Shown here one piece after another: positions 1 through 64,000 of a stretch of DNA of 64,000 bases. Position 1 is the stretch's first letter. Each line of letters begins with the position of its first letter. The stretch is from NCBI RefSeq assembly GCF_011320115.1, contig NZ_JAANOZ010000002.1:124001-188000 (forward strand), written 5' to 3'. The notes under the pieces were generated by a model. That model was not told the DNA's origin. It saw only the letters and a list, made by a program, of their open reading frames with translations, and ran no database searches. The position numbers were made by a program, and so were the translations under genes. The DNA comes from Croceibacterium segetis (GTDB taxonomy: Bacteria; Pseudomonadota; Alphaproteobacteria; Sphingomonadales; Sphingomonadaceae).

Positions 1-216
1 ATGCTCCACGTCGGCATCGCGAATCGCGGATTCGAACGCCGATTCGAGCTCGCCGATTACGTTCGCGTCGACAACGCCGAGCTTGCCGATGGGTTGCTGG
101 TGATCGACCTGGTGCGCGAAATTCCGGAGGCCATGAAGCCGAAGAAGATCGCCCTCGCCGGTCAGCGCAAGCTCGAAGTGGTCGAGCAGGCGGAGCCGCA
201 GGCCGACGCCGCCTGA
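1..216 (+). CDS. Hsp20/IbpA-type small heat shock protein, C-terminal part
   Basis: Only the last 71 residues are in the window; the reading frame is open from base 1, so the ATG at base 1 is probably internal and the gene starts upstream. The fragment reads as the end of an alpha-crystallin domain: a FERRFELADYVRV strand, then GLLVIDLVREIPEAMKPKKIA, which resembles the IbpA/IbpB pattern (loss of charge, then REIPEAxKPxxI) followed by a short acidic-alanine tail. Such proteins are ATP-independent holdases that bind unfolding cytoplasmic proteins under heat stress. The family assignment rests on this short tail, so the exact subfamily is not certain. A GC-rich hairpin lies 43 bases past the stop. 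Confidence 0.75.
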   Translation: MLHVGIANRGFERRFELADYVRVDNAELADGLLVIDLVREIPEAMKPKKIALAGQRKLEVVEQAEPQADAA

Positions 217-520
217 GCGACGAACTTTCGGAATTACCGATACAATTTGATACAAATTGGGGGCGGAACCGGGATGGGTTCCGCCCCCTCGACGCTTTTG
301 GCGCCGATTCGCCCCTTAAATAGACCGCCCGGGTCGCAGAAGACGGCCAGGTCCAAGCGGCGAACCGTATCAGGGTTCTCGAATGTCAAATGCGAGCGCC
401 CCTCCCCATGCCTCCCTGAACTCGACATGAGGAAATTCCCGCGACCCGAATACAGGGCTACGTCCGCCGAGGCCGCTCTGGCAAGTGATTTCCTCTAATT
501 TGGGGAGATCGTCCCCCAAA
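217..520. other. Intergenic region between converging hsp20 and pyrG
   Basis: This 304-base stretch lies between two convergent genes. I see two hairpins at its ends, one for each gene, and no convincing reading frame: the frames at 234-428 (minus) and 247-498 (plus) overlap each other, have no ribosome site and no recognisable sequence. Confidence 0.6.
259..288 (+). terminator. Candidate terminator after hsp20
   Basis: A perfect 12-bp stem, GGGGGCGGAACC pairing with GGTTCCGCCCCC around a 6-base loop, lies 43 bases past the Hsp20 stop codon. It is followed by TCGACGCTTTT, so the T run is delayed and short. The stem is very stable; the terminator reading is likely but not proven. Confidence 0.6.

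Positions 521-521
<1 letters not shown>
498..521 (-). terminator. Hairpin overlapping the pyrG stop codon
   Basis: On the minus strand ATTTGGGG pairs with CCCCAAAT across an 8-base loop, beginning inside the pyrG stop codon. No T run follows. It may end the pyrG transcript or protect its 3' end. Confidence 0.4.
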
Positions 522-2167
<1,646 letters not shown>

Positions 2168-2238
2168 TTACGCACGGCTTCGGATTCGGCGCAAGCATTG
2201 CTTGCGCGATTTACACAGCGATACGGGTCAGGCCGAGC

Positions 2239-2607
2239 TTACTGCGCGACGTTCTTGAGCGGGTCGTTGTCGGCCGGCTGCGCGGGTGCGGGTGCCTGGG
2301 GAAGGGGTTGCTCGCCGCCCGCGGGTACCGCGGTGCGCTTGAGCGTGTCGTCGACCTCGGCTCCCGAGGTTGCCTTCACCGCAACGGCGGCCATGACGAT
2401 CGCCAGCACCACGAATATCACCGCCAGCCACTTCGTCGTGCGGGTGAGGAAATCGGCCGCGCCGCGCGCGCTCATCAAACCGCCGGGGCTGCCGCCACCG
2501 CCGCCGACGCCGAGGCCGCCGCCTTCCGAGCGCTGGATCAGCACGATGCCGACAAGCGCGGCGGCGACAATCGCCTGGAGGACAGTGAGGAACAGGAACA
2601 GGCTCAT
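2239..2607 (-). CDS. secG: Preprotein translocase subunit SecG
   Basis: Small membrane subunit of the SecYEG channel. The 122 residues show the SecG plan: a first membrane helix (about residues 2-23, FLFLTVLQAIVAAALVGIVL), the conserved glycine-rich cytoplasmic loop with QRSEGGGLGVGGGG and SARGAADFLTRTTKW, a second helix (about 60-80), then a proline- and alanine-rich tail of about 35 residues that is not conserved in the family. It sits between tpiA (63 bases upstream) and pyrG, an arrangement common in alphaproteobacteria, which supports co-transcription. Confidence 0.96.
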   Translation of the reverse strand: MSLFLFLTVLQAIVAAALVGIVLIQRSEGGGLGVGGGGGSPGGLMSARGAADFLTRTTKWLAVIFVVLAIVMAAVAVKATSGAEVDDTLKRTAVPAGGEQPLPQAPAPAQPADNDPLKNVAQ

Positions 2608-2670
2608 GGGCGGGTCTCGGTCAATCGGCGTTCGCCGCCGCAGATAGCGAGCGGCGCGGGAGTTTACAAC

Positions 2671-3429
2671 TTAGGCTTCCAGTGCCTCGTGCGCCGCGGC
2701 GACGATGCCGAGGAAGCTCTCGGCCGTCAGGCTTGCCCCGCCGACCAGCGCTCCGCCGACTTCATCGGCTCCCAGCAGTTCGGCGGCGTTCTCGGGTTTC
2801 ACCGAACCGCCGTAGAGGATGCGGATGGCGGCACCGTCCTCGCCATAGATGGCATTGAGCCGTTGGCGGATCGCGCAGTGCATCGCGCCGATGTCCTCGA
2901 CCGTCGGCGTGCGCCCCGTGCCGATCGCCCACACCGGTTCATAAGCCACCGTCACTTTCGCCGCCGCACTTTCGCCTTGGGGCAACGAACCATCGAGCTG
3001 GCGGGCGACGACCGCCTCGGCCTTGCCCGCATCGCGGTCGGCCTCGGTCTCGCCGACGCAGACGATCGCGTTCAGGCCCACCGCCAGCGCGGCCTCGGCC
3101 TTGGCCTTCACATCGGCATCGGTCTCGCCATGATCCGCGCGGCGTTCGCTGTGGCCGACGATCACGAAGCCGGCGCCCGAATCCTTGAGCATCGCCGCCG
3201 AAATGTCGCCCGTGTGCGCGCCGCCTTCGGCGGGGTGGCAGTCCTGCGCGCCGACGCCGATCAGCCCGGCTTCCTTGCGGGTCGCATGGATCAGAGTGAA
3301 CGGCGGAGCGAGCGCGACCTCGACCTTCATCAGCCGCTCGGCCCCGCGGTCGATCGCGCGCGCTTCGGACAGCATCGCGCGGGTGCCGTGCATCTTCCAG
3401 TTACCGACGATGTAAGGGCGTTCGAACAT
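2671..3429 (-). CDS. tpiA: Triosephosphate isomerase
   Basis: Interconverts dihydroxyacetone phosphate and glyceraldehyde 3-phosphate in glycolysis and gluconeogenesis. The protein of 252 residues begins MFERPYIVGNWKMHG, with the active-site Asn and Lys, then has the catalytic His in IVGHSERR, the catalytic Glu in VAYEPVWAIGTG and the phosphate-binding ILYGGSVKPENA. The open frame runs further upstream to 3726, but homology begins at the ATG at 3429, so that start is chosen. First gene of the tpiA-secG-pyrG run; divergent from ppiD, with a shared 187-base promoter region that holds no further gene. Confidence 0.97.
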   Translation of the reverse strand: MFERPYIVGNWKMHGTRAMLSEARAIDRGAERLMKVEVALAPPFTLIHATRKEAGLIGVGAQDCHPAEGGAHTGDISAAMLKDSGAGFVIVGHSERRADHGETDADVKAKAEAALAVGLNAIVCVGETEADRDAGKAEAVVARQLDGSLPQGESAAAKVTVAYEPVWAIGTGRTPTVEDIGAMHCAIRQRLNAIYGEDGAAIRILYGGSVKPENAAELLGADEVGGALVGGASLTAESFLGIVAAAHEALEA

Positions 3430-3616
3430 CGAGTGCCTTCGTAAAAACAGACCTGGGTGAGAGCCTGAGGGACAGGCGGGTGTCGACGGCGCGCTAATCG
3501 GCGCCGCGGCAGTTGTCAAAGCGGCATTTACCGTCTCGGGGAAAGCAGCGGCGAACTGTTGCGGGCGCGCCGCAGCAGGGATATGGCGCGGGGCCGCCGC
3601 TGCAAGAAGGCCCTCG

Positions 3617-5548
3617 ATGCTCCAGTTCTTTCGCAACTTCTTCAAGTCCAAGTTCGGGGTGATCTTCACGATCGCGTTCCTGATCGTGATCGCGATCGCC
3701 TTCGGCGTCGGCGACATCGCCAGCAATCAGTCGGGCGGCGGCATCGCCGGGGGAGACCGCGTGGCCGTGGTCGGCGACAAGAAGATCAGCGCCTCGGATC
3801 TTTCGCAGGCGATGACCACCGCGCTCGAAAACGAGAAGCAGCAGAATCCCACGCTGACCATGGAGGGTTTCATCGCCGGCGGAGGGATGGACCGCGTACT
3901 CGACCAGATCCTCCAGCGCACCGCCCTAGCCGAGTATGCGCACAAGCAGGGTCTTCGCGCCGGCAAGCGCCTGGTCGACAGCGAACTGGTGCAGATCCAG
4001 GCCTTCCAGGGGATCGACGGCAAGTTCGACCGCAATGCATTCCTTACCGCTTTGCGCCAGCGCGGCCTGAGCGAGGAACTGGTGCGCAACGACGTCGCCG
4101 CCGGCCTTTATGCGCGGCAGATGCTCATTCCGGCGAGCTATTCCTCCGCGATCCCGCGGAGCCTGGCCCAGCAGTACGCAATGTTGCTCAAGGAACGCCG
4201 CAAGGGCGCAATCGCCATCCTCCCGAGCGGCGCTTACGCGCCGAAGGGCGATCCGGCAGCGGCCCAGCTCAATGCCTTCTACAGCGCCCACCGCACCGAT
4301 TACCTGCGGCCCGAGCGGCGAGTGATCCGCTACGCCACTTTCGGCGAGGAAGCGCTCGCCACCGTGCCGCCGCCGACGGACGCGCAGATCGCGGCGCGTT
4401 ACCAGCGCGATGCGGCCCAGTACCAGGCCAAGCAGACGCGTACCTTCACCCAGCTGGTCTTGCCGACGGAAGCCGCCGCCAAAGCCGTCGCGGCCGAGGT
4501 TGCCGGCGGCACGTCGCTGGCTGCTGCGGCGGCGAGCAAGAGCCTCGCCACGACCAAGGTCGGACCGGTCACGCAAGGCGAATTGGCTGCGCAATCATCG
4601 CAGGCGGTCGCCAACGCGGCGTTCGCGGAGAGCCAGGGCACAATGATCGCGCCAACGCGAGGCGGCCTCGGCTGGTACCTGCTGCGTGTCGACGCAGTCG
4701 AGAATACCCCGGCGCGAAGCCTGGCCCAGGTTCGCGACGAGATCGCCAAGGCCCTGGCGGAGGAACAACGGAAAGCCGCGTTCGCGGACCTCGCTGCCAA
4801 TGTCGAGGACCAGCTCGACAACGGCGGAAGTCTCGCCGACGTCGCCAAGCGGCTCAAGCTGGAAATCGAGACCACCGAGCCCATCACGGCCGACGGTCGC
4901 GTCTACGGCAAGCAGGAAACCGCCCCGCCGGTCCTCGCCCGGGCGCTGAAGACGGCGTTCGAGATGGAGGAAGGCCAGCCGCAGCTCGCCGAGGTCGACC
5001 CTGGCAAGACCTATCTCGTTTTCGAAACGACCGGCATTACGCCTTCGTCGGCCGCCCCGCTCGCCGAAATCAGGGATGAAGTCGTGCTCGACTGGCGCAA
5101 GACGGAAGGCGCCAAGGCGGCGAAAGCCGCGGCGCAGCGCGTGATGCAGCGCCTCTCCGGTGGGCAGGACATCGCGGCTGCGCTGGCGGCCGAAAAGATC
5201 TCTCTGCCGCCGCCCAACCGGATCGATCTGAGCCGCGACGAGCTCGCCAAACAGGGCCAGGTCCCGCCGGTCATGGCGCTCATGTTCAGCATGGCCAAGG
5301 GAACCGTGAAACGGCTCGAAGCGCCGCAGAACAACGGCTGGTTCGTAGTCAAGCTCGACGACGTCGCCCTGCCTCCGATCGACAAGAACGACCCGTTGAT
5401 CGGCGCGACCCAGCAGCAACTCGTCAGCGTCTTCGGCGACGAATATTCCGAGGAACTGGTCCACGCCGCGCAACGTGCCGTCGGCGTCACGAAGAACCAG
5501 CCGGCCATCGACGCGGTGAGGAAGCAGCTCACCGGCCGCAGCGAATAG
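3617..5548 (+). CDS. ppiD: PpiD-like periplasmic folding factor (SurA N-terminal/parvulin type)
   Basis: Membrane-anchored chaperone and peptidyl-prolyl isomerase relative that helps proteins emerging from the Sec channel in the periplasm. The 643 residues begin MLQFFRNFFKSKFGV, then a single membrane anchor (about 13-35), a SurA-like N-terminal domain (GDKKISASDLSQAM), a parvulin-like region in the middle (RRVIRYATF and TFTQLVLPTEAAAKAVAAEV, ending at GLGWYLLRVD) and a long C-terminal domain. The gene lies 14 bases ahead of trpE, so the two are probably co-transcribed, as in many sphingomonads. Whether the isomerase site is active cannot be told from sequence alone. Confidence 0.9.
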   Translation: MLQFFRNFFKSKFGVIFTIAFLIVIAIAFGVGDIASNQSGGGIAGGDRVAVVGDKKISASDLSQAMTTALENEKQQNPTLTMEGFIAGGGMDRVLDQILQRTALAEYAHKQGLRAGKRLVDSELVQIQAFQGIDGKFDRNAFLTALRQRGLSEELVRNDVAAGLYARQMLIPASYSSAIPRSLAQQYAMLLKERRKGAIAILPSGAYAPKGDPAAAQLNAFYSAHRTDYLRPERRVIRYATFGEEALATVPPPTDAQIAARYQRDAAQYQAKQTRTFTQLVLPTEAAAKAVAAEVAGGTSLAAAAASKSLATTKVGPVTQGELAAQSSQAVANAAFAESQGTMIAPTRGGLGWYLLRVDAVENTPARSLAQVRDEIAKALAEEQRKAAFADLAANVEDQLDNGGSLADVAKRLKLEIETTEPITADGRVYGKQETAPPVLARALKTAFEMEEGQPQLAEVDPGKTYLVFETTGITPSSAAPLAEIRDEVVLDWRKTEGAKAAKAAAQRVMQRLSGGQDIAAALAAEKISLPPPNRIDLSRDELAKQGQVPPVMALMFSMAKGTVKRLEAPQNNGWFVVKLDDVALPPIDKNDPLIGATQQQLVSVFGDEYSEELVHAAQRAVGVTKNQPAIDAVRKQLTGRSE

Positions 5549-5562
5549 AAGCGGACAGGCCC

Positions 5563-7074
5563 TTGGCCGGCGCCCTTCCCGAGAATGCGGATGCCGCGCG
5601 CCGGCAGCTCACGGGCGGCCGTCCGGCGATCGTCTGGCGGCGGCTGGTTTCCGACACCGAGACTCCGGTCGGCGCGGCGCTCAAGCTGATCGAGCCGGGG
5701 CGCGGCGACTTTCTCCTCGAATCGGTCGAAGGCGGCGAAGTTCGCGGCCGCTACAGCCTGCTCGGGCTCGCGCCCGACCTCGTGTTCCGCGCCACGGGTC
5801 GGACTTGCGAGGTCAACCGCCAATGGAGCCACGACAGCGCTGCGTTCGCCGCTTTGCCAGGCGACGCGCTTGCCGAACTGCGCGCATTGGTCGAGGCGTG
5901 CCGGATCGACGTGCCCGACAACCTGCCGCCGATTGCCTGTCTGGTCGGCTATTTCGGCTATGAGACTGTCGGGCTGGTCGAAAAGCTTCCGCGCGCACCG
6001 CAAAGCGAGCTGGCCTTGCCCGACATGCTGTTCGTGCGGCCGACGACGATCCTGGTGTTCGACAACCTGTCCGACGAGCTGTTCTGCATCGCTCCGCTAT
6101 GGGCCGACGGTGTCGATCCCGACCGCGCGATCGAGGCAGCCGGCGAGCGCATCGACGGTGCGCTGCGGGCGCTCGGCGGCGCCGTGCCGGTGGGCCAGCG
6201 ATCGGCCGAGCTGCCCGAGCTGGGGCTGACGCCGGTGATGCGCGAGGGGCAATACCGCGAGATGGTCCTCAAGGCGAAGGACTACATCACCGCGGGCGAC
6301 GTGTTCCAGGTCGTGCTGGCGCAACGCTTCACCTGCCCGTTCCCGCTGCCGCCGTTCGCGCTTTACCGCGCGCTCAGACGGGTGAATCCCTCGCCATTTC
6401 TCTATTTCCTCGACCTTCCCGGCTTTGCGGTGGTAGGCTCGAGCCCCGAAATTCTCGTCCGCGTGCGCGAGGGCGAGGTGACGATCCGCCCGATCGCCGG
6501 CACTCGTCCGCGAGGCGCGACGCGCGAGGAGGACGAGGCAGCCGAAAAGAGCCTGCTCTCCGATCCCAAGGAGTGCGCCGAGCACCTGATGCTGCTCGAT
6601 CTGGGACGCAACGACGTCGGCCGGGTCGCCGCGGCCGACAGCGTGAAAGTCACGGCCAGCTTCACCGTCGAACGCTACAGCCACGTGATGCACATCGTCA
6701 GCAACGTCATCGGCAAGCTCGACCCCTCGAAGGATGCGCTCGACGCCCTGTTCGCGGGCTTCCCGGCGGGCACCGTCTCCGGGGCGCCGAAGGTCCGCGC
6801 CTGCCAGATCATCGCCGAGCTGGAGCCCGAGACCCGCGGACCCTACGCCGGCGGCGTCGGCTACTTCGCGCCCGATGGTTCGGTCGACAGCTGCATCGTG
6901 CTGCGCACCGCTGTAGTGAAGGACGGTACGATGCACGTCCAGGCTGGCGCCGGCATCGTCGCTGACAGCGACCCTGCCTATGAACAGCGCGAATGCGAGG
7001 CGAAGGCCGGGGCCTTGATCGCGGCGGCAAGAGAGGCTGTGCGCGTTGCGGGCGAGCCCGGATTCGGCCAGTGA
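5563..7074 (+). CDS. trpE: Anthranilate synthase component I
   Basis: Converts chorismate, with ammonia or the glutaminase TrpG, to anthranilate in tryptophan synthesis. The 503 residues carry the feedback-site LLES motif (residues about 50-53), the catalytic core IAGTRPRGATREEDE, DLGRNDVGRVA, FPAGTVSGAPKVRA and the C-terminal VQAGAGIVADSDP. The start is a TTG 14 bases after ppiD; no better ATG lies before the first conserved block. Its partner trpG is not next to it but about 1.8 kb downstream, behind two unrelated genes. Confidence 0.97.
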   Translation: MAGALPENADAARRQLTGGRPAIVWRRLVSDTETPVGAALKLIEPGRGDFLLESVEGGEVRGRYSLLGLAPDLVFRATGRTCEVNRQWSHDSAAFAALPGDALAELRALVEACRIDVPDNLPPIACLVGYFGYETVGLVEKLPRAPQSELALPDMLFVRPTTILVFDNLSDELFCIAPLWADGVDPDRAIEAAGERIDGALRALGGAVPVGQRSAELPELGLTPVMREGQYREMVLKAKDYITAGDVFQVVLAQRFTCPFPLPPFALYRALRRVNPSPFLYFLDLPGFAVVGSSPEILVRVREGEVTIRPIAGTRPRGATREEDEAAEKSLLSDPKECAEHLMLLDLGRNDVGRVAAADSVKVTASFTVERYSHVMHIVSNVIGKLDPSKDALDALFAGFPAGTVSGAPKVRACQIIAELEPETRGPYAGGVGYFAPDGSVDSCIVLRTAVVKDGTMHVQAGAGIVADSDPAYEQRECEAKAGALIAAAREAVRVAGEPGFGQ

Positions 7075-7116
7075 ACCGTTAACCTCGGATTTGCCCTGTG
7101 GCGCTAAACCAGCCGC

Positions 7117-7644
7117 ATGGGCGAGTTCACCGTCACCATGCGCGAAGAGGATCTCTACCGAGGGTTCCTGCTCAACGCGACCAACCGCAACGCGCGGCCG
7201 GTCATGCTGGCGGCGCTGGTTGTGCTGATGCTGTTGGTGGTGCTCCTTCTGAGCTCGCCCGCCGCGCGCTATTCGCTGATCTGCAATGCCTTGACGCTGA
7301 TGCTGCTCGGCGCGGTGTTCCTCGCGGCGTTCCTGCTCGCGCTGGTGCTGTTCGTGCGCAAGCCGATCCTGCGTTCGATGGCGCGCCGTACACTTGCGCA
7401 ACGGCGCGATCTGGCGACGCCGGTTGCATGGTCGTTCGACGACGGCACGCTGCGCATCGCCACGCGCTTCACCCGGTCGGAATTCCCTTGGGACGCCCTG
7501 CGCCGCTGGCGGGAAGACGATCGCGTGCTGCTTGTCTATCTTGCCGACCAGCTATTCCACGCGGTACCCAAGGATCAGGTCGACGAAGCCCACATCACCG
7601 CCTTGCGGACCGCGCTCGAAAGCCACGGCGTGCCCCGGCGCTAG
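7117..7644 (+). CDS. YcxB-like small membrane protein
   Basis: A 175-residue protein with a short polar N-terminus (MGEFTVTMREEDLYRG), two adjacent membrane helices (about residues 29-49 and 57-83) and a soluble C-terminal part with WSFDDGTLRIATRFTRSEFPWDAL and VLLVYLADQLFHAVPKDQ. That last pattern (a sheet-rich tail where a residue pair sits at the place a membrane protein meets its own promoter-like strand) resembles the YcxB-like C-terminal domain. Function is not known. It ends immediately before the convergent FAD monooxygenase gene, with no base between the two stop codons. Confidence 0.6.
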   Translation: MGEFTVTMREEDLYRGFLLNATNRNARPVMLAALVVLMLLVVLLLSSPAARYSLICNALTLMLLGAVFLAAFLLALVLFVRKPILRSMARRTLAQRRDLATPVAWSFDDGTLRIATRFTRSEFPWDALRRWREDDRVLLVYLADQLFHAVPKDQVDEAHITALRTALESHGVPRR

Positions 7645-8823
7645 TCAGAAGTAGTCCGGCAGGTCGATCTGGTCGCGGATGCTTCGGCCGATCACCAGGT
7701 CGGCGAACCATCCGATGCCGAGAAGCTTCGCCGCCGTCGCGCGGACTCGCAGGCCGAAGTCGGTCTTCGGCACGAAGGTGGATGCCATGCCCATCGCCCC
7801 ATTTTGCTTCGAGCGCATGAGATGGAACAGCCGTCGCTGGTAATTGGCAAGCGCGAGCGGAATGTCGTCGCCCGCGCGTTTCAGTTCTCCGGCGAGCACG
7901 TAGCCGCCGATCATCGCCAGCGCGCTCCCTTGTCCGGCGAGGAACGAGGGGGCGTAGGCCGCGTCGCCAAGCAACGCGACGGGTCCGTCGTGCCAGCGGT
8001 CCATGCGAATCTGGCTGACCCGGTCGAGGTATAGATCGTCCGCCGCATCGAGGCCGGCGAGGAAATCGGCCACTTCCCAGCCTGCCCCGGCATAGCGGCT
8101 CCGGATGAGCGCCCGCTGTCCAGCCAGGTCATGCGGGATCGGCCCGCCTTCAGGATCGCGCCAGATCAGCAACACCAGCGAAGAGTCGCCGTAGAGGGTG
8201 AAGCGCGCCGCCTGTCGACCCGGCTCGCCGTACATAAGGTACACGTCGGGATCGCGCCGCGGATAGCCGTCGATTGTGAACGCGGCGAAGTTATAGCCGA
8301 GGAAGCACTCGAAACGCCTCTCCGGGCCGAACACTAGCTCGCGGGTGCGCGAGTGAATTCCCTCGGCGCCGACGACCAGATCGAAGAACCGCTCCTGCCC
8401 GCTCGCGAGCCACACCTTCGCGCCGTCGCGGTCCTCTTCCAGCGAGGCTATCTCATCGCCGAAGATCGCTTCGACGCGGTCCTCGACCGCTTCGAACAGT
8501 GCGCGTGCTAACTCTCCGCGCGGCAGGCTGATGAAGCGGCCGCCAGTTACCCGATCCAACACGCTGACGTCGAAACCGCCCATTCGCCGCCCTTCCCGGT
8601 CGATGAACCGCACTTCGTTCACGTGGTAGCCGACCCGTTCGAGCCGCGGCATCAGGCCCATGCGCTCGGCGAGGTCAAAACCCTTGCCCCAAAAGTCGAT
8701 GACGTAGCCGCCGGCGCGGAACGCCGGCGCCTTCTCGACGATCGTCACGCGGTGCCCGTCGTGCAGCAGCCACCAGGCCAGAGTCGGCCCAGCGATCCCC
8801 GCCCCGCTGATCAGCACATCCAT
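7645..8823 (-). CDS. FAD-dependent monooxygenase (PHBH/UbiH type)
   Basis: Flavoprotein hydroxylase of the aromatic-ring monooxygenase class; substrate unknown. The 392 residues begin [19 protein letters not shown], the dinucleotide-binding GxGxxG fold, and contain the second FAD motif [16 protein letters not shown] near residue 280. An open frame extends upstream to 9156, into trpG, but the glycine motif fixes the start at 8823. The gene lies on the strand opposite to trpE, trpG and trpD and divides the trp genes; it is divergent from trpG with 54 bases between the starts. Its position among trp genes does not by itself imply a role in tryptophan metabolism. Confidence 0.85.
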
Positions 8824-8877
8824 GCCCCTCGCTCCTCCCGATTGCCTTGGGCGCCACACGCTTCTAAGCGGCGAGCC

Positions 8878-9477
8878 ATGATCCTGGTCATCGACAACTA
8901 CGACAGCTTCACCTTCAACCTGGTCCATTACTTGATGGAACTGGGCGCCGAGGTCAAAGTCGTGCGCAATGATGAGCTTACTGCTGCCGAAGCGATCGCC
9001 AGTAACGCCGCCGGGTTCCTGATCTCGCCCGGCCCATGCACCCCCAACGAAGCCGGCGTCAGCCTCGACCTGGTCGCCGCCTGCGCCGATGCCGGGCGGC
9101 CGCTGCTCGGCGTATGCCTTGGCCATCAGGCGATCGGGCAGCACTTCGGCGGCCACGTCGTCCGCGGCGGTTTAATGCATGGCAAGACCTCGCCGGTCGA
9201 TCACGACGGCACAGGCGTGTTTGCCGGGCTGCCGAGCCCGTTCACCGCGACGCGCTATCACTCGCTGATCGTCGAGGACATTCCCGCGAGCCTGGTGATC
9301 AACGCCACGAGCGAGACCCCGGGTCTCGACGGCACCGCGGTGATGGGCTTCCGCCACGAATTGCTGCCGATCCACGGCGTGCAGTTTCATCCCGAAAGCA
9401 TCGCCACCGAGCATGGACACGAGCTGCTGGCCAATTTCCTTCGGCTTTGCGGCGTCGAGGCGAAACAGGCCGCATGA
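8878..9477 (+). CDS. trpG: Anthranilate synthase component II, glutamine amidotransferase
   Basis: Supplies ammonia from glutamine to TrpE. The 199 residues open with [19 protein letters not shown], carry the nucleophile elbow [11 protein letters not shown], the MHGKTS motif and the catalytic HPES. In some bacteria this subunit also serves aminodeoxychorismate synthase (PabA role); no separate pabA is visible here. The stop overlaps the start of trpD as ATGA, so the two are translationally coupled. Confidence 0.97.
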
Positions 9478-10466
9478 TCTCCCTTCCCGAGGTCGAACCG
9501 CACCTCACCGAGGAGATGGCCGAGGAAATCTTCGGCCTGATGCTCGACGGCAAGGTCAGCGACGACGACATCGCCCGGTTCCTGATTGCACTCTCCGAAC
9601 GCGGCGAGACCGCGGCGGAGATTACCGGCGCGGCGCGCGCGCTGCGCGCCAGGCTGATCCCGATCGAAGCGCCTGACAATGCCATCGATGTGTGCGGCAC
9701 GGGAGGCGATGGGCACCACACCCTCAACGTCTCCACCGCGGTCAGCCTGGTCGTCGCCGCGTGCGGGGTGCCGGTGGCCAAGCACGGCAACCGCGCGGCG
9801 AGCTCGAAGGCCGGCGCCGCCGATACGCTCGAGGCGCTCGGGCTCGACATGGAAGCGGCCGGCCGCACCGCCGAGATGACCTTGCGCGAGATCGGCATCT
9901 GCTTCCTGTTCGCGGCCAATCACCATCCGGCGATGCGGCGCATCCAGCCGATCCGCAAGCGCATCGGCACGCGCACAATCTTCAACCTGATGGGCCCGTT
10001 GTCCAACCCGGCGCGCGTGCAGAACCAGCTGATCGGTATCGCCCGCCCGGCCTACGTGCCGATCTACGCCGAGGCGATGGCCCGGCTCGGTACCCGCCGG
10101 TCATTCATCGTCTCGGGCGACGAGGGACTCGACGAGCTAAGCCTCGCCGGCGGCAACGAACTGGCCGAAGTTGTCGGGCACGATTTCGAGATGCACCGGA
10201 TCGATGCCGCGCAGGCCGGGCTGGCGCACGCACCGATCGAGGCGATCCGCGGCGGCGACGCCGAGCACAACGCCGCGGCCCTGCGCGCCCTGCTGATGGG
10301 CGCTCCCGGCCCCTATCGCGACGCCGTGCTGTTCAATGCGGCCGGTGCGCTGATGGTGGCGGGCGAAGTACAGAGCTGGACCGACGGGATCGAGGAAGCC
10401 GCCGAGGCGCTCGACAAGGGTCTCGCCAAGGCACTCCTTGACTGCTGGATTGCCGCCGCCAAATAA
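9474..10466 (+). CDS. trpD: Anthranilate phosphoribosyltransferase
   Basis: Transfers the phosphoribosyl group from PRPP to anthranilate, second step of tryptophan synthesis. The 330 residues contain the PRPP-binding [33 protein letters not shown] and [17 protein letters not shown] motifs of the family. The start ATG overlaps the trpG stop. Notably trpC, which follows trpD in many related genomes, is not here: the next gene encodes a YceI protein. Confidence 0.98.
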
Positions 10467-10541
10467 GCGCCTGTTCGCGGTGGACATTGTCAATTGAACC
10501 CGTCAAACTGCTCCCGACCAATTCCACGGGAGATAGCAGTC

Positions 10542-11171
10542 ATGCGTAAATCGATCCTCGCCTTCACGGCGGCCGGCGCCGCGGCGCTCACCTTCGGCGC
10601 CTTGCATGCGCAGCAGGGTGGCCCACCGCCGGCACTTGGCACTCACGATGCCTCGAAAGTCGCTGCCGGGACTTACAAGGCCGATCCCAACCACACGCAG
10701 GTTCTCTACACCTATGGCCACCTTGGCCTGACCAGCAACATGGGCCTGCTGTCGGGGGCCAACGGCACGCTGACGCTCGATCCGAAGGCGCCGAACAACG
10801 CCAAGCTGTCGATCGATGTGCCAGTGAACACGATCCATACGTCGATCGCCGCGCTCGACAGCGAGCTTGTCGGGCCGATGTTCTTCGACGCCGCCAAGTT
10901 CCCCAACGCCCACTTCGAATCGACCAGCGTCGTCGCCAAGGGCGAAAGCGCGACGATCAATGGCAACCTGACGATCCACGGCGTCACCAAGCCGGCGACG
11001 ATCAACGCGAAGTTCGCCGCCGCCGGTACCAATCCGATGTCGAAGAAGGAAACGATTGCCTTCAGCGGTACGGCGACCGTCAATCGCGCCGATTTCGGTT
11101 TGGGCACGGCCGTTCCGATGGTCGCCAACAAGGTCGACCTGACGATCACTGCGGCGTTCGAAAAGCAGTAA
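10542..11171 (+). CDS. YceI family periplasmic lipid-binding-like protein
   Basis: A 209-residue secreted protein. A signal peptide (MRKSILAFTAAGAAALTFGALHA, cleavage expected after AxA near residue 23) is followed by a lipocalin-like YceI domain with the typical opening GTYKADPNHTQVLYTYGHLGLTSNMG and the later NGNLTIHGVTKPATINAKF and GFSGTATVNRADFG-like segment. Members bind polyisoprenoid chains; the physiological role is mostly unknown. The start has a good GGGAGAT site 8 bases upstream. Followed by a GC-rich hairpin, so probably a single-gene unit. Confidence 0.93.
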   Translation: MRKSILAFTAAGAAALTFGALHAQQGGPPPALGTHDASKVAAGTYKADPNHTQVLYTYGHLGLTSNMGLLSGANGTLTLDPKAPNNAKLSIDVPVNTIHTSIAALDSELVGPMFFDAAKFPNAHFESTSVVAKGESATINGNLTIHGVTKPATINAKFAAAGTNPMSKKETIAFSGTATVNRADFGLGTAVPMVANKVDLTITAAFEKQ

Positions 11172-11183
11172 GCGGGAATTGCG

Positions 11184-11206
11184 GGGCGGCGCTTCCGGCG
11201 CCGCCC
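11184..11206 (+). terminator. Candidate terminator after the YceI gene
   Basis: GGGCGGCGC pairs perfectly with GCGCCGCCC across a 5-base loop, 12 bases past the YceI stop. No immediate T run follows (TAACCGCTGGATTT). Confidence 0.5.
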
Positions 11207-11248
11207 TAACCGCTGGATTTCTTAACCGTCATCGCCTATCTAGCCTGC

Positions 11249-11296
11249 ATGGACCGCCGCGAGCTCCTATCGCTGCTTCGACTTACGCGCCCTTAG
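11249..11296 (+). CDS. Leucine-rich leader peptide of leuA
   Basis: A short frame encodes MDRRELLSLLRLTRP (15 residues), five of them leucine at positions 6, 7, 9, 10 and 12, ending in TAG. It lies about 120 bases ahead of leuA, and its last leucine codons form one arm of a long stem that encloses its own stop region. This is the layout of an amino-acid attenuator: ribosomes stalling on leucine codons would keep that stem from forming. Leader peptides of this kind are established for leu operons of enterobacteria and proposed by comparative work for many proteobacteria. No clear ribosome site precedes the ATG; the message may be leaderless. Confidence 0.75.
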   Translation: MDRRELLSLLRLTRP

Positions 11297-11391
11297 GCGC
11301 GTACACTGGCCTGCGCGCCGCGCAGGCAGCCCGCCTAAGGGCTCACATCTCTCAAAGTCGAAATTGCCCGCGCCGGGCTTGCCGCGCGGGC
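11277..11391 (+). promoter_or_regulatory. Candidate leucine attenuator of leuA
   Basis: Three mutually exclusive foldings are visible. (1) TTCGACTT (11277-11284) with AAGTCGAA (11355-11362), stacked on GCCCTTAGGC (11289-11298) with GCCTAAGGGC (11333-11342): 18 pairs in two blocks. (2) GCAGCCCG (11326-11333) with CGGGCTTGC (11374-11382), one bulge. (3) GCCCGCG (11366-11372) with CGCGGGC (11385-11391). Folding 2 competes with both 1 and 3. The first arm of folding 1 overlaps the leucine codons of the leader. No T run follows hairpin 3, so whether control is by termination or by translation of leuA (start at 11416) is open. Confidence 0.65.
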
Positions 11392-11415
11392 CGCGTGCGA
11401 TAAGGCTTATCCGAA

Positions 11416-13101
11416 ATGGCGATGCTCAGCGACCCGAGCCGAAAATACCGGCCCTTCCCACAGGTGCCGCTGCCCGACAGGCAGTGGCCCGGCCGCACGA
11501 TCACCCGGCCCCCGCGGTGGCTCTCGACCGACTTGCGCGACGGCAACCAGGCGATCGTCGACCCGATGGATGCGGTGAAGAAGAACCGCTTCTTTGATCT
11601 TTTGGTCGAGATCGGCGTCAAGGAGATCGAGATCGGCTTCCCCGCCGCCGGGCAGACCGAATTCGACTTCATCTCCGGTCTCGTCCAATCGGGCAAGATT
11701 CCCGATGACGTGACCGTCCAGGTTCTCACCCAGTCACGCGAGGATCTGATCCGCACGTCGTTCGCCAGTCTCGCGGGCGCACGCGCGGCGATCGTCCACC
11801 TCTATAACGCGGTCAGCCCCGCCTGGCGCGAAATCGTCTTCAGGATGACGCCCGACGAAGTGCGCCAGGTCGCGGTCAACGGCGCAAAGGTGATGCGCGA
11901 CGAGGCCGCCAAGCGCCCCGATACCGAGTGGCATTTCCAATATTCGCCGGAGACCTTCTCTACCGCCGAGCTCGATTTCTCGATCTCGGTCTGCGAGGCG
12001 GTGATGGATGTCCTCCAGCCGACTATTGAGCGGCCGATTATCCTCAACCTTCCGGCAACCGTCGAGGCGGCGACGCCCAACGTCTACGCCGACCAGATCG
12101 AATACTTCTGCCGCAACTTGCCGAACCGCGACCGCGCGGTGATCAGCCTGCACACCCACAACGACCGCGGCACCGGCGTCGCCGCCGCCGAGCTCGGGCT
12201 GATGGCCGGGGCCGACCGCATCGAGGGCTGCCTGTTCGGCAACGGCGAGCGCACCGGCAATTGCTGTCTCGTGACGCTGGCGCTCAACATGTACACGCAA
12301 GGCATCGACCCGGGCCTCGACTTTTCGGACATCGACCGGGTCATCGAGACCGTCGAGTACTGCAACCAGATCCCGGTGCACGAGCGGCACCCCTATGGCG
12401 GCGATCTGGTCTTCACCGCCTTCTCGGGCAGCCACCAGGATGCGATCAAGAAGGGTTTCGAGGCGCAGGCCCAGCGCAACGACGAGCTGTGGCGCGTGCC
12501 TTATCTGCCGATCGATCCCGCCGACCTCGGCCGCAATTACGAAGCGGTGATCCGCGTCAACTCCCAGAGCGGCAAGGGCGGCTTCGCCTGGGTGCTCGAG
12601 CAGGACCAGGGACTCAAGCTGCCGAAGAAGCTGCAGGCCGACTTCTCGCGCCACGTGCAGCGCCTCGCCGACGAGCTGGGGCGCGAACTTAACGCCGCCG
12701 ACATCTGGCAGGTCTTTCGCGACACCTACTACGTCAAGGTTGACAAGCGCCGCTTCCGCCTGGTCGATTTCGAGGAGACGCGGGCCAACGACGGCACGCG
12801 GCTGTTCGCCGGGACGATCGAAGTCGACGGCAAGCCGCAAAGCGTGTCCGGACGCGGCAAGGGCTTGATATCGTCGGTGCTCACAACGCTCCGGCAGACC
12901 TTCGGCCTCGAGCTCGAAGTGCTCGATTACACGGAGCACGCGCTCGGCGCCGGCACCGACGCCCGCGCGGCGACTTACCTCGAATGCTCGACATCCGACG
13001 GGCGTACCGTGTGGGGCGTCGGCATCGACGAGGACGTCGCCACCGCCAGCGTCCGCGCGATCCTCAGCGCGGCCAATTCGGCGGTGCGCCAGGCAGCTTG
13101 A
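11416..13101 (+). CDS. leuA: 2-isopropylmalate synthase (long, LeuA2-type)
   Basis: First committed step of leucine synthesis: condenses acetyl-CoA with 2-oxoisovalerate. The 561 residues belong to the longer form of the enzyme also seen in actinobacteria. The catalytic TIM barrel shows STDLRDGNQAIVDPM, KEIEIGFPAAGQTEFDF, and the metal site SLHTHNDRGTGVA; the C-terminal regulatory domain, from about residue 430, is where leucine binds in the family (GRGKGLISSVLTTL and GAGTDARAATYLE). Preceded by a leucine-rich leader peptide and attenuator-like folds, so leucine control at both enzyme and RNA level is likely. Confidence 0.97.
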   Translation: MAMLSDPSRKYRPFPQVPLPDRQWPGRTITRPPRWLSTDLRDGNQAIVDPMDAVKKNRFFDLLVEIGVKEIEIGFPAAGQTEFDFISGLVQSGKIPDDVTVQVLTQSREDLIRTSFASLAGARAAIVHLYNAVSPAWREIVFRMTPDEVRQVAVNGAKVMRDEAAKRPDTEWHFQYSPETFSTAELDFSISVCEAVMDVLQPTIERPIILNLPATVEAATPNVYADQIEYFCRNLPNRDRAVISLHTHNDRGTGVAAAELGLMAGADRIEGCLFGNGERTGNCCLVTLALNMYTQGIDPGLDFSDIDRVIETVEYCNQIPVHERHPYGGDLVFTAFSGSHQDAIKKGFEAQAQRNDELWRVPYLPIDPADLGRNYEAVIRVNSQSGKGGFAWVLEQDQGLKLPKKLQADFSRHVQRLADELGRELNAADIWQVFRDTYYVKVDKRRFRLVDFEETRANDGTRLFAGTIEVDGKPQSVSGRGKGLISSVLTTLRQTFGLELEVLDYTEHALGAGTDARAATYLECSTSDGRTVWGVGIDEDVATASVRAILSAANSAVRQAA

Positions 13102-13179
13102 TTTTTTCCCGCAACAGGACAGTTCGGCGGAACGGTTGCAATCACCCTCCTTCGCCCTATGATCGGGCTAGGGGGTTGA

Positions 13180-14136
13180 ATGCACGGGACTTTTCGCGGC
13201 AGAGTTGAGGACGGCGTGACGGTGCGCTTTGGCGCGCCCGCGGCAACTCTGGCGCCCGCTCCACGGAGATGGCGCACCAGGCTCGCCGCGCTGCTCGCGG
13301 GCTGCTGCGTCGCTGTCCTGCCGATGGCCTCGCTGCCGACGGCGCCGCGCGACGCGCGGCAACCGCCCGTTCGCCCCAAACGAGCCGTGCAAGTGGCCGC
13401 GGTGGACCTTGCCGCTCCGGCGCTGGCGAGATTGCCGGCCGAGCCGCTCAAGCTGACAATTCCGGCGCCTGCCGCACCGGCGATGGCACCGGTGCGCGAA
13501 CCGGTCGTGCCTCCGGAAGCGCAGGCAACCGAACTCGCTTCCACCACGAACATTGCGAAGCTCGTCATCGCACCCTCCGCTTCGCCCCCGCCTCTGGTTG
13601 ACGTGCCCGACGTCACGCCCCGCCTTTCGGCGGCTGAGGAGCCCGGACCTTCGCAGGGGGGCGCAGTGAGCGAGCCGCCGGCCGTGGCGCTTCGCCCGGT
13701 CGACGTCGTGCAGATCGCCGACAACGAGGTCCGCGCGATGCCTGTGCCGCAACTCAACGAACCCGACCTTGCCGCGGACGGCGAGCCGACTCTCTCCGCC
13801 CGGATCGCGGCCATGCAGGTTACCCCGCTGCCGGCCCCGCGCCTGCGCGAGTCCGACCGCACCGTGCTGCTCGCCGAAGCGCCGACTCGTTTGACGCTGC
13901 GGATCGGCAACTCGGCGCTCGGCAAGGTCGATTTCCGTATGACCGACGCGCGTACTATCGACGTCAAGCTCTCGGGCCTGCTCGACCTGCTCGCCGGCCA
14001 TTACGACGCCGCCGAGTTTGCCCGCCTGCGCACCTCCGCCGCGGCCGACGCCTATGTCAGCTTCGACCAGCTGCGGGCGCTCGGCCTCAACGTTCGCTAC
14101 GATCCGGCTTACGACGAGTTGCGCATCAACGGTTGA
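13180..14136 (+). CDS. Unknown proline/alanine-rich exported protein
   Basis: No family recognised. The 318 residues contain a basic N-terminus (PAPRRWRTR) followed by one hydrophobic segment (about residues 32-50, LAALLAGCCVAVLPMASLP) that could be a signal or an anchor, then about 190 residues rich in Pro, Ala and Val without clear fold, and a compact C-terminal part of about 80 residues (LTLRIGNSALGKVDFRMTD through LNVRYDPAYDELRING). The C-terminal block looks like a small folded domain, so the rest may be a periplasmic linker. A GGGGG stretch precedes the ATG. It converges with the MOSC gene, 9 bases apart. Confidence 0.55.
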   Translation: MHGTFRGRVEDGVTVRFGAPAATLAPAPRRWRTRLAALLAGCCVAVLPMASLPTAPRDARQPPVRPKRAVQVAAVDLAAPALARLPAEPLKLTIPAPAAPAMAPVREPVVPPEAQATELASTTNIAKLVIAPSASPPPLVDVPDVTPRLSAAEEPGPSQGGAVSEPPAVALRPVDVVQIADNEVRAMPVPQLNEPDLAADGEPTLSARIAAMQVTPLPAPRLRESDRTVLLAEAPTRLTLRIGNSALGKVDFRMTDARTIDVKLSGLLDLLAGHYDAAEFARLRTSAAADAYVSFDQLRALGLNVRYDPAYDELRING

Positions 14137-14145
14137 TCGCCGCAA

Positions 14146-14688
14146 TCAGACGGGCTCGAGCGGTTGTTCGGTGGCGGGCCAGTCGACGGTAATCATGTCG
14201 CCGGGTTTCACCTCACCGCTTTGAAGAACGATGGCCATCACCCCTGCCTTGCGCACCAGCGCGCCCTTGGGTCCGCGCTCAAGCGTGGCCGCCCTCGCGC
14301 CGTCACCGAGATTGTCATCGATTTGGCGGCATGGATTGCGCAGGCCGGTCACCTCGAGGATGGCTTCGGCCCCGAGCCGCAAACGTGCGCCGCGCGGCAG
14401 CGACAGCAGGTCGAGTCCGGCGGTCGTTATGTTTTCGCCCAGCTCACCGGGCGAGACCTCAAAGCCCTTTGCCGCAAGCTCGCCCAGCAGTTCGACATGA
14501 ATCAGGTGGACCTGGCGCAGGTTCGCCGCACCAGGTGTCCTTTCGAGACGCGAGCGATGCTGCACGGTTTCCCCGGCGTGGGCATCGCCTTCCACGCCCA
14601 ACCCTGCGATGAGGCAGATCGAAGCGCGTATCTGCTTCGCGAAGCGATGCCGATCGTCGCGCGCGACGGCGATGACCTGCCCATCCAT
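14146..14688 (-). CDS. MOSC domain protein
   Basis: A 180-residue MOSC (molybdenum cofactor sulfurase C-terminal) protein. Seen: GVEGDAHAGETVQHR near the N-terminus, RQVHLIHVELLGEL, the core SPGELGENITTAGLDLLSLPRGARLRLG and the signature LEVTGLRNPCRQID with the cysteine that carries sulfur or metal ligand in relatives. MOSC proteins handle sulfur or N-hydroxylated compounds with molybdenum cofactor; the substrate here is unknown and no molybdenum-cofactor genes are in the window. It is the last of a three-gene minus-strand run, 3 bases after the AHH gene. Confidence 0.9.
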   Translation of the reverse strand: MDGQVIAVARDDRHRFAKQIRASICLIAGLGVEGDAHAGETVQHRSRLERTPGAANLRQVHLIHVELLGELAAKGFEVSPGELGENITTAGLDLLSLPRGARLRLGAEAILEVTGLRNPCRQIDDNLGDGARAATLERGPKGALVRKAGVMAIVLQSGEVKPGDMITVDWPATEQPLEPV

Positions 14689-14691
14689 GGT

Positions 14692-15213
14692 TCAGCTCTG
14701 CTCCGTTTCTCGCCAGAGCAGTTCGGCCATCGCGTCGAGCTCCGCGAAATCGCGACCCGAGCCAAGTGGGTCGGCACGGTTGAGACGTAGCCGGCGGCGC
14801 TCGGCGAGGAGTCGCCGACGCAAGGCCCGCTGCAGCAACGCCAGGCGCATCAGCGCTTCCTCGAGCGCGTCGGTGGGGCTGTGCCGCCGCCGCTGGGCCC
14901 AGGTGCCTTCGATCTGTCCGACTCGCTCGAACACCATGCCATTGTAATGGCCGTGCGGCCCGCGATGCAGCGGCAGCCCCACACCTATCGCCGCGCGGTC
15001 GGTGCACGGCAGCAACAAGCCGTTGCGGCGAAAGTCGTCGAAGCCCACCCGGTCGCGCCCAAGGCGATCGAACAGGCTGCCGAAACAGCGTGCCGAGAGC
15101 AGTTGCCGCGGCAGCAGGTGATGGCGCTGCATGCCGGGCTGATAGCCAGGATCGGCCGCGCGGTTGATCGTGCGGAAAGGCAGGCGGCAACGAACTTCGC
15201 CAGCCTCACGCAT
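14692..15213 (-). CDS. AHH-type HNH/EndoVII-fold nuclease-like protein
   Basis: About 173 residues with the AHH pattern: a His pair in QRHHLLPRQLLS (residues 31-32 from the ATG) and, about 50 residues on, PLHRGPHGHYNGMV with three further His residues. This pattern defines a nuclease group best known from polymorphic toxins, but here there is no secretion domain, no long toxin carrier and no visible immunity gene. The C-terminal half is an Arg/Leu-rich helix. I chose the ATG at 15213, which has AAGGCGG nine bases upstream; a GTG at 15240 would overlap the previous gene by 13 bases. Catalytic activity is inferred only from motifs. Confidence 0.65.
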   Translation of the reverse strand: MREAGEVRCRLPFRTINRAADPGYQPGMQRHHLLPRQLLSARCFGSLFDRLGRDRVGFDDFRRNGLLLPCTDRAAIGVGLPLHRGPHGHYNGMVFERVGQIEGTWAQRRRHSPTDALEEALMRLALLQRALRRRLLAERRRLRLNRADPLGSGRDFAELDAMAELLWRETEQS

Positions 15214-15227
15214 CTTTGCGGACCGCC

Positions 15228-16022
15228 TTAACCGCGCCACACCCGGATGAAGCGGCCATTGGCCGAAGGCTCGAGCCGCAGCGCCTGGCCGTCGGGACCC
15301 GTCACACGTTGGGGCGCGTCGATCGGACCCGCCTCGACCAGGAAGTCGATCAGCCGGACGCCGATCTTCGCCCCCTCGGCCTTGTCGAGCATCAGCTCGG
15401 GCTCGATCCGCAAGTCCTGCCCGGCGAACAGCGACAAGCCTTCGCTCTGCATCCCCCCGTCGGGCGTGACCGCCAGCGCCGTCAGCCCGAGTCCCGGGAA
15501 GACCCCGCCTTCGATCCAGCGCAGGACACCGCCGCGAAAATAGGCGGGCCCGGACCAGCTGCGCGCCGGTTGCCAGGCGACCGCCTCAACCCCTTCGATC
15601 TCCGAGAGCGTGGCGGCCAGCCAGGCCAGTGAGCGAACCACCGGAAGCATCGTGTGACCGCCGGCCAGGTGCGGACCCGGACGCATGGTGATCGCTTCCA
15701 GACCGGCGGCCTCGGCATTGGCCGCAAGTGCATAGGCATGCACGCACGGCGGCGGCTCGGACGGCGGGCCGGGACGCAGACCGACCAGGTCGAATGTCAG
15801 CCCGCTGGCCAGCAACTCCAGCCAGTCCTGACCTTGGTCATCGATTGGGGCGGTGGCAGTGGCGCGGTCTACCGATGGGTCGAAACTGATCGCGAATCCA
15901 CCGTGCCTCTGGGCGAAATCGCGAATAGCGGCCGCTTCGGGCCGACGCCCCGCCGCGAACAGCAGCGAGACCGCCGATCCCGTATTTTCCGCACCGATTT
16001 CCCGCCCCTGCGAAATGACCAA
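15228..16022 (-). CDS. Conserved-looking protein of unknown function
   Basis: Not recognised. The 264 residues have no signal peptide or membrane helix. A segment LLFAAGRRPEAAAIRDFAQRHGGFAIS at the start, GHTMLPVVRSLAWLAATLSEIEGVEAVAW in the middle and IRVWRG at the end suggest a soluble alpha/beta protein. The given start is TTG at 16022; a later start is possible. It is first in a tight run with the AHH and MOSC genes (small overlap with the first, 3-base gap before the second), so the three are likely made together. Confidence 0.6.
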   Translation of the reverse strand: MVISQGREIGAENTGSAVSLLFAAGRRPEAAAIRDFAQRHGGFAISFDPSVDRATATAPIDDQGQDWLELLASGLTFDLVGLRPGPPSEPPPCVHAYALAANAEAAGLEAITMRPGPHLAGGHTMLPVVRSLAWLAATLSEIEGVEAVAWQPARSWSGPAYFRGGVLRWIEGGVFPGLGLTALAVTPDGGMQSEGLSLFAGQDLRIEPELMLDKAEGAKIGVRLIDFLVEAGPIDAPQRVTGPDGQALRLEPSANGRFIRVWRG

Positions 16023-16205
16023 GCCCTTTGAAACTCCCGGCCAATCTGTGGAACCAAATTGGACCTAGGTCGAGTCTTTGGCCAAGCGATGTGTCTGAAT
16101 CGGACGCGTCTTTTTTTGGGAGGTTGCGCCACTTGCTCACGTGCATCTGTCGAAAGCGGGCGCCGAACTCTTTTGCCGATCAACCGCTTGCGGTAGTTCC
16201 CGCTG

Positions 16206-17987
16206 ATGGAAACCAGCCACGCGGTGTTCGGCGTCGACAATTCGCTGTCAGGCAAGGCCTGGCGCTGGCGCGGCGGCAACATGGCGCTCGGAGGCGGCAC
16301 GAGCGGGCTCGAGCATGACATTGTCGACCAATTGTTGCTCGGTCGTGGCATCCCTCGCGAGGAGCTGGCGCTTCATCGCGCGCCGAGCCTGCGGAGTTTC
16401 CTGCCCGATCCCTCGATCTTCAGCGACATGGACTCGGCCGCCGACCGCATCGCGCAGGCAATCCTCGCGGGCGAGCAGGTCACCGTGTTCGGCGACTATG
16501 ACGTGGACGGCGCCACCAGCGCGGCGCTGCTGATACGGCTGTTGCGCGCCCTCGGGCACGACGCCGGGGCTTACATCCCGGACCGCCTGCTCGAAGGCTA
16601 CGGCCCAAGCGGCGAAGCGCTCGTGCGGCTGGGAACCGAAGGTTCGAGCCTGGTCGTCACTGTCGATTGCGGTGCGATGGCGTTCGAGGCCCTCGCCGCC
16701 GCCCATGAGGCCGGCATCGACGTGATCGTCGTCGATCACCACAAGTGCGCCGCCGAACTCCCGCGAGCCTTTGCTCTGGTCAACCCGAACCGGCTCGACG
16801 AAAGCGACGAGGCTGCCGGTCATGGCCACCTGGCGGCCGTGGGCGTTGCGTTCGTCCTGGCCGTGGCTGTGGTGCGCACGCTGCGGCGGCAGGGGTACTT
16901 CGACCAGCGGCCGGAGCCCGACCTGTTCGGCTTGCTCGACCTCGTCGCGCTCGGCACCGTCGCCGACGTCGCCGCGATCCGCGGGCTCAACCGCGCCTTC
17001 GTCGCCCAGGGGCTCAAGATCATGGCACAGCGCCGGAACGTCGGCATGGCGGCGCTGATCGACGCCAGCCGCCTCACCCGGCCGCCGAGCTGCAGCGACT
17101 GCGGCTTTGCGCTGGGGCCGCGGATCAACGCCGGCGGCCGCGTCGGCGAAGCAAGCCTCGGCGTGCGCCTGCTCACCACCGACGATCCCGACGAGGCACG
17201 GGCGATCGCCGAGCAGCTATCGACACTCAACGACGAGCGCCGGGCGATCGAAGCGGCGGTGCAGCAGGCCGCCGAGGAGCAGGTCGACGCGCAGCACAAC
17301 CGCGCGGTGCTGACGATAGCCGGGCACGGCTGGCATCCCGGCGTGATCGGCATCGTCGCCGGCCGACTCAAGGAGAAGACCGGCAAGCCCGCCGTGGTCA
17401 TCGCGCTCGATCGCGAAAGCGGCCAGGGCAAGGGCTCGGGCCGTTCGATCAGCGGCGTCGATCTTGGCGCGGCGATCATCGGAGCCAAGGACAAGGGCCT
17501 GCTCGTGGCTGGTGGCGGGCACGCGATGGCCGCTGGATTGACGGTCGACGAGGCGAAGCTCGATGAATTCGCCAGCTGGCTCGATGCCCAGCTGGCGCCG
17601 GCGGTCGCTCGCGCCTCGGCCGAGCGGGTCGTCTCGCTTGATCTGTCGCTCGCCCCCGGCGGCCTTACACCCGGCCTGGTCGAATTGCTCGACAGCGCCG
17701 GTCCGTTTGGCGTCGGCTGGCCGGCGCCGCGCGTCGCCGTCGGGCCGGTGCGCCTGGTACGCGCCGAGCTGGTCGGCAGCGACCATGTGCGCCTGATCGC
17801 CAGCGGCCAGGACGGCGCCAGCTTCAAGGCGATCGCCTTTCGCGCGGCCGAGACTCCGATGGGTCAGGCGCTGCTTCACGGCGCCTCCGGCCGCCGTTTG
17901 TGGCTCGCCGGACGGGCCAAGATCGACGACTGGGGCAGCCGTCCGCAAGCCGAGCTTCATCTTGAGGACGCCGCCTGGGCCGACTGA
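16206..17987 (+). CDS. recJ: Single-stranded-DNA-specific exonuclease RecJ
   Basis: 5'-to-3' exonuclease on single-stranded DNA, used in RecFOR recombination and in base-excision and mismatch repair. The 593 residues include the DHH phosphoesterase motifs: VFGDYDVDGATSAALL (motif I), VTVDCGAMAFEAL (II), VIVVDHHK (III), GTVADVA (IV), then FALGPRINAGGRVGE and the DHHA1 motif SGRSISGVDLGAAI with GGGHAMAAG. Metal-binding Asp and His residues are all present. Stands alone on the plus strand after a 183-base gap that shows no other gene. Confidence 0.97.
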   Translation: METSHAVFGVDNSLSGKAWRWRGGNMALGGGTSGLEHDIVDQLLLGRGIPREELALHRAPSLRSFLPDPSIFSDMDSAADRIAQAILAGEQVTVFGDYDVDGATSAALLIRLLRALGHDAGAYIPDRLLEGYGPSGEALVRLGTEGSSLVVTVDCGAMAFEALAAAHEAGIDVIVVDHHKCAAELPRAFALVNPNRLDESDEAAGHGHLAAVGVAFVLAVAVVRTLRRQGYFDQRPEPDLFGLLDLVALGTVADVAAIRGLNRAFVAQGLKIMAQRRNVGMAALIDASRLTRPPSCSDCGFALGPRINAGGRVGEASLGVRLLTTDDPDEARAIAEQLSTLNDERRAIEAAVQQAAEEQVDAQHNRAVLTIAGHGWHPGVIGIVAGRLKEKTGKPAVVIALDRESGQGKGSGRSISGVDLGAAIIGAKDKGLLVAGGGHAMAAGLTVDEAKLDEFASWLDAQLAPAVARASAERVVSLDLSLAPGGLTPGLVELLDSAGPFGVGWPAPRVAVGPVRLVRAELVGSDHVRLIASGQDGASFKAIAFRAAETPMGQALLHGASGRRLWLAGRAKIDDWGSRPQAELHLEDAAWAD

Positions 17988-18061
17988 TCCCTGCCCCTCG
18001 CGCCGGGCGGGCTTGACCACCCGCGCCGGCCCCCGTAAGTGCGCCGCCACGCCATCGGTGC

Positions 18062-18136
18062 GGCCCCATCGTCTAGCGGTTAGGACGCGGCCCTTTCACG
18101 GCTGAAACACGGGTTCGATTCCCGTTGGGGTCACCA
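18062..18136 (+). tRNA. tRNA-Glu (anticodon TTC)
   Basis: A 75-base cloverleaf with encoded CCA. The acceptor stem is GGCCCCA with TGGGGTC, the anticodon TTC is at 18095-18097 in the loop CTTTCAC, and the T arm contains GGGTTCGATTCCC. A near-copy with anticodon CTC follows 27 bases later. Confidence 0.97.
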
Positions 18137-18163
18137 TCGGTGGTGCGCTATGCTTTTCGGCAT

Positions 18164-18238
18164 GGCCCCTTCGTCTAGCGGTTAGGACGCGGCCCTCTCA
18201 CGGCTGAAACACGGGTTCGATTCCCGTAGGGGTCACCA
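18164..18238 (+). tRNA. tRNA-Glu (anticodon CTC)
   Basis: A 75-base cloverleaf with encoded CCA, anticodon CTC at 18197-18199. It differs from the preceding tRNA-Glu at the anticodon first base and a compensated acceptor pair (CCCCT with AGGGG), so it arose by tandem duplication and now reads GAG. Confidence 0.97.
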
Positions 18239-18253
18239 GAAAACGTCCCGAAT

Positions 18254-18271
18254 ATGACAGTTCGGTTACAG
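18254..18271 (-). promoter_or_regulatory. Pho-box-like site between tRNA-Glu and phoR
   Basis: Read on the minus strand it is CTGTAAC-CGAA-CTGTCAT, two 7-base PhoB half sites with the usual 11-base repeat. It lies 43 bases ahead of phoR but points away from it, so its target is unclear. Confidence 0.55.
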
Positions 18272-18314
18272 CCGGGGTGGCGCGGCCTCCCCGCGCGGTT
18301 TAATCCGCTGGGAG

Positions 18315-19514
<1,200 letters not shown>

Positions 19515-19590
19515 AACTGTCATATTCGGCCTGCACCGCACCGCGAGCATGACGAAATTCGCGCCCCGACCGGCTGGAACCCGCTGAACC

Positions 19591-20970
19591 ATGTCCAGCG
19601 CCACGCTGCTCCTGCTCGCGCTCGGCCTGGCCCTGGCCGGCTGGCTGTCGGCGCGCGCGCGGGCGTGGAGCTTCAAGCGCGCCGCGCCGGGTGGGCGAAT
19701 CGCCGCGTTGCCGACCTACCACGGCTGGTACGTCGCGCTGTGGATCGCCGTTCCCGTGCTGCTGTTCGTCGTGGCCTGGAACACGATCGCGCCGCAGTTG
19801 ACCCTGCAGTCGGTGCTGGCGAGCCCCGCGGCGGCCGACCTGCCGCCCTTCGGCATGAAGCGCGACATGATGCTGGGCGAGGCGCGCGCGGTGGCGCTCG
19901 GCGCTGCGCGAGGCGTGTTCACGCCTGAGGCGGCCGGGCTGGTCGAACCATTCCGCGAGGCGATCGGCCGCTACCGCCTGATCGGCATTCTCGTCACGCT
20001 CGCCATGGCGCTGCTCTCCGGCGCCTGGGCGTTCCTGCGCCTGAAGCCCGACTTCGCGGCTCGCACGCGGGTCGAGCGCGCGGTGATGGCGGGCCTGCTG
20101 CTCGCCTCGCTCGCGGCGATCCTGACCACCCTCGGGATCTTCTTCAGCCTGGTGTTCGAAACCGTGCGCTTCTTCGGCATGATCAACCCGGTCGATTTCC
20201 TGTTCGGCACCCACTGGGCGCCCGACCCGATGAGCGACGCCGCCGACCCGAGCCGCTACGGCTCGATCCCGCTGTTCTGGGGCACGATCTACATCGGCGC
20301 GGTGATCGCCATGATCGTCGCCATTCCGCTCGGGCTGATGAGCGCGATCTACCTCACGCAATATGCCGGCCCGCGCTGGCGCAAATGGCTCAAGCCCGCG
20401 CTCGAGATTCTCGCCGGGGTGCCGACGGTGGTTTACGGCTATTTCGCCGCGCTCACCGTCGCTCCGGCGATCCGCGACGCCGCGGCGGCGCTGGGCATCG
20501 CCAACGCCTCGAGTGAAAGCGCGCTCGCTGCCGGGCTGGTGATGGGTGTGATGATCATCCCGTTCGTTTCCTCGATGGCCGACGATAGCATCGCCGCGGT
20601 GCCGCAGGCGATGCGCGACGGCAGCCTGGCGATGGGCGCGACGACCAACGAGACGATCCGCAAGGTCCTCGTCCCGGCCGCGCTGCCGGGCATCGTAGCA
20701 GGAGTGATGCTGGCGATCAGCCGGGCGATCGGCGAGACGATGATCGTGGTGATGGCCGCCGGGGCGACCGCCAACCTCACCGCGAATCCGCTTAAGACGA
20801 TGACCACCGTCACCTACCAGATCGTCGCCATGCTCACCGGCGAAGGCAGCTTCGACCATCCGGCCACGCTGTCCGCGTTCGCGCTGGGTTTCGTGCTGTT
20901 CCTGATCACCCTCGGTCTCAACATCGTCGCCCTGCGCGTCGTGAAGCGGTTCCGCGAAGCCTATGAGTGA
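19591..20970 (+). CDS. pstC: Phosphate ABC transporter permease PstC
   Basis: Inner-membrane half of the high-affinity phosphate channel. The 459 residues are longer than the enterobacterial protein because of an N-terminal extension with a first helix (about 4-20) and a periplasmic loop, typical for alphaproteobacteria. The permease core from about residue 210 has PLFWGTIYIGAVIAMIVAIPLG and the ABC-contact EAA-type loop with AMGATTNETIRKVLVPAALPGI. Overlaps pstA by 8 bases. A Pho box lies about 70 bases upstream. Confidence 0.95.
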   Translation: MSSATLLLLALGLALAGWLSARARAWSFKRAAPGGRIAALPTYHGWYVALWIAVPVLLFVVAWNTIAPQLTLQSVLASPAAADLPPFGMKRDMMLGEARAVALGAARGVFTPEAAGLVEPFREAIGRYRLIGILVTLAMALLSGAWAFLRLKPDFAARTRVERAVMAGLLLASLAAILTTLGIFFSLVFETVRFFGMINPVDFLFGTHWAPDPMSDAADPSRYGSIPLFWGTIYIGAVIAMIVAIPLGLMSAIYLTQYAGPRWRKWLKPALEILAGVPTVVYGYFAALTVAPAIRDAAAALGIANASSESALAAGLVMGVMIIPFVSSMADDSIAAVPQAMRDGSLAMGATTNETIRKVLVPAALPGIVAGVMLAISRAIGETMIVVMAAGATANLTANPLKTMTTVTYQIVAMLTGEGSFDHPATLSAFALGFVLFLITLGLNIVALRVVKRFREAYE

Positions 20971-22210
20971 GCTGCACCCCACTCGATCGCCGGCATTCGA
21001 GAAACGGCTCAGGAAGCGCTACGCGGCCGAGCGGCGGTTCAAGGCGCTCGGCCTCGGCGCGATCCTGTTCTCGATCGCTGTGCTGCTGTTCCTGCTGGTG
21101 ACGATGACGTGGAACGGCGTGAGCGGCTTCTCCAGGGTCGAACTGGCGGTGCCGGTCGATTTCGCCAAGGCCGGACTCACGCTGGACCCCACGCTCGAGA
21201 CCGACACGGAGAAGGCCCAGGCGCTCGAGGCGCAAGGGCTCCCGTCGGCGATCGACCTCGCCGCGCGGGCCGCGCTGGGCCAGGACGGCGCCCAGCAACT
21301 CGGCGCGAACGGCTGGCGCGACGCGGCGAGGAAGATCGTCGCCCACCCCTCGATCCTGGGCGGCACGGCAACCTTGTGGCTGCCGGCGAGCGACGACCTC
21401 GCCAACGCCTACGCACACGCCGGCCAGGCCGACTTGCAGCCGCTCGCCGCTCGCCTCTCGGCGCAAGGCAAGCTCGCCAATCGTTTCGATGCCGGTTTCC
21501 TGGCCCGCTCCGACGCCACCGACCCGCAACTGACGGGCATCTGGGGCGCGCTCAAGGGCTCGATGCTGACCATGCTGGTGACCCTCCTTATCGCATTCCC
21601 GATCGGTGTGTTCGCGGCGCTCTATCTCGAGGAGTACGCGCCGCGGAACCGCTGGACCGACCTCATCGAAGTCTCGATCAACAACCTCGCCGCCGTGCCA
21701 TCGATCATCTTCGGCCTGCTCGGCCTCGCGCTGTTCCTCGGCGTGTTCCCCAACTTGCGCTCGGCGCCGCTGATCGGCGGTATGACACTGGCGCTGATGA
21801 CGATGCCGGTGATCGTCATCGCCGGACGGAATGCGGTGAAAGCCGTCCCGCCGAGCATTCGCGAAGGCGCGCTGGCGATCGGGGCTTCGCGGGTGCAAGT
21901 CGTCTTCCACCATGTCCTGCCGCTCGCCCTGCCCGGCATCCTTACCGGCACGATCATCGGAATGGCCCGCGCGCTGGGCGAAACGGCGCCGCTGCTGATG
22001 ATCGGCATGCGCGCCTTCGTAGCGACGCCGCCGGGCGGCTTCACCGATCCGGCCACCGTCCTGCCGGTGCAGATCTTCCTGTGGTCCGACGAGATCGACC
22101 GCGGGTTCGTCGAGCGCACGAGCGCGGCGATCATCGTGCTTTTGGTATTCCTGCTGGTGATGAACGGCCTTGCCATCATCCTGCGCAACCGCTTCGAGAA
22201 GAGATGGTGA
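20963..22210 (+). CDS. pstA: Phosphate ABC transporter permease PstA
   Basis: Second permease of the phosphate channel, 415 residues, again the long alphaproteobacterial form: a first helix (about 31-52), a large periplasmic part of about 130 residues, and the permease core ([22 protein letters not shown], then [22 protein letters not shown], the ABC-contact loop). The start overlaps pstC and the end overlaps pstB by 7 bases, so the genes are translationally coupled. Confidence 0.95.
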
Positions 22211-22983
22211 CCGAACCGACCTCCCCCACCGTGAAGATCCGCGCCCGCGACGTCTCCGTCTATTACGGCGACAAGCAGGCGATCGACAACGTCTCGATCG
22301 ACGTTCCGATCGAGCTCGTCACCGCTTTCATCGGCCCTTCGGGCTGCGGCAAGTCGACTTTCCTGCGCGCGCTCAACCGGATGAACGACACGATTCCCTC
22401 GGCCCGGGTCGAGGGCATGATCGAGCTCGACGGCGAGGACATCTACCGCTCGAAGATGGACGTGGTGCAGCTGCGCGCGCGGGTCGGGATGGTGTTCCAG
22501 AAGCCGAACCCCTTTCCGAAGTCGATCTACGAGAACATCGCTTACGGCCCGCGCATCCACGGCCTGGCCGAAAACAAGGCCGACCTCGACGCGGTCGTCG
22601 AAAAGTCGCTCCGCCGCGCGGGGCTGTGGGACGAGGTCAAGGACCGCCTGGCGGACTCCGGAACCGCGCTCTCGGGCGGGCAACAGCAGCGGCTGTGCAT
22701 AGCCCGCGCGATCGCCGTGCAGCCCGAGGTCATCCTGATGGACGAGCCGTGCTCTGCGCTCGACCCGATCGCCACCGCGCGGATCGAGGAGCTGATCGAC
22801 GAGCTGCGCACCCGCTACGCGATCGTCATCGTCACCCACTCGATGCAGCAGGCCGCGCGCGTGTCGCAGCGGACGGCGTTCTTCCACCTCGGCAAGATTG
22901 TGGAGTATGGGGAAACCCCGCAGATCTTCACCAACCCGCGCGAGGAACGCACCAAGGATTACATCACAGGCAGGTACGGATGA
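22204..22983 (+). CDS. pstB: Phosphate ABC transporter ATP-binding protein PstB
   Basis: ATPase of the phosphate importer and part of the phosphate-sensing complex with PhoU and PhoR. The 259 residues show Walker A (GPSGCGKST), Q loop ([13 protein letters not shown]), the ABC signature ([14 protein letters not shown]), Walker B ([13 protein letters not shown]) and the switch His in IVTHSM. The ATG at 22204 lies inside the end of pstA; a longer open frame upstream is an out-of-frame extension through pstA. Confidence 0.97.
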
Positions 22984-23660
22984 TGGCGGAACACACGGTC
23001 AAAGCGTTCGACGAGGACATCACCCACTTGCGCGGCCTGATCGCCGAGATGGGCGGGCTGGCCGAAGTGGCAGTTCAGGAAGCGATGCAGGCGCTCGTCA
23101 GCGGCGACGAGGACCTCGCCCGCCAGGTGGTCGAGCGCGACAAGAAGCTCGACCGGCTCGAGAAGGAAGTCGACGAGCTGGCGGTCCGGGTGATTGCCTT
23201 GCGCGCGCCGATGGCCGACGACCTGCGCGAGGTGATTGCCGCGCTCAAGATCGCCGGCGTGGTCGAGCGGATCGGCGATTACGCCAAGAACATCGCGAAG
23301 CGCGCCAACCGCATCGAGGGCCGTAAGCGGTTCGAACCGCTGACGCTGATCCCGGCTATGGCCGACGTCGCGGTAGAGATGGTCCACGACGTGCTGACCG
23401 CCTACGCCGCGCGCGATCCGGTGCTGGCGCGCGAAGTCATCGAGCGCGACGACAAGGTCGACGCGTTCTACGACAGCATCTTCCGCAACCTCGTCAGCCA
23501 CATGGTCGAGAACCCGGCAACGATCAGCAGCGCGGCGCAATTGCTGTTCATTGCCCGCAACATCGAACGCATCGGTGACCACGCGACCAACGTGGCCGAG
23601 ATGGTCCACTACGCGGCAACGGGCACGCTGCCGCCCGAACACGGCGACGACGAGGAATGA
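22980..23660 (+). CDS. phoU: Phosphate signalling protein PhoU
   Basis: Helical regulator that links Pst transport to PhoR kinase activity. About 226 residues in two three-helix repeats; metal-binding-type motifs [13 protein letters not shown] and [13 protein letters not shown], one in each repeat, are seen. Two ATG codons in a row (22980 and 22983) can serve as start; the first overlaps the pstB stop as ATGA. Confidence 0.96.
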
Positions 23661-23668
23661 ACGCCTCG

Positions 23669-23701
23669 CTGACATTCGCTTGTCACGCTGCTGCAACAAT
23701 C
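23669..23701 (+). promoter_or_regulatory. Pho-box-like triple repeat before phoB
   Basis: Three 11-base units in phase, CTGACATTCGC, TTGTCACGCTG and CTGCAACAATC, lie 20 bases ahead of phoB. Each starts with a recognisable PhoB half site, the last being weak. It may give phoB an autoregulated promoter of its own. Confidence 0.5.
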
Positions 23702-23720
23702 CCGCGCGCATAGGCGGCGC

Positions 23721-24413
23721 ATGAGCAATCCCAAGCTTCTGCTTGTCGAGGACGACAGCTCGCTCGCCGAGCTGCTCGAATATCGCTTCCTCCAGGCCGG
23801 ATACGACGTTCGCATGACGGGCGACGGCGACGAAGCGCTCGAAATGGCACTAGAAGATGCACCCGACGTCGTGATCCTCGACTGGATGATCGAGGGCACC
23901 AGCGGGATCGAGGTGCTGCGCCGCCTGCGCCGGGGCAAGGGCACCGAGCACGTGCCGATCATCATGCTGACCGCCCGCGAGGCCGAGGACGACCGTATCC
24001 GCGGGCTCGACACCGGCGCCGACGACTACATCACCAAGCCGTTCTCCCCGCGCGAGTTGCTCGCCCGCGTTTCCGCGGTGCTGCGCCGGGTGCGCCCGGC
24101 GCTCGCCGGCGAAACGATCGAGGTCGGCGACTTGCGGCTCGACCCGGTGGCACACCGCGTCGAGCGCGCCGGGCACATGCTCAAGCTCGGGCCGACCGAG
24201 TATCGCTTGCTGGTGTTCTTCATGGAGCACCCGAGGCGGGTGTTCTCGCGCGCGCAGTTGCTCGACGCGGTATGGGGCAACGGTAGCGAGGTCGAGGAGC
24301 GTACGGTCGACGTGCACATCCGCCGGCTGCGCAAGGCGATCGAGGCCGAGGCCGCGCGCGATCCGATCCGTACGGTTCGCTCGGCCGGCTACGCGCTCGA
24401 GCCGGTCACCTGA
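23721..24413 (+). CDS. phoB: Phosphate-regulon response regulator
   Basis: OmpR/PhoB-class transcription regulator, 230 residues. Receiver domain with the acidic pocket VEDDSSL, phosphoacceptor Asp54 in VVILDWMIEG, and Lys in ITKPFSPREL; C-terminal winged-helix domain with LGPTEYRLLVFFMEHPRRVFSR and EVEERTVDVHIRRLRKA, the DNA-recognition helix. Last gene of the phosphate block and convergent with the Pit gene, 10 bases apart. Confidence 0.97.
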   Translation: MSNPKLLLVEDDSSLAELLEYRFLQAGYDVRMTGDGDEALEMALEDAPDVVILDWMIEGTSGIEVLRRLRRGKGTEHVPIIMLTAREAEDDRIRGLDTGADDYITKPFSPRELLARVSAVLRRVRPALAGETIEVGDLRLDPVAHRVERAGHMLKLGPTEYRLLVFFMEHPRRVFSRAQLLDAVWGNGSEVEERTVDVHIRRLRKAIEAEAARDPIRTVRSAGYALEPVT

Positions 24414-24423
24414 GCCGAACGCG

Positions 24424-25422
24424 TCAAAACAGCGTGGTCAGCAGGTAAAACAGCGCGGCGACCGCGCCGCTTGCCGGAATGGTTACGAACCAGGCGATGA
24501 CCACCCGGCTGGCCACGCTCCAGCGCACCGCGCTCGACCGGCGCGCCGCCCCGGTCCCGACCACGCTGCCGGTGATCGCGTGCGTCGTCGACACCGGAAT
24601 GCCGAACGCGCTGGCCCCGAACAGCACGATCGAGCTGGCCGTGGAGGCGCAGAAGCCCGAGTGGTGGTTGAGCCGCGTCAGCCGCGTGCCCATCGTGCGA
24701 ATGATTCGCCAACCTCCCGACAGCGTGCCGAGCGACATCGCCGCATAGCAGCTCAGCACGACCCACTCGGGTACATGGAACTCGCCTTGGAGATGCCCGG
24801 TCGAGTAAAGCAGCACGGCGATCACGCCCATCGTCTTCTGCGCGTCGTTGCCTCCGTGGCTGATCGATTGGGCGGCCGAGGAGACGAGATGCAATGCCTT
24901 GAAAGCGCTGTTTGCCCGCGCGGGGGGCGTGCGCTGGAACAGGACGCTGGTAAGCAGCATAAGCAGCATGGCGATCGCGAAACCGATCATCGGCGAAAGC
25001 ACGATGGCGATCATCGTCTTGCTCGTGCCCGCGCTCTCGACCGCGCTGAAGCCGCTGTGCGCGATGCCGGCGCCCAGCAGTCCTCCGATCAGAGCGTGGC
25101 TGGACGACGACGGCAGCCCCTTGATCCAGGTCAGCACGTTCCACACCATCGCCCCGCCGAGCGCCCCGAAGACGACCGCGGGGGTCACCACGTCCTTGTC
25201 GATGATGCCCGAGCCGACCGTCCTGGCGACGTGCAGCCCGACGATCCAGTAGGCGAGGAAATTGCCGACCGCGGCGAAAGCCACCGCCACGACCGGCGAA
25301 AGCAGCTGGGTGGACACCACCGTGGCGATCGAGTTGGCGGCGTCGTGCAGGCCGTTGAGGAAGTCGAACGCCAGCGCCAGCGCCACCAGCGCGACCAGCA
25401 GCGGAAAGGCGATTTCGTGCAC
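24424..25422 (-). CDS. Inorganic phosphate transporter, Pit family
   Basis: Low-affinity phosphate (metal-phosphate) symporter in the inner membrane. The 332 residues hold two copies of the family signature: FDFLNGLHDAANSIATVVST near the N-terminus and ISHGGNDAQKTMGVIAV in the second half, and about ten hydrophobic helices. The start is GTG at 25422. It is preceded, 6 bases apart, by a PhoU-like (DUF47) gene, the usual partner of Pit. Placement back to back with the high-affinity Pst block puts both phosphate-uptake systems in one 8-kb region. Confidence 0.93.
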   Translation of the reverse strand: MHEIAFPLLVALVALALAFDFLNGLHDAANSIATVVSTQLLSPVVAVAFAAVGNFLAYWIVGLHVARTVGSGIIDKDVVTPAVVFGALGGAMVWNVLTWIKGLPSSSSHALIGGLLGAGIAHSGFSAVESAGTSKTMIAIVLSPMIGFAIAMLLMLLTSVLFQRTPPARANSAFKALHLVSSAAQSISHGGNDAQKTMGVIAVLLYSTGHLQGEFHVPEWVVLSCYAAMSLGTLSGGWRIIRTMGTRLTRLNHHSGFCASTASSIVLFGASAFGIPVSTTHAITGSVVGTGAARRSSAVRWSVASRVVIAWFVTIPASGAVAALFYLLTTLF

Positions 25423-25428
25423 GCGCCC

Positions 25429-26076
25429 TCAGGCGTGATCGACGACGATGCCGTCGATCTGGTTGGCGACGTCCTCGAACTCGTCGGAAATGCGCTCGAG
25501 GTGCTTGTAGATCTCGCGCCCGACCATGAACCGCAGGGTGTCGCCGCTGGCCTTGGCGCGCGCGTAATTGGACTTCAGGCCGCGGTCGTGGATCACGTCG
25601 ACCTCGCCCTCGATGCGGACGACTTGCGAGGTCAGCTCATGCAGCTCGTCGCCGTTGCGGGTGACGTCGCGCAGCAGCGGCAGGCCCTGGTCGATCATTC
25701 GCACCGCGACGAGCACCCTCTCGGCCATTTCCTTCATTTCGGGCTCGAAGTCGGAAAAATCGTACAGCGAGATCGCCGAGGCGCAGGCGTGGATCTCGTC
25801 GATGGTGTCGTCCATCGCGCCGATCAGCGCGATGATCGCGCCGCGATCGAACGGCGTGAGGAAGGTCTTGCGGACCTCGCTGAGCACGTGGCGGATAATG
25901 TTATCGGCGTCGTGCTCGCGATCCTGGATCTCGGCGCAGAGCTGTTCGGTATCGCCTTCACCCTTGGTCAGCTTGGCGAGCGCCGTGGCCGCGGCGACGC
26001 ACGCCGCCGAGTGTCGTTCGAACAGCGTGAAGAAATCGCCCGATTGCGGAATCATGCGACGAAACCAGTCGAGCAC
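25429..26076 (-). CDS. DUF47 family PhoU-like protein (Pit accessory)
   Basis: Cytoplasmic all-helical protein of 215 residues, related to PhoU and nearly always encoded next to a Pit transporter, whose activity it is thought to control. Seen: FTLFERHSAACVAAATALAKL, the metal-type motif QDREHDADNIIRHVLSEVRKTFLTPFDRGAI, and MDDTIDEIHACASAISLYD. The start is a GTG at 26076, six bases after a strong GGAGG; the ATG further upstream at 26103 lies before this ribosome site and is unlikely. Confidence 0.88.
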   Translation of the reverse strand: MLDWFRRMIPQSGDFFTLFERHSAACVAAATALAKLTKGEGDTEQLCAEIQDREHDADNIIRHVLSEVRKTFLTPFDRGAIIALIGAMDDTIDEIHACASAISLYDFSDFEPEMKEMAERVLVAVRMIDQGLPLLRDVTRNGDELHELTSQVVRIEGEVDVIHDRGLKSNYARAKASGDTLRFMVGREIYKHLERISDEFEDVANQIDGIVVDHA

Positions 26077-26175
26077 ACGAGCCTCCTGACATCCCCCTGT
26101 CACAATCGCCGATGGCCGATCTGCGACCTCGACGCAACCATACGCGAAAGGCCGTGCACAGGCCTGCGCGGGGGC

Positions 26176-26808
26176 TCAGGTTGTGAGGACCAGTTCGCCG
26201 AGAATGGCCAGGCCGATGACGACGAAAATCGTGCCCACCGCGCGGTCCAGCCACATGCGGGTCCGCGGGCGCGCCATCGCTGCCGAGAGACGGCTCCCGG
26301 CGCCGACGTAGAGCGCGCCGAGCGCCACGTCGATCGCTATCGCCACGGCCGCGAGCAGCACGAGTTGCGGCACGATGGGCTCATGTCGGTCGACGAACGG
26401 CGGCAGCAGCGCGACGATGTAGATCAGCGCCTTGGGATTGCTCAGCGCGACGAACACGCCGTCGCGGAAGGCGTGGGGCGAGGGCTTGCGCGCGGGTTCG
26501 CGGCCCTCCCCGGCGCCCGCTCCGGCGTGGCGCAGGGCCTGCGCGCCGAGCCAGCCGAGATAGAGCGCGCCGCCGATCGCCAGCGCGCGAAACGCCAGCG
26601 GGAACGCCGCCGCGAGCGTGCCGAGCCCGAGCGCGGCGAGGATCCACCATCCGATGTAGCCAATCTGCACCCCGGCCAGCGCCGTCGCCCCGGAGCGGGT
26701 GCCGCGCCACATCGCCTGACCCATGACGAACAGCATCGACGGGCCGGGGACCACGCTGGTCATCCCCGATACCAGCGCGAAGGCGGCAAGCTTTTCGGCG
26801 TCGATCAT
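26176..26808 (-). CDS. LysE/RhtB family exporter
   Basis: Inner-membrane exporter of amino acids or related metabolites, 210 residues and six predicted helices. The family hallmark, GMTSVVPGPSMLFVMGQA, is near the N-terminus, and GVFVALSNPKALIYIVALLPPFVD in the middle is the second conserved block. The substrate cannot be named. It stands 23 bases after dnaE2 on the same strand and could be co-transcribed with it. Confidence 0.88.
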   Translation of the reverse strand: MIDAEKLAAFALVSGMTSVVPGPSMLFVMGQAMWRGTRSGATALAGVQIGYIGWWILAALGLGTLAAAFPLAFRALAIGGALYLGWLGAQALRHAGAGAGEGREPARKPSPHAFRDGVFVALSNPKALIYIVALLPPFVDRHEPIVPQLVLLAAVAIAIDVALGALYVGAGSRLSAAMARPRTRMWLDRAVGTIFVVIGLAILGELVLTT

Positions 26809-26831
26809 CGTCCCTCCCTGGCCCGGCGCCG

Positions 26832-29800
26832 CTAGTGGAAATCGCGCGACTTGGGAATGATCCGCACGTCACGCGGGTGGCCGTGGTGGAAGGTCTGGCG
26901 CTCTTCCGGGCCGGGTGGTTGCCAGCGCTCGGGAACCGGCGGACCGTGCGGCCCTGCATGATCGCCGTGCGCCAGCGCCGGTTGCAGCAGGTCGTCGGAA
27001 AGCCGGTTGAGCTCCCCGGTCGCGTCGACCAGGTGCGCGGCGATCACGTGGATCACCCCTTCGTCGGCCTCGACCCGCCCGCGCACTTCGATCAGCCGCG
27101 CGCCCATCACGACCCGGCGATACTTCTCCATCGTGTCGGGCCAGATCACCAGGTTGGCGACGCCGGTCTCGTCCTCGAGGGTGATGAACACCACGCCCTT
27201 GGCCGACCCCGGGCGCTGGCGGATCAGCACTACCCCGGCGAGGTTGATCATCGAACGGTGCTTGCGGCGCTGGAGATCGGCCGCGCAGACAAAGCCGCGC
27301 TCAGCCAGCGAGGCGCGCAGGAAGCTCATCGGATGGGCCTTCAGGCTCAGGCGCTGGGTCTGGTAGTCGGCGATGACTTCCTCCGACAGCGGCATCACCG
27401 GCAGCTTCGTGAGCGCCGGCTCGGCACCCTCGTCGCGCTCACGCGCGGCGGCGAACAGCGGCAACTCGGGCGCGCCCAGCAAGGTACGCGCGTCCCATAG
27501 CGCCTGGCGGCGGCGCAGCGGCAGCGAGGAGAAGCAGTCGGCCGCGGCGAGGCGCTCGATGTGCGAGGGCGGCAGTCGCGCCCGGTCGCGCAACTCGACG
27601 ACATCGCGATAAAGCCCGCCCGCCTGCCGCGCCGCGACCAGTTGCGCGGCGACGTGCTCGGGCAGTCCATCAACCTGGCGCAGCCCGAGGCGCAAGGCGA
27701 CGCCCCCTTCCCCCTCCTCCAGAGTGCAATCCCACTCCGAGAAATTCACGTCCGCCGGCAGCACCGTCACCCCATGCTCGGCCGCGTCGCGGACGATTTG
27801 CGCCGGGGCGTAGAACCCCATCGGCTGGGAATTGAGCAGCGCGGCGGCGAAGGCGGCCGGGTAATGGCATTTGAGCCAGCTCGAAACGTAGACCAGGTGC
27901 GCGAAGCTGGCCGCGTGGCTTTCCGGGAAGCCGTATTCGCCGAAACCCTTGATCTGGTTGAAGCAGCGCGCGGCGAACTCGGGATCGTAGCCGCGCTCGA
28001 CCATCCGCCCGACCATCCGCTCCTCGTGCTCGTGGACCATCCCGCGGCTGCGGAAGGTTGCCATCGCCTTGCGCAGCCGGTTGGCCTCGGTCGGGGTGAA
28101 CTGGGCCGCGTCGAGGGCGATCTTCATCGCCTGCTCCTGGAAGATCGGCACGCCGTACGTGCGCCCGAGGATCGACGACAGCTCGTCGGGTGGGCCATGT
28201 TCGGGCGACGGCCCGGGCAGCGCGAGCTGCGCCTTGCCTTCGCGCTGCGCCTTGCGCGCCTTGAGGTAGGGATGGACCATGTCGCCCTGGATCGGCCCGG
28301 GGCGGACGATCGCCACCTCGACCACCAGGTCGTAGAACTCGCGGGGACGCAGGCGCGGCAGCATGTTCATCTGCGCCCGGCTCTCGACCTGGAACACGCC
28401 GACCGAATCGCCCTTGCAGAGCATGTCGTAGACCGCCGGGTCCTCCTGGGGCACGGTCGCCAGGGTCAGCGCCCGGCCGTGGTGTTTCTCGAGCAGGTCG
28501 AGCGCCTTCCTGATGCAGGTAAGCATGCCCAGCGCGAGCACGTCGACCTTGAAGATGCCGAGATCGTCGATGTCGTCCTTGTCCCACTCGATGAAGCTGC
28601 GCTCGGGCATCGCCCCGTTGCCGATCGGCACCGTTTCGGTCAGCAGCTTGTCGGTCAGGATGAAGCCGCCGACATGCTGGCTGAGGTGCCGCGGCATGCC
28701 GATCATCTGCTCGGTCAGCTTGAGCACGCGGCGCAAGTGCGGATCGCTGAGGTCGAGGCCGGTTTCGCGGCGGACGTAGTCCTCGTCGATGGCATCGCCG
28801 TGGCCGCCCCACACGGTGCGGGCAAGCATCGCGGTCACGTCCTCGCTGAGCCCCATCGCCTTGCCGACCTCGCGGATCGCCATGCGCGGGCGGTAGTGAA
28901 TCACCGTGGCGCACAGGCCGGCGCGGTCGCGGCCGTATTCTTGGTAGATGTGCTGGATCACCTCCTCGCGCCGTTCGTGCTCGAAATCGACGTCGATGTC
29001 GGGCGGCTCGCTGCGCTCCTCGGAAATGAAGCGGTCGAACAGCAGCTGGTGCTCGGCCGGGTCGACCTCGGTGATGCCGAGGCAGAAGCACACTGCTGAA
29101 TTGGCCGCGCTGCCGCGCCCCTGGCACAGGATCGGCGGCTCCTGCGCGCGGGCGAAGTCGACGATCTCCTTGATGGTCAGGAAGTACGGCGCGATGTTCA
29201 GCTTGCCGATCAGCGCCAGCTCGCGCCTGAGCGTCGCCTTCACGTCGGCGCGGACGCCTTCGGGATAGCGCCATTCCGCCCCTTCCCAGGTCTTCTGCGC
29301 GAGGTACTGATCCGCCGTCAGCCCTTCGGGGTAGCCCTTTTGCGGGTACTCGTATTTCAGCTCGTCGAGGCTGAAGGCGCACGCGTCGGCCACCGCGCGA
29401 GAAGCCTCGATGGCGTGCGGCCAGCGGGCGAACAGCCGCTGCATCTTTTGCGGAGACTTGAGGTGCCGCTCGGCATTGGCGTGCAGCAAGTGCCCGGCCG
29501 CCGCGACGGTGGTCTTGTGGCGGATCGCGGTCATCACGTCCTGCAACGGCCGCCGCTCGGGCGCATGATAATGCACGTCGTTGGTGGCGAGCAGCACGAG
29601 CCCGTTCGCCTGGGCGAGGGCGTCGAGCCGGTCGATCCGGGCGGTGTCGTCGCCGGCATAAAGATACGATGCGGCGAGGTGGCGCAGCGTGGGGAGCTGC
29701 TGCGTTAGATGCGGCAGGATGTCGGCGAACGCCGCGGCCAGTTCAGCGTCCTTCGAGACGCCACTTCGACTGCGCGCCTGCGGCGCTTCGCTCAGCCTCT

Positions 29801-30416
29801 CCTCAGGATGAGCGAATGGGGAAAAAGGCCGCTCATCCTGAGGAGCCACTGAGCTTGTCGAAGTGGCGTCTCGAAGGAGCTGACCGCGGTGAGGAAACGG
29901 AATGACGTTGCTTTCCACCTCGATCGTGAATTCCGCATCGAGGTCCGCCGGCGGCAGCAGCACCAGCTGCACACCCTCGGCATGCTCCGCCAGCATGCGG
30001 AGCGAAATCTCGCATACCCCCTTTGCCTGCCACCCGCCGTCGAGCGTGCCCATCCGCCCGGCCGAGATCAGCCGGCACAGCCGCCCATAAGCCGCGCGGT
30101 CGGTCGGGTAGGCAAGGAAAGCAAAGCCCTCGACGGTCTCGATCCGGCAGCCGATCAGCGGGCGCAATTTCAGCGTCTTGGCCTCGGTGTGAATGCGAAC
30201 CACTCCGGCCATCGAGTTGGCATCGGCAATGCCGATCGCATCGTAGCCGAGCTCGCGCGCGGTCAGCGCCAGATCGACCGCATCCGACGCGCCGCGCAGG
30301 AACGTGAAGCAGCTGACCAGCCCGAGCTCGACGAACGCTGCGCGCGGCGGCGCGGCTATCGTGTCGGGATCGATCTTGATCCGGCGCTTGTCGGGAGTGA
30401 GCGGGGTTTCGGGCAT
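26832..30416 (-). CDS. dnaE2: Error-prone DNA polymerase DnaE2 (ImuC)
   Basis: C-family polymerase that works with ImuA and ImuB in SOS translesion synthesis. At 1194 residues it is longer than most relatives, largely because of an in-frame repeat insertion (residues 180-223). Seen: a PHP domain with the first His pair lost (FVELGLVSCFTFLRGAS, normal for DnaE2), the polymerase core with PPILCQGRGSAANSAV and the catalytic acids in PDIDVDFEHERREE, FQVESRAQMNMLPRL, the helix-hairpin region and a C-terminal OB fold (VVFITLEDETGVANLVIW). The start codon lies one base after the udgX stop, so the two are coupled and share the LexA box at 31119. Confidence 0.96.
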   Translation of the reverse strand: MPETPLTPDKRRIKIDPDTIAAPPRAAFVELGLVSCFTFLRGASDAVDLALTARELGYDAIGIADANSMAGVVRIHTEAKTLKLRPLIGCRIETVEGFAFLAYPTDRAAYGRLCRLISAGRMGTLDGGWQAKGVCEISLRMLAEHAEGVQLVLLPPADLDAEFTIEVESNVIPFPHRGQLLRDATSTSSVAPQDERPFSPFAHPEERLSEAPQARSRSGVSKDAELAAAFADILPHLTQQLPTLRHLAASYLYAGDDTARIDRLDALAQANGLVLLATNDVHYHAPERRPLQDVMTAIRHKTTVAAAGHLLHANAERHLKSPQKMQRLFARWPHAIEASRAVADACAFSLDELKYEYPQKGYPEGLTADQYLAQKTWEGAEWRYPEGVRADVKATLRRELALIGKLNIAPYFLTIKEIVDFARAQEPPILCQGRGSAANSAVCFCLGITEVDPAEHQLLFDRFISEERSEPPDIDVDFEHERREEVIQHIYQEYGRDRAGLCATVIHYRPRMAIREVGKAMGLSEDVTAMLARTVWGGHGDAIDEDYVRRETGLDLSDPHLRRVLKLTEQMIGMPRHLSQHVGGFILTDKLLTETVPIGNGAMPERSFIEWDKDDIDDLGIFKVDVLALGMLTCIRKALDLLEKHHGRALTLATVPQEDPAVYDMLCKGDSVGVFQVESRAQMNMLPRLRPREFYDLVVEVAIVRPGPIQGDMVHPYLKARKAQREGKAQLALPGPSPEHGPPDELSSILGRTYGVPIFQEQAMKIALDAAQFTPTEANRLRKAMATFRSRGMVHEHEERMVGRMVERGYDPEFAARCFNQIKGFGEYGFPESHAASFAHLVYVSSWLKCHYPAAFAAALLNSQPMGFYAPAQIVRDAAEHGVTVLPADVNFSEWDCTLEEGEGGVALRLGLRQVDGLPEHVAAQLVAARQAGGLYRDVVELRDRARLPPSHIERLAAADCFSSLPLRRRQALWDARTLLGAPELPLFAAARERDEGAEPALTKLPVMPLSEEVIADYQTQRLSLKAHPMSFLRASLAERGFVCAADLQRRKHRSMINLAGVVLIRQRPGSAKGVVFITLEDETGVANLVIWPDTMEKYRRVVMGARLIEVRGRVEADEGVIHVIAAHLVDATGELNRLSDDLLQPALAHGDHAGPHGPPVPERWQPPGPEERQTFHHGHPRDVRIIPKSRDFH
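29749..29878. repeat. Palindromic repeat inserted in frame in dnaE2
   Basis: A 130-base element with perfect 22-base outer arms (29749-29770 and 29857-29878, one arm reading GTCGAAGTGGCGTCTCGAAG) and perfect 16-base inner arms (29799-29814 and 29830-29845, CTCCTCAGGATGAGCG and its complement). The arms carry words such as GAGCTTGTCGAAG and CTCATCCTGAGGAG that are typical of dispersed repeats in sphingomonad genomes. In dnaE2 it adds about 44 residues (beginning LRDATSTSSVAPQDE) between the PHP-domain strands, without frameshift or stop. No clear target duplication is seen. Confidence 0.85.
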
Positions 30417-30417
30417 C

Positions 30418-31047
30418 TCACTCCGCCAGCTCCCCCAGCCGCTCGGCCACGGCGGCGAGGTCGGCGCGGAACAGGCGTTCCTGCTGTTCCTTCATCTCGT
30501 CCTTGAGGCGCAGGAGGTACGAAGGGTGCGCAGTGACCCACACCTCGGGGCCGTGCTCCTGCGGCAAGGGGTGGCCGCGCGTTTTCGAGATCGTCACCGA
30601 CTTGCCGAGGACCCCGCGTGCGGCGCTGCCGCCGAGCGCGAGCACGATTTTCGGCTGGACGATCGCCAGCTCGCCGTCGAGCCAGAAGCGGCAGATGTCG
30701 ATCTCCTTGCCGGTGGGCGACTGGTGCAGCCGCCGCTTGCCGCGCCAGACGAACTTGAAGTGCTTGACCGCGTTGGTGACGTAGACCTGCCGCCGGTCGA
30801 TCCCGGCCTCGACCAGGTAGCGATCGAGCAATTGCCCCGAGGGGCCGACGAACGGCTTGCCGGCGAGGTCTTCCTGCTCGCCCGGCTGCTCGCCGACGAC
30901 CATCAGCGCCGATTTCTTCAGCCCCTCGCCCATCACCGCCTGGTTTTCGAGGAAGCCGATCGGGCAGCGGCGGCATTCGTGGATCGCCTTCTCGATCCCC
31001 GCCAGCGTGGCGGGCGGTTTTCCGGCGTCGGGCAGGTCCTTGGCCAT
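30418..31047 (-). CDS. udgX: UdgX-type uracil-DNA glycosylase family protein
   Basis: Member of the uracil-DNA glycosylase superfamily, UdgX branch, 209 residues. Seen: an iron-sulfur CxxC (CRRCPIG, residues 25-28), motif A as VVGEQPGEQEDLAGKPFVGPSG, the branch-specific loop KRRLH at 104-108, and HPSYLLR near the end. In studied UdgX proteins the loop is KRRIH and its His becomes covalently joined to the uracil site, giving a tight protein-DNA complex instead of release. His108 is present here. The frame is open back to 31158, but that part crosses the LexA box, so I take the ATG at 31047. It precedes dnaE2 by one base. Confidence 0.88.
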   Translation of the reverse strand: MAKDLPDAGKPPATLAGIEKAIHECRRCPIGFLENQAVMGEGLKKSALMVVGEQPGEQEDLAGKPFVGPSGQLLDRYLVEAGIDRRQVYVTNAVKHFKFVWRGKRRLHQSPTGKEIDICRFWLDGELAIVQPKIVLALGGSAARGVLGKSVTISKTRGHPLPQEHGPEVWVTAHPSYLLRLKDEMKEQQERLFRADLAAVAERLGELAE

Positions 31048-31118
31048 CCTGGGTCTCGTGTAATTGCGCCCGATCTTCCAACGCGCGGGCGCAAGGAGAG
31101 GTTCGAGCGACTCGAATT

Positions 31119-31133
31119 GTTCCTGATATGTTC
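31119..31133 (-). promoter_or_regulatory. LexA (SOS) box of udgX-dnaE2
   Basis: GTTC-CTGATAT-GTTC, an exact match to the alphaproteobacterial LexA box GTTC-N7-GTTC, 72 bases ahead of the udgX start. It makes udgX-dnaE2 an SOS unit of its own. Confidence 0.85.
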
Positions 31134-31240
31134 TAAATTGCTTTCCTACAGCGGGCAACCTGTGACATGGTCGGCCTGCTCTTTCGAATCGTCGGTTTTT
31201 CGGTTTTCTCGAGTCCCGCGAGGTGTTTTCGGTTGGAAGA

Positions 31241-31330
31241 GTGTCACCCTGTCGAACTCACGTTACATATTGATTTTCAACGTATAACTGTTTTCTAACA
31301 GGGTGACAGGGTCCGTAAAGTGTCACCCTG
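31241..31330 (-). repeat. 90-bp three-arm GTGTCACCCTG repeat, copy A
   Basis: Three copies of an 11-base arm: GTGTCACCCTG at 31241-31251, CAGGGTGACAG at 31299-31309 and GTGTCACCCTG at 31320-31330. The last two form a hairpin directly at the imuB stop codon; an AT-rich core of 47 bases separates them from the first. A second element of the same length and plan is at 47338-47427. Confidence 0.8.
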
Positions 31331-33022
31331 TCAGGCGCACAGCCCCTGCAGGAACCATTCGGGCGGCCCGCCGCGCCCGTCGCCCACGAGACCGTGGCGA
31401 TAGATCCAGTAGCGGCGGCCCTCGCCGTCCTCGATCCGGTAATAGTCGCGCAGCCGCACGGTCGATTTCTCGCGCCACCATTCGGGCGCGATGCGCTCGG
31501 GGCCCTCGACGCGGGCGACTTCGTGGACCTGCCCGCGCCAGCGGAAGCGCTGCGGGAAACCGTCGGGGGTCGCGTAGAGCACCGCGATCGCCTCCGCGCG
31601 GTCGAGCAGCTTCAAGGGACGCTGGTGGAAAGCGAGTTGCCCCTGGCTCGCCGGTTCGGGCGCGAGCGGGGGCTGCCAGCGCTGGGCGCGCTCGGGGATA
31701 TGGCTGGGGTAAGCGACCGGGCGGCGCACGGCCCTCTCGCCGAGCCGCACGGTCAGCCGGTCGACGCATTCGGCGAGGCTGGTGCCGTGCGCTTCGGCGG
31801 CGGCCTCGAAGTCGGCTTGCGCCAGCGGCAGAGCCTCGGTCCAGCTGGCCCTGAGGCGCAGCAACTCGATGCCGAAGCCGGCGTCGACGTCGTCGAGCTT
31901 GCCGGCGAACAGCCGGGCGATATGCGCCGGGTCGCGCGTCGCGGCGGCGAATTCGAGGCGGCGGACGATGACCTCGCCGTCGACCCGCCAGAGGCCCAGC
32001 TCGAGCCGCCGCGCTCCTTGCGCCTTGCCTTCGAGCTCGCGCGCCATGTCGGCGGCAAGGTCGCCGAGCACCCGGTCGAGCAGCGCACGGTGGCGGATCG
32101 GTTCCATCAGCCGCCGCTGGACCAGCGGATCGGGCGTGGCGACGACCGGCAGCAGCGGCTCGGGCGCACGGCCGAGCAGCTGGTCGAGCCGGAGCAGCGG
32201 ATTGGCTTCGGGCGAGCGGCTGCGGAAACGCCGGTGCAGCGCGTCGCGGCCGATCGTGTGGAGCTGGCCAAGCCGCTTGAGCCCGAGGCGGCGCAGCACG
32301 GTGAGCACGTCGTCGTCGAGCCTGAGCGCGGCGACGGGGAGGTTGGCGAGCATATCCTCCCCGGGACGGGGAGGTGGCAGCCCGCAGGGCTGACGGAGGG
32401 GGTTCTCGTCCTCGAGCGGCGGTGCGTGCGGCGAACCCCCTCCACCGCGCTGCGCACGGTCCCCCTCCCCGTCCCGGGGAGGATTGGCAAGAATCGCCCT
32501 CCCCGGCCCGAAGTGCGCCAGCGCCCAGGCGGCGCCCGCGGTCGGGGCGATGGCGAGGCGTGCGGCCAGGCCGCGCTTGGCGAACGCCGCCTGCGCATCG
32601 GCGAGAAGCGGCGTCTCGCCGCCGAACAAGTGCCCGACCGCGCTGACGTCGACCAGCAGGGCGTCGGGCGCATCGAGCGCGCTCCACGGCCCCCAACGCT
32701 GCGCCCACAGGGCGAGGCTTGCAAGGAACGCAAGGTCGCCCGCCGGATCGCTCGGCGCGACCTTCAGCCCGGGGCACAGCGCCCGCGCATCGGCGAGCCG
32801 CATGCCCGGCCGCGCTCCCGCCGCAAGCCCGGCCTGGTTCGCCGCTTCGATCCGCGGCCCGTGCGCGGTCTCGGCGGTGAGCACCCAGGGTTCGGCGTCG
32901 GCGCCCTCCCCCGCCGTGCAGCCTTCAGCCAGCCGCCAGCGATCGATCGCCAGCCGCAAAAGCCAGATCGCCATGATCCGGCGCGGGGGCAATGCGATCG
33001 GCGGCGAGGACGTGTCCGTCAT
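31331..33022 (-). CDS. imuB: ImuB, inactive Y-family polymerase adaptor of the SOS mutasome
   Basis: Y-family-like protein that lacks polymerase activity in characterised relatives and ties DnaE2 and ImuA to the sliding clamp. The 563 residues begin with the Y-family N-terminal part (RRIMAIWLLRLAIDRWR, then ALLVDVSAVGHLFGGE and ARLAIAPTAGAAWALAHFG), the helix-hairpin region (LKRLGQLHTIGRDALHRRF) and a C-terminal region with the WWREK segment near the end. In-frame palindromic DNA adds residues 180-223. The start at 33022 lies within imuA (98-base overlap); an ATG at 32974 is the alternative. The 3' end abuts repeat copy A. Confidence 0.9.
   Translation of the reverse strand: MTDTSSPPIALPPRRIMAIWLLRLAIDRWRLAEGCTAGEGADAEPWVLTAETAHGPRIEAANQAGLAAGARPGMRLADARALCPGLKVAPSDPAGDLAFLASLALWAQRWGPWSALDAPDALLVDVSAVGHLFGGETPLLADAQAAFAKRGLAARLAIAPTAGAAWALAHFGPGRAILANPPRDGEGDRAQRGGGGSPHAPPLEDENPLRQPCGLPPPRPGEDMLANLPVAALRLDDDVLTVLRRLGLKRLGQLHTIGRDALHRRFRSRSPEANPLLRLDQLLGRAPEPLLPVVATPDPLVQRRLMEPIRHRALLDRVLGDLAADMARELEGKAQGARRLELGLWRVDGEVIVRRLEFAAATRDPAHIARLFAGKLDDVDAGFGIELLRLRASWTEALPLAQADFEAAAEAHGTSLAECVDRLTVRLGERAVRRPVAYPSHIPERAQRWQPPLAPEPASQGQLAFHQRPLKLLDRAEAIAVLYATPDGFPQRFRWRGQVHEVARVEGPERIAPEWWREKSTVRLRDYYRIEDGEGRRYWIYRHGLVGDGRGGPPEWFLQGLCA
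32355..32483. repeat. Palindromic repeat inserted in frame in imuB
   Basis: A 129-base (43-codon) element with perfect 20-base outer arms (32355-32374 and 32464-32483, TCCTCCCCGGGACGGGGAGG and complement) and perfect 11-base inner arms (32395-32405 and 32433-32443, GGAGGGGGTTC and complement). It is flanked by near-identical 11-mers, TTGGCGAGCAT (32343-32353) and TTGGCAAGAAT (32484-32494), which read as a diverged target duplication and give LAN on both sides in the protein. The unit is unlike the one in dnaE2, so two different repeats hit two genes of one system. Confidence 0.85.
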
Positions 33023-33650
33023 CGCGCAGGATCCATTCTCCAGGGGTATGGCCGCGGGCGCGGAACAGCTCGGCCTGCCAGCGCGGCGGGCCCGGCGCGA
33101 AGGGGTTCCAGCGCGGGCCAAGCGATGGCGCCGAGCGCACCTGCCAGCGCATCCGCGCCGAGCCCAGGTCGCGCGCCGCGTCGAGCCGCACCAGCACCAG
33201 CGGCACGCCGTGCTTCTCGGCCGCAAGGCTGAGCCGGCGCGAGGCGGTGAAGTCGAGCGCCTTGGGGTTGCCCGCCAGCTCGCCGATCACGAACGCCAGG
33301 TCGCGGCAGCGCACCCCTTCCTCGAGCGCGAACAGCAGGTCCTCGGGCGTCCTGGCGGCGACGTGGATCAGCCGGTGGCGCAGCGGCTCCGGTAAGCCGG
33401 GGCGATAGGGCCGCCCGCCGAGGCGCAGCGCGGCAGTGTCCTGCACCCACAGCACCGAGCGCTGGCCCAGCTCCAGCCCGTCCATCGCCAGCGCCAGCGC
33501 CGCGGCTGCCCCGCTCGCCTCGCGCGCCGACGCGAAGACCTCGCTGTGCCGCGCACCGCCAAGCCCCGGGCGCCAGCGCCCAGAGTGTTTCAGGGCCCGC
33601 TCGCCCAGCGGGGCAAGCTCTCCGGCCTTGATGAAAGCGGACAGGTCCAT
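32925..33650 (-). CDS. imuA: ImuA, RecA-like SOS mutasome protein
   Basis: ImuA proteins resemble RecA/SulA and act with ImuB and DnaE2 in damage-induced mutagenesis. The 241 residues show a RecA-core pattern: HSEVFASAREASGAAAALALAM, then RSVLWVQDTAALRLGG (strand and Walker-B-like region), RHRLIHVAARTPEDLLFALEEGVRC, and FVIGELAGNPKALDFTASRRLSLAAEKHGVPLVLVR, typical of the family; a true Walker A is not seen. First gene of the imuAB unit, preceded by a LexA box 21 bases upstream, and overlapping imuB. Confidence 0.9.
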   Translation of the reverse strand: MDLSAFIKAGELAPLGERALKHSGRWRPGLGGARHSEVFASAREASGAAAALALAMDGLELGQRSVLWVQDTAALRLGGRPYRPGLPEPLRHRLIHVAARTPEDLLFALEEGVRCRDLAFVIGELAGNPKALDFTASRRLSLAAEKHGVPLVLVRLDAARDLGSARMRWQVRSAPSLGPRWNPFAPGPPRWQAELFRARGHTPGEWILRDDGHVLAADRIAPAPDHGDLAFAAGDRSLAAG

Positions 33651-33670
33651 GACAGCGAATCGACTCCTAT

Positions 33671-33685
33671 GTTCGCTTTATGTTC
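33671..33685 (-). promoter_or_regulatory. LexA (SOS) box of imuA-imuB
   Basis: GTTC-GCTTTAT-GTTC, an exact GTTC-N7-GTTC site ending 21 bases ahead of the imuA start. A third GTTC lies at 33692, one base short of the same spacing. Confidence 0.85.
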
Positions 33686-33807
33686 CCCTTCGTTCCGATT
33701 CGCAATCGTCGCATGGGCCGTCCGTTTCGACGCGGCCGGCGGGAACCGCGCACCGCGGCAAGCCGTTGTTTAGACACGATGCACGAGACGCGTTCGTCAC
33801 GCGCGTA

Positions 33808-33833
33808 GGGGCCGTCTCCCGGGAGACGGCCCC
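33808..33833. terminator. Candidate terminator between imuA and the PA2169-like gene
   Basis: A perfect 26-base palindrome, GGGGCCGTCTCCC followed by its complement, 21 bases past the end of the PA2169-like gene. No clear T run on the minus strand; GTTTCAT follows on the plus strand. Confidence 0.5.
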
Positions 33834-33854
33834 GTTTCATGTGGGATCGGCGGC

Positions 33855-34310
33855 TTAGTCGGCGTGCGCCATGCCGTGTTTCATCTGGCTCGCGCGGTCG
33901 TGCCCCTTGCGGATCGAGGCGAACGACTTCTCGAGCAAGCCACGGCTCTCCGGCGACAGCTCGTCGTCCTTCATCGCGGCCTCGAACTTCTCCTTGATGT
34001 AATCCTCGCCGCGCTCGACTTCGTTGACGATCGCCTGCTCGTCGCGCCCGGTGATCGCCGACTTGAGATTGACCCAGCCGCGATGGGCGGCGCCGGCGGT
34101 CGAGCTTTCGGTTTCGGGGTCCCCGCCCAGCGAACGGACATGCGCCTGCAGGTCGGCTGCGACCTGGCTGCGCTCCTCCGCCATCTGGTTGAAGAACTGC
34201 TGGTGCGTGGAGTTTTCGCTGGCTTCCGCCGACTCCCGATAACCCTTCATGCTGTCGAGCGTGGTGGCGATAAGCGTATTGAGAACAGTGGTGTCGTGCG
34301 AATTGTCCAT
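33855..34310 (-). CDS. PA2169-family four-helix-bundle protein (DUF2383)
   Basis: A 151-residue soluble helical protein. DUF2383/PA2169 proteins are ferritin-like bundles; their role is unknown, often stress related. Seen: TLIATTLDSMKGYRESAEAS, HQQFFNQMAEERSQVAADLQAHVRSLGGDPE, AHRGWVNLKSAITGRDEQAIVNEVERGEDYI and the end helix KGHDRASQMKHGMAHAD. The start at 34310 has AAGGAGGCC upstream. Stands alone between imuA and murA. Confidence 0.85.
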   Translation of the reverse strand: MDNSHDTTVLNTLIATTLDSMKGYRESAEASENSTHQQFFNQMAEERSQVAADLQAHVRSLGGDPETESSTAGAAHRGWVNLKSAITGRDEQAIVNEVERGEDYIKEKFEAAMKDDELSPESRGLLEKSFASIRKGHDRASQMKHGMAHAD

Positions 34311-34422
34311 GAATGGCCTCCTTGATGGAATGTGTCCACCAAGCGCGCCAGCCCTTGTCCCGTTCCGTCGGTTGGCCGTCAACCCGACCAGCCGCACCGT
34401 GGACGGGCCTAGGCGCGCAGGC

Positions 34423-35715
34423 TCAGTCCATCCATTGCACGTCGGCGCCCAGCGCGACGAAATTGTCGACGAAATTGGGGTGCGCGCGGCGGATCGGATC
34501 GGCGTCGAGGATGGTCGATTCGCCTTCGATCGAGCTCGCGACCATCAGCAGCGCGATCGCCACGCGGATGATGTACGGGCTGGTGACCGTCGCCGGCGCC
34601 AGTTCCTCGCCGCCGAAGGTGATCAGGCGGTGCGGATCGCACAGCAGGGTATGGCCGCCGAACAGGCTCAGTTCGGTGTGCCAGGTCAGGCCGCCCTCGT
34701 AGACCTTGTTCCAGAACATCGTCTGGCCCTCGGCCTTGACGCCAAGAGCGATGAAGATCGGCAGCAAGTCGGCCGGAATGTAAGGCCAGGGGGCGGCCTC
34801 GACCTTGGTGATCAGGTGGGAGGTGAAGTTCTCACGCACCTTGAGCCGTTCAGGCGCGGCCAGGCGCGACCAGCCGTTCGCATGCTCGACGTCGGCGCCG
34901 AACTTGCCGAAGGTGCGGTCGATCAGGTCGAAGTGCTCGGGACAGCCGTTGCGCACCGAAATGTCGCCGCCGGTGACCGCTGATAGCGCGAGGAACGTCG
35001 CGATCTCATGGAAATCGTCGTTGAAGGTGTAGTCGGTGCCGCCGAGCTTGGTCCCGCCCTCGATCGAGACCATCGAGGTGCCCTTGCCGATGATCGTCGC
35101 ACCGCACGCCTGCAGAAAGTCGCACATCTCCTGCACGTGCGGCTCGCACGCGGCGTTGACGATCTGCGAGGTTCCCTTGACGGTCAGCGCGCTGAGGATG
35201 AAATTCTCGGTCGTCGTGACCGAGGCGTATTCGAGCCACATCCTCGCGGCCTGGCCCTTGCCGGTGACGCGGAAGACGATCTCGTGGCCCGACTGGCTGA
35301 CTTCGGCGCCGAACGCGCGGAACACCTCGACGTGGGGGTCGATCTCGCGGGCGCCGAGGGTACAGCCCTTGACCTCGTGCTCGAGCCGCGCCTCGCCGAG
35401 ACGCTCGAGCAGCCCCGGAATCATCATGATCGACGCGCGCATGGCCTGCGGCAGCGTCGCCCGCGCGCCGGGGGGAATCGTCGAATGGTCGATCGTCAGG
35501 ACCTTGTCAGCGCGGTCCCAGTCGACCGTCGAGCCGAGCTCGCCGAAGAAGCGCACGATCCGCTCGACGTCGGTGATCTCGGGCACGTTGCGCAGCCGGA
35601 CCGGAGCGTCGGTCAGCAGCGTGGCGCACAGCACCGGCAGCACCGCGTTCTTGTTCGCCGACGGCTCGATTTGTCCCGTCAGCGGACGGCCGCCGCGCAC
35701 CAGCAGCGAACTCAT
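34423..35715 (-). CDS. murA: MurA-family enolpyruvyl transferase, divergent
   Basis: UDP-GlcNAc 1-carboxyvinyltransferase family, the first committed step of peptidoglycan synthesis. The 430 residues align with MurA across the whole length: the Lys-Asn pair in SANKNAVLP (one residue longer than usual), Arg in AMRASIMM, the catalytic Cys118 and Arg in GCTLGAR, an Asp in IPADLLP where the catalytic Asp lies, and an Arg in SPYIIRVA. The surrounding sequence is far from standard MurA (usual GGCTIGARPVDLH and FPTDMQ blocks are changed), so this may be a second, specialised copy. It lies 22 bases after folE on the same strand. Confidence 0.8.
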   Translation of the reverse strand: MSSLLVRGGRPLTGQIEPSANKNAVLPVLCATLLTDAPVRLRNVPEITDVERIVRFFGELGSTVDWDRADKVLTIDHSTIPPGARATLPQAMRASIMMIPGLLERLGEARLEHEVKGCTLGAREIDPHVEVFRAFGAEVSQSGHEIVFRVTGKGQAARMWLEYASVTTTENFILSALTVKGTSQIVNAACEPHVQEMCDFLQACGATIIGKGTSMVSIEGGTKLGGTDYTFNDDFHEIATFLALSAVTGGDISVRNGCPEHFDLIDRTFGKFGADVEHANGWSRLAAPERLKVRENFTSHLITKVEAAPWPYIPADLLPIFIALGVKAEGQTMFWNKVYEGGLTWHTELSLFGGHTLLCDPHRLITFGGEELAPATVTSPYIIRVAIALLMVASSIEGESTILDADPIRRAHPNFVDNFVALGADVQWMD

Positions 35716-35737
35716 ATCGTCATGTCCCGAATGTCCC

Positions 35738-36346
35738 TCAGTAACCCATCAACTTCAGCACTTCCTCACGGCTGCGCTGGTCGCTGCGGAAGATGCCCAT
35801 GACCCGGCTGGTGATCATCGTAACGCCCGGCGTGCGCACGCCTCGCGCCGTCATGCATGCATGGCTCGCGTCGATCACCACCGCAACCCCACGCGGCTTG
35901 AGGTTGTCCCAGATGCATTGGGCAACCTCCGCCGTGAGCTTTTCTTGGATCTGCAGCCGCCTGGCATAGCCGTGGAGTACGCGGGCGAGCTTCGAAATTC
36001 CGACGACATGGTCGGTCGGCAGGTAGGCGATCGCCGCCTTGCCGATGATCGGCGCCATGTGGTGTTCGCAATGGCTCTGGAACGGGATGTCCTTGAGCAG
36101 CACGATCTCGTCGTATCCGCCGACTTCCTCGAACACACGGCTGAGGTGGATTGCCGGGTCTTCGGTGTAACCGAGGCAGTATTCCTTCCACGCGCGCGCC
36201 ACGCGCGAGGGCGTGTCGACCAGGCCTTCGCGAGTCGGATCATCGCCCGCCCAGCGGATCAGGGTGCGGATCGCCTCCTGCACTTCGTCGGGTACCGGCG
36301 GCTTGCCGCGCGGATCGTCTTCGTCGGGACCTACCAGGCTGCTCAT
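35738..36346 (-). CDS. folE: GTP cyclohydrolase I
   Basis: Opens GTP to dihydroneopterin triphosphate, first step of folate (tetrahydropterin) synthesis. The 202 residues contain GDDPTREGLVDTPSRVARAW, the zinc ligands Cys and His in FQSHCEHHMAPI, HGYARRLQIQEKLT and SHACMTARGVR with the third Cys. This is the classical zinc-dependent FolE, not the FolE2 type. Followed by the murA-like gene. Confidence 0.97.
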   Translation of the reverse strand: MSSLVGPDEDDPRGKPPVPDEVQEAIRTLIRWAGDDPTREGLVDTPSRVARAWKEYCLGYTEDPAIHLSRVFEEVGGYDEIVLLKDIPFQSHCEHHMAPIIGKAAIAYLPTDHVVGISKLARVLHGYARRLQIQEKLTAEVAQCIWDNLKPRGVAVVIDASHACMTARGVRTPGVTMITSRVMGIFRSDQRSREEVLKLMGY

Positions 36347-36432
36347 CGGCGCATTTCCGTTTCGTCTGCCATCGCGCTCTCGCGCGGGCTAATAGGCTGG
36401 CAAAACGGAAAAGACCACGCCCGGGCGCGATG

Positions 36433-36924
36433 CTAGGCTTTCGCTTCCTCGAGCCGTTCCGGCGTGACCTCCGCCTCAGCGCGCTCCGCCTGTTTGCGGC
36501 GGTCGAACACCGCCCGCATGTGCTGCTCGTCTTCCTCGGTGAGATAGCGCGCGTAATCGTGGAAATTCTCGCTCTCCTCCTCGTCGATGTGATGGAGATA
36601 ACGATCACGCAGCGCCCTGAACTTGGTCATCCACGCGCCCGAGGACATCGGTGTAGCCGCGAGATCGTTGAGCAGCTCCTGGATTTCCTGGTGCTCGGCG
36701 ACCGAATGACGTGTCTCGTCGGTAGTCTCGGGCTTGCGCATCATCGTCGAATAGAGCGCCTGCTCCTCGGCCGCGGCGTGGCTCTTGATCTCTCTGGTGA
36801 GCCGCTCGAACAATTCGGCGCGTTCCTCGCTCTCGCCCTGGGTTTCGCCAAGCGCGTCGAGCAGGTCACGATGAAGTTCATGATCCATGATGAGCCGCCC
36901 GAAGATGTCGAGACTGGATGTCAT
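36433..36924 (-). CDS. Hemerythrin HHE domain protein
   Basis: A 163-residue helical protein with the spaced His/Glu pattern of a di-iron hemerythrin: MDHELHRDLLDAL, SHAAAEEQALYSTM, SVAEHQEIQELL and YLHHIDEEESENF. Such proteins bind oxygen, NO or iron, or sense redox state; which one applies here is unknown. Divergent from the metallopeptidase gene at 37028 with a 103-base gap. Confidence 0.9.
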   Translation of the reverse strand: MTSSLDIFGRLIMDHELHRDLLDALGETQGESEERAELFERLTREIKSHAAAEEQALYSTMMRKPETTDETRHSVAEHQEIQELLNDLAATPMSSGAWMTKFRALRDRYLHHIDEEESENFHDYARYLTEEDEQHMRAVFDRRKQAERAEAEVTPERLEEAKA

Positions 36925-37027
36925 GTCGTGCTCCTGTTCGCGCTTTCATGACTTGAACAGGCGAACAACGCCGCGGTTCCGCCGCTCGGATGTTGGCGGG
37001 GCGCGGGCAAAGGCCCATATCGTCGAC

Positions 37028-37432
37028 ATGACAGGATCGCGTGACGCTATGCCCGAGAGCGGAGAGATGGAGGCAATGGCCCGCGCGGCGCTGAACGCGC
37101 TCCCACCTCGCTTCCGCGGTCATCTGGCCGATGTCGTCGTGCGGGTCGAAGAGTTCGCCACGTCCGAACAGCTCTCCGCGGTCGGTCTCGATGACAAATG
37201 GGAGCTCAGCGGTCTCTACGAAGGCCGCCCGTTGTCGGAACGATCGATCTGGGACGCCGCCGAGATGCCGGCTATCGTCACGTTGTTCCGTCAGCCGCTT
37301 CTGCACGAGTGGCGCACGACCGGCGAGCAGCTCGCCGAACTGATCACTCACGTTGTGGTCCACGAAATCGGACATCATTTCGGGTTCACCGATGAGACGA
37401 TGCATCGGCTCGAGGACGGCGAGGACTTCTAG
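37028..37432 (+). CDS. Zincin-type metallopeptidase family protein
   Basis: A 134-residue protein of the small zincin-like family with ITHVVVHEIGHHFGFTDE, an HExxH motif with a third ligand His four residues on, which is the whole zinc site. The preceding segment has the family word SGLYEGRPLSERSIWDAAEMPAIVTLFRQPLLHEW. Substrates are unknown. The start could also be the ATG at 37049 or 37067; the ATG at 37028 is the first in frame. Confidence 0.83.
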   Translation: MTGSRDAMPESGEMEAMARAALNALPPRFRGHLADVVVRVEEFATSEQLSAVGLDDKWELSGLYEGRPLSERSIWDAAEMPAIVTLFRQPLLHEWRTTGEQLAELITHVVVHEIGHHFGFTDETMHRLEDGEDF

Positions 37433-37547
37433 AGCGAACCACAAACGCACTACGCGGCTCCGCTGTGTGACTTTCAAGATTCTTAGGATTTTGCAGTTAG
37501 CTCCGTGGCGTCGGAGCCGATCGCCGGACCGGCCAGGGGATCTTGCG

Positions 37548-38627
37548 GTGCGAGCGTTTCTATCCGGAATTCGCGAAGGGATTGCCATCGACTGGCCGAT
37601 TCTGGCCGGCGCCGGCGGCGTATGGTCCGCTCTCGTCCTGATGCTCGCCGCAAAAGGCGTCGACGGACTGCAAGTGTCGTCATACGCCGCCAACCTGCTG
37701 CTTTACCTGCTTGGGCTTGCGCTGATGGCGCTGTGGGTCGTCGGCACAATGCTCTATCGCGTCCGGCCCGACAGCCCGATCCGCTTCATCGCCTCGCTGG
37801 TGGCAAGCGGCGGGTGGGCACGCCGCTTTGCTCGCGGGTTGCCGATGCTGACGGCGCTGATCGTCTTCATGCCTGCATTCTCCGCGCTCAAGAGCGCGAT
37901 CGCACGCTTTACGTCGTATTCCTGGGATCCAACGTGGATCGCGCTCGACAGGGTCATCCATGGAACCGACGCGTGGCGGCTCCTGCAACCGTTGCTCGGC
38001 TATCCGATCGTCACATCTTTGCTGTCGGTGGCTTATGTCTTGTGGTTCTTCCTGATCTACTCGGGAAGCATCTACTTCTGCTTCCTGTCCCGCGACGCCG
38101 AGCGGCGCGCGCGATATTTCATCAGCTACTTCGCCACCTGGACGGTCTGCGGCGTGTGCCTGGCGATCGCGTTCGCCTCGGTCGGCCCGTGCTTCGTCGG
38201 CCCGCTGATGGGCATACACACCTTCGACGCCCAGATGGCTTACCTCAATGCGGCGAATGAGCATTACCCTGTCCTGATCCTGAAAGCGGAAAGCTTCATT
38301 CTCAACGCCCAGATCCATGCCGATCACGGTCTCGGCGCCGGGATTTCGGCGATGCCATCGATGCATGTCGCAATGGCGCTGCTGTTCGCGCTCGCCATCG
38401 CGCCCGTGTCGAAGCTTGCGAGAATCGGCGGCTTTGCCTTTTTTGCGACGATCCAAGTCGCCACGGTGCACCTCGCCGCGCATTATGCGGTCGACGGCTA
38501 TATGGCGGCCATCGCCACTCTGTCGCTGTGGATGTTGGCCAAGCCGCTGGCGCGATGGGTGACGGGAGGTTCGCGATTTGGCGCGATGGCCGCTGGTCCG
38601 GCGAGCGCGGAGCCCGCTGCCGCGTAG
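37548..38627 (+). CDS. PAP2 superfamily integral membrane protein
   Basis: Membrane protein of 359 residues with seven or more helices, of the PAP2 (phosphatidic acid phosphatase type 2) class. The phosphatase signature is in the second half: ISAMPSMHVAMALLFAL and VHLAAHYAVDGYMA, giving the two histidines; the first Lys/Arg motif is not obvious. Similar proteins act on lipid phosphates or transfer inositol phosphate. The start is GTG at 37548 with AGGGGA nine bases upstream; an upstream open frame from 37353 is not coding. Confidence 0.85.
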   Translation: MRAFLSGIREGIAIDWPILAGAGGVWSALVLMLAAKGVDGLQVSSYAANLLLYLLGLALMALWVVGTMLYRVRPDSPIRFIASLVASGGWARRFARGLPMLTALIVFMPAFSALKSAIARFTSYSWDPTWIALDRVIHGTDAWRLLQPLLGYPIVTSLLSVAYVLWFFLIYSGSIYFCFLSRDAERRARYFISYFATWTVCGVCLAIAFASVGPCFVGPLMGIHTFDAQMAYLNAANEHYPVLILKAESFILNAQIHADHGLGAGISAMPSMHVAMALLFALAIAPVSKLARIGGFAFFATIQVATVHLAAHYAVDGYMAAIATLSLWMLAKPLARWVTGGSRFGAMAAGPASAEPAAA

Positions 38628-38644
38628 GCATCCATGTCGTGTAA

Positions 38645-38721
38645 TGGCGCGCCCGGAAGGATTCGAACCTCCGGCCCCCAGATTCGTAGTCTGGTGCTCT
38701 ATCCAGCTGAGCTACGGGCGC
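38645..38721 (-). tRNA. tRNA-Arg (anticodon ACG)
   Basis: A 77-base cloverleaf with encoded CCA on the minus strand. Acceptor GCGCCCG with CGGGCGC, anticodon ACG in the loop CTACGAA, T arm with GGTTCGAATCC. Its first base is also the last base of the mutT stop codon. Confidence 0.97.
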
Positions 38722-39161
38722 TAGGAGGGCGCCACATAGGGGGACGTCCGGAGCTTGGCAATCCCTTCGAGCAGCGTCCGGTCGATATCCGCCAGCGGCA
38801 GCGCGGCGGCTTCATCCGGCATGAACCACCCCCACGCCTGGCCTTCACGCGATTGCGGCTCGCCGCTCCATTCGGGGCAATCGTAAAGAACCAGAACAAT
38901 CGCCGGTCCGTTTCGTCCCCCGCTTGTATCGGCAAAGCCCGCTGGAATCATTGCGCCTTCGTAAAGCGTCAATCCAAGCTCCTCGGCAATTTCGCGGCGT
39001 AGCGCAAAGCGCGGATTTTCGTCGCTTTCCACCTTTCCTCCGGGGAATTCCCATTGCCCCGCGTGCGGCTTGCCCGGGAGTGCCTGTTGCAACAGCAGCC
39101 GTGCGCGCCGGTCACGTATGAGCCCGGCAACCACCAGCAATCGTGTCGGATTCCTTTCCAA
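38721..39161 (-). CDS. MutT-type NUDIX hydrolase
   Basis: (Deoxy)nucleoside triphosphate pyrophosphohydrolase that removes oxidised nucleotides such as 8-oxo-dGTP. The 146 residues contain a complete Nudix box, GGKVESDENPRFALRREIAEELGL, after GQWEFP, and end GIAKLRTSPYVAP. Its TAG stop shares one base with the 5' end of the tRNA-Arg gene on the same strand, so mRNA and tRNA are probably one transcript and RNase P processing cuts within the stop codon. Confidence 0.93.
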   Translation of the reverse strand: MERNPTRLLVVAGLIRDRRARLLLQQALPGKPHAGQWEFPGGKVESDENPRFALRREIAEELGLTLYEGAMIPAGFADTSGGRNGPAIVLVLYDCPEWSGEPQSREGQAWGWFMPDEAAALPLADIDRTLLEGIAKLRTSPYVAPS

Positions 39162-39242
39162 GCCGTCCCCGCCTTTGAACGATTTCTTAACGCTGCGCTG
39201 TCAGATCGGTTCACTGGCACCAAGATCGGGGGATCGGAAGCC

Positions 39243-39431
39243 ATGAAATTGATGATGATCTTTCGAGAATTGGCGGCCGATGTTCGCGGCGCAACCGCGA
39301 TTGAATACGGGCTCATCCTGGCGCTGGTGTTCCTCGCCATAATTGGAGCCGTTCAGGTATTCGGCCTCGAAGTCACCCAAATGATGAACCGCGTTTCGAG
39401 CACCTCGGTGACGGCGATGGCTGGCGCCTGA
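39243..39431 (+). CDS. Flp-family type IVb pilin (first of two)
   Basis: A 62-residue prepilin. A short basic leader (MKLMMIFRELAADVRG) is followed by the TadV/CpaA cleavage region G-ATAIEYGLI and one hydrophobic helix (LALVFLAIIGAVQVFGL). Flp pilins build thin fibres for surface attachment. The tad/cpa assembly genes are not in this window. Confidence 0.92.
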   Translation: MKLMMIFRELAADVRGATAIEYGLILALVFLAIIGAVQVFGLEVTQMMNRVSSTSVTAMAGA

Positions 39432-39566
39432 GCCTTCGACTACGGGGAAACCCAAGCCAGGCGAGTTAGGGAATTTTCAACACATCCGTTCTAGTCCCGT
39501 AATAGCTTGATCCGACGAAGACAGGGGGTCGAGCCGGGTACCGAAGATGAAACCAGGAGACTGACC

Positions 39567-39746
39567 ATGAAGTTTTTCAAAAACCTGCTTCGTGACGAAG
39601 CTGGCGCCACCGCCATCGAATACGGCCTGATTGCCGCCCTGATCGCCGTTGCCGCGATCACCGCCATGCAGGGTCTGGGCACTCAGCTCTCGACGACCTT
39701 CAGCACGGTCTCGGGCCAGCTGTCGAGCGCCAACGCCGCAGCCTAA
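39567..39746 (+). CDS. Flp-family type IVb pilin (second of two)
   Basis: A 59-residue prepilin with leader MKFFKNLLRDEAG, processing site G-ATAIEYGLI and helix (AALIAVAAITAMQGL). It has CAGGAGA as a good ribosome site and is followed by a strong terminator, so it may be highly expressed. It is the more typical of the two copies; an open 135-base gap separates them. Confidence 0.94.
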   Translation: MKFFKNLLRDEAGATAIEYGLIAALIAVAAITAMQGLGTQLSTTFSTVSGQLSSANAAA

Positions 39747-39768
39747 GCTGCCGCAAAAGTTGCAAGGA

Positions 39769-39798
39769 GGGCGGCGAAGCAATTCGCCGCCCTTTTTC
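39769..39798 (+). terminator. Terminator of the pilin genes
   Basis: GGGCGGCGAA with TTCGCCGCCC around a GCAA loop, followed by TTTTTCTTT. A textbook rho-independent terminator 22 bases past the second pilin stop. Confidence 0.93.
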
Positions 39799-39839
39799 TT
39801 TGTTCGCTCGGCTAACCTGTTCCGATCGTTCGAAACCTT

Positions 39840-40814
39840 CTACGTGCGACGCTTTCCTCTCGTGCGCCGCCGATCGCCGACCCCAAGGAAGTGATCCTCG
39901 CGCAAGCGCCGCAGCTGCTTGGCCGTCTTGCCGGACAGTGAATCCAGCTCGTCGGCCAAGGCATCGCCTAGCGCCCTGGCCGCGGCAGCCGGATCGCGAT
40001 GGGCCCCGCCGACGGGTTCCTTGACGATACGGTCGATCACCCCGAGCTCCGCAAGATCCTGCGCGGTGACCTTCATCGCCTCGGCCGCTTGCGGGGCCTT
40101 CTCGGCCGTACGCCAGAGAATCGAGGCACAGCCTTCTGGCGAAATCACCGAATAGATCGCGTGCTCGAGCATCAGCACGCGTTCAGCGCTCGCCAGCGCC
40201 ACCGCGCCGCCCGAGCCGCCCTCGCCGACGATCGTGGCGACCATTGGCGTCGGAAGGGCCAGGCAAGCTTCGGTCGATCGGGCAATTGCTTCGGCCTGGC
40301 CGCGCTCCTCCGCCTCGACGCCGGGGAATGCGCCCGAGGTGTCGACCAGCGTCACCACCGGCAGGCCAAAACGCCCGGCCATTTCCATCAACCGGATCGC
40401 CTTGCGATAGCCCTCCGGCTTGCCCATCCCGAAGTTGTGCTTGATGCGGCTTTGCGTGTCGTTGCCCTTCTCGTGTCCGATCAGCATGATCTTGCGTCCG
40501 CGGAAGGTAGCGAATCCGCCGAGAATCGCTTCATCCTCGCCGAACAGCCGGTCACCCCCGAGCGGCACGAACTCGTCGAACATCAACTCGACATAGTCGG
40601 TGAAGTGCGGCCGCATCGGGTGGCGCGCGACTTGGGTCTTCTGCCACGGGGTGAGCGCGGCGTAAGTGCTGGCGAGAAGATCGGCGCTCTTGGCTTCGAG
40701 TCGCTTGAGCTCGGCGGAAATGTCGACTTCGCCGCCACCCGAAGCCGCCTTGAGTTCGGCGATGCGCGCTTCGAGCGCCGCGACCGGCTTCTCGAATTCG
40801 AGATAGGAAATCAT
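39840..40814 (-). CDS. accA: Acetyl-CoA carboxylase carboxyltransferase subunit alpha
   Basis: Half of the carboxyltransferase that forms malonyl-CoA for fatty-acid synthesis, in complex with AccD. The 324 residues show SYLEFEKPVAALEARIAEL at the N-terminus, DRLFGEDEAILGGFATFRGRKIMLIGHEKG, the oxyanion-type GGSGGAVAL and the block YSVISPEGCASILWRTAEKAPQAAEAMK. It is transcribed toward the pilin terminator and lies after xerD on the same strand. Confidence 0.97.
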   Translation of the reverse strand: MISYLEFEKPVAALEARIAELKAASGGGEVDISAELKRLEAKSADLLASTYAALTPWQKTQVARHPMRPHFTDYVELMFDEFVPLGGDRLFGEDEAILGGFATFRGRKIMLIGHEKGNDTQSRIKHNFGMGKPEGYRKAIRLMEMAGRFGLPVVTLVDTSGAFPGVEAEERGQAEAIARSTEACLALPTPMVATIVGEGGSGGAVALASAERVLMLEHAIYSVISPEGCASILWRTAEKAPQAAEAMKVTAQDLAELGVIDRIVKEPVGGAHRDPAAAARALGDALADELDSLSGKTAKQLRRLREDHFLGVGDRRRTRGKRRT

Positions 40815-40823
40815 CGCGCGGCG

Positions 40824-41672
40824 CTAGTCCGACCGACGCCGTTCGGCAAGGGGATGGCGCTCGTTGACAAGCGCGACCAGTCGCGCCGCGTCGACGTGCG
40901 TGTAAATTTGCGTGGTGGCGATGTCGGCGTGACCGAGCAGCGTCTGCAGCACGCGCAAGTCGGCGCCGCCTTCGAGCAGGTGCGTGGCGAAAGCGTGGCG
41001 CAATACGTGCGGGCTGAGTTTCGCCGGATCGAGCCCGGCGCGCGCGGCGAGTTCCTTCAGGAGCTGGAACAGGCGTACGCGGCTAAGATACTTGTCGCGC
41101 GACGGGAACAGGAACTTGCCGCCCGCGGGCCGAAGCTCGAGCCAACGCGAGAGCGCCTGCCGCGCCCGGCCCGAAACCGGGACCATGCGCTGCTGCCCGC
41201 CCTTGCCGGTGATCGTCAGGAAAGGCGCATCACGCGGCACGGCGGAGAGGGGGAGCGAAACAAGCTCGGTGGCCCGCAAGCCCGAGCCGTAGAGCAGCTC
41301 GAGCAGCGCCAGCAGCCGCAGCGCCGAGGGGCGCTCGCTATCCGCCTCGAGCTCGGCGCGGGCGAACAGCGCTTCGACATCCGCGTGCGAGAGGATCTTC
41401 GGCAATGGACGCCGGGTCGCCGGCCGCGGCAACGCCGACGAAGGGTCGTCCTGCCGTTGTCCCTCGTCGAGCAAAAAACCGTAGAACTGCCGCAAGGCGG
41501 ATGCCTTCCGTGCAACGGTCGAGGGCGCGAGGTCCGCCCAACGGTTGCCCAGCCTCGCCAGGCTTTCCCGGCTTGCCGTCGCCAGCTCTCCAAGCGTCTC
41601 CTCGGCGCCTTCCAGGTCGCGCCGGTAAGCCATCAACGTATTCGCTGCAGCGCCTCGCTCGGCGGCAAGCAT
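40824..41672 (-). CDS. xerD: Tyrosine recombinase (XerC/XerD type)
   Basis: Resolves chromosome dimers at dif with its partner. The 282 residues contain the catalytic Arg in LYGSGLRATEL, Lys in TITGKGGQQRMVPV, the HxxR pair in SPHVLRHAFATHLLEGG, the second His in LLGHADIATTQIYTHV with the Tyr nucleophile. The N-terminal domain seems shortened: homology (AVDAFLAMLAAERGAA) continues about 10 residues before this ATG, but no ATG, GTG or TTG exists in that stretch. It may start at an unusual codon or there is a small local change. Role as XerD or XerC is not certain. Confidence 0.88.
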   Translation of the reverse strand: MLAAERGAAANTLMAYRRDLEGAEETLGELATASRESLARLGNRWADLAPSTVARKASALRQFYGFLLDEGQRQDDPSSALPRPATRRPLPKILSHADVEALFARAELEADSERPSALRLLALLELLYGSGLRATELVSLPLSAVPRDAPFLTITGKGGQQRMVPVSGRARQALSRWLELRPAGGKFLFPSRDKYLSRVRLFQLLKELAARAGLDPAKLSPHVLRHAFATHLLEGGADLRVLQTLLGHADIATTQIYTHVDAARLVALVNERHPLAERRRSD

Positions 41673-41706
41673 GGCGAGGAAGGCGTCGACCGCCGCGCTG
41701 ATCGGA

Positions 41707-43509
41707 TCAGCCCCGCGCCACCGCTTCGGCGGCGATCATGCGAGCCTCGGCGTTGAGCCCGGCCTGATCGAGCGCACGAACGATATGGAACAGATGCCGC
41801 GCGGTCATCTTATCCCATCCGCTGCCCTGCATGCCGAGCCCGGCGAGGAGCGAGACGAGCGCGGGGTTGCGATACTGACCGGCGAGGTCGATCGCCTGAG
41901 TCCACTTCGTCTGCCCGTTGAAGTTGATGCCGAGCCGCCCCGCGAGGCCGTTCAGGTCTCCTCGGTCGAGCCGTCCCAGGCCGGCGAGCCCGGCCAGCAG
42001 GAAGCGCGACTTGCGTTGTTCCGGGCTGTTGTCGTCGCCGATGAAGCTCTCGACCGCGCTACCAGGCACCGCGCCCTGCCGCTGCGGCTGTGCAACAGCC
42101 AACAGCGCCCAAGCGAGGCTGCCTTCGTCGACTACCCGGCTCCAGGGCACCGCATTGCGGTCGAGCCCGGCGGCGAGCATCGAGGCGATGATCGACGCGG
42201 CATCGTTCGCCAGCTTCTTGTCGACCGGAAGCCGCGCGGCGGCATAAGCGGTAAGCACCTGGCGCCCATAGTCGGGCGTTCCGCCCCACAGCGACTGCAT
42301 CGCGGAGAGGCGGGCCTGCGGATCGTTGGCGACATAGGCTTCCCGAAGTTGCCCGGCCTGGTCCTTGTCGTCGTCGGCGACGTCCGTATCGGCCCACAGC
42401 TGCGAGTAGAGGTCGACCATGGCCGCCGAAGACAGCACGCCGTCGCGCGCGGCGCGGTCGGCCGCGGCGGCGCGTCGGGCGAGCGGCGCCGCGGGATAGA
42501 ACACGTCGCTGCGGAACAGCACCGACCCAGGGTCGCCGTGCAGACGGTCGGGTATCTCGATGCCGAGCGCTCGGGTCAGCGCGAGCCGCCACGGGGTCAT
42601 TTCGTTGACGTCGTTCCACTCGATTGTCACCGCCTGCCGGCCCTCGCCCGCGGCACCGGCGAAGCGCTGCGCGAGCAAGACGTCGATCCGGGGGGCGATA
42701 CCGCGCGACAGGGCGCGGTCGAGCTCCTGCTCGGCGCGCCGCGATTCGCCGCCGAACGCCGCGCAGATCGATCGCGTCATCTGCCATTCGGGCGTGGCGA
42801 GCAGGTCGCCCTTCAATTGCGCGACTGGGCAGATGCCGACGATATCGCCGGTCTGGAGATAAGCGTCGAACGCCGCCGCCGCGAGCGCCGGATCGTAGTT
42901 CGCCGAATCGACGTCCTGCACCAGCGCGCGCGCCGCGGCGCCTTCGCCGATCCGATCGAGCACCTGAGCGCGCAGCGCGGCGAACCGCACGGGGTCCATC
43001 CCCTGCGGCGCGTCCAGCCGGCTGGCGAGGGCGCGGCGCAGCAGAATGTGTCCCCAGCGCGAGACGAGCGGTCCCTTGGTGCCGGCGAGCGCGGCGTAGA
43101 TCAGCGATGCGGGCTGCCCGGCCAGAGCGCGGCTCGGGAAGCCGCCTTCGGCAAGACCGATCACGCCGACCTTTTCCAGCGAGCGCTGGGCCCCGGGCGG
43201 GATGTCGTACTTCGGCTTGAGCCCGAACAGCTCGTCGAGCTGGTCCGGGTCCATTTTCTCGAGAACTTCGACCGGCGGCAGATTGGCCGGCAACGCGGCC
43301 TCGGGGCTTCCCGGTGCCGCGGGCGCACCCGGCAACGGCTGCGCGGACGGCCCGGGCGCGGCCGACGACGCGGGCGCGGCGGTGGCGCGCGGTGTCGGCG
43401 TCGGCGTCGGATTGTCGAACCCCGGCGGGAGCAACGATTCGGGCGCCGCCAGCGCCAGCGTCGAGCTGACCGCCAGCACGGTCCCGGCCAGCCACCATTG
43501 GCGCTTCAC
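41707..43509 (-). CDS. Unknown exported helical-repeat protein
   Basis: No family named. The protein of 600 residues starts at GTG (43509), overlapping the small gene before it as GTGA, with a signal peptide (VKRQWWLAGTVLAVSSTLALAA). Then a low-complexity Pro/Thr/Ala linker (about 28-75), and about 500 residues of Ala/Leu-rich helices with TPR-like spacing (for example FAALRAQVLDRIGEGAAARALV and EQELDRALSRGIAPRIDVLLAQRFAG). It may be a periplasmic or envelope helical scaffold. It stands just upstream of xerD. Confidence 0.6.
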   Translation of the reverse strand: MKRQWWLAGTVLAVSSTLALAAPESLLPPGFDNPTPTPTPRATAAPASSAAPGPSAQPLPGAPAAPGSPEAALPANLPPVEVLEKMDPDQLDELFGLKPKYDIPPGAQRSLEKVGVIGLAEGGFPSRALAGQPASLIYAALAGTKGPLVSRWGHILLRRALASRLDAPQGMDPVRFAALRAQVLDRIGEGAAARALVQDVDSANYDPALAAAAFDAYLQTGDIVGICPVAQLKGDLLATPEWQMTRSICAAFGGESRRAEQELDRALSRGIAPRIDVLLAQRFAGAAGEGRQAVTIEWNDVNEMTPWRLALTRALGIEIPDRLHGDPGSVLFRSDVFYPAAPLARRAAAADRAARDGVLSSAAMVDLYSQLWADTDVADDDKDQAGQLREAYVANDPQARLSAMQSLWGGTPDYGRQVLTAYAAARLPVDKKLANDAASIIASMLAAGLDRNAVPWSRVVDEGSLAWALLAVAQPQRQGAVPGSAVESFIGDDNSPEQRKSRFLLAGLAGLGRLDRGDLNGLAGRLGINFNGQTKWTQAIDLAGQYRNPALVSLLAGLGMQGSGWDKMTARHLFHIVRALDQAGLNAEARMIAAEAVARG

Positions 43510-43640
43510 CGGGCGCCCTCCGGCAGCGGCACCGGCTGCTCGATCATCCGCTGCTGCTCGCGCCCGCCGTCGATCCACGCGAAGGCGAGCACGGCCACGA
43601 TCAAAACGGCGAGTACGGTCAAGATCCGTTTGCGTCCCAT
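43506..43640 (-). CDS. Small single-helix membrane protein
   Basis: A 44-residue frame, MGRKRILTVLAVLIVAVLAF at the start, with a basic N-terminus, one membrane helix (about 5-21) and a polar tail. AAGGAT lies nine bases before the ATG. Its stop overlaps the GTG of the 600-residue exported protein (GTGA), so the pair is probably translated together. Not recognised. Confidence 0.55.
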   Translation of the reverse strand: MGRKRILTVLAVLIVAVLAFAWIDGGREQQRMIEQPVPLPEGAR

Positions 43641-43688
43641 CCGGCAATCCTTGCGCGGTCGCGTAGCCCAACTATAGCGCTGGCGGCA

Positions 43689-44258
43689 ATGACCATCGAT
43701 GCACCGAGCCTGAGCGACGCCGAAATTCGGCGGCTGGTCGAGCGGCTCGACCGGCCGATCGTGCTGGTCGGAATGATGGGCGTCGGCAAGAGCACCGTCG
43801 GCCGCAAGCTGGCAGCATTGCTGCATCTCAACTTCTGCGACGCCGACGATGCGATCGAGGAGGCCGCGCAGATGACCGTGAGCGAGATCTTCGAACGCTT
43901 CGGCGAACCCTATTTCCGCGACGGCGAGCGGCGGGTGATCGCCCGGCTGATCGACGGCGGCCCAGCGGTTATCGCTACTGGCGGCGGCGCGTTCGTGCAG
44001 GACGACACGCGCGAGCTGATCCTCGAGCGCGGCGTCGCCGTGTGGCTCGACGCCGACGTCGACACGTTGCTCGACCGGGTCAGGCGCAAGGACACCCGGC
44101 CGCTGCTGCGCGATGGCGATCCGCGTGAGATCGTTACGCGCCTCAAGGCCGAGCGCGAATCGGCTTATGCCAAGGCGCCGATCCACGTCTCGAGCAGTGG
44201 CGGCCCGCATGGCGACACGGTGACCCGGATCGTGCAGGAGCTCGACAAATGGCTGTAA
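43689..44258 (+). CDS. aroK: Shikimate kinase
   Basis: Phosphorylates shikimate in the aromatic pathway. The 189 residues carry Walker A (GMMGVGKST), the DDAIEEAAQMTVSEIFERFGEPYFRDGER block with shikimate-binding Asp and Arg, IATGGGAFV, and the lid LRDGDPREI with Arg. Overlaps aroB by 10 bases, the usual aroKB pair. It is divergent from the small membrane gene with 48 bases between. Confidence 0.96.
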   Translation: MTIDAPSLSDAEIRRLVERLDRPIVLVGMMGVGKSTVGRKLAALLHLNFCDADDAIEEAAQMTVSEIFERFGEPYFRDGERRVIARLIDGGPAVIATGGGAFVQDDTRELILERGVAVWLDADVDTLLDRVRRKDTRPLLRDGDPREIVTRLKAERESAYAKAPIHVSSSGGPHGDTVTRIVQELDKWL

Positions 44259-45358
44259 TCCCCGTCGAACTCGCCGGGCGCTCCTATCAGGTGCGCGTCG
44301 GCAGCGGCTTGCTGGCGGACCTTCCGGCGCAAGCCGGCAAGCTGCTGCGCAAGGAGCGCGTGCCGATCGTCACCGACGCCAACGTCGCGCGGCACTGGCG
44401 CGAGCCGGTCGAAGCGGCATTGCTCGCCGCCGGCAAGGAACCGCGCTGGCTGGTGCTCGACCCCGGCGAAGGCGCGAAGAGCTGGCAGGGCCTGGCGCAC
44501 GTCACGGACTGGCTACTGGCCGAGGAAGTCGAGCGCGGCGACCACGTCATCGCACTCGGCGGCGGCGTGATCGGCGACCTGACCGGCTTTGCCGCGGCGA
44601 TCCTCAAGCGCGGCTGCGGTTTCATCCAGCTGCCGACGACCCTGCTCGCCCAGGTCGACAGCTCGGTCGGCGGCAAGACCGCGATCAACACCGGCGCCGG
44701 CAAGAACCTGATTGGCGCGTTCCACCAGCCCTCGCTCGTGCTCGCCGATCTCGACACCCTCACCACCTTGCCCCCACGCGAGATGCGCGCCGGATACGCC
44801 GAGGTGATCAAGTACGGCATTCTCGGCGATGCGGCGTTTTTCGAGTGGTGCGAGCGCAACGGTCCCGCGGTCCTCGCCGGCGATCGGACCGTGCAGGAGT
44901 ACGCCGTCACCGAGAGCGTCAAGGCCAAGGCGCGGATCGTCGCCGAGGACGAGCGCGAGACGACCGGCGCCCGCGCCCTGCTCAACCTCGGCCACACCTT
45001 CGGCCATGCCCTCGAGGCCGAGACCGGCTTTTCCGACCGCCTGCTGCACGGCGAGGCGGTGGCGCTGGGCATGGCGCTGGCGGCGCGCTACTCGGCGCGG
45101 CGCGGGTACATTTCCGACGAGCATGCCGAGCGGGTGACCGCCGCGCTCGACGCCGCCGGGCTGCCGAGCGAGATCGCCGCGCTCGGCATCGAAGCTGACG
45201 GCCGCAAGCTTGCCGGGCACATGCTGCACGACAAGAAGATGGACGCGGGCACGCTGCCGTTCGTGCTCCTCGCGGCGATCGGCCAGGCTTTCCTCGACAA
45301 GGAGGTTGCGCTCGACGACATTGCGACGTTCCTTGATGAGGAACTGCGTGCACATTGA
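44249..45358 (+). CDS. aroB: 3-dehydroquinate synthase
   Basis: Converts DAHP to 3-dehydroquinate, second step of the shikimate pathway, using NAD and a divalent metal. The 369 residues contain the NAD-binding GGGVIGDLTGFAAA, VDSSVGGKTAINTGAGKNLIGAF, the GYAEVIKYG metal-site block and LLNLGHTFGHALE with a metal His. The start overlaps aroK and gives translational coupling. Confidence 0.97.
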   Translation: MAVIPVELAGRSYQVRVGSGLLADLPAQAGKLLRKERVPIVTDANVARHWREPVEAALLAAGKEPRWLVLDPGEGAKSWQGLAHVTDWLLAEEVERGDHVIALGGGVIGDLTGFAAAILKRGCGFIQLPTTLLAQVDSSVGGKTAINTGAGKNLIGAFHQPSLVLADLDTLTTLPPREMRAGYAEVIKYGILGDAAFFEWCERNGPAVLAGDRTVQEYAVTESVKAKARIVAEDERETTGARALLNLGHTFGHALEAETGFSDRLLHGEAVALGMALAARYSARRGYISDEHAERVTAALDAAGLPSEIAALGIEADGRKLAGHMLHDKKMDAGTLPFVLLAAIGQAFLDKEVALDDIATFLDEELRAH

Positions 45359-45385
45359 AGATTGAGTGCCTTAAGGGGGCTTGGC

Positions 45386-45826
45386 GTGAAAAGATTGGTC
45401 GGGGCTATTTCCATTCCGCTCGTCGTTGCATTCGCAATGCCAGCGGCGGCGCAAACAGCAGGATTGCAAGCGGCTGACGAACAGGCGGTCGACGCGTTGA
45501 TCAGCCCCGTCATCGCAAGCCTGAAAGGAAACTCGACGGGCGCGGCGGTGGCCACATATCTGAAGACCAACAAATTGGGGGCCTTCGACGACGCCACAAT
45601 CAAGGCTTTGGCGGAAAAGGTCGACGAGGGCCTGGCCAAGTATGGGCCGGCTGTTCGTTGCGATCTGCTCAAGGAAGAAGAACGGGATCAACTGGTCGCC
45701 AAGCGAACCTACCTTTGCCAGCATCAGAAGGCGCTTACGCGCTGGACTTTCATCGCAGCAAAGCTGCCCGATGGTTGGGCGGCCTGGACATTCAGCTACG
45801 ACACCAAAATTGAAGAGCTGTTCTAA
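45386..45826 (+). CDS. Unknown secreted protein
   Basis: A 146-residue protein with signal peptide (VKRLVGAISIPLVVAFAMPAAAQ, cleavage expected after AQ or AAA). The mature part has two cysteines (VRCDLLKEEERDQLVAK and TYLCQHQKAL) that could form a disulfide. The start is GTG at 45386, after AAGGGGGC. No family recognised. It lies 27 bases after aroB on the same strand; its codon use is a little less GC-rich than the neighbours. Confidence 0.6.
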   Translation: MKRLVGAISIPLVVAFAMPAAAQTAGLQAADEQAVDALISPVIASLKGNSTGAAVATYLKTNKLGAFDDATIKALAEKVDEGLAKYGPAVRCDLLKEEERDQLVAKRTYLCQHQKALTRWTFIAAKLPDGWAAWTFSYDTKIEELF

Positions 45827-45914
45827 CTCGCTCTCACCCCACTGAGTTTAGGCGAGACTCCGCTTTCCTTGCGCGTTAATCGTTGCGCGGGAAACTAATG
45901 GAGAGGACCGCCGA

Positions 45915-47324
45915 ATGACCGTAGCCGAAGCCGAGCCCGAGCAACTCAACGTCATCACGGACCCGCACGACCGCGCCTTCCTCGGCCAGCCCAAGGGCCT
46001 CGGCTATCTAGCCGTCGTCGAAGGCTGCGAGCGCTTCAGCTACTACTCGATGCAGACTTTGCTGACCCTCTACATGGTCAACTACCTGCTTCTGCCCGAG
46101 CATTTCAGCTCGGTCTGGGGTCTCGGCTGGGTCCAGCAGCACCTCGCCGGCGGCAAGACCGGCCAGCCGCTCGCTTCGGACATCTTCGGCAATTACACCT
46201 CGCTGGTCTACCTCACCCCGATCCTTGGCGGGATCATCGCCGACAAGTGGCTCGGGCGGCGCGGGGCGCTGGTCGCGGGCGCACTTATCATGTCGCTGGG
46301 CCACTTCCTGATGGCAATCCAGCCGGCGTTCCTGTTCGCCCTGGTCTGCCTGATCGTCGGCGTCGGCCTGTTCAAGGGCAACATCGCCAGCCAGGTGGGC
46401 GAGCTTTACGGCCCCAACGACTTGCGCCGGGCGATGGCCTTCCAGATCTTCTATATCGCCATCCAGGTCAGCGTGATCGTCGCTCCGCTGATTTCCGGCA
46501 CGCTCGGCGAGAATGTCGGCTGGCACTACGGCTTCGGCTGCGCCGGGGTGGTCATGGTGATCGGCCTGCTGATCTACCTCAAGGCCAGACCCTACCTGCC
46601 GGCGGACAAGCGCGACCTGCCGGTCGTGGCCAAGGCGGACAGGGTCAGCAGTTTCGAAAAGGGCGACGGCGCGCGGATCGCCGCGCTGGTGCTACTCGTC
46701 CCCGCACTCGCCGTCTCGCTGCTGCCCAACCAGGAGATCTTCAACGCCTACCTCGTTTGGGCCGACCAGCAGTTCGACCTCACCTTCGCAGGCATGAAAG
46801 TGCCGACGAGCTGGATGATCACGCTCGATTCGGCGTTCAGCTTCGTCACCCTCGTCGGCATCACCTGGTTCTGGAAATATTGGGGCGACACCGGCCGGTG
46901 GGAGCCGGACGAGCTCGGCAAGCTGATCATCGGCAGCCTGTTCACCATCGTCGGCGCCCTGTGCCTGTACATGGCGGCGATCACGCAAGGCGGGGGCAAG
47001 ATCGGCCTGTTCTGGCCGGTCCTCTTTCACTTCTTCAACTCGATGGGCTTCGGCCACGTGCTGCCGGTGAGCCTGGCGCTGGTGACCAAGATCGCCCCGC
47101 GCAAGCTGACGGCGACCTCGGTCGGCATCTACTACCTGGCATTCTTCATCGCCAACAAGGTCGTCGGCGAGGTCGGCGGCTGGTACTCGACGATGCCCAC
47201 CCCGCAGTTCTGGCTGGTCCACGTCGGCGCGGCGGTGGTCGGGCTGGTCGCCTTCGTGCTGTTCAAGCTGTTCCTGTCGCACCGGTTCGACGACAGCGAC
47301 CGCGCGGAGGTGATCGCGGCCTAG
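45915..47324 (+). CDS. POT family proton-dependent peptide transporter
   Basis: Proton-coupled di-/tripeptide importer of the inner membrane. The 469 residues carry the E-x-x-E-R-F-x-Y-Y signature as EGCERFSYYSMQTLL near the N-terminus (where protons are read) and about twelve membrane helices. The second signature lies at FQIFYIAIQVSVIVAPLISG. Followed by a 90-bp repeat element. Exact substrate range cannot be deduced. Confidence 0.9.
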   Translation: MTVAEAEPEQLNVITDPHDRAFLGQPKGLGYLAVVEGCERFSYYSMQTLLTLYMVNYLLLPEHFSSVWGLGWVQQHLAGGKTGQPLASDIFGNYTSLVYLTPILGGIIADKWLGRRGALVAGALIMSLGHFLMAIQPAFLFALVCLIVGVGLFKGNIASQVGELYGPNDLRRAMAFQIFYIAIQVSVIVAPLISGTLGENVGWHYGFGCAGVVMVIGLLIYLKARPYLPADKRDLPVVAKADRVSSFEKGDGARIAALVLLVPALAVSLLPNQEIFNAYLVWADQQFDLTFAGMKVPTSWMITLDSAFSFVTLVGITWFWKYWGDTGRWEPDELGKLIIGSLFTIVGALCLYMAAITQGGGKIGLFWPVLFHFFNSMGFGHVLPVSLALVTKIAPRKLTATSVGIYYLAFFIANKVVGEVGGWYSTMPTPQFWLVHVGAAVVGLVAFVLFKLFLSHRFDDSDRAEVIAA

Positions 47325-47726
47325 CCGGAGTTTCCAACAGGGTGACACATCGGCAAAGTGTCACCCTGCTGGAATCGATCAAAGCATTGTATTTAATAAT
47401 ATTTTCGTCGCCTGCGCAGGGTGACACTTTTCCTATTTGAACCGCACGAAAGCTGGGCATCTGTCCGCACGCGAACCCCGCGCGGCCATTGGCACGTTCG
47501 ACAAGAATCGACGATTGGAAAGAACGGCGGCCAGCATGGCGTGCCCGGAGCCTTGTAGGAAAGCGGAAATCGCGCTGGATTTCCAACAATCGTCCTGACC
47601 GTGAAGTCTCGCGGCGCGGAGAGAACTCAGTACCGGTAGAGCCGAAACTTCTGCACGCCGACCTCGGCCGGGGGAAAGCGGACGTGGCGACCCTGATGGG
47701 TCTGGTCGCCGTTGAGGCGGCGGCCG
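47325..47726. other. 402-base gap between convergent POT and ornithine decarboxylase genes
   Basis: Apart from the 90-bp repeat (47338-47427) I see no gene, tRNA or terminator. The rest (47428-47726) is less GC-rich than the neighbours and contains several stop codons in most frames. A frame at 47489-47740 lacks a ribosome site and shows no recognisable sequence. Confidence 0.5.
47338..47427 (+). repeat. 90-bp three-arm GTGTCACCCTG repeat, copy B
   Basis: Arms CAGGGTGACAC (47338-47348) and GTGTCACCCTG (47358-47368) form a perfect 11-bp hairpin with a 9-base loop. The third arm, CAGGGTGACAC, is at 47417-47427, after a 48-base AT-rich core. Total length and arm order equal copy A at 31241-31330, and both lie just after a gene stop in the same orientation relative to that gene. 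Confidence 0.8.
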
Positions 47727-48929
47727 TTACCGCAGCGTGACGACGTTGTCGCTGACGCGGTGGTCGGCGCGGCCGGTGTAGAGGCTGGCCATCGGCTCGT
47801 CCTCCACTGTCACCGCGATCGCTTCGCCGAAGCCGTTGAAGCCGGTCTTCATGGCCGCGCCGTAAGCGCCGATCATGCCGATCTCGATATAGTCGCCCGC
47901 CTGGATGTCCGCCGGCAGCATGAAGGGGCCCTTCATGAAGTCGCCGTCGTCGCAAGTCGGGCCGTAGAACGAGAACTCGGCGAGCGGCTGGGTGAGGTCG
48001 TCCTCGAGGGCCATGACCGGGAAACGCCAATCGATGTGCGCGGCGTCGAACAGCGAGCCGTACGAGCCGTCGTTGATGTAGAGTTCGTCGCCGCGCCGCT
48101 TCTCGACCTTGACGATCAGGCTGCTGTATTCGGCGCACAGCGCCCGGCCGGGCTCGCACCACAGCTCGGCCGAGTACGAGATCGGCAGCGCTTCGAAATG
48201 GCGGGCGATCAGGGCGAAGAAGTCCTCCAGCGGCGGCGGCTCCATGCCGGGGTAGCTGCTCGGGAATCCACCACCGACGTCGACGATGTCGACCGTCACC
48301 GCCGCCTCGGCGATCGCCGCGCGGACGCGTTCGAGCGCCTGGACGTAAGCGAACGGGGTCATCGCCTGGCTGCCGACGTGGAAGGCAATGCCGAGCGCGT
48401 CGCAATGCTGGCGAGTGGCCTGCAGCAACGGGGCGGCATCGGCGAGATCGACGCCGAACTTCGAGGCAAGCGAATACTCGGAATATTCCGACGAAACGCG
48501 CAGCCGCACGAGGAGGTTGAGGTCGCTCGCGGGCGTGCCGTCTTCAGCCGCGGTGGCCTCGACGATCTTGGCGAGTTCCTCGTGCGAATCGAGGCTGAAC
48601 GTGCGCACACCGTGCTGGTGATAGGCTTCGGCGACCGCGTTGCGGGTCTTGACCGGATGCATGAAGCACAGGGTGGCGTCCGCCAGCAGCGAGCGCACCA
48701 GCCGCACCTCGGCGATCGATGCGACGTCGAAGTGGGTAATCCCGGAATCCCACAGCACCTGCAGCAGGTCAGGCGAGGGATTCGCCTTCACCGCATACAT
48801 CGACTTGCCCGGAAACTTCTCGGCGAAGAATCGGGCGGCGCGCGCAGCGGCGTGCGGGCGATTGAGGATAACCGGCTGATCCGGCGCGAAGGCGCGGGCT
48901 ACAGTCGATGCGTCGGGATAGCTGTGCAA
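47727..48929 (-). CDS. Ornithine/lysine decarboxylase, alanine-racemase fold
   Basis: PLP-dependent decarboxylase that forms putrescine (or cadaverine). The 400 residues are of the eukaryote-like fold-III type: PLP lysine in KSMYAVKANPSPD (Lys48), IVDVGGGFPSSYPG and EPGRALCAEY bind the cofactor, and the catalytic Cys is in YGPTCDDGDF. The start is a TTG at 48929. Just upstream, a 12-bp stem hides a GGGGG ribosome-site-like stretch, and a 36-codon leader frame runs through it. A deoxyhypusine-synthase-like gene lies 160 bases upstream, so the pair probably makes a longer polyamine. Confidence 0.92.
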   Translation of the reverse strand: MHSYPDASTVARAFAPDQPVILNRPHAAARAARFFAEKFPGKSMYAVKANPSPDLLQVLWDSGITHFDVASIAEVRLVRSLLADATLCFMHPVKTRNAVAEAYHQHGVRTFSLDSHEELAKIVEATAAEDGTPASDLNLLVRLRVSSEYSEYSLASKFGVDLADAAPLLQATRQHCDALGIAFHVGSQAMTPFAYVQALERVRAAIAEAAVTVDIVDVGGGFPSSYPGMEPPPLEDFFALIARHFEALPISYSAELWCEPGRALCAEYSSLIVKVEKRRGDELYINDGSYGSLFDAAHIDWRFPVMALEDDLTQPLAEFSFYGPTCDDGDFMKGPFMLPADIQAGDYIEIGMIGAYGAAMKTGFNGFGEAIAVTVEDEPMASLYTGRADHRVSDNVVTLR

Positions 48930-49009
48930 CTCAAGGGACCCCCAAAACAGTCGTTAGCGATAAGCTGCCTTGCGGTTTGGAAGTCCCCATGGGGCAGCGG
49001 ACGGCGCAT
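48899..49009 (-). CDS. Candidate leader reading frame of the ornithine decarboxylase
   Basis: A 36-codon frame begins at ATG 49009 (GCGGAA upstream), reads MRRPLPHGDFQTARQLIAND at its start and ends 31 bases inside the decarboxylase gene in another frame. It runs through both arms of the stem that hides the decarboxylase ribosome site, so its translation would open that stem. Protein sequence is not recognised; whether it is made is untested. Confidence 0.5.
   Translation of the reverse strand: MRRPLPHGDFQTARQLIANDCFGGPLSCTAIPTHRL
48935..48987 (-). promoter_or_regulatory. Structured 5' leader of the ornithine decarboxylase gene
   Basis: On the minus strand GGGACTTCCAAA (48987-48976) pairs with TTTGGGGGTCCC (48946-48935) in 12 unbroken pairs, two of them G-U, around a 29-base loop. 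The downstream arm contains the only ribosome-site-like GGGGG, 10 bases before the TTG start. The fold would block translation unless opened. Ornithine decarboxylase genes of alphaproteobacteria are known to carry a conserved leader (the speF motif); identity with that motif is not established here. Confidence 0.65.
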
Positions 49010-49089
49010 ATATTCCGCTTCCCCTGAACTGCAAGTGAAAACGCGCGAAACGGGCGTGGCTGTGGGTAAGTCGAGTTGGGGCCCAAGCC

Positions 49090-50142
49090 TCACTCGAACA
49101 GCTTCGCCCAGCGCCTCGGCGTGCGCGTCTTCCACGCCTCGCGGTGGTAGGCGTCGCTGGCGAGGAGCGGCATCACGCTGCCGGCCTCGGCGAAGACCAT
49201 CTGCTCGATGCCGGTGTTGACCTTGCCCCAGCTGGCGGCCTCCTGCAGCGTCGAGGACGAGCAGGCGCCGTCGCGCACGTCGGCGACGGTGATCTGCACC
49301 GCGTACTTGTGCACCGCGACGTCCTCGTGGCCGAGGATCTCGGCACACACCACCGTGTCCTGGATGAAGTTCTTGGGCACCCCGCCGCCGACCATCAGCA
49401 GGCCCGAATCGCCGCTCTCGATCTTGATCTGGGTCAGCTCGCGGAAATCGGCCACGGCGTCGATCATCAGGTAGGGCTTGCCTTCCTTCATCCGGTCGAC
49501 CTGGTGCTTGACCAGCCCGAACCCGGCCGAGCTGTCGACGAACGCCGGGCAGAAGATCGGCACGTCATGCTCGTAGGCAAGCTTGACGAGGGAATTGTCC
49601 TTCTTGCCGTGCTCGACGAGGAACCTGCCCATCTCGCGGATGAACGCGCGGCTGGAGTAGGCCTTGGGCTCGAGCTCGTTGGCGATCTTGTTGATCGTGA
49701 AGTCGCAGTCCTGCAGCTGCTCCTCATCGATATAGGTGTCGTAGATGCGGTCGATGTAGAGCGAGCGCAGCGTGTCGTCGTCAGGGATTTCAAGCGCTTG
49801 GTAGTGTTTGTGGCCAAGACCTTCGAAGAAATCCATGTCGACGATCGTCGCCCCGGTGGCGACCACGCAATCGACCATGTTGGAGCGAATCAGCTCGGCA
49901 TAGAGATCCATGCAGCCCGCTGCGCTGGTCGAGCCGGCGATCACCAAGAAGATCGTGCAATCCTTGTCCTCGAGCATCTGGTTGTAGATGCGCGTGGCGC
50001 GGGCAAGGTCGCGGCTGGTGAAGCTCATCTTGCCCATCGCGTCGATCAGCGGGCGCGCGTCGAACTGGCGAATGTCGATGTGCTCGACGGTGGTCGAAAG
50101 CAGCTCGGCCTTGCGCGTGTCGTTGATCTTGGTGTCGTTCAT
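49090..50142 (-). CDS. Deoxyhypusine synthase-like enzyme, probable homospermidine synthase (SpeY type)
   Basis: Bacteria do not make hypusine, and DHS-like proteins in several lineages make homospermidine. The 350 residues have AGSTSAAGCMDLYAELIRSNMVDCVVATGATIVDMD (NAD site), FCPAFVDSSAGFG, GGGVPKNFIQDT and the catalytic Lys at 307 in EAASWGKVNTG, matching the essential Lys of eukaryotic DHS. The gene precedes an ornithine decarboxylase on the same strand, which would supply putrescine. AAGGAT precedes the ATG. The product is inferred from family and context. Confidence 0.85.
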   Translation of the reverse strand: MNDTKINDTRKAELLSTTVEHIDIRQFDARPLIDAMGKMSFTSRDLARATRIYNQMLEDKDCTIFLVIAGSTSAAGCMDLYAELIRSNMVDCVVATGATIVDMDFFEGLGHKHYQALEIPDDDTLRSLYIDRIYDTYIDEEQLQDCDFTINKIANELEPKAYSSRAFIREMGRFLVEHGKKDNSLVKLAYEHDVPIFCPAFVDSSAGFGLVKHQVDRMKEGKPYLMIDAVADFRELTQIKIESGDSGLLMVGGGVPKNFIQDTVVCAEILGHEDVAVHKYAVQITVADVRDGACSSSTLQEAASWGKVNTGIEQMVFAEAGSVMPLLASDAYHREAWKTRTPRRWAKLFE

Positions 50143-50256
50143 CTCGGAATCCTTCGGCTCGATCGGGCAACGGGCGCTTTCGCGCGCGGGTTCCCGTGAA
50201 GGGCGCGGCGGTTAGACGCTGGAGGGCCGCGCGTAAATATGCCACGTGGCGCGGCC

Positions 50257-51234
50257 ATGACGGACCCCATAGCGATGCGAGCGCCGACGCGCGAGGGCGT
50301 GCTGCGCGCGGCGGAGAAAGTCGCCGCCATCCTGCCGCCGACGCCGCTGCTGCGGGTCGAGATCGGCGGGGTGACGGTGTGGGCCAAGGCCGAGAGCCTG
50401 CAGCCGGTCGGCGCGTTCAAGATCCGCGGCGCCTGGCACCGGCTGACCGACTTTTCGGACGAGGAGCGCGCGCGCGGCGTGGTCGGCGTTTCGAGCGGCA
50501 ATCATGCGCAAGGCGTCGCGTGGGCGGCCCGCGAGCTGGGGATCGCAGCGACCATCGTCATGCCGAGCGATGCGCCGGCGGTGAAGCTCGACCGGACGCG
50601 CGAGCTCGGTGCCGACATCGTGCTCTACGATCGTGCCGGCGAGGACCGCGACGCCGTCGCCGCGGCGCTCGTCGAGGAGAGCGGCGCGACGCTGGTCCAT
50701 GCTTATGCCGACCCTTGGGTGATCGAAGGCCAGGGCAGCAGCGGGATCGAGATTGCCGCGCAGGTGGCCGAGCGCGCCGGCGGCGCGCCGACGCGGATCG
50801 TCTGCCCCTGCGGCGGCGGCGGGCTGACCGCCGGGCTCGCCCTCGCCTGCCCCGACGCGGAAATCGTGCCGGTCGAGCCCGAGGGCTGGGACGACGTTCG
50901 TCGCAGCCTCGAGGCCGGCGAAATCGTCGCGGTCGAACCCAACCCCCCACCGACCGCCTGCGACGCGCTGCAGACGCTGGCGACACGGCCGGTCAACTTC
51001 GCAGTGCTCAAGGCGCGCGTGCCCAAGGGACTCGCGGTGTCGGAAGCCGAAGTCCGCGCCGCGCAGCGGTTCGCCTTTTCACGCCTGCGCCTCGTCATCG
51101 AGCCCGGGGGAGCCGCGGCGCTGGCGGCGGCGCTCGCGGGAAAGGTTGCCCTCGACGGACGTACTGCGATCATCCTCAGCGGCGGCAACGTGGACCCGGC
51201 GACCTTCGCCAAGGTGCTCGCATCCGACAATTAG
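50257..51234 (+). CDS. Threonine/serine dehydratase-like PLP enzyme
   Basis: Fold-type II PLP enzyme of the threonine ammonia-lyase family, 325 residues. PLP lysine in PVGAFKIRGAWHR, GVSSGNHAQGVAWAA, the phosphate cradle CPCGGGGLTAGLAL and the end SGGNVDPATFAKVL are all present. It lacks the C-terminal ACT domain of biosynthetic IlvA, so it is more like the catabolic or serine-racemase-related forms. Start chosen at ATG 50257 (another ATG in frame is at 50239). Divergent from the polyamine gene at 50142. Confidence 0.87.
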   Translation: MTDPIAMRAPTREGVLRAAEKVAAILPPTPLLRVEIGGVTVWAKAESLQPVGAFKIRGAWHRLTDFSDEERARGVVGVSSGNHAQGVAWAARELGIAATIVMPSDAPAVKLDRTRELGADIVLYDRAGEDRDAVAAALVEESGATLVHAYADPWVIEGQGSSGIEIAAQVAERAGGAPTRIVCPCGGGGLTAGLALACPDAEIVPVEPEGWDDVRRSLEAGEIVAVEPNPPPTACDALQTLATRPVNFAVLKARVPKGLAVSEAEVRAAQRFAFSRLRLVIEPGGAAALAAALAGKVALDGRTAIILSGGNVDPATFAKVLASDN

Positions 51235-51303
51235 GTTTCAATTGACAATCTAACCCTCGCTGCGCAGTCTCCCCGCCGGGTCTTCGGGGGGAGGAAAACG
51301 AGC

Positions 51304-51732
51304 ATGGTCGGAATGGATATCCTGCAGCCGGTCGTCGCGCTCGCGGCGTGGACGATGGTGATGTGGCTGTGGATGTACGCCACCCGCATCCCGGCGATGA
51401 ACGCGGCCAAGGTCGATCCCGACAGCCTCGCGCGCGATCCGGATGCCCGGCTCGACAAGCTCCTGCCGCCGCAAGTCCAGTGGAAAGCGCACAATTACAA
51501 CCACCTGCACGAAGCGCCGACGGTGTTCTACGCCGTGGCCCTCGTCCTGGCGATCACCGGCCAGGGCGACGGACTCAATGCACAGCTCGGCTGGGCCTAC
51601 TTGGCGCTGCGGATTGTCCACTCGCTGGTGCAGGCGACGATCAACAAGGTGATGGCGCGATTCATCGTGTTCGTCTTGTCGAGCCTGGTGCTGATCGCCC
51701 TCGTCATCCACGCGGCGATTGCCGTGTTCTAG
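51304..51732 (+). CDS. MAPEG family membrane protein
   Basis: A 142-residue protein with four membrane helices. The N-terminal helix (DILQPVVALAAWTMVMWLWM), then QWKAHNYNHLHEAPTVFYAVAL (the conserved MAPEG N-x-x-E block), LRIVHSLVQATINKVMARF and a last helix. Members are glutathione-dependent membrane enzymes (eicosanoid and glutathione metabolism) in eukaryotes; the bacterial function is largely unknown. GAGGAAAACG precedes the ATG. Confidence 0.87.
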   Translation: MVGMDILQPVVALAAWTMVMWLWMYATRIPAMNAAKVDPDSLARDPDARLDKLLPPQVQWKAHNYNHLHEAPTVFYAVALVLAITGQGDGLNAQLGWAYLALRIVHSLVQATINKVMARFIVFVLSSLVLIALVIHAAIAVF

Positions 51733-51819
51733 GGGCATTTCCCTAGCGGGGGTTTAGCCGGCGGCAGCCCGGCAGCGCTATCGCGGGTCCGATCGCAATC
51801 GCCGCGGAGGGACCTGACG

Positions 51820-52263
51820 GTGGCATTCATCCTGATCGTCGACGCCAGCCAGGCGTACGCCACCCGCGCGTCCGACGTGCTCACCGCCGCAGGGCATGCC
51901 TGCGGCTGCGTGGCGAGTGCCGAAGAGGCGATCGCGCTGCTGCGCTGGCGCGTCCCCGAACTGATCCTGCTCGACCAGGCGATCCCCGGCGCCGACGGCG
52001 GCACCCTGCCACACAAGCTGCGACGCATTACCGGCGTGGCCGAGCTGCCGATAATCCTGCTGACTACCGATTCCGCGGTCGCCCCTGGCGACGTCGGCCA
52101 TGCCGTGCTCGACGACATCCGCAAGCCGTTCGACCCAGGCTTCCTCGCGTGGAAGGTCGATCATGCACTCGATGCCCACGGCAAACGCGCGCTGGGCGAG
52201 CGCGACGAGCCACTGGTCGTCGGCAACGGCGATGCCGCGCCGCGCCTGCGTTCGCTCGCCTGA
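51820..52263 (+). CDS. Single-domain response regulator, atypical
   Basis: A 147-residue receiver domain with no output domain. Phosphoacceptor Asp52 in ELILLDQAIPG and Lys in DDIRKPFDPGFLAW are present, but the second acidic residue of the pocket is replaced: VDAS at the N-terminus instead of VDD. That may weaken magnesium binding and phosphorylation. The start is GTG at 51820, after GGAGG. No cognate kinase is close by. Confidence 0.8.
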   Translation: MAFILIVDASQAYATRASDVLTAAGHACGCVASAEEAIALLRWRVPELILLDQAIPGADGGTLPHKLRRITGVAELPIILLTTDSAVAPGDVGHAVLDDIRKPFDPGFLAWKVDHALDAHGKRALGERDEPLVVGNGDAAPRLRSLA

Positions 52264-52276
52264 TCTTGCTGGAGGT

Positions 52277-52353
52277 TGGTAGCGGAGGAGGGACTCGAAC
52301 CCCCGACACGCGGATTATGATTCCGCTGCTCTAACCGGCTGAGCTACTCCGCC
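52277..52353 (-). tRNA. tRNA-Met (anticodon CAT, elongator type)
   Basis: A 77-base cloverleaf with encoded CCA on the minus strand. Acceptor GGCGGAG with CTCCGCT (one G-U pair), anticodon loop ATCATAA, T loop GGTTCGAGTCC. The paired first base argues against the initiator type. Confidence 0.95.
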
Positions 52354-52395
52354 CCATGAGGCAGGGCGGGCATGTAAGATGCACCCCTTGCCCGG

Positions 52396-52908
52396 TCAAC
52401 CGCGAAAGCTCCAGCGATTGATCGTCTCCCACGGCCCGTCAAGATAGCGATGCAGCGCGAGGCCAGCGAAGCGGAAATCGCGCGGCTCGAGCGTGCGCGC
52501 GAGCTCTTCCTGGAGCGCCTTCGCTTCCTTTTCGGGCATCTTGTTCTGCACCGTGACGTGGAGGCGGGGTTCGGACAGTTCCTGGGGTGTCAGGAGGCCG
52601 TGGAACCGCCCGGCGAGCTCCGCGCGCAGCGCCAGCATCGCCGGGCTGTCGATCCTGAGCGCGGTTCCCGTCCCGAGCGACATCGCCCCCACGAGATGCG
52701 CCGCGATCGGAGCATGCTGGCGCGCGGCGGCGCCCAGGGCATCATGCAATTCCTCCTCGCACGATGGCGGCACCGCCCGGAACAGCGTGACGTGCGCCGC
52801 GACCTGGTTGCGGTCCGCCGGATAATGAGCCTGCCGCAGCCGCTCGGCCAAGGCTCGAAGATCGGCCGGCAGCTCGGCGGTGACGATCTGCGGCGCGCGA
52901 CCGCTCAC
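52396..52908 (-). CDS. 2'-5' RNA ligase/phosphodiesterase-like protein
   Basis: A 170-residue member of the 2H phosphoesterase group (LigT/ThpR like). Two His-x-Thr motifs are seen, AAHVTLFRAV and RLHVTVQNKM, at the usual spacing, and the end WETINRWSFRG. Proteins of this fold act on 2'-5' or cyclic phosphate RNA ends. The start is uncertain: GTG at 52908 or TTG at 52923. It is divergent from the DUF4189/FISUMP-like gene. Confidence 0.85.
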   Translation of the reverse strand: MSGRAPQIVTAELPADLRALAERLRQAHYPADRNQVAAHVTLFRAVPPSCEEELHDALGAAARQHAPIAAHLVGAMSLGTGTALRIDSPAMLALRAELAGRFHGLLTPQELSEPRLHVTVQNKMPEKEAKALQEELARTLEPRDFRFAGLALHRYLDGPWETINRWSFRG

Positions 52909-52972
52909 GACTCTTCTTGCCAATCCGCTAGCTCCATTGCATTTTCCCGACCATTGGATGGGGCTCAGTCAC

Positions 52973-54496
52973 ATGAAATGCACGAATTGGCTGTTCGCGG
53001 CGGCCGCGCTTGTGCTCGCGACAATTCCGGCCGCGGCGAGCGCGCAGCAGATCGGCGCCTTGGCCATCGACCGCAGCAAAGGGTACATCTACGGCTTCGC
53101 TCACGACTTTGCGACCCGCGCCGAAGCCGAAGAGCGGGCGCGGAAGGAAGTCGTCGACCGAGGCGGCGAGCCGACGATCGTCCTGGTCTGGTCGGGCAAC
53201 GGCTGCGGTGCCTATCGCAGCCTGCCTGAAGGCGACGGCAACGCCTATGGCTGGGGCGTCGCGAAAACGCGCGAGCAGGCCGATGCCATCGCCCAGCGCG
53301 AGGCGGCCAAGTACAGCGGCACCAAAGTTGCCAGCAACTACGGATGGGCCTGCAACGAGAAGGCGGCCAAGCCGCTCGCGACCATTTACCGCGACAGCAA
53401 CATGCGCACGGTCAAGCTGGCCGGGATCGAGTGGTCGCGCGACAATCTCTCCGTTACCCGCTTCCGCAACGGCGATCCTCTCCGCGCGGCGACCGACTTC
53501 AAGTCGTTCGTTGCGGACAAGAGCCCGGCCTACCTCTGCCCCAGCGCCGAGTGGTGCGCGCGCAACGGGCTCTTCTACAACGGCGCCGCCATCCAGGATC
53601 CGCGCGGGCTGGCGCCGGCCGGCTGGCACATTCCCAGCGTCGCCGAATGGCAAAGGCTCATCGACGGGCTGGGAGGGGCCGCCGCGGCGGGGCGGCGGCT
53701 GCGCAAGCCCGGAGTGTGGGCCGACTGGTCGATTCCGGTGAACGACCCCAGCGGAATGGACATCCTTCCGGCCGGGGCCAGCTTCAGCGAAGAATGGAAG
53801 AAGGATCATCCCGAGCGCAGCTATGCTGCCTTGTGGGCGACCGGGACGCAGGGCGAATACCTCCTGTTCATGCGGGTTTCGGCGTACAAGAGCGGCGACG
53901 AGGCCGTGGCCGGGGGAACGCGAAGCGCGTACGACGGCCTTTCGGTGCGCCTCATTCGCGATCCCTATTCGAGCGAGTTGACGGGCAGCAGCCAGGACCA
54001 GGGTCCGGTTCCGCTCACGACGGCATCGCCGCGCGCAGCTACCGCCAAGCCGCCAAAGGCTCCGGTCGCCGTGCCCTCAGCCAGGCAGCCCGCCGTCGAG
54101 GCCGCGCCGGCGCCCAGTGCCACCGACAAGACAGCGGAACGCGCCGGGGCGGAAGCGGTCGGTCGGGAACAGGCCAAGGCCGAGACGCCGGAGGCGGAAC
54201 GCCAGGCAGTCGAGGAGCGCACGAAGGCGAACAAGGAAATGGCCGATTTTGCGGCGAGGCAGGTGGCCGCGAACGAAGCCTCGATCCGCAAGGCGGCGGC
54301 CGACAAGGCGGCCTATGAGGCCGCCCTCGCCGAGCGCGAGCGGATCATCCGCGAGAACGCCGCGGCCGAGGCCGAGCGTCAGCGGACGATCCGTGAGAAC
54401 GATGAACGCTATCGCGCCGCGATGGCTGAATGGGAGCGCAAGGTGGCCGCCTGCAAGGCCGGGGACAAGAGCGCCTGCGCCGCGCCCGCCAAGTAG
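52973..54496 (+). CDS. Secreted DUF4189 plus FISUMP-like protein with coiled-coil tail
   Basis: A 507-residue exported protein built from three parts. After a signal peptide (about 1-23, MKCTNWLFAAAALVLATIPA) comes a DUF4189-like domain (IGALAIDRSKGYIYGFAHDF to about residue 115, with Cys pairs). Residues about 140-330 resemble the FISUMP (Fibrobacter succinogenes major paralogue) domain: RNGLFYNGAAI and LAPAGWHIPSVAEWQRLIDG. A Pro/Ala linker and a long charged coiled coil (about 400-490) follow. The domain mixture is unusual; function unknown, perhaps surface or matrix related. Confidence 0.75.
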   Translation: MKCTNWLFAAAALVLATIPAAASAQQIGALAIDRSKGYIYGFAHDFATRAEAEERARKEVVDRGGEPTIVLVWSGNGCGAYRSLPEGDGNAYGWGVAKTREQADAIAQREAAKYSGTKVASNYGWACNEKAAKPLATIYRDSNMRTVKLAGIEWSRDNLSVTRFRNGDPLRAATDFKSFVADKSPAYLCPSAEWCARNGLFYNGAAIQDPRGLAPAGWHIPSVAEWQRLIDGLGGAAAAGRRLRKPGVWADWSIPVNDPSGMDILPAGASFSEEWKKDHPERSYAALWATGTQGEYLLFMRVSAYKSGDEAVAGGTRSAYDGLSVRLIRDPYSSELTGSSQDQGPVPLTTASPRAATAKPPKAPVAVPSARQPAVEAAPAPSATDKTAERAGAEAVGREQAKAETPEAERQAVEERTKANKEMADFAARQVAANEASIRKAAADKAAYEAALAERERIIRENAAAEAERQRTIRENDERYRAAMAEWERKVAACKAGDKSACAAPAK

Positions 54497-54515
54497 CCGA
54501 ATCACTCGCGGGTGG

Positions 54516-55478
54516 TCACATCTCACCGCGCGCGCGGCGGATCGCGAACCACTTGGCCTTGTTGTCCTCCTGCTCGGCGAGCGTCCGGGCGAAGACATGC
54601 CCGCCGCGGCCGTCGGCCACGAAGTAGAGGTAATCGCTCGGCTTCGGGTTGAGCACCGCGGCGAGGCTCGCCCGGCCGGGGTTGGTGATCGGGCCGGCGG
54701 GCAGGCCGACCTCGCGATAGGTGTTGTAGCCGGTGATCGCGTTCAACTCGGACTTGAGGATCCGGCGGCCGAGCGGCTTGCCCTTGGTGATCGGGTAGAT
54801 CACCGTCGGATCGGCATCGAGCTTCATGCCGATGCGCAGCCGGTTGCAATAGACGCCGGCGACGATCGGCCGCTCGGCGGGCTTGGCCGTTTCCTTCTCC
54901 ACGATCGAGGCGAGCGTCACGGCCTCGCGGGGCGTGTCGATCGGACACGAACCGGGCGTGCGCTTGGCCCACAGCGCCTTGAGAGTCCTCGCCATCGCGG
55001 CCTGCATGCGCGCGAGCACCGCGGCGCGCGCCTCGCCGCGCTCGAAGTCGTAGCTTTCGGGCAGCACCGAGCCTTCCGCCGGGACCGCGACCGGGCCGGT
55101 CAGCAGCGGCTGACCGATCAGCCGCTCGTAGACCATGATCGCCGGCATCCCTTCCGGGACCGTGACGAAGCGGCGGATCGGCTTGCCGTGCTGGAGGATG
55201 TCGAGGATCGCCGCCCGGCTCGAGCCCTTGGGCAAGCGGAACTCGCCGGCCTTGATCGGATCGGAGCTGCCGAACAGCTTGGCGCGCCAGAGGAACCCGC
55301 CGGCCGAGCCGATCACATGCTCCTTCTCGAGTTTCTGGGCGACCGTGGTCAGGGTGGCGCCGCGCGGGACGACGAAGTCGACGTCCTTGTCGACGACGCC
55401 TGAGCCCCACCAGCCGGCGATGAAGACCAGCGCGAGGATGGCAATGACGATGGCCGCGATGCGGCCGCGATGTTTCAC
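54516..55478 (-). CDS. mltG: Endolytic transglycosylase MltG
   Basis: Inner-membrane lytic transglycosylase that cuts new glycan strands in peptidoglycan. The 320 residues start with a membrane helix (about 7-25), a LysM-like part with VPRGATLTTVAQKL, then VLPESYDFERG, the catalytic Glu in LASIVEKETAK, and the end SDYLYFVADGRGGHVFARTLAEQ. It follows fabF by 9 bases on the same strand, forming the common acpP-fabF-mltG run. Confidence 0.95.
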   Translation of the reverse strand: MKHRGRIAAIVIAILALVFIAGWWGSGVVDKDVDFVVPRGATLTTVAQKLEKEHVIGSAGGFLWRAKLFGSSDPIKAGEFRLPKGSSRAAILDILQHGKPIRRFVTVPEGMPAIMVYERLIGQPLLTGPVAVPAEGSVLPESYDFERGEARAAVLARMQAAMARTLKALWAKRTPGSCPIDTPREAVTLASIVEKETAKPAERPIVAGVYCNRLRIGMKLDADPTVIYPITKGKPLGRRILKSELNAITGYNTYREVGLPAGPITNPGRASLAAVLNPKPSDYLYFVADGRGGHVFARTLAEQEDNKAKWFAIRRARGEM

Positions 55479-55487
55479 GTGAGGGTC

Positions 55488-56750
55488 CTAATCGACCTGC
55501 TTCATCACCAGGCTGGCGTTGGTACCGCCGAAGCCGAAGCTGTTGTTGAGCACCGCCTTGATCGGCCGCGGCTTGGCCTTGTGCGGCACGAGGTCGACGC
55601 CCTCGCAGCCCGCCGAGGGATTGTCGAGGTTGAGCGTCGGCGGAGCGATCTGGTCGCGCATCGCGAGGATGCAGAAGATGCTCTCGACCGCACCCGCGCC
55701 GCCGAGCAGATGACCGATCGCCGACTTGGTGCTGCTCATGGACACCGTCTGGATGGCATCGCCGAACAACCGCCGTACCGCGCCTAGTTCGAGCTCGTCG
55801 CCAAGCGGCGTCGACGTCCCGTGGGCGTTGATGTAGTCGATCTCGGACGGGCTGATGCCCGCCTTGCGCAAGGCCATTTCCATCGAGCGATACGCGCCTG
55901 AGCCCTCCGGGTGCGGGGCCGTGACGTGGTAGGCATCGCCGGAAAGGCCGTAACCGACCACTTCGGCATAGATCTTCGCGCCGCGCGCCTTGGCGTGCTC
56001 GTATTCCTCGAGCACGAGAACGCCCGCGCCCTCGCCCATCACGAATCCGTCGCGCGCTTCATCATACGGGCGGCTGGCGCGGGTCGGCTCGTCGTTGAAA
56101 TTGGTGCTCAGCGCGCGCGCCTGGGCGAACCCGGCGATGCCGATCGGGCAGATGGTGGCTTCCGCCCCGCCGGCCAGCATGATGTCGGCGTCACCGTCCT
56201 TGATCATCCGGGCCGCGTCGCCGATCGAATGCGCACCGGTCGAACAGGCGGTGACCACCGCGTGGTTGGGGCCCATCAACCCGTACTTGATGGAGACCTG
56301 GCCGCTGATCAGGTTGATCAGGCGTCCGTGGACGAAGTGCGGCGAAACCCGCCCCGGACCCTTCTCGTAAAGGACGATCGATTCCTTCTCGATCCCCGGC
56401 AGCCCGCCGATGCCTGAGCCGATCGAGCAGCCGGCGCGCAGCCGTGTGGCCTCGTCCATCTCGAGCAGGCCGGCATCCTCGATTGCCTGTCCGGCGGCGT
56501 CGAGCCCGAAGATGATGAAAGGGTCGACCTGGCGCTGCACCTTGTGGTCGATGCGCTTGTCGGGATCGAAGCCGTATTCGTGATCGGCGGGCTTGACCTC
56601 GCAGGCAATGCGGCACTTGTACTCGCTCGCATCGAAATGGGTGATCGGTCCCGCGCCGCTCTTCCCGGCGAGGATATTCGCCCAGGTCGTTTCGACGTCG
56701 CTTCCCAGCGGCGTTACCAGGCCCAGTCCGGTTACCACGACACGGCGCAT
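55488..56750 (-). CDS. fabF: 3-oxoacyl-ACP synthase II
   Basis: Elongates fatty-acid chains on acyl carrier protein. The 420 residues contain the catalytic triad: Cys in VVTACSTGAHS, His in NAHGTSTPLGD and His in KSAIGHLLGGAGA. The start is the ATG at 56750 (MRRVVVTGLGLVTPLG); the frame is open a little further upstream. Lies between acpP and mltG. Confidence 0.97.
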   Translation of the reverse strand: MRRVVVTGLGLVTPLGSDVETTWANILAGKSGAGPITHFDASEYKCRIACEVKPADHEYGFDPDKRIDHKVQRQVDPFIIFGLDAAGQAIEDAGLLEMDEATRLRAGCSIGSGIGGLPGIEKESIVLYEKGPGRVSPHFVHGRLINLISGQVSIKYGLMGPNHAVVTACSTGAHSIGDAARMIKDGDADIMLAGGAEATICPIGIAGFAQARALSTNFNDEPTRASRPYDEARDGFVMGEGAGVLVLEEYEHAKARGAKIYAEVVGYGLSGDAYHVTAPHPEGSGAYRSMEMALRKAGISPSEIDYINAHGTSTPLGDELELGAVRRLFGDAIQTVSMSSTKSAIGHLLGGAGAVESIFCILAMRDQIAPPTLNLDNPSAGCEGVDLVPHKAKPRPIKAVLNNSFGFGGTNASLVMKQVD

Positions 56751-56842
56751 GTTCTTTCTCCGAAACACGAAGGCCCAGCCGTGGGCTGAGCCTTCCTTAC
56801 CCGTCCGCGACCGGCGGGACCGTCCGCGCGGGCGAGCGGGTC

Positions 56843-57079
56843 TTAGCCCTTGTGCTCTTCGATGTACTTGTTGGCATCGCCGACGGTGTTGATCTTTTCC
56901 GCAGCATCGTCGGGAATCTCGACGCCGAATTCCTCTTCGAAGGCCATCACCAGCTCGACGATGTCGAGGCTGTCGGCGCCCAGATCGTCGATGAAGCTCG
57001 CGTCCGGCGTGACCTTGTCTTCCTCGACGCCGAGATGCTCGACGACGATCTTCTTAACGCGGTCGGCGGTGTCGCTCAT
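56843..57079 (-). CDS. acpP: Acyl carrier protein
   Basis: A 78-residue acidic carrier. The phosphopantetheine is attached at Ser37 in [17 protein letters not shown]. Full length, with the usual ending [21 protein letters not shown]; the intergenic region ahead (57080-57287) is shared with the CsgG-like gene. First gene of the acpP-fabF-mltG unit. Confidence 0.98.
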
Positions 57080-57287
57080 GTGATGCCCTTCTCGAAAATG
57101 GGATGTTGGATTTGGGTTTTGCCCTAATGAACGCCGCGCGCGGTGGCAAGTGCCATGGAATTTGCCCCCGACGCCTCGTCGGTGGTGCAATTCGCTCGCG
57201 ATCTTGCTACACGATCGCAGGGTCACGTCGGAGGGGCGGTACCATCGCCAGCCTTGTCGTGACGAGACGGATCGGGGGAGCTTGTTC

Positions 57288-58058
57288 ATGAAATTACGGA
57301 CTATTTTGGGTGCGGCGACGGCGATCTGTTTCCTCGCCGGAGCAACCGTTGCGAGCGCCAAGGGCGAGTCGTCAGGGCAGAAGGCGCAGAAAAAAGGGCA
57401 GGCGCAAATTCCGCATTGCACCCACAAGATCGGCACGGTGGCCATCGTCGAACCCGACGACCAGTGGTGGCGCCAGTACAACCTCGGCAGCCCTGAGGCG
57501 GTGATCAAGGTCTTCGTCCAGGAATCGGGCTGCTTCTCGATCGTCAACCGCGGCCGCTCGATGCAAAGCCGGGCGATGGAACGCGCGCTGGCCGATAACG
57601 GCGAGCTGCAGGACAACTCGAACATCGGCAAGGGCCAGGTCAAGGCTGCGGACTACTTCCTGCAGCCCGATATCGTGACCAGCAATGCTCATAGCGGCGG
57701 CGGCGGCCTCGGCGCAGTCGCCGGCGGATTGCTCGGCCATGGCCTGCTCGGCGGGATCGCCGGCAACGTGAGCATCAACAAGAAAGAAGCGAGCGTGACG
57801 CTATCGCTCGTCAACGCCCGCACGACGGAGGAAGAAGCGCTGATCCAGGGCTATGCCCGCAAGTCGGACGTGTCGTTCGGCGGCGGCGGTGGCGGCGGCT
57901 GGTGGGGCGGTTTCGCCGCGGCCGGCGCCACGGGATACAGCGACACCGACATCGGCCAGGTTATCGTGCTCGCCTACCTCGACGCCTATACCAAGCTGGT
58001 CAACCAGTTCGGCGGACTGCCCGACGACCCGTCGGCGGCGGCACCCCAGGCGAAGTGA
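57288..58058 (+). CDS. CsgG/HfaB-like secreted protein
   Basis: A 256-residue exported protein. A signal peptide ([24 protein letters not shown]) has no lipobox cysteine. The core resembles the CsgG family (curli secretion pore): [64 protein letters not shown], then a glycine-rich loop, [24 protein letters not shown] and a C-terminal helix. There is no curli subunit gene nearby and the lipid anchor is absent, so a pore-forming role is uncertain. GGGGGAG precedes the ATG. Confidence 0.75.
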
Positions 58059-58071
58059 TCCAATTCTCCCG

Positions 58072-58090
58072 GTCCCTGCGCAGCGGGGAC
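58072..58090. terminator. Small hairpin between the CsgG-like gene and aspS
   Basis: GTCCC pairs with GGGAC with a TGCGCA centre, between two convergent genes. Short and without a T run; a weak terminator candidate at best. Confidence 0.3.
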
Positions 58091-58099
58091 AGGGAGCTC

Positions 58100-59893
58100 T
58101 TACGAGCCGGTGGTCTCCGCCTTGGGCGGCTCGACCGTGCGGATATGCAGCTCGCGCAGCTGCTTGATGCCGACTTGCGACGGCGCGCCCATCATCAGGT
58201 CCTGCGCGCGCTGGTTCATCGGGAAAGCGATGACCTCGCGGATGTTGGGCTCGTGGGCCAGCAGCATGACGATGCGGTCGATCCCCGGAGCCGAGCCTCC
58301 GTGCGGCGGCGCGCCGAGCTTGAACGCCTCGATCATGCCCGAGAAGTTGGCGTCGACGTCTGCCTGCGAGTAGCCGGCGATCTCGAACGCCTTGTACATG
58401 ATCTCCGGCCGGTGGTTCCGGATCGCGCCCGACGATAGCTCGTAGCCGTTGCAGACGATGTCGTACTGCCAGGCGAGGATCGTCAGCGGATCCTGGTTCT
58501 CGAGCGCGTCCATCTCGCCTTGCGGCATCGAGAAGGGGTTGTGGCTGAAGTCGATCTTCTTGAGGTCCTCGTCGTACTCGTACATCGGGAAATCGACGAT
58601 CCAGCAGAACTTGAAACAGCCCTGTTCGATGAGGCCCAGCTCCTCGCCCACGCGAGTGCGCGCGGCGCCGGCGAGCTTGGTCGCCTCGCTGGCCTTGCCG
58701 GCGGCGAAGAAGAGACCGTCGTCGGCTCCGAGGCCGAGCTCGGCGTAGAGCCGCTCCATGTTCTCCGGGCCGTGGTTCTTGGCGATCAGGCCACCGAACT
58801 CCCCGCCCTTGCGGGTGACGTAACCGAGCCCGGCAAATCCTTCCTTGCGCGCCCACTCGTTCATGTCGTCGAAGAACTTGCGGCTCTTCTCGGCGGTGCC
58901 TGGCGCCGGAACCGCGCGGACCACGCCGCCCGAGCCGACGATTTTCTCGAACAGGCCGAAGCCGCTTGTCTCGAAATGCTGCGAGACATCGGCGATAACC
59001 AGCGGATTTCTCAGGTCGGGCTTGTCGGTCCCGTACTTGAGCATCGCCTCGGCGTAAGGAATGCGCGGGAACGTGCCCGCCGGAGTCACGCTTTTGCCGC
59101 CGGCGAATTCCTCGAAGCAGCCGGCAAGCACCGGCTCGAGCGCGTTGAACACATCTTCCTGCGTCACGAAGCTCATCTCGAAGTCGAGCTGGTAGAATTC
59201 GGCCGAACGGTCGGCGCGCAAGTCCTCGTCGCGGAAGCACGGGGCGATCTGGAAATAGCGGTCGAAGCCGGCGACCATCAGCAGCTGCTTGAACATCTGC
59301 GGCGCCTGCGGAAGCGCGTAGAACGTGCCGGGATGCAGCCGGCTCGGCACTAGGAAGTCGCGCGCGCCCTCGGGGCTCGAGGCGCTGAGGATCGGCGTCT
59401 GGAACTCCATGAAGCCCTGTTCGTGCATCCGCCGGCGCAGCGACGCGATGACCTGGCTGCGGAGCATGACGTTGCGGTGCATCGACTCGCGCCGCAGGTC
59501 GAGGAAGCGGTACTTGAGGCGGATGTCCTCGGGATATTCCTGCTCGCCGGCCACCGGCATCGGCAGCTCTTCAGCCCGGCTCTGCACGGTGGCGGCGCGG
59601 GCATAGATCTCGACCGCGCCGGTCGGCAGGTTCGGATTGACCGTCTCGGGCGTGCGCGCCTTGACCTCGCCGTCGATCGTTACGACCGATTCCAGACGCA
59701 GCCCCTCGAGTAGTTCGAGCGCCGGCGAATCCGTGTCCGCGACGATCTGCGTCATGCCGTAGTGGTCGCGCAGGTCGACGAAGAGAATCCCGCCATGGTC
59801 GCGCTTGCGGTGCACCCACCCGGAAACACGCACGGTCTCGCCAACGTCGCTTTCGCGAAGCGCGGCACAGTTGTGGGAACGGTAGGCGTGCAT
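58100..59893 (-). CDS. aspS: Aspartyl-tRNA synthetase
   Basis: Charges tRNA-Asp (and tRNA-Asn too in organisms that use the transamidation route). The 597 residues are the bacterial type: an OB-fold N-terminal domain ([26 protein letters not shown]), motif 1 and 2 ([10 protein letters not shown]), the bacterial GAD insertion (about 290-420) and motif 3 ([12 protein letters not shown]). It stands alone, converging on the CsgG-like gene. Whether it is discriminating cannot be told without the gatCAB genes, which are not in the window. Confidence 0.97.
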
Positions 59894-60020
59894 CGAGACT
59901 CTTTCGTTTGAGCGGTTTATGGCGCTAGGGAGCCGGCGCTAACAGGCGATGGCCTTTCGCTTGTCAAGCCGACCTGCATGCACATGGGCGCCGGTCTGCG
60001 CGCCCTATAGAAAACCGACG

Positions 60021-61229
60021 ATGAAAATACACCCGCTGATTACCAAAACCGAGGAACTGGCCGAACTCTGCGAGCGGCTGGCGCAAGGCGACTTCGTCTG
60101 CGTCGACACCGAATTCATGCGCGAGAACACCTTCTACCCGCTGCTGTGCCTGGTGCAGCTCGGTAACGAAGAGGAAGCGGCGGCCATCGACCCGCTCGCC
60201 GACGGCATCGACCTCACGCCGATGCTCGAGCTGTTCTGCAACAACGAGGACGTGCTCAAGGTCTTCCACGCCGGCGGGCAGGACGTCGAGATCATCTACA
60301 ACCTCACCGGGCGCACCCCGCACCCGATCTTCGACACCCAGATCGCGATGATGGCGGTCAGCCAGTCCGAGCAGATCGGCTATGCCAACCTGGTCGAAAG
60401 CTGGATGGGCAAGACGATCGACAAGGGCGCGCGCTTCACCGACTGGAGCCGCCGCCCGCTGACCGAGCGGCAGATCGAATACGCGATCGGCGACGTGACC
60501 TACCTCGCCAAGATCTTCCCGCGCCTGCTCAAGAAGCTGATCAAGACCGGGCGCGGCAGCTGGCTCGACGCGGAGATGGAGAAGCTCGCCGACCCGGCGA
60601 ACTACGCCAACGACCTCGAAACCGCCTGGCACCGCATCCGCCCGCCGAGCCGCAGCCCGATCGTGCTCGGCCGGCTCAAGGCGCTCGCGGCGTGGCGCGA
60701 GAGCGAAGCGCAGGCGAAAGATATCCCGCGCGGCCGGATCATGCGCGACGAAACCCTCGCCGACCTCGCCAGCCATCCGCCCAAGACGCAGGCCGAACTG
60801 GCCAAGGTCCGCGGGCTGAGCCAGGCGTGGAAGGACAACGACATCGGCAAGCGGCTGATGAAGGTCCTCGCCAAGGCCGAACCGCTGCCGGGCGAGGAAC
60901 TGCCCGACAAGCCCAAGCGCGGCGCCCCGCTCGGCAAGGAAGGCGCGCTCGTCGCCGACCTGCTCAAGCTGCTGCTCAAGATCCGCACGCGCGAGATCGA
61001 CGTCGCCAGCCGCCTGCTCACCCGGTCCGACGAGCTCGAATTGCTGGCGGCTGGCGTGCGCGACCTGCCGGTGCTGCAAGGCTGGCGCTACGAGATCTTC
61101 GGCCGCGACGCGCTCGAGCTGGTCGAGGGCAAGCTCGCCTTCGCAGTCGAGAATGGGCGATTGAAGATGACTCACATCGATGACGTCGTGATCGAGAGCG
61201 CGGAGCTTCGCGAGAACGCGGCGGAGTGA
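60021..61229 (+). CDS. rnd: Ribonuclease D
   Basis: 3'-to-5' exoribonuclease that trims tRNA precursors. The 402 residues have the DEDD exonuclease core: FVCVDTEFMRENTFYP with the two acidic residues, VFHAGGQDVEIIYN, and YAIGDVTYL with Tyr-x-x-x-Asp; then two HRDC-like domains (MRDETLADLASHPPKT and similar). The stop overlaps the next start as GTGA, which couples it to oxyR. Confidence 0.94.
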   Translation: MKIHPLITKTEELAELCERLAQGDFVCVDTEFMRENTFYPLLCLVQLGNEEEAAAIDPLADGIDLTPMLELFCNNEDVLKVFHAGGQDVEIIYNLTGRTPHPIFDTQIAMMAVSQSEQIGYANLVESWMGKTIDKGARFTDWSRRPLTERQIEYAIGDVTYLAKIFPRLLKKLIKTGRGSWLDAEMEKLADPANYANDLETAWHRIRPPSRSPIVLGRLKALAAWRESEAQAKDIPRGRIMRDETLADLASHPPKTQAELAKVRGLSQAWKDNDIGKRLMKVLAKAEPLPGEELPDKPKRGAPLGKEGALVADLLKLLLKIRTREIDVASRLLTRSDELELLAAGVRDLPVLQGWRYEIFGRDALELVEGKLAFAVENGRLKMTHIDDVVIESAELRENAAE

Positions 61230-62122
61230 CCACCTACCTTCCGACAATCAAGCAGTTGCAATATCTCGTGGCGCTGCACGAGCACGGGCATTTCGGACGC
61301 GCGGCGGAATCGTGCTTCGTGTCGCAATCGACGCTCTCGGCCGGCATTCGCGAACTCGAATCGCTGCTCGGGGTTACGCTGGTCGAGCGCAGCCGCCGCG
61401 TGGTTCGTTTCACTCCGCTCGGCAACAGCGTCGTCGACAAGGCGCACAAGCTGCTGCGCGAGGCGGAGGAGCTTAGCGACCTCGTCCAGGCCAGCGGCAA
61501 GCCGCTCGCCGGCGAACTCAGGATGAGCGTGATCCCGACGATCGCCCCGTTCCTGCTTCCGCGAATGCTTCCGCGCCTGCGCAAGGAGCGCCCACAGCTC
61601 AAGCTGTTCCTCCGGGAGGAGACCAGCGATGCCGCGCTCGAATCGCTCCACCACGGCCGTGCCGATTGCGTCCTGCTCGCGCTCCCCTTCCCGACCGGCG
61701 AAGTCGACAAGGAGACCATCGCCATCGACCAGCTCTACGTGGCCTTCCCGCAAGACGAGCCGCGCAATCCACCCGCTGAAGTCACTCCGGCGATGATCGA
61801 CGAAGGCCGTCTGCTGCTGCTCGAGGACGGGCACTGCCTCAAGGAACACGCGCTGGCCGCGTGCAACCGTCCCGAGCTGCGCCCCAGTGCGACGATGATC
61901 GGCACCAGCCTGCACACCCTGGTACAGATGGTCGACAACGGCCTGGGTGTGACGATGTTGCCGAAGATGGCCATAGACGCCGGAATCCTTCACGAGACCC
62001 ACGTCGTCGCCCGCCCGCTCAAGGCCCCGCACGCCAACCGCGAGATCGCCCTCATCTGGCGCAAGAACTCGCCGCGGGCCGAGGAATTCAGGTTGCTGGC
62101 GACGGAATTGCGGGCGGGTTGA
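61226..62122 (+). CDS. oxyR: Peroxide-sensing LysR regulator OxyR
   Basis: LysR-type activator that senses peroxide through a disulfide. The 298 residues begin with the winged helix (LQYLVALHEHGHFGRAAE and SQSTLSAGIRELE) and the C-terminal sensor has two cysteines nine residues apart, Cys204 and Cys213, in LEDGHCLKEHALAACN, which matches the Cys199-Cys208 pair of E. coli OxyR. The start is GTG, overlapping rnd. No katG or ahpC is adjacent in the window. Confidence 0.93.
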   Translation: MTTYLPTIKQLQYLVALHEHGHFGRAAESCFVSQSTLSAGIRELESLLGVTLVERSRRVVRFTPLGNSVVDKAHKLLREAEELSDLVQASGKPLAGELRMSVIPTIAPFLLPRMLPRLRKERPQLKLFLREETSDAALESLHHGRADCVLLALPFPTGEVDKETIAIDQLYVAFPQDEPRNPPAEVTPAMIDEGRLLLLEDGHCLKEHALAACNRPELRPSATMIGTSLHTLVQMVDNGLGVTMLPKMAIDAGILHETHVVARPLKAPHANREIALIWRKNSPRAEEFRLLATELRAG

Positions 62123-62240
62123 TGCGCTAGGGCTTATATTCGGCCATCCGCCCCCCATATACCGCTCGCTACAGTCGCAAATTGACGGTCTTCGGCGCTT
62201 TGCGGCTCCTTCTTCCTTCTCTCCGCTTCTCCTAGCGCAA

Positions 62241-62261
62241 GGAGGCCGGTCTTCGGTCTCC
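62241..62261 (+). promoter_or_regulatory. Hairpin in the 5' leader of the cold-shock gene
   Basis: GGAGGCCG folds with CGGTCTCC (one bulge) about 20 bases ahead of the cold-shock ATG, in a long leader typical of such genes. The leader 62123-62281 holds no other gene. Thermosensing is possible but not shown. Confidence 0.35.
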
Positions 62262-62281
62262 AACCCAAGAAGGAATTAGAT

Positions 62282-62488
62282 ATGCCTATCGGCACAGTGA
62301 AATTTTTCGACAACGGCAAGGGCTACGGCTTCATCACCAACGAAGCCGGCGGCAGCGATGCTTTCGTGCACATGACGGCCGTCCAGGCGGCCGGGATGAG
62401 CACCCTCGAGAAGGACCAGCGCCTGTCCTACGAGCTGCAGAACGATCAGCGCGGCAAGACCAGCGCGGTCGATCTCAAGGACGCCTAA
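62282..62488 (+). CDS. CspA-family cold-shock protein
   Basis: A 68-residue single-stranded nucleic-acid-binding protein. RNP1 is GKGYGFITN and RNP2 is DAFVHMTAV; the N-terminus is MPIGTVKFFDN. The good AAGGA site precedes the ATG. It stands alone, with a long leader and a clear terminator. Confidence 0.96.
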   Translation: MPIGTVKFFDNGKGYGFITNEAGGSDAFVHMTAVQAAGMSTLEKDQRLSYELQNDQRGKTSAVDLKDA

Positions 62489-62511
62489 AGCCGCTTCAAG
62501 CGACAAGAAAG

Positions 62512-62543
62512 GGGGACGGGTGCGCAGCATCCGTCCCCTTTTT
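62512..62543 (+). terminator. Terminator of the cold-shock gene
   Basis: GGGGACGG with CCGTCCCC around a loop containing GTGCGCAGCAT, followed by TTTTT. A strong rho-independent terminator 23 bases past the stop. Confidence 0.92.
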
Positions 62544-62655
62544 CGTGCGGCGTGCGGAATGCGAAGCCGAGCGACTTGCCGCGGCACATGTGCTACCCTG
62601 CCGCGTCGCGCCGGGCATGCTCACCGCTGGCTGACGGCCCGGGGGGGTCAACCGC

Positions 62656-63870
62656 ATGAACACGCTTCGATTATCAATCCCGATCGCCTGGATGGGCCTC
62701 GCGAATCTGCCGTTCGGGATGTACGGCGCTCTCGTGCTGATCACCGTGCCGCAGTTGCTCGCGGCGCTGCACGTTCCACAGCCAATCATCGCTTCGATCA
62801 CGGCGGCGGCCATGATTCCGACCTTCTGCGGCTTCCTGCTCGCGCCGATCCTCGACGTGCGCTTCAGCCGGCGGAGCTACGCTCTGGTTTTCGGCGCGCT
62901 ATCCGCGCTCACCGGATGGTTCGCCCTCCTCCAGCTGGATTCCCCCGGCATCCTTACCGCAAGCCTGGTTCTCGGATTCCTGTTCTCCAATCTGTTCTAC
63001 AACGCGCTTGGCGGATGGCTCGGCAATCTGGTGCCTGAAGGCGACGAAGGACGCCTCGGCGCGACTTTCACCATCGGCAACGTCGCCGGCTTCGGTCTCG
63101 GCGCAATCCTGTTCATCAGCTTGCTGCGCGGCCTGCCGGACGGCTGGGGACCGCCGGCGGTGGCACTGGCGATAGCCTGCCCGTTGCTGCTGCTGGTCGT
63201 CGTGCCGGTCTCGAGCGCGGAGCGGCGCAGCGCGCGGGAAAGTTTTGGCACGCTCCTGCGCGATCTCGGCCAATTGCTCCGCAGCCGCGTGGTGCTGCGA
63301 ACTTTGCTGCTGTTCTGTCTGCCGGCCTCGTCCTTCGCCCTCACCAACTCGCTCGGCGGGCTTGGCCATGACTTCGCCGCCTCGGAGCGCTTCGTCGCCG
63401 TGCTCGCCGGAACCGGCGTCACCGCCGCGGCAGTGTGCGGAGCGCTGTTCGTGCCGGCGCTGGTCAAGCGCATGCCGCCGCTTGTTCTCTACCTCCTGAT
63501 CGGCAGCGCGGGCGCGCTGTTCACGCTGTCGCTGCTCGTCCTGCCGCGCGTACCGGCTGTATTCGCGCTCGCCATGGTCGGCGAGAACGTGTTCCAGTCG
63601 GCCGCTTTCGTCGTCGAGGCGACGATCATCTTCCGCACCATCGGCGAGGACAACCCGCTCGCCTCGACCCAGTTCGGCTTGCTGCAGGCCGCCACCGCGT
63701 TTCCGATCACTTATATGCAGGCGCTCGACGGACAGGGTTATGGCCGCGCCGGGCTGGCTGGAGCGCTGACGACAGACGCCGGGATGTCGCTGCTCGCCTG
63801 CCTCGCGCTGCTGCCGCTGGTGCTGCTGTGGATGCGGCGCGAACGGCAAGCACGGTTCGCGACGGCCTAG
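62656..63870 (+). CDS. MFS transporter (12 helices)
   Basis: A 404-residue membrane protein with about twelve helices, of the major facilitator superfamily. Seen: PFGMYGALVLITVPQLLAAL near the start and FLLAPILDVRFSRRSYAL, where the conserved D-R loop between helices 2 and 3 lies, and LGGWLGNLVPEGDEGRLGATFTIGN after helix 4. The sequence suggests the PAT (AmpG-like) branch, but the substrate is unknown. Convergent with pgsA; the stop codons overlap by two bases. Confidence 0.8.
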   Translation: MNTLRLSIPIAWMGLANLPFGMYGALVLITVPQLLAALHVPQPIIASITAAAMIPTFCGFLLAPILDVRFSRRSYALVFGALSALTGWFALLQLDSPGILTASLVLGFLFSNLFYNALGGWLGNLVPEGDEGRLGATFTIGNVAGFGLGAILFISLLRGLPDGWGPPAVALAIACPLLLLVVVPVSSAERRSARESFGTLLRDLGQLLRSRVVLRTLLLFCLPASSFALTNSLGGLGHDFAASERFVAVLAGTGVTAAAVCGALFVPALVKRMPPLVLYLLIGSAGALFTLSLLVLPRVPAVFALAMVGENVFQSAAFVVEATIIFRTIGEDNPLASTQFGLLQAATAFPITYMQALDGQGYGRAGLAGALTTDAGMSLLACLALLPLVLLWMRRERQARFATA

Positions 63871-64000
63871 TCCATGTGCTTGAGGCCGACCCGCAGATAG
63901 TCCCAGCCGGTGATCAGCGTCAGGATAGCCGCGGCCCACAGGGTGGTCAGGCCGACCAGGTGGATCCACTGGTGGGCGAGCGTGCCGCAGTATTCGAGCC
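63867..64000 (-). CDS. pgsA: Phosphatidylglycerophosphate synthase, C-terminal part
   Basis: The window ends inside the gene, so only the last 43 residues are seen. They read as the end of a CDP-alcohol phosphatidyltransferase: two hydrophobic helices, a LEYCGTLAHQWIHLVG segment and the family ending AAILTLITGWDYLRVGLKHMD. The enzyme makes phosphatidylglycerophosphate from CDP-diacylglycerol and glycerol 3-phosphate. The catalytic motif is outside the window. Confidence 0.85.
   Translation of the reverse strand, partial: LEYCGTLAHQWIHLVGLTTLWAAAILTLITGWDYLRVGLKHMD

Follow-up and report, generated by a model that had tools for sequence, protein, structure and literature searches.

An odc1-Type Leader Element with a Shielded Ribosome-Binding Site and an 11-Codon Upstream Frame before a Putative Ornithine Decarboxylase Gene of Croceibacterium segetis

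Introduction

The SpeFL leader peptide of enterobacteria acts on an ornithine decarboxylase via an upstream frame. Described regulators of polyamine genes include this enterobacterial speF leader (PMC6386406), the speF motif RF00518 (Corbino 2005; PMC1273637), and the spermidine riboswitch, a SAM-I variant of narrow distribution that keeps the four-stem SAM-I architecture (PMC10853860). The odc1 (uORF-25-1) motif was reported in RNA Biol in 2021 with 272 alphaproteobacterial examples (PMC8632094), and this paper alone describes it in the literature searched. In this motif, an extended stem bears the Shine-Dalgarno (SD) sequence in its right shoulder, the 5' end forms a pseudoknot with the loop, and the main start is UUG; a second UUG lies two nucleotides upstream of the main one, and the 11-aa upstream open reading frame (uORF) shows no length variation (PMC8632094). 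In E. coli reporters carrying the Sphingomonas echinoides motif, both starts were used, the uORF about 3-fold more than the gene, with modest effects in this host (PMC8632094). The conserved nucleotides just before the pseudoknot were needed mainly for the main start, and mutation of strictly conserved positions just ahead of a pseudoknot strand of the S. echinoides motif abolished expression of the main frame (PMC8632094).

In this study, the leader of a decarboxylase gene was analyzed in a 64,000-nt stretch of Croceibacterium segetis DNA (hereafter, the window) and compared with these systems. All the features considered are located on the minus strand.

Genomic Context and Distribution

The decarboxylase gene encodes a group IV (alanine-racemase fold) enzyme, which probably acts on ornithine; its nearest relatives of solved structure are lysine/ornithine decarboxylases. 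TTG 48929 opens the coding sequence, and the preceding gene, which ends at 49090, encodes a deoxyhypusine-synthase-like protein, a probable homospermidine-type polyamine enzyme by its family assignment. Of 80 related loci, 25 have a gene of this type upstream of the decarboxylase, on the same strand and no more than 3 kb away. The matched NCBIfam model is named '1,9-bis(guanidino)-5-aza-nonane synthase', an agmatine-coupling enzyme, yet the adjoining gene resembles ornithine decarboxylase. The same gene pair has been proposed for homospermidine synthesis in Zymomonas, where arginine is the suspected substrate of the decarboxylase (PMC8594446). The features of the locus are listed in Table 1.

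Table 1. Features of the decarboxylase locus in the window (RNA elements from 5' to 3' of the transcript).
Feature	Position	Strand	Remarks
Deoxyhypusine-synthase-like gene (upstream neighbour)	49090..50142	-	PF01916, 1e-88; NCBIfam NF002699, 565 bits (cutoff 500)
-35 box TTGCAG	49029..49034	-	Predicted own promoter of the decarboxylase gene; 16-nt spacer; consensus match only
-10 box TATATG	49007..49012	-	Contains the ATG of the 36-codon frame; conserved in relatives
5' pseudoknot strand GCUGCC	48993..48998	-	Predicted transcript 5' end; pairs with 48964-48969
Left arm of stem (anti-SD) GGGACUUCC	48979..48987	-	Partner of 48935-48943; paired in 97.2% of cells (179 sequence-anchored rows)
Unpaired loop CCGCAA	48970..48975	-	Just 5' of the 3' pseudoknot strand; near-invariant columns in aligned leaders
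3' pseudoknot strand GGCAGC	48964..48969	-	Partner of 48993-48998
Right arm of stem GGGGGUCCC	48935..48943	-	SD is GGGGGU, 48938-48943; GGRGGU in nearly all relatives
uORF MSCTAIPTHRL	48899..48934	-	UUG 48934-48932, stop TAG 48901-48899; overlaps the decarboxylase gene in another frame
Decarboxylase gene, UUG start	47727..48929	-	PF02784 (2.8e-36) and PF00278 (Pfam)

Leaders of relatives from Croceibacterium, Erythrobacter, and Novosphingobium were aligned. The DNA upstream of 80 related genes proved strikingly conserved and consisted of the promoter, the block CCGCTGCCCCA(A/T)GGGGACTTCC-n-AACCGCAAGGCAGC, a variable stretch, and GTTTGGGGGTCCCTTGA(G/A)TTG. A covariance model, R1, was built from 43 leaders. 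In the C. segetis genome, it detected one copy and no second one (other matches had E > 5). Among 248 sampled Sphingomonadales genomes, 163 were matched, all of them from the family of C. segetis, and a protein search of the same sample placed the element in 163 of the 163 family members that possess the decarboxylase gene; the sole member without the element is also devoid of a decarboxylase orthologue. The gene directly follows the element in 141 family loci examined (located by the model or by coordinates). No R1 match was obtained in 26 orthologue-bearing genomes of other families, and the element was not seen in 10 of the 11 leaders of such orthologues examined at first. Three matches found outside the family in a class-wide search, about the number expected by chance, were discarded, since none precedes a decarboxylase gene. 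An intrinsic terminator, the sign of transcriptional attenuation, was not found.

Structure of the Leader RNA

The first-pass annotation of this DNA had described a stem burying the only GGGGG stretch ahead of the TTG start, and that description was borne out. The minimum free energy fold of 48899-49009 has an uninterrupted 13-pair helix (helix B) including GGGGG 48943-48939, the sole SD-like stretch before TTG 48929, and the helix is conserved in about 200 relatives; AAA 48976-48978 extends the stem by pairing with U 48944-48946. Since the region is no more stable than its dinucleotide shuffles (z of -0.31 for 48899-49009 and -0.73 for 230 nt), stability alone is no proof, and the stem needed comparative support. 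When sought in close relatives, it was present and conserved, with a near-invariant 3' arm (GGRGGUCCC) and 5' arm core (GGGAC). The covariation that the annotation had proposed to look for appeared in part: compatible changes occur and pairing is kept, but double-sided changes are few (for example, GGCUUC/GGAGGCC in L099), because the 3' arm is nearly fixed as the SD; the pairing in L173 is ACCUCC/GGAGGU. Nested folding of 184 leaders gave a median unpaired probability of 0.002 for the SD, which was almost wholly hidden in 86% of them. In one genus, the stem is reduced to GGGAC/GUCCC and most of GGGGG lies outside that helix, which counts against the explanation preferred below.

The 5'-terminal strand and its partner form helix A, which was paired in 98.7% of cells across 181 sequences, the rows being anchored on sequence and not on pairing. 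The number of double-sided changes was 18, versus 1.2 +/- 1.0 in shuffled data (0 of 500 shuffles), and the covariation count on alignment A2 agreed with this result. Rare compensating types included GCAGCC/GGCUGC, GUCGCC/GGCGAC, GUUGCC/GGCGAC, and GCCGCC/GGCGGC. When the leaders were placed on a tree built from the downstream coding sequence, the third pair showed about 10 changes per side, and the independent pairs agree in direction, each test being too small for significance. The 5' arm of helix B lies within the loop of helix A; thus, the two helices together form a pseudoknot. Seven leaders, L099 among them, have a hairpin inserted in the first loop, which suggests that a local hairpin can form alongside both helices. 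Keeping the 5' helix as a plain hairpin in a nested fold cost a median of 7.3 kcal/mol relative to the stem fold, with the pseudoknot energy left out, and this modelled penalty would count against the explanation preferred below. The positions mutated in S. echinoides would correspond to CCGCAA 48970-48975. In four leaders, a long insert of tens of nucleotides separates the 3' pseudoknot strand from the SD arm; this loop thus tolerates large insertions. A tertiary pairing of CAAGG with CCUUG near the start was rejected by eye, as its variants are without compensation.

Promoter and Upstream Frames

In 185 aligned leaders, the -35 element reads TTGCA/TTTACA and is spaced 16-18 nt from the -10 box. 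The best -10 boxes of relatives are TATATC (41) or TATATG (32) and mostly end 8-9 nt before helix A. This arrangement would probably place the transcription start at about 48999-49003, a few nucleotides before GCUGCC.

A 36-codon ATG frame (49009-48899), noted in the first-pass annotation, does exist and ends within the decarboxylase gene, but it is not a functional unit. Its ATG belongs to the -10 box and occurs at that site in only 37 of 81 relatives, with varying frames and stops; the distance from the helix to the start codon is split over the three frames (71/60/54), and the first 25 codons show no conservation as coding sequence. An ATG within a -10 box can look like a leader gene, which calls for caution.

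The last 11 codons of this frame, beginning just 3' of the stem, constitute the uORF. It depends on the same hidden SD as the main start and begins 5 nt upstream of it, the start pair being UUG-AG-UUG (48934-48927). Of 199 relatives, 194 have a uORF of exactly 11 aa; UUG serves as the uORF start in 192 of the 199 and as the main start in 194. Under synonymous resampling of the enzyme gene, 4.4 frames of 11 codons were expected (maximum 10), versus 78 observed in 80 genes. Codon 10 of the decarboxylase is GTA in 78 of 81 genes, GTA making up 3.7% of their other Val codons; it must be GTA in these genes because the uORF stop needs it. The same resampling identified T4, I6, L7, T8, H9, and L11 as over-conserved uORF residues, with L11 in 69 of 80 (5.7 expected) and L7 in 58 (5.0 expected). 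As shared ancestry inflates codon statistics, a whole-gene scan of synonymous constraint was used as a control for it. The four highest-scoring columns all fell in the overlap, where the summed z reached 156, versus a mean of 27 (sd 11, maximum 62) in the other windows of the scan. The peptide consensus depends on the clade, ending in ILTHRL in one and IIARWG in the other.

These comparative statistics show selection on the structure as well as on the length, stop, and residues of the uORF. The first-pass annotation was right in predicting an RNA control element here, in its concealment of the decarboxylase ribosome site, and in the participation of a short upstream frame that overlaps the gene. 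In two leaders, L107 and L177, the stem or pseudoknot has decayed and the 11-codon stop is gone too, leaving uORFs of 48 and 22 aa; the main start of L107 is ATG. This joint decay suggests that the RNA structure and the uORF are coupled.

Diverged and Outlier Leaders

Two genera from a different Sphingomonadales family (L272/L278 and L273/L279) have, ahead of the orthologous gene, the sequence UUGCCGA-AUC-GGGCCUUC-GCAACG-UCGGCAA, followed by GGAGGUCYC-AUG-A-AUG. The two pairs of leaders share an identical 31-nt core and differ in their spacers. Helix A has 7 pairs in this form, GGCCUUC can pair with GGAGGUC, the uORFs are of 6 codons (MNGLLP and MNGLLY), and the AUG starts are one nucleotide apart. 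The core was absent, at up to 3 mismatches, from the other 246 genomes of the order and from 385 genomes of the class, and no description of a form with a 6-aa AUG uORF was found in the literature searched. Its layout and gene context, rather than a model score, suggest that it is akin to odc1. Such a diverged form may show which nucleotides matter.

An AT-rich member of the family (L163) has a very divergent leader with AUG starts (AUGAGAUG) and a compensated change of C-G to U-A in helix A. Zymomonas is presumably a member of the same family as C. segetis. The protein level of its homologue, ZMO1020, shifts several-fold on ammonium changes (PMC8594446), a response that could stem from the odc1 RNA.

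Proposed Mechanism and Alternatives

The best explanation of these data, which we regard as likely, is that the decarboxylase mRNA opens with a cis-acting odc1 RNA, which combines an SD stem, a pseudoknot, and dual starts. Transcription probably begins a few nucleotides before GCUGCC; the extended stem pairs the single SD with the upstream anti-SD, and the pseudoknot joins the 5' end to the large loop of the stem, with the near-invariant CCGCAA alongside. In the closed state, the SD would be blocked for both starts; in the open state, one SD would feed two competing UUG starts, that of the uORF and that of the decarboxylase, and the pseudoknot/CCGCAA region may tilt initiation towards the latter. 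The uORF start lies about 4 nt and the main start 9 nt beyond the final G of the SD core, so that the usual optimum of SD spacing falls between them. The modest reporter effects in E. coli count against this explanation. Regarding the input, our guess is negative feedback by one of the pathway's own products (a polyamine or a close precursor); an input from the polyamine pathway is the most plausible because the gene probably makes putrescine and has a deoxyhypusine-synthase-like neighbour. An unlikely extension of the scheme would be a polyamine-pathway sensor that chooses between two starts served by a single concealed SD, in which the 11-aa peptide would add a second, peptide-level sensor and whose principle would have diverged in the sister family to another sequence with a 6-aa AUG uORF.

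Several other readings were weighed against it. A riboswitch proper, in which CCGCAA and the pseudoknot would form an aptamer, a ligand would lock the SD stem, and the uORF would be a by-product or decoy, is a tentative candidate that falls somewhat short of an even chance. It fits the near-invariant unpaired CCGCAA of the aligned leaders and the H-type pseudoknot architecture with a hidden SD, and it was also proposed by the authors of PMC8632094; no ligand was reported there, however, and in a mere by-product one would expect neither the 11 codons of 194 out of 199 relatives nor the GTA of 78 out of 81. In another reading, the uORF would act as a metabolite-sensing arrest peptide analogous to SpeFL, where a stall on or near the stop would block the decarboxylase start 25-30 nt upstream; its fixed length fits this, and stop-adjacent residues (L11 and L7) are among the most constrained. 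Nevertheless, this reading appears doubtful: the two clades end their peptides differently (ILTHRL and IIARWG), the structure upstream shows conservation independently of the frame, the codon statistics are inflated by shared ancestry, and the uORF was translated in the published reporters, for which no stalling was described (PMC8632094).

A ligand-free RNA thermometer or static attenuator that merely lowers translation seems quite improbable. The weak UUG starts and an SD held in a stem with G-U pairs would suit it, but neither a near-invariant unpaired loop nor a covarying pseudoknot would be expected. The switch envisaged in the first-pass annotation, where translation of the 36-codon leader through the stem opens it and the enzyme is made, is scarcely credible. 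The ORF is present in this genome, but its ATG forms part of the promoter, ahead of the probable start of transcription, and most relatives lack it or have it in another frame (an ATG in 37 of 81, variable frames and stops, and the 71/60/54 distances), which rules out opening of the stem by translation through it. Under the preferred reading of an SD stem, pseudoknot, and dual starts, the element represents a clear case of an orphan regulatory RNA awaiting its signal, and it sits on the gene with which polyamine synthesis apparently begins in Sphingomonadaceae.

Comparison with Known Systems

No Rfam 15 family matched the element. The speF covariance model (RF00518), named in the first-pass annotation, found no match in the window at the gathering threshold, in 48700-49300 at E up to 10, in nine relatives at E up to 5, or in the C. 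segetis genome; identity with the speF motif was rejected, as the region remains below the model cut-off even at permissive thresholds. Both are alphaproteobacterial leaders of the same kind of decarboxylase (COG0019), but the speF leader is about 400 nt long with another sequence and structure, and true speF matches in the class look unlike the window element. SpeFL likewise has an upstream frame before ornithine decarboxylase, whereas its enzyme family and leader are different, and the uORF of the window overlaps the gene start and shares its SD. The spermidine riboswitch also controls polyamine genes, but the window element has no Rfam SAM-I match.

By its described features, the element before the decarboxylase gene is the odc1 motif already published in 2021. 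The two share an alphaproteobacterial host, a position ahead of an ornithine decarboxylase gene, an extended stem with a large loop and the ribosome-binding site in its right shoulder, a pseudoknot of the 5'-terminal nucleotides with the loop (here the covarying GCUGCC/GGCAGC), conserved nucleotides adjoining the pseudoknot, a UUG main start with another UUG two nucleotides upstream, and an 11-aa uORF; no separating difference was seen in the features compared, the comparison being made with the published description. Beyond that description, the present analysis adds the promoter position, a test of selection on the uORF stop and length, the occurrence of one copy per genome across the family, the hairpin inserts in the first loop, and the diverged version in a sister family. 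With the promoter and start placed and natural compensatory variants supplied for mutational tests, the comparison makes the odc1 element of this locus testable.
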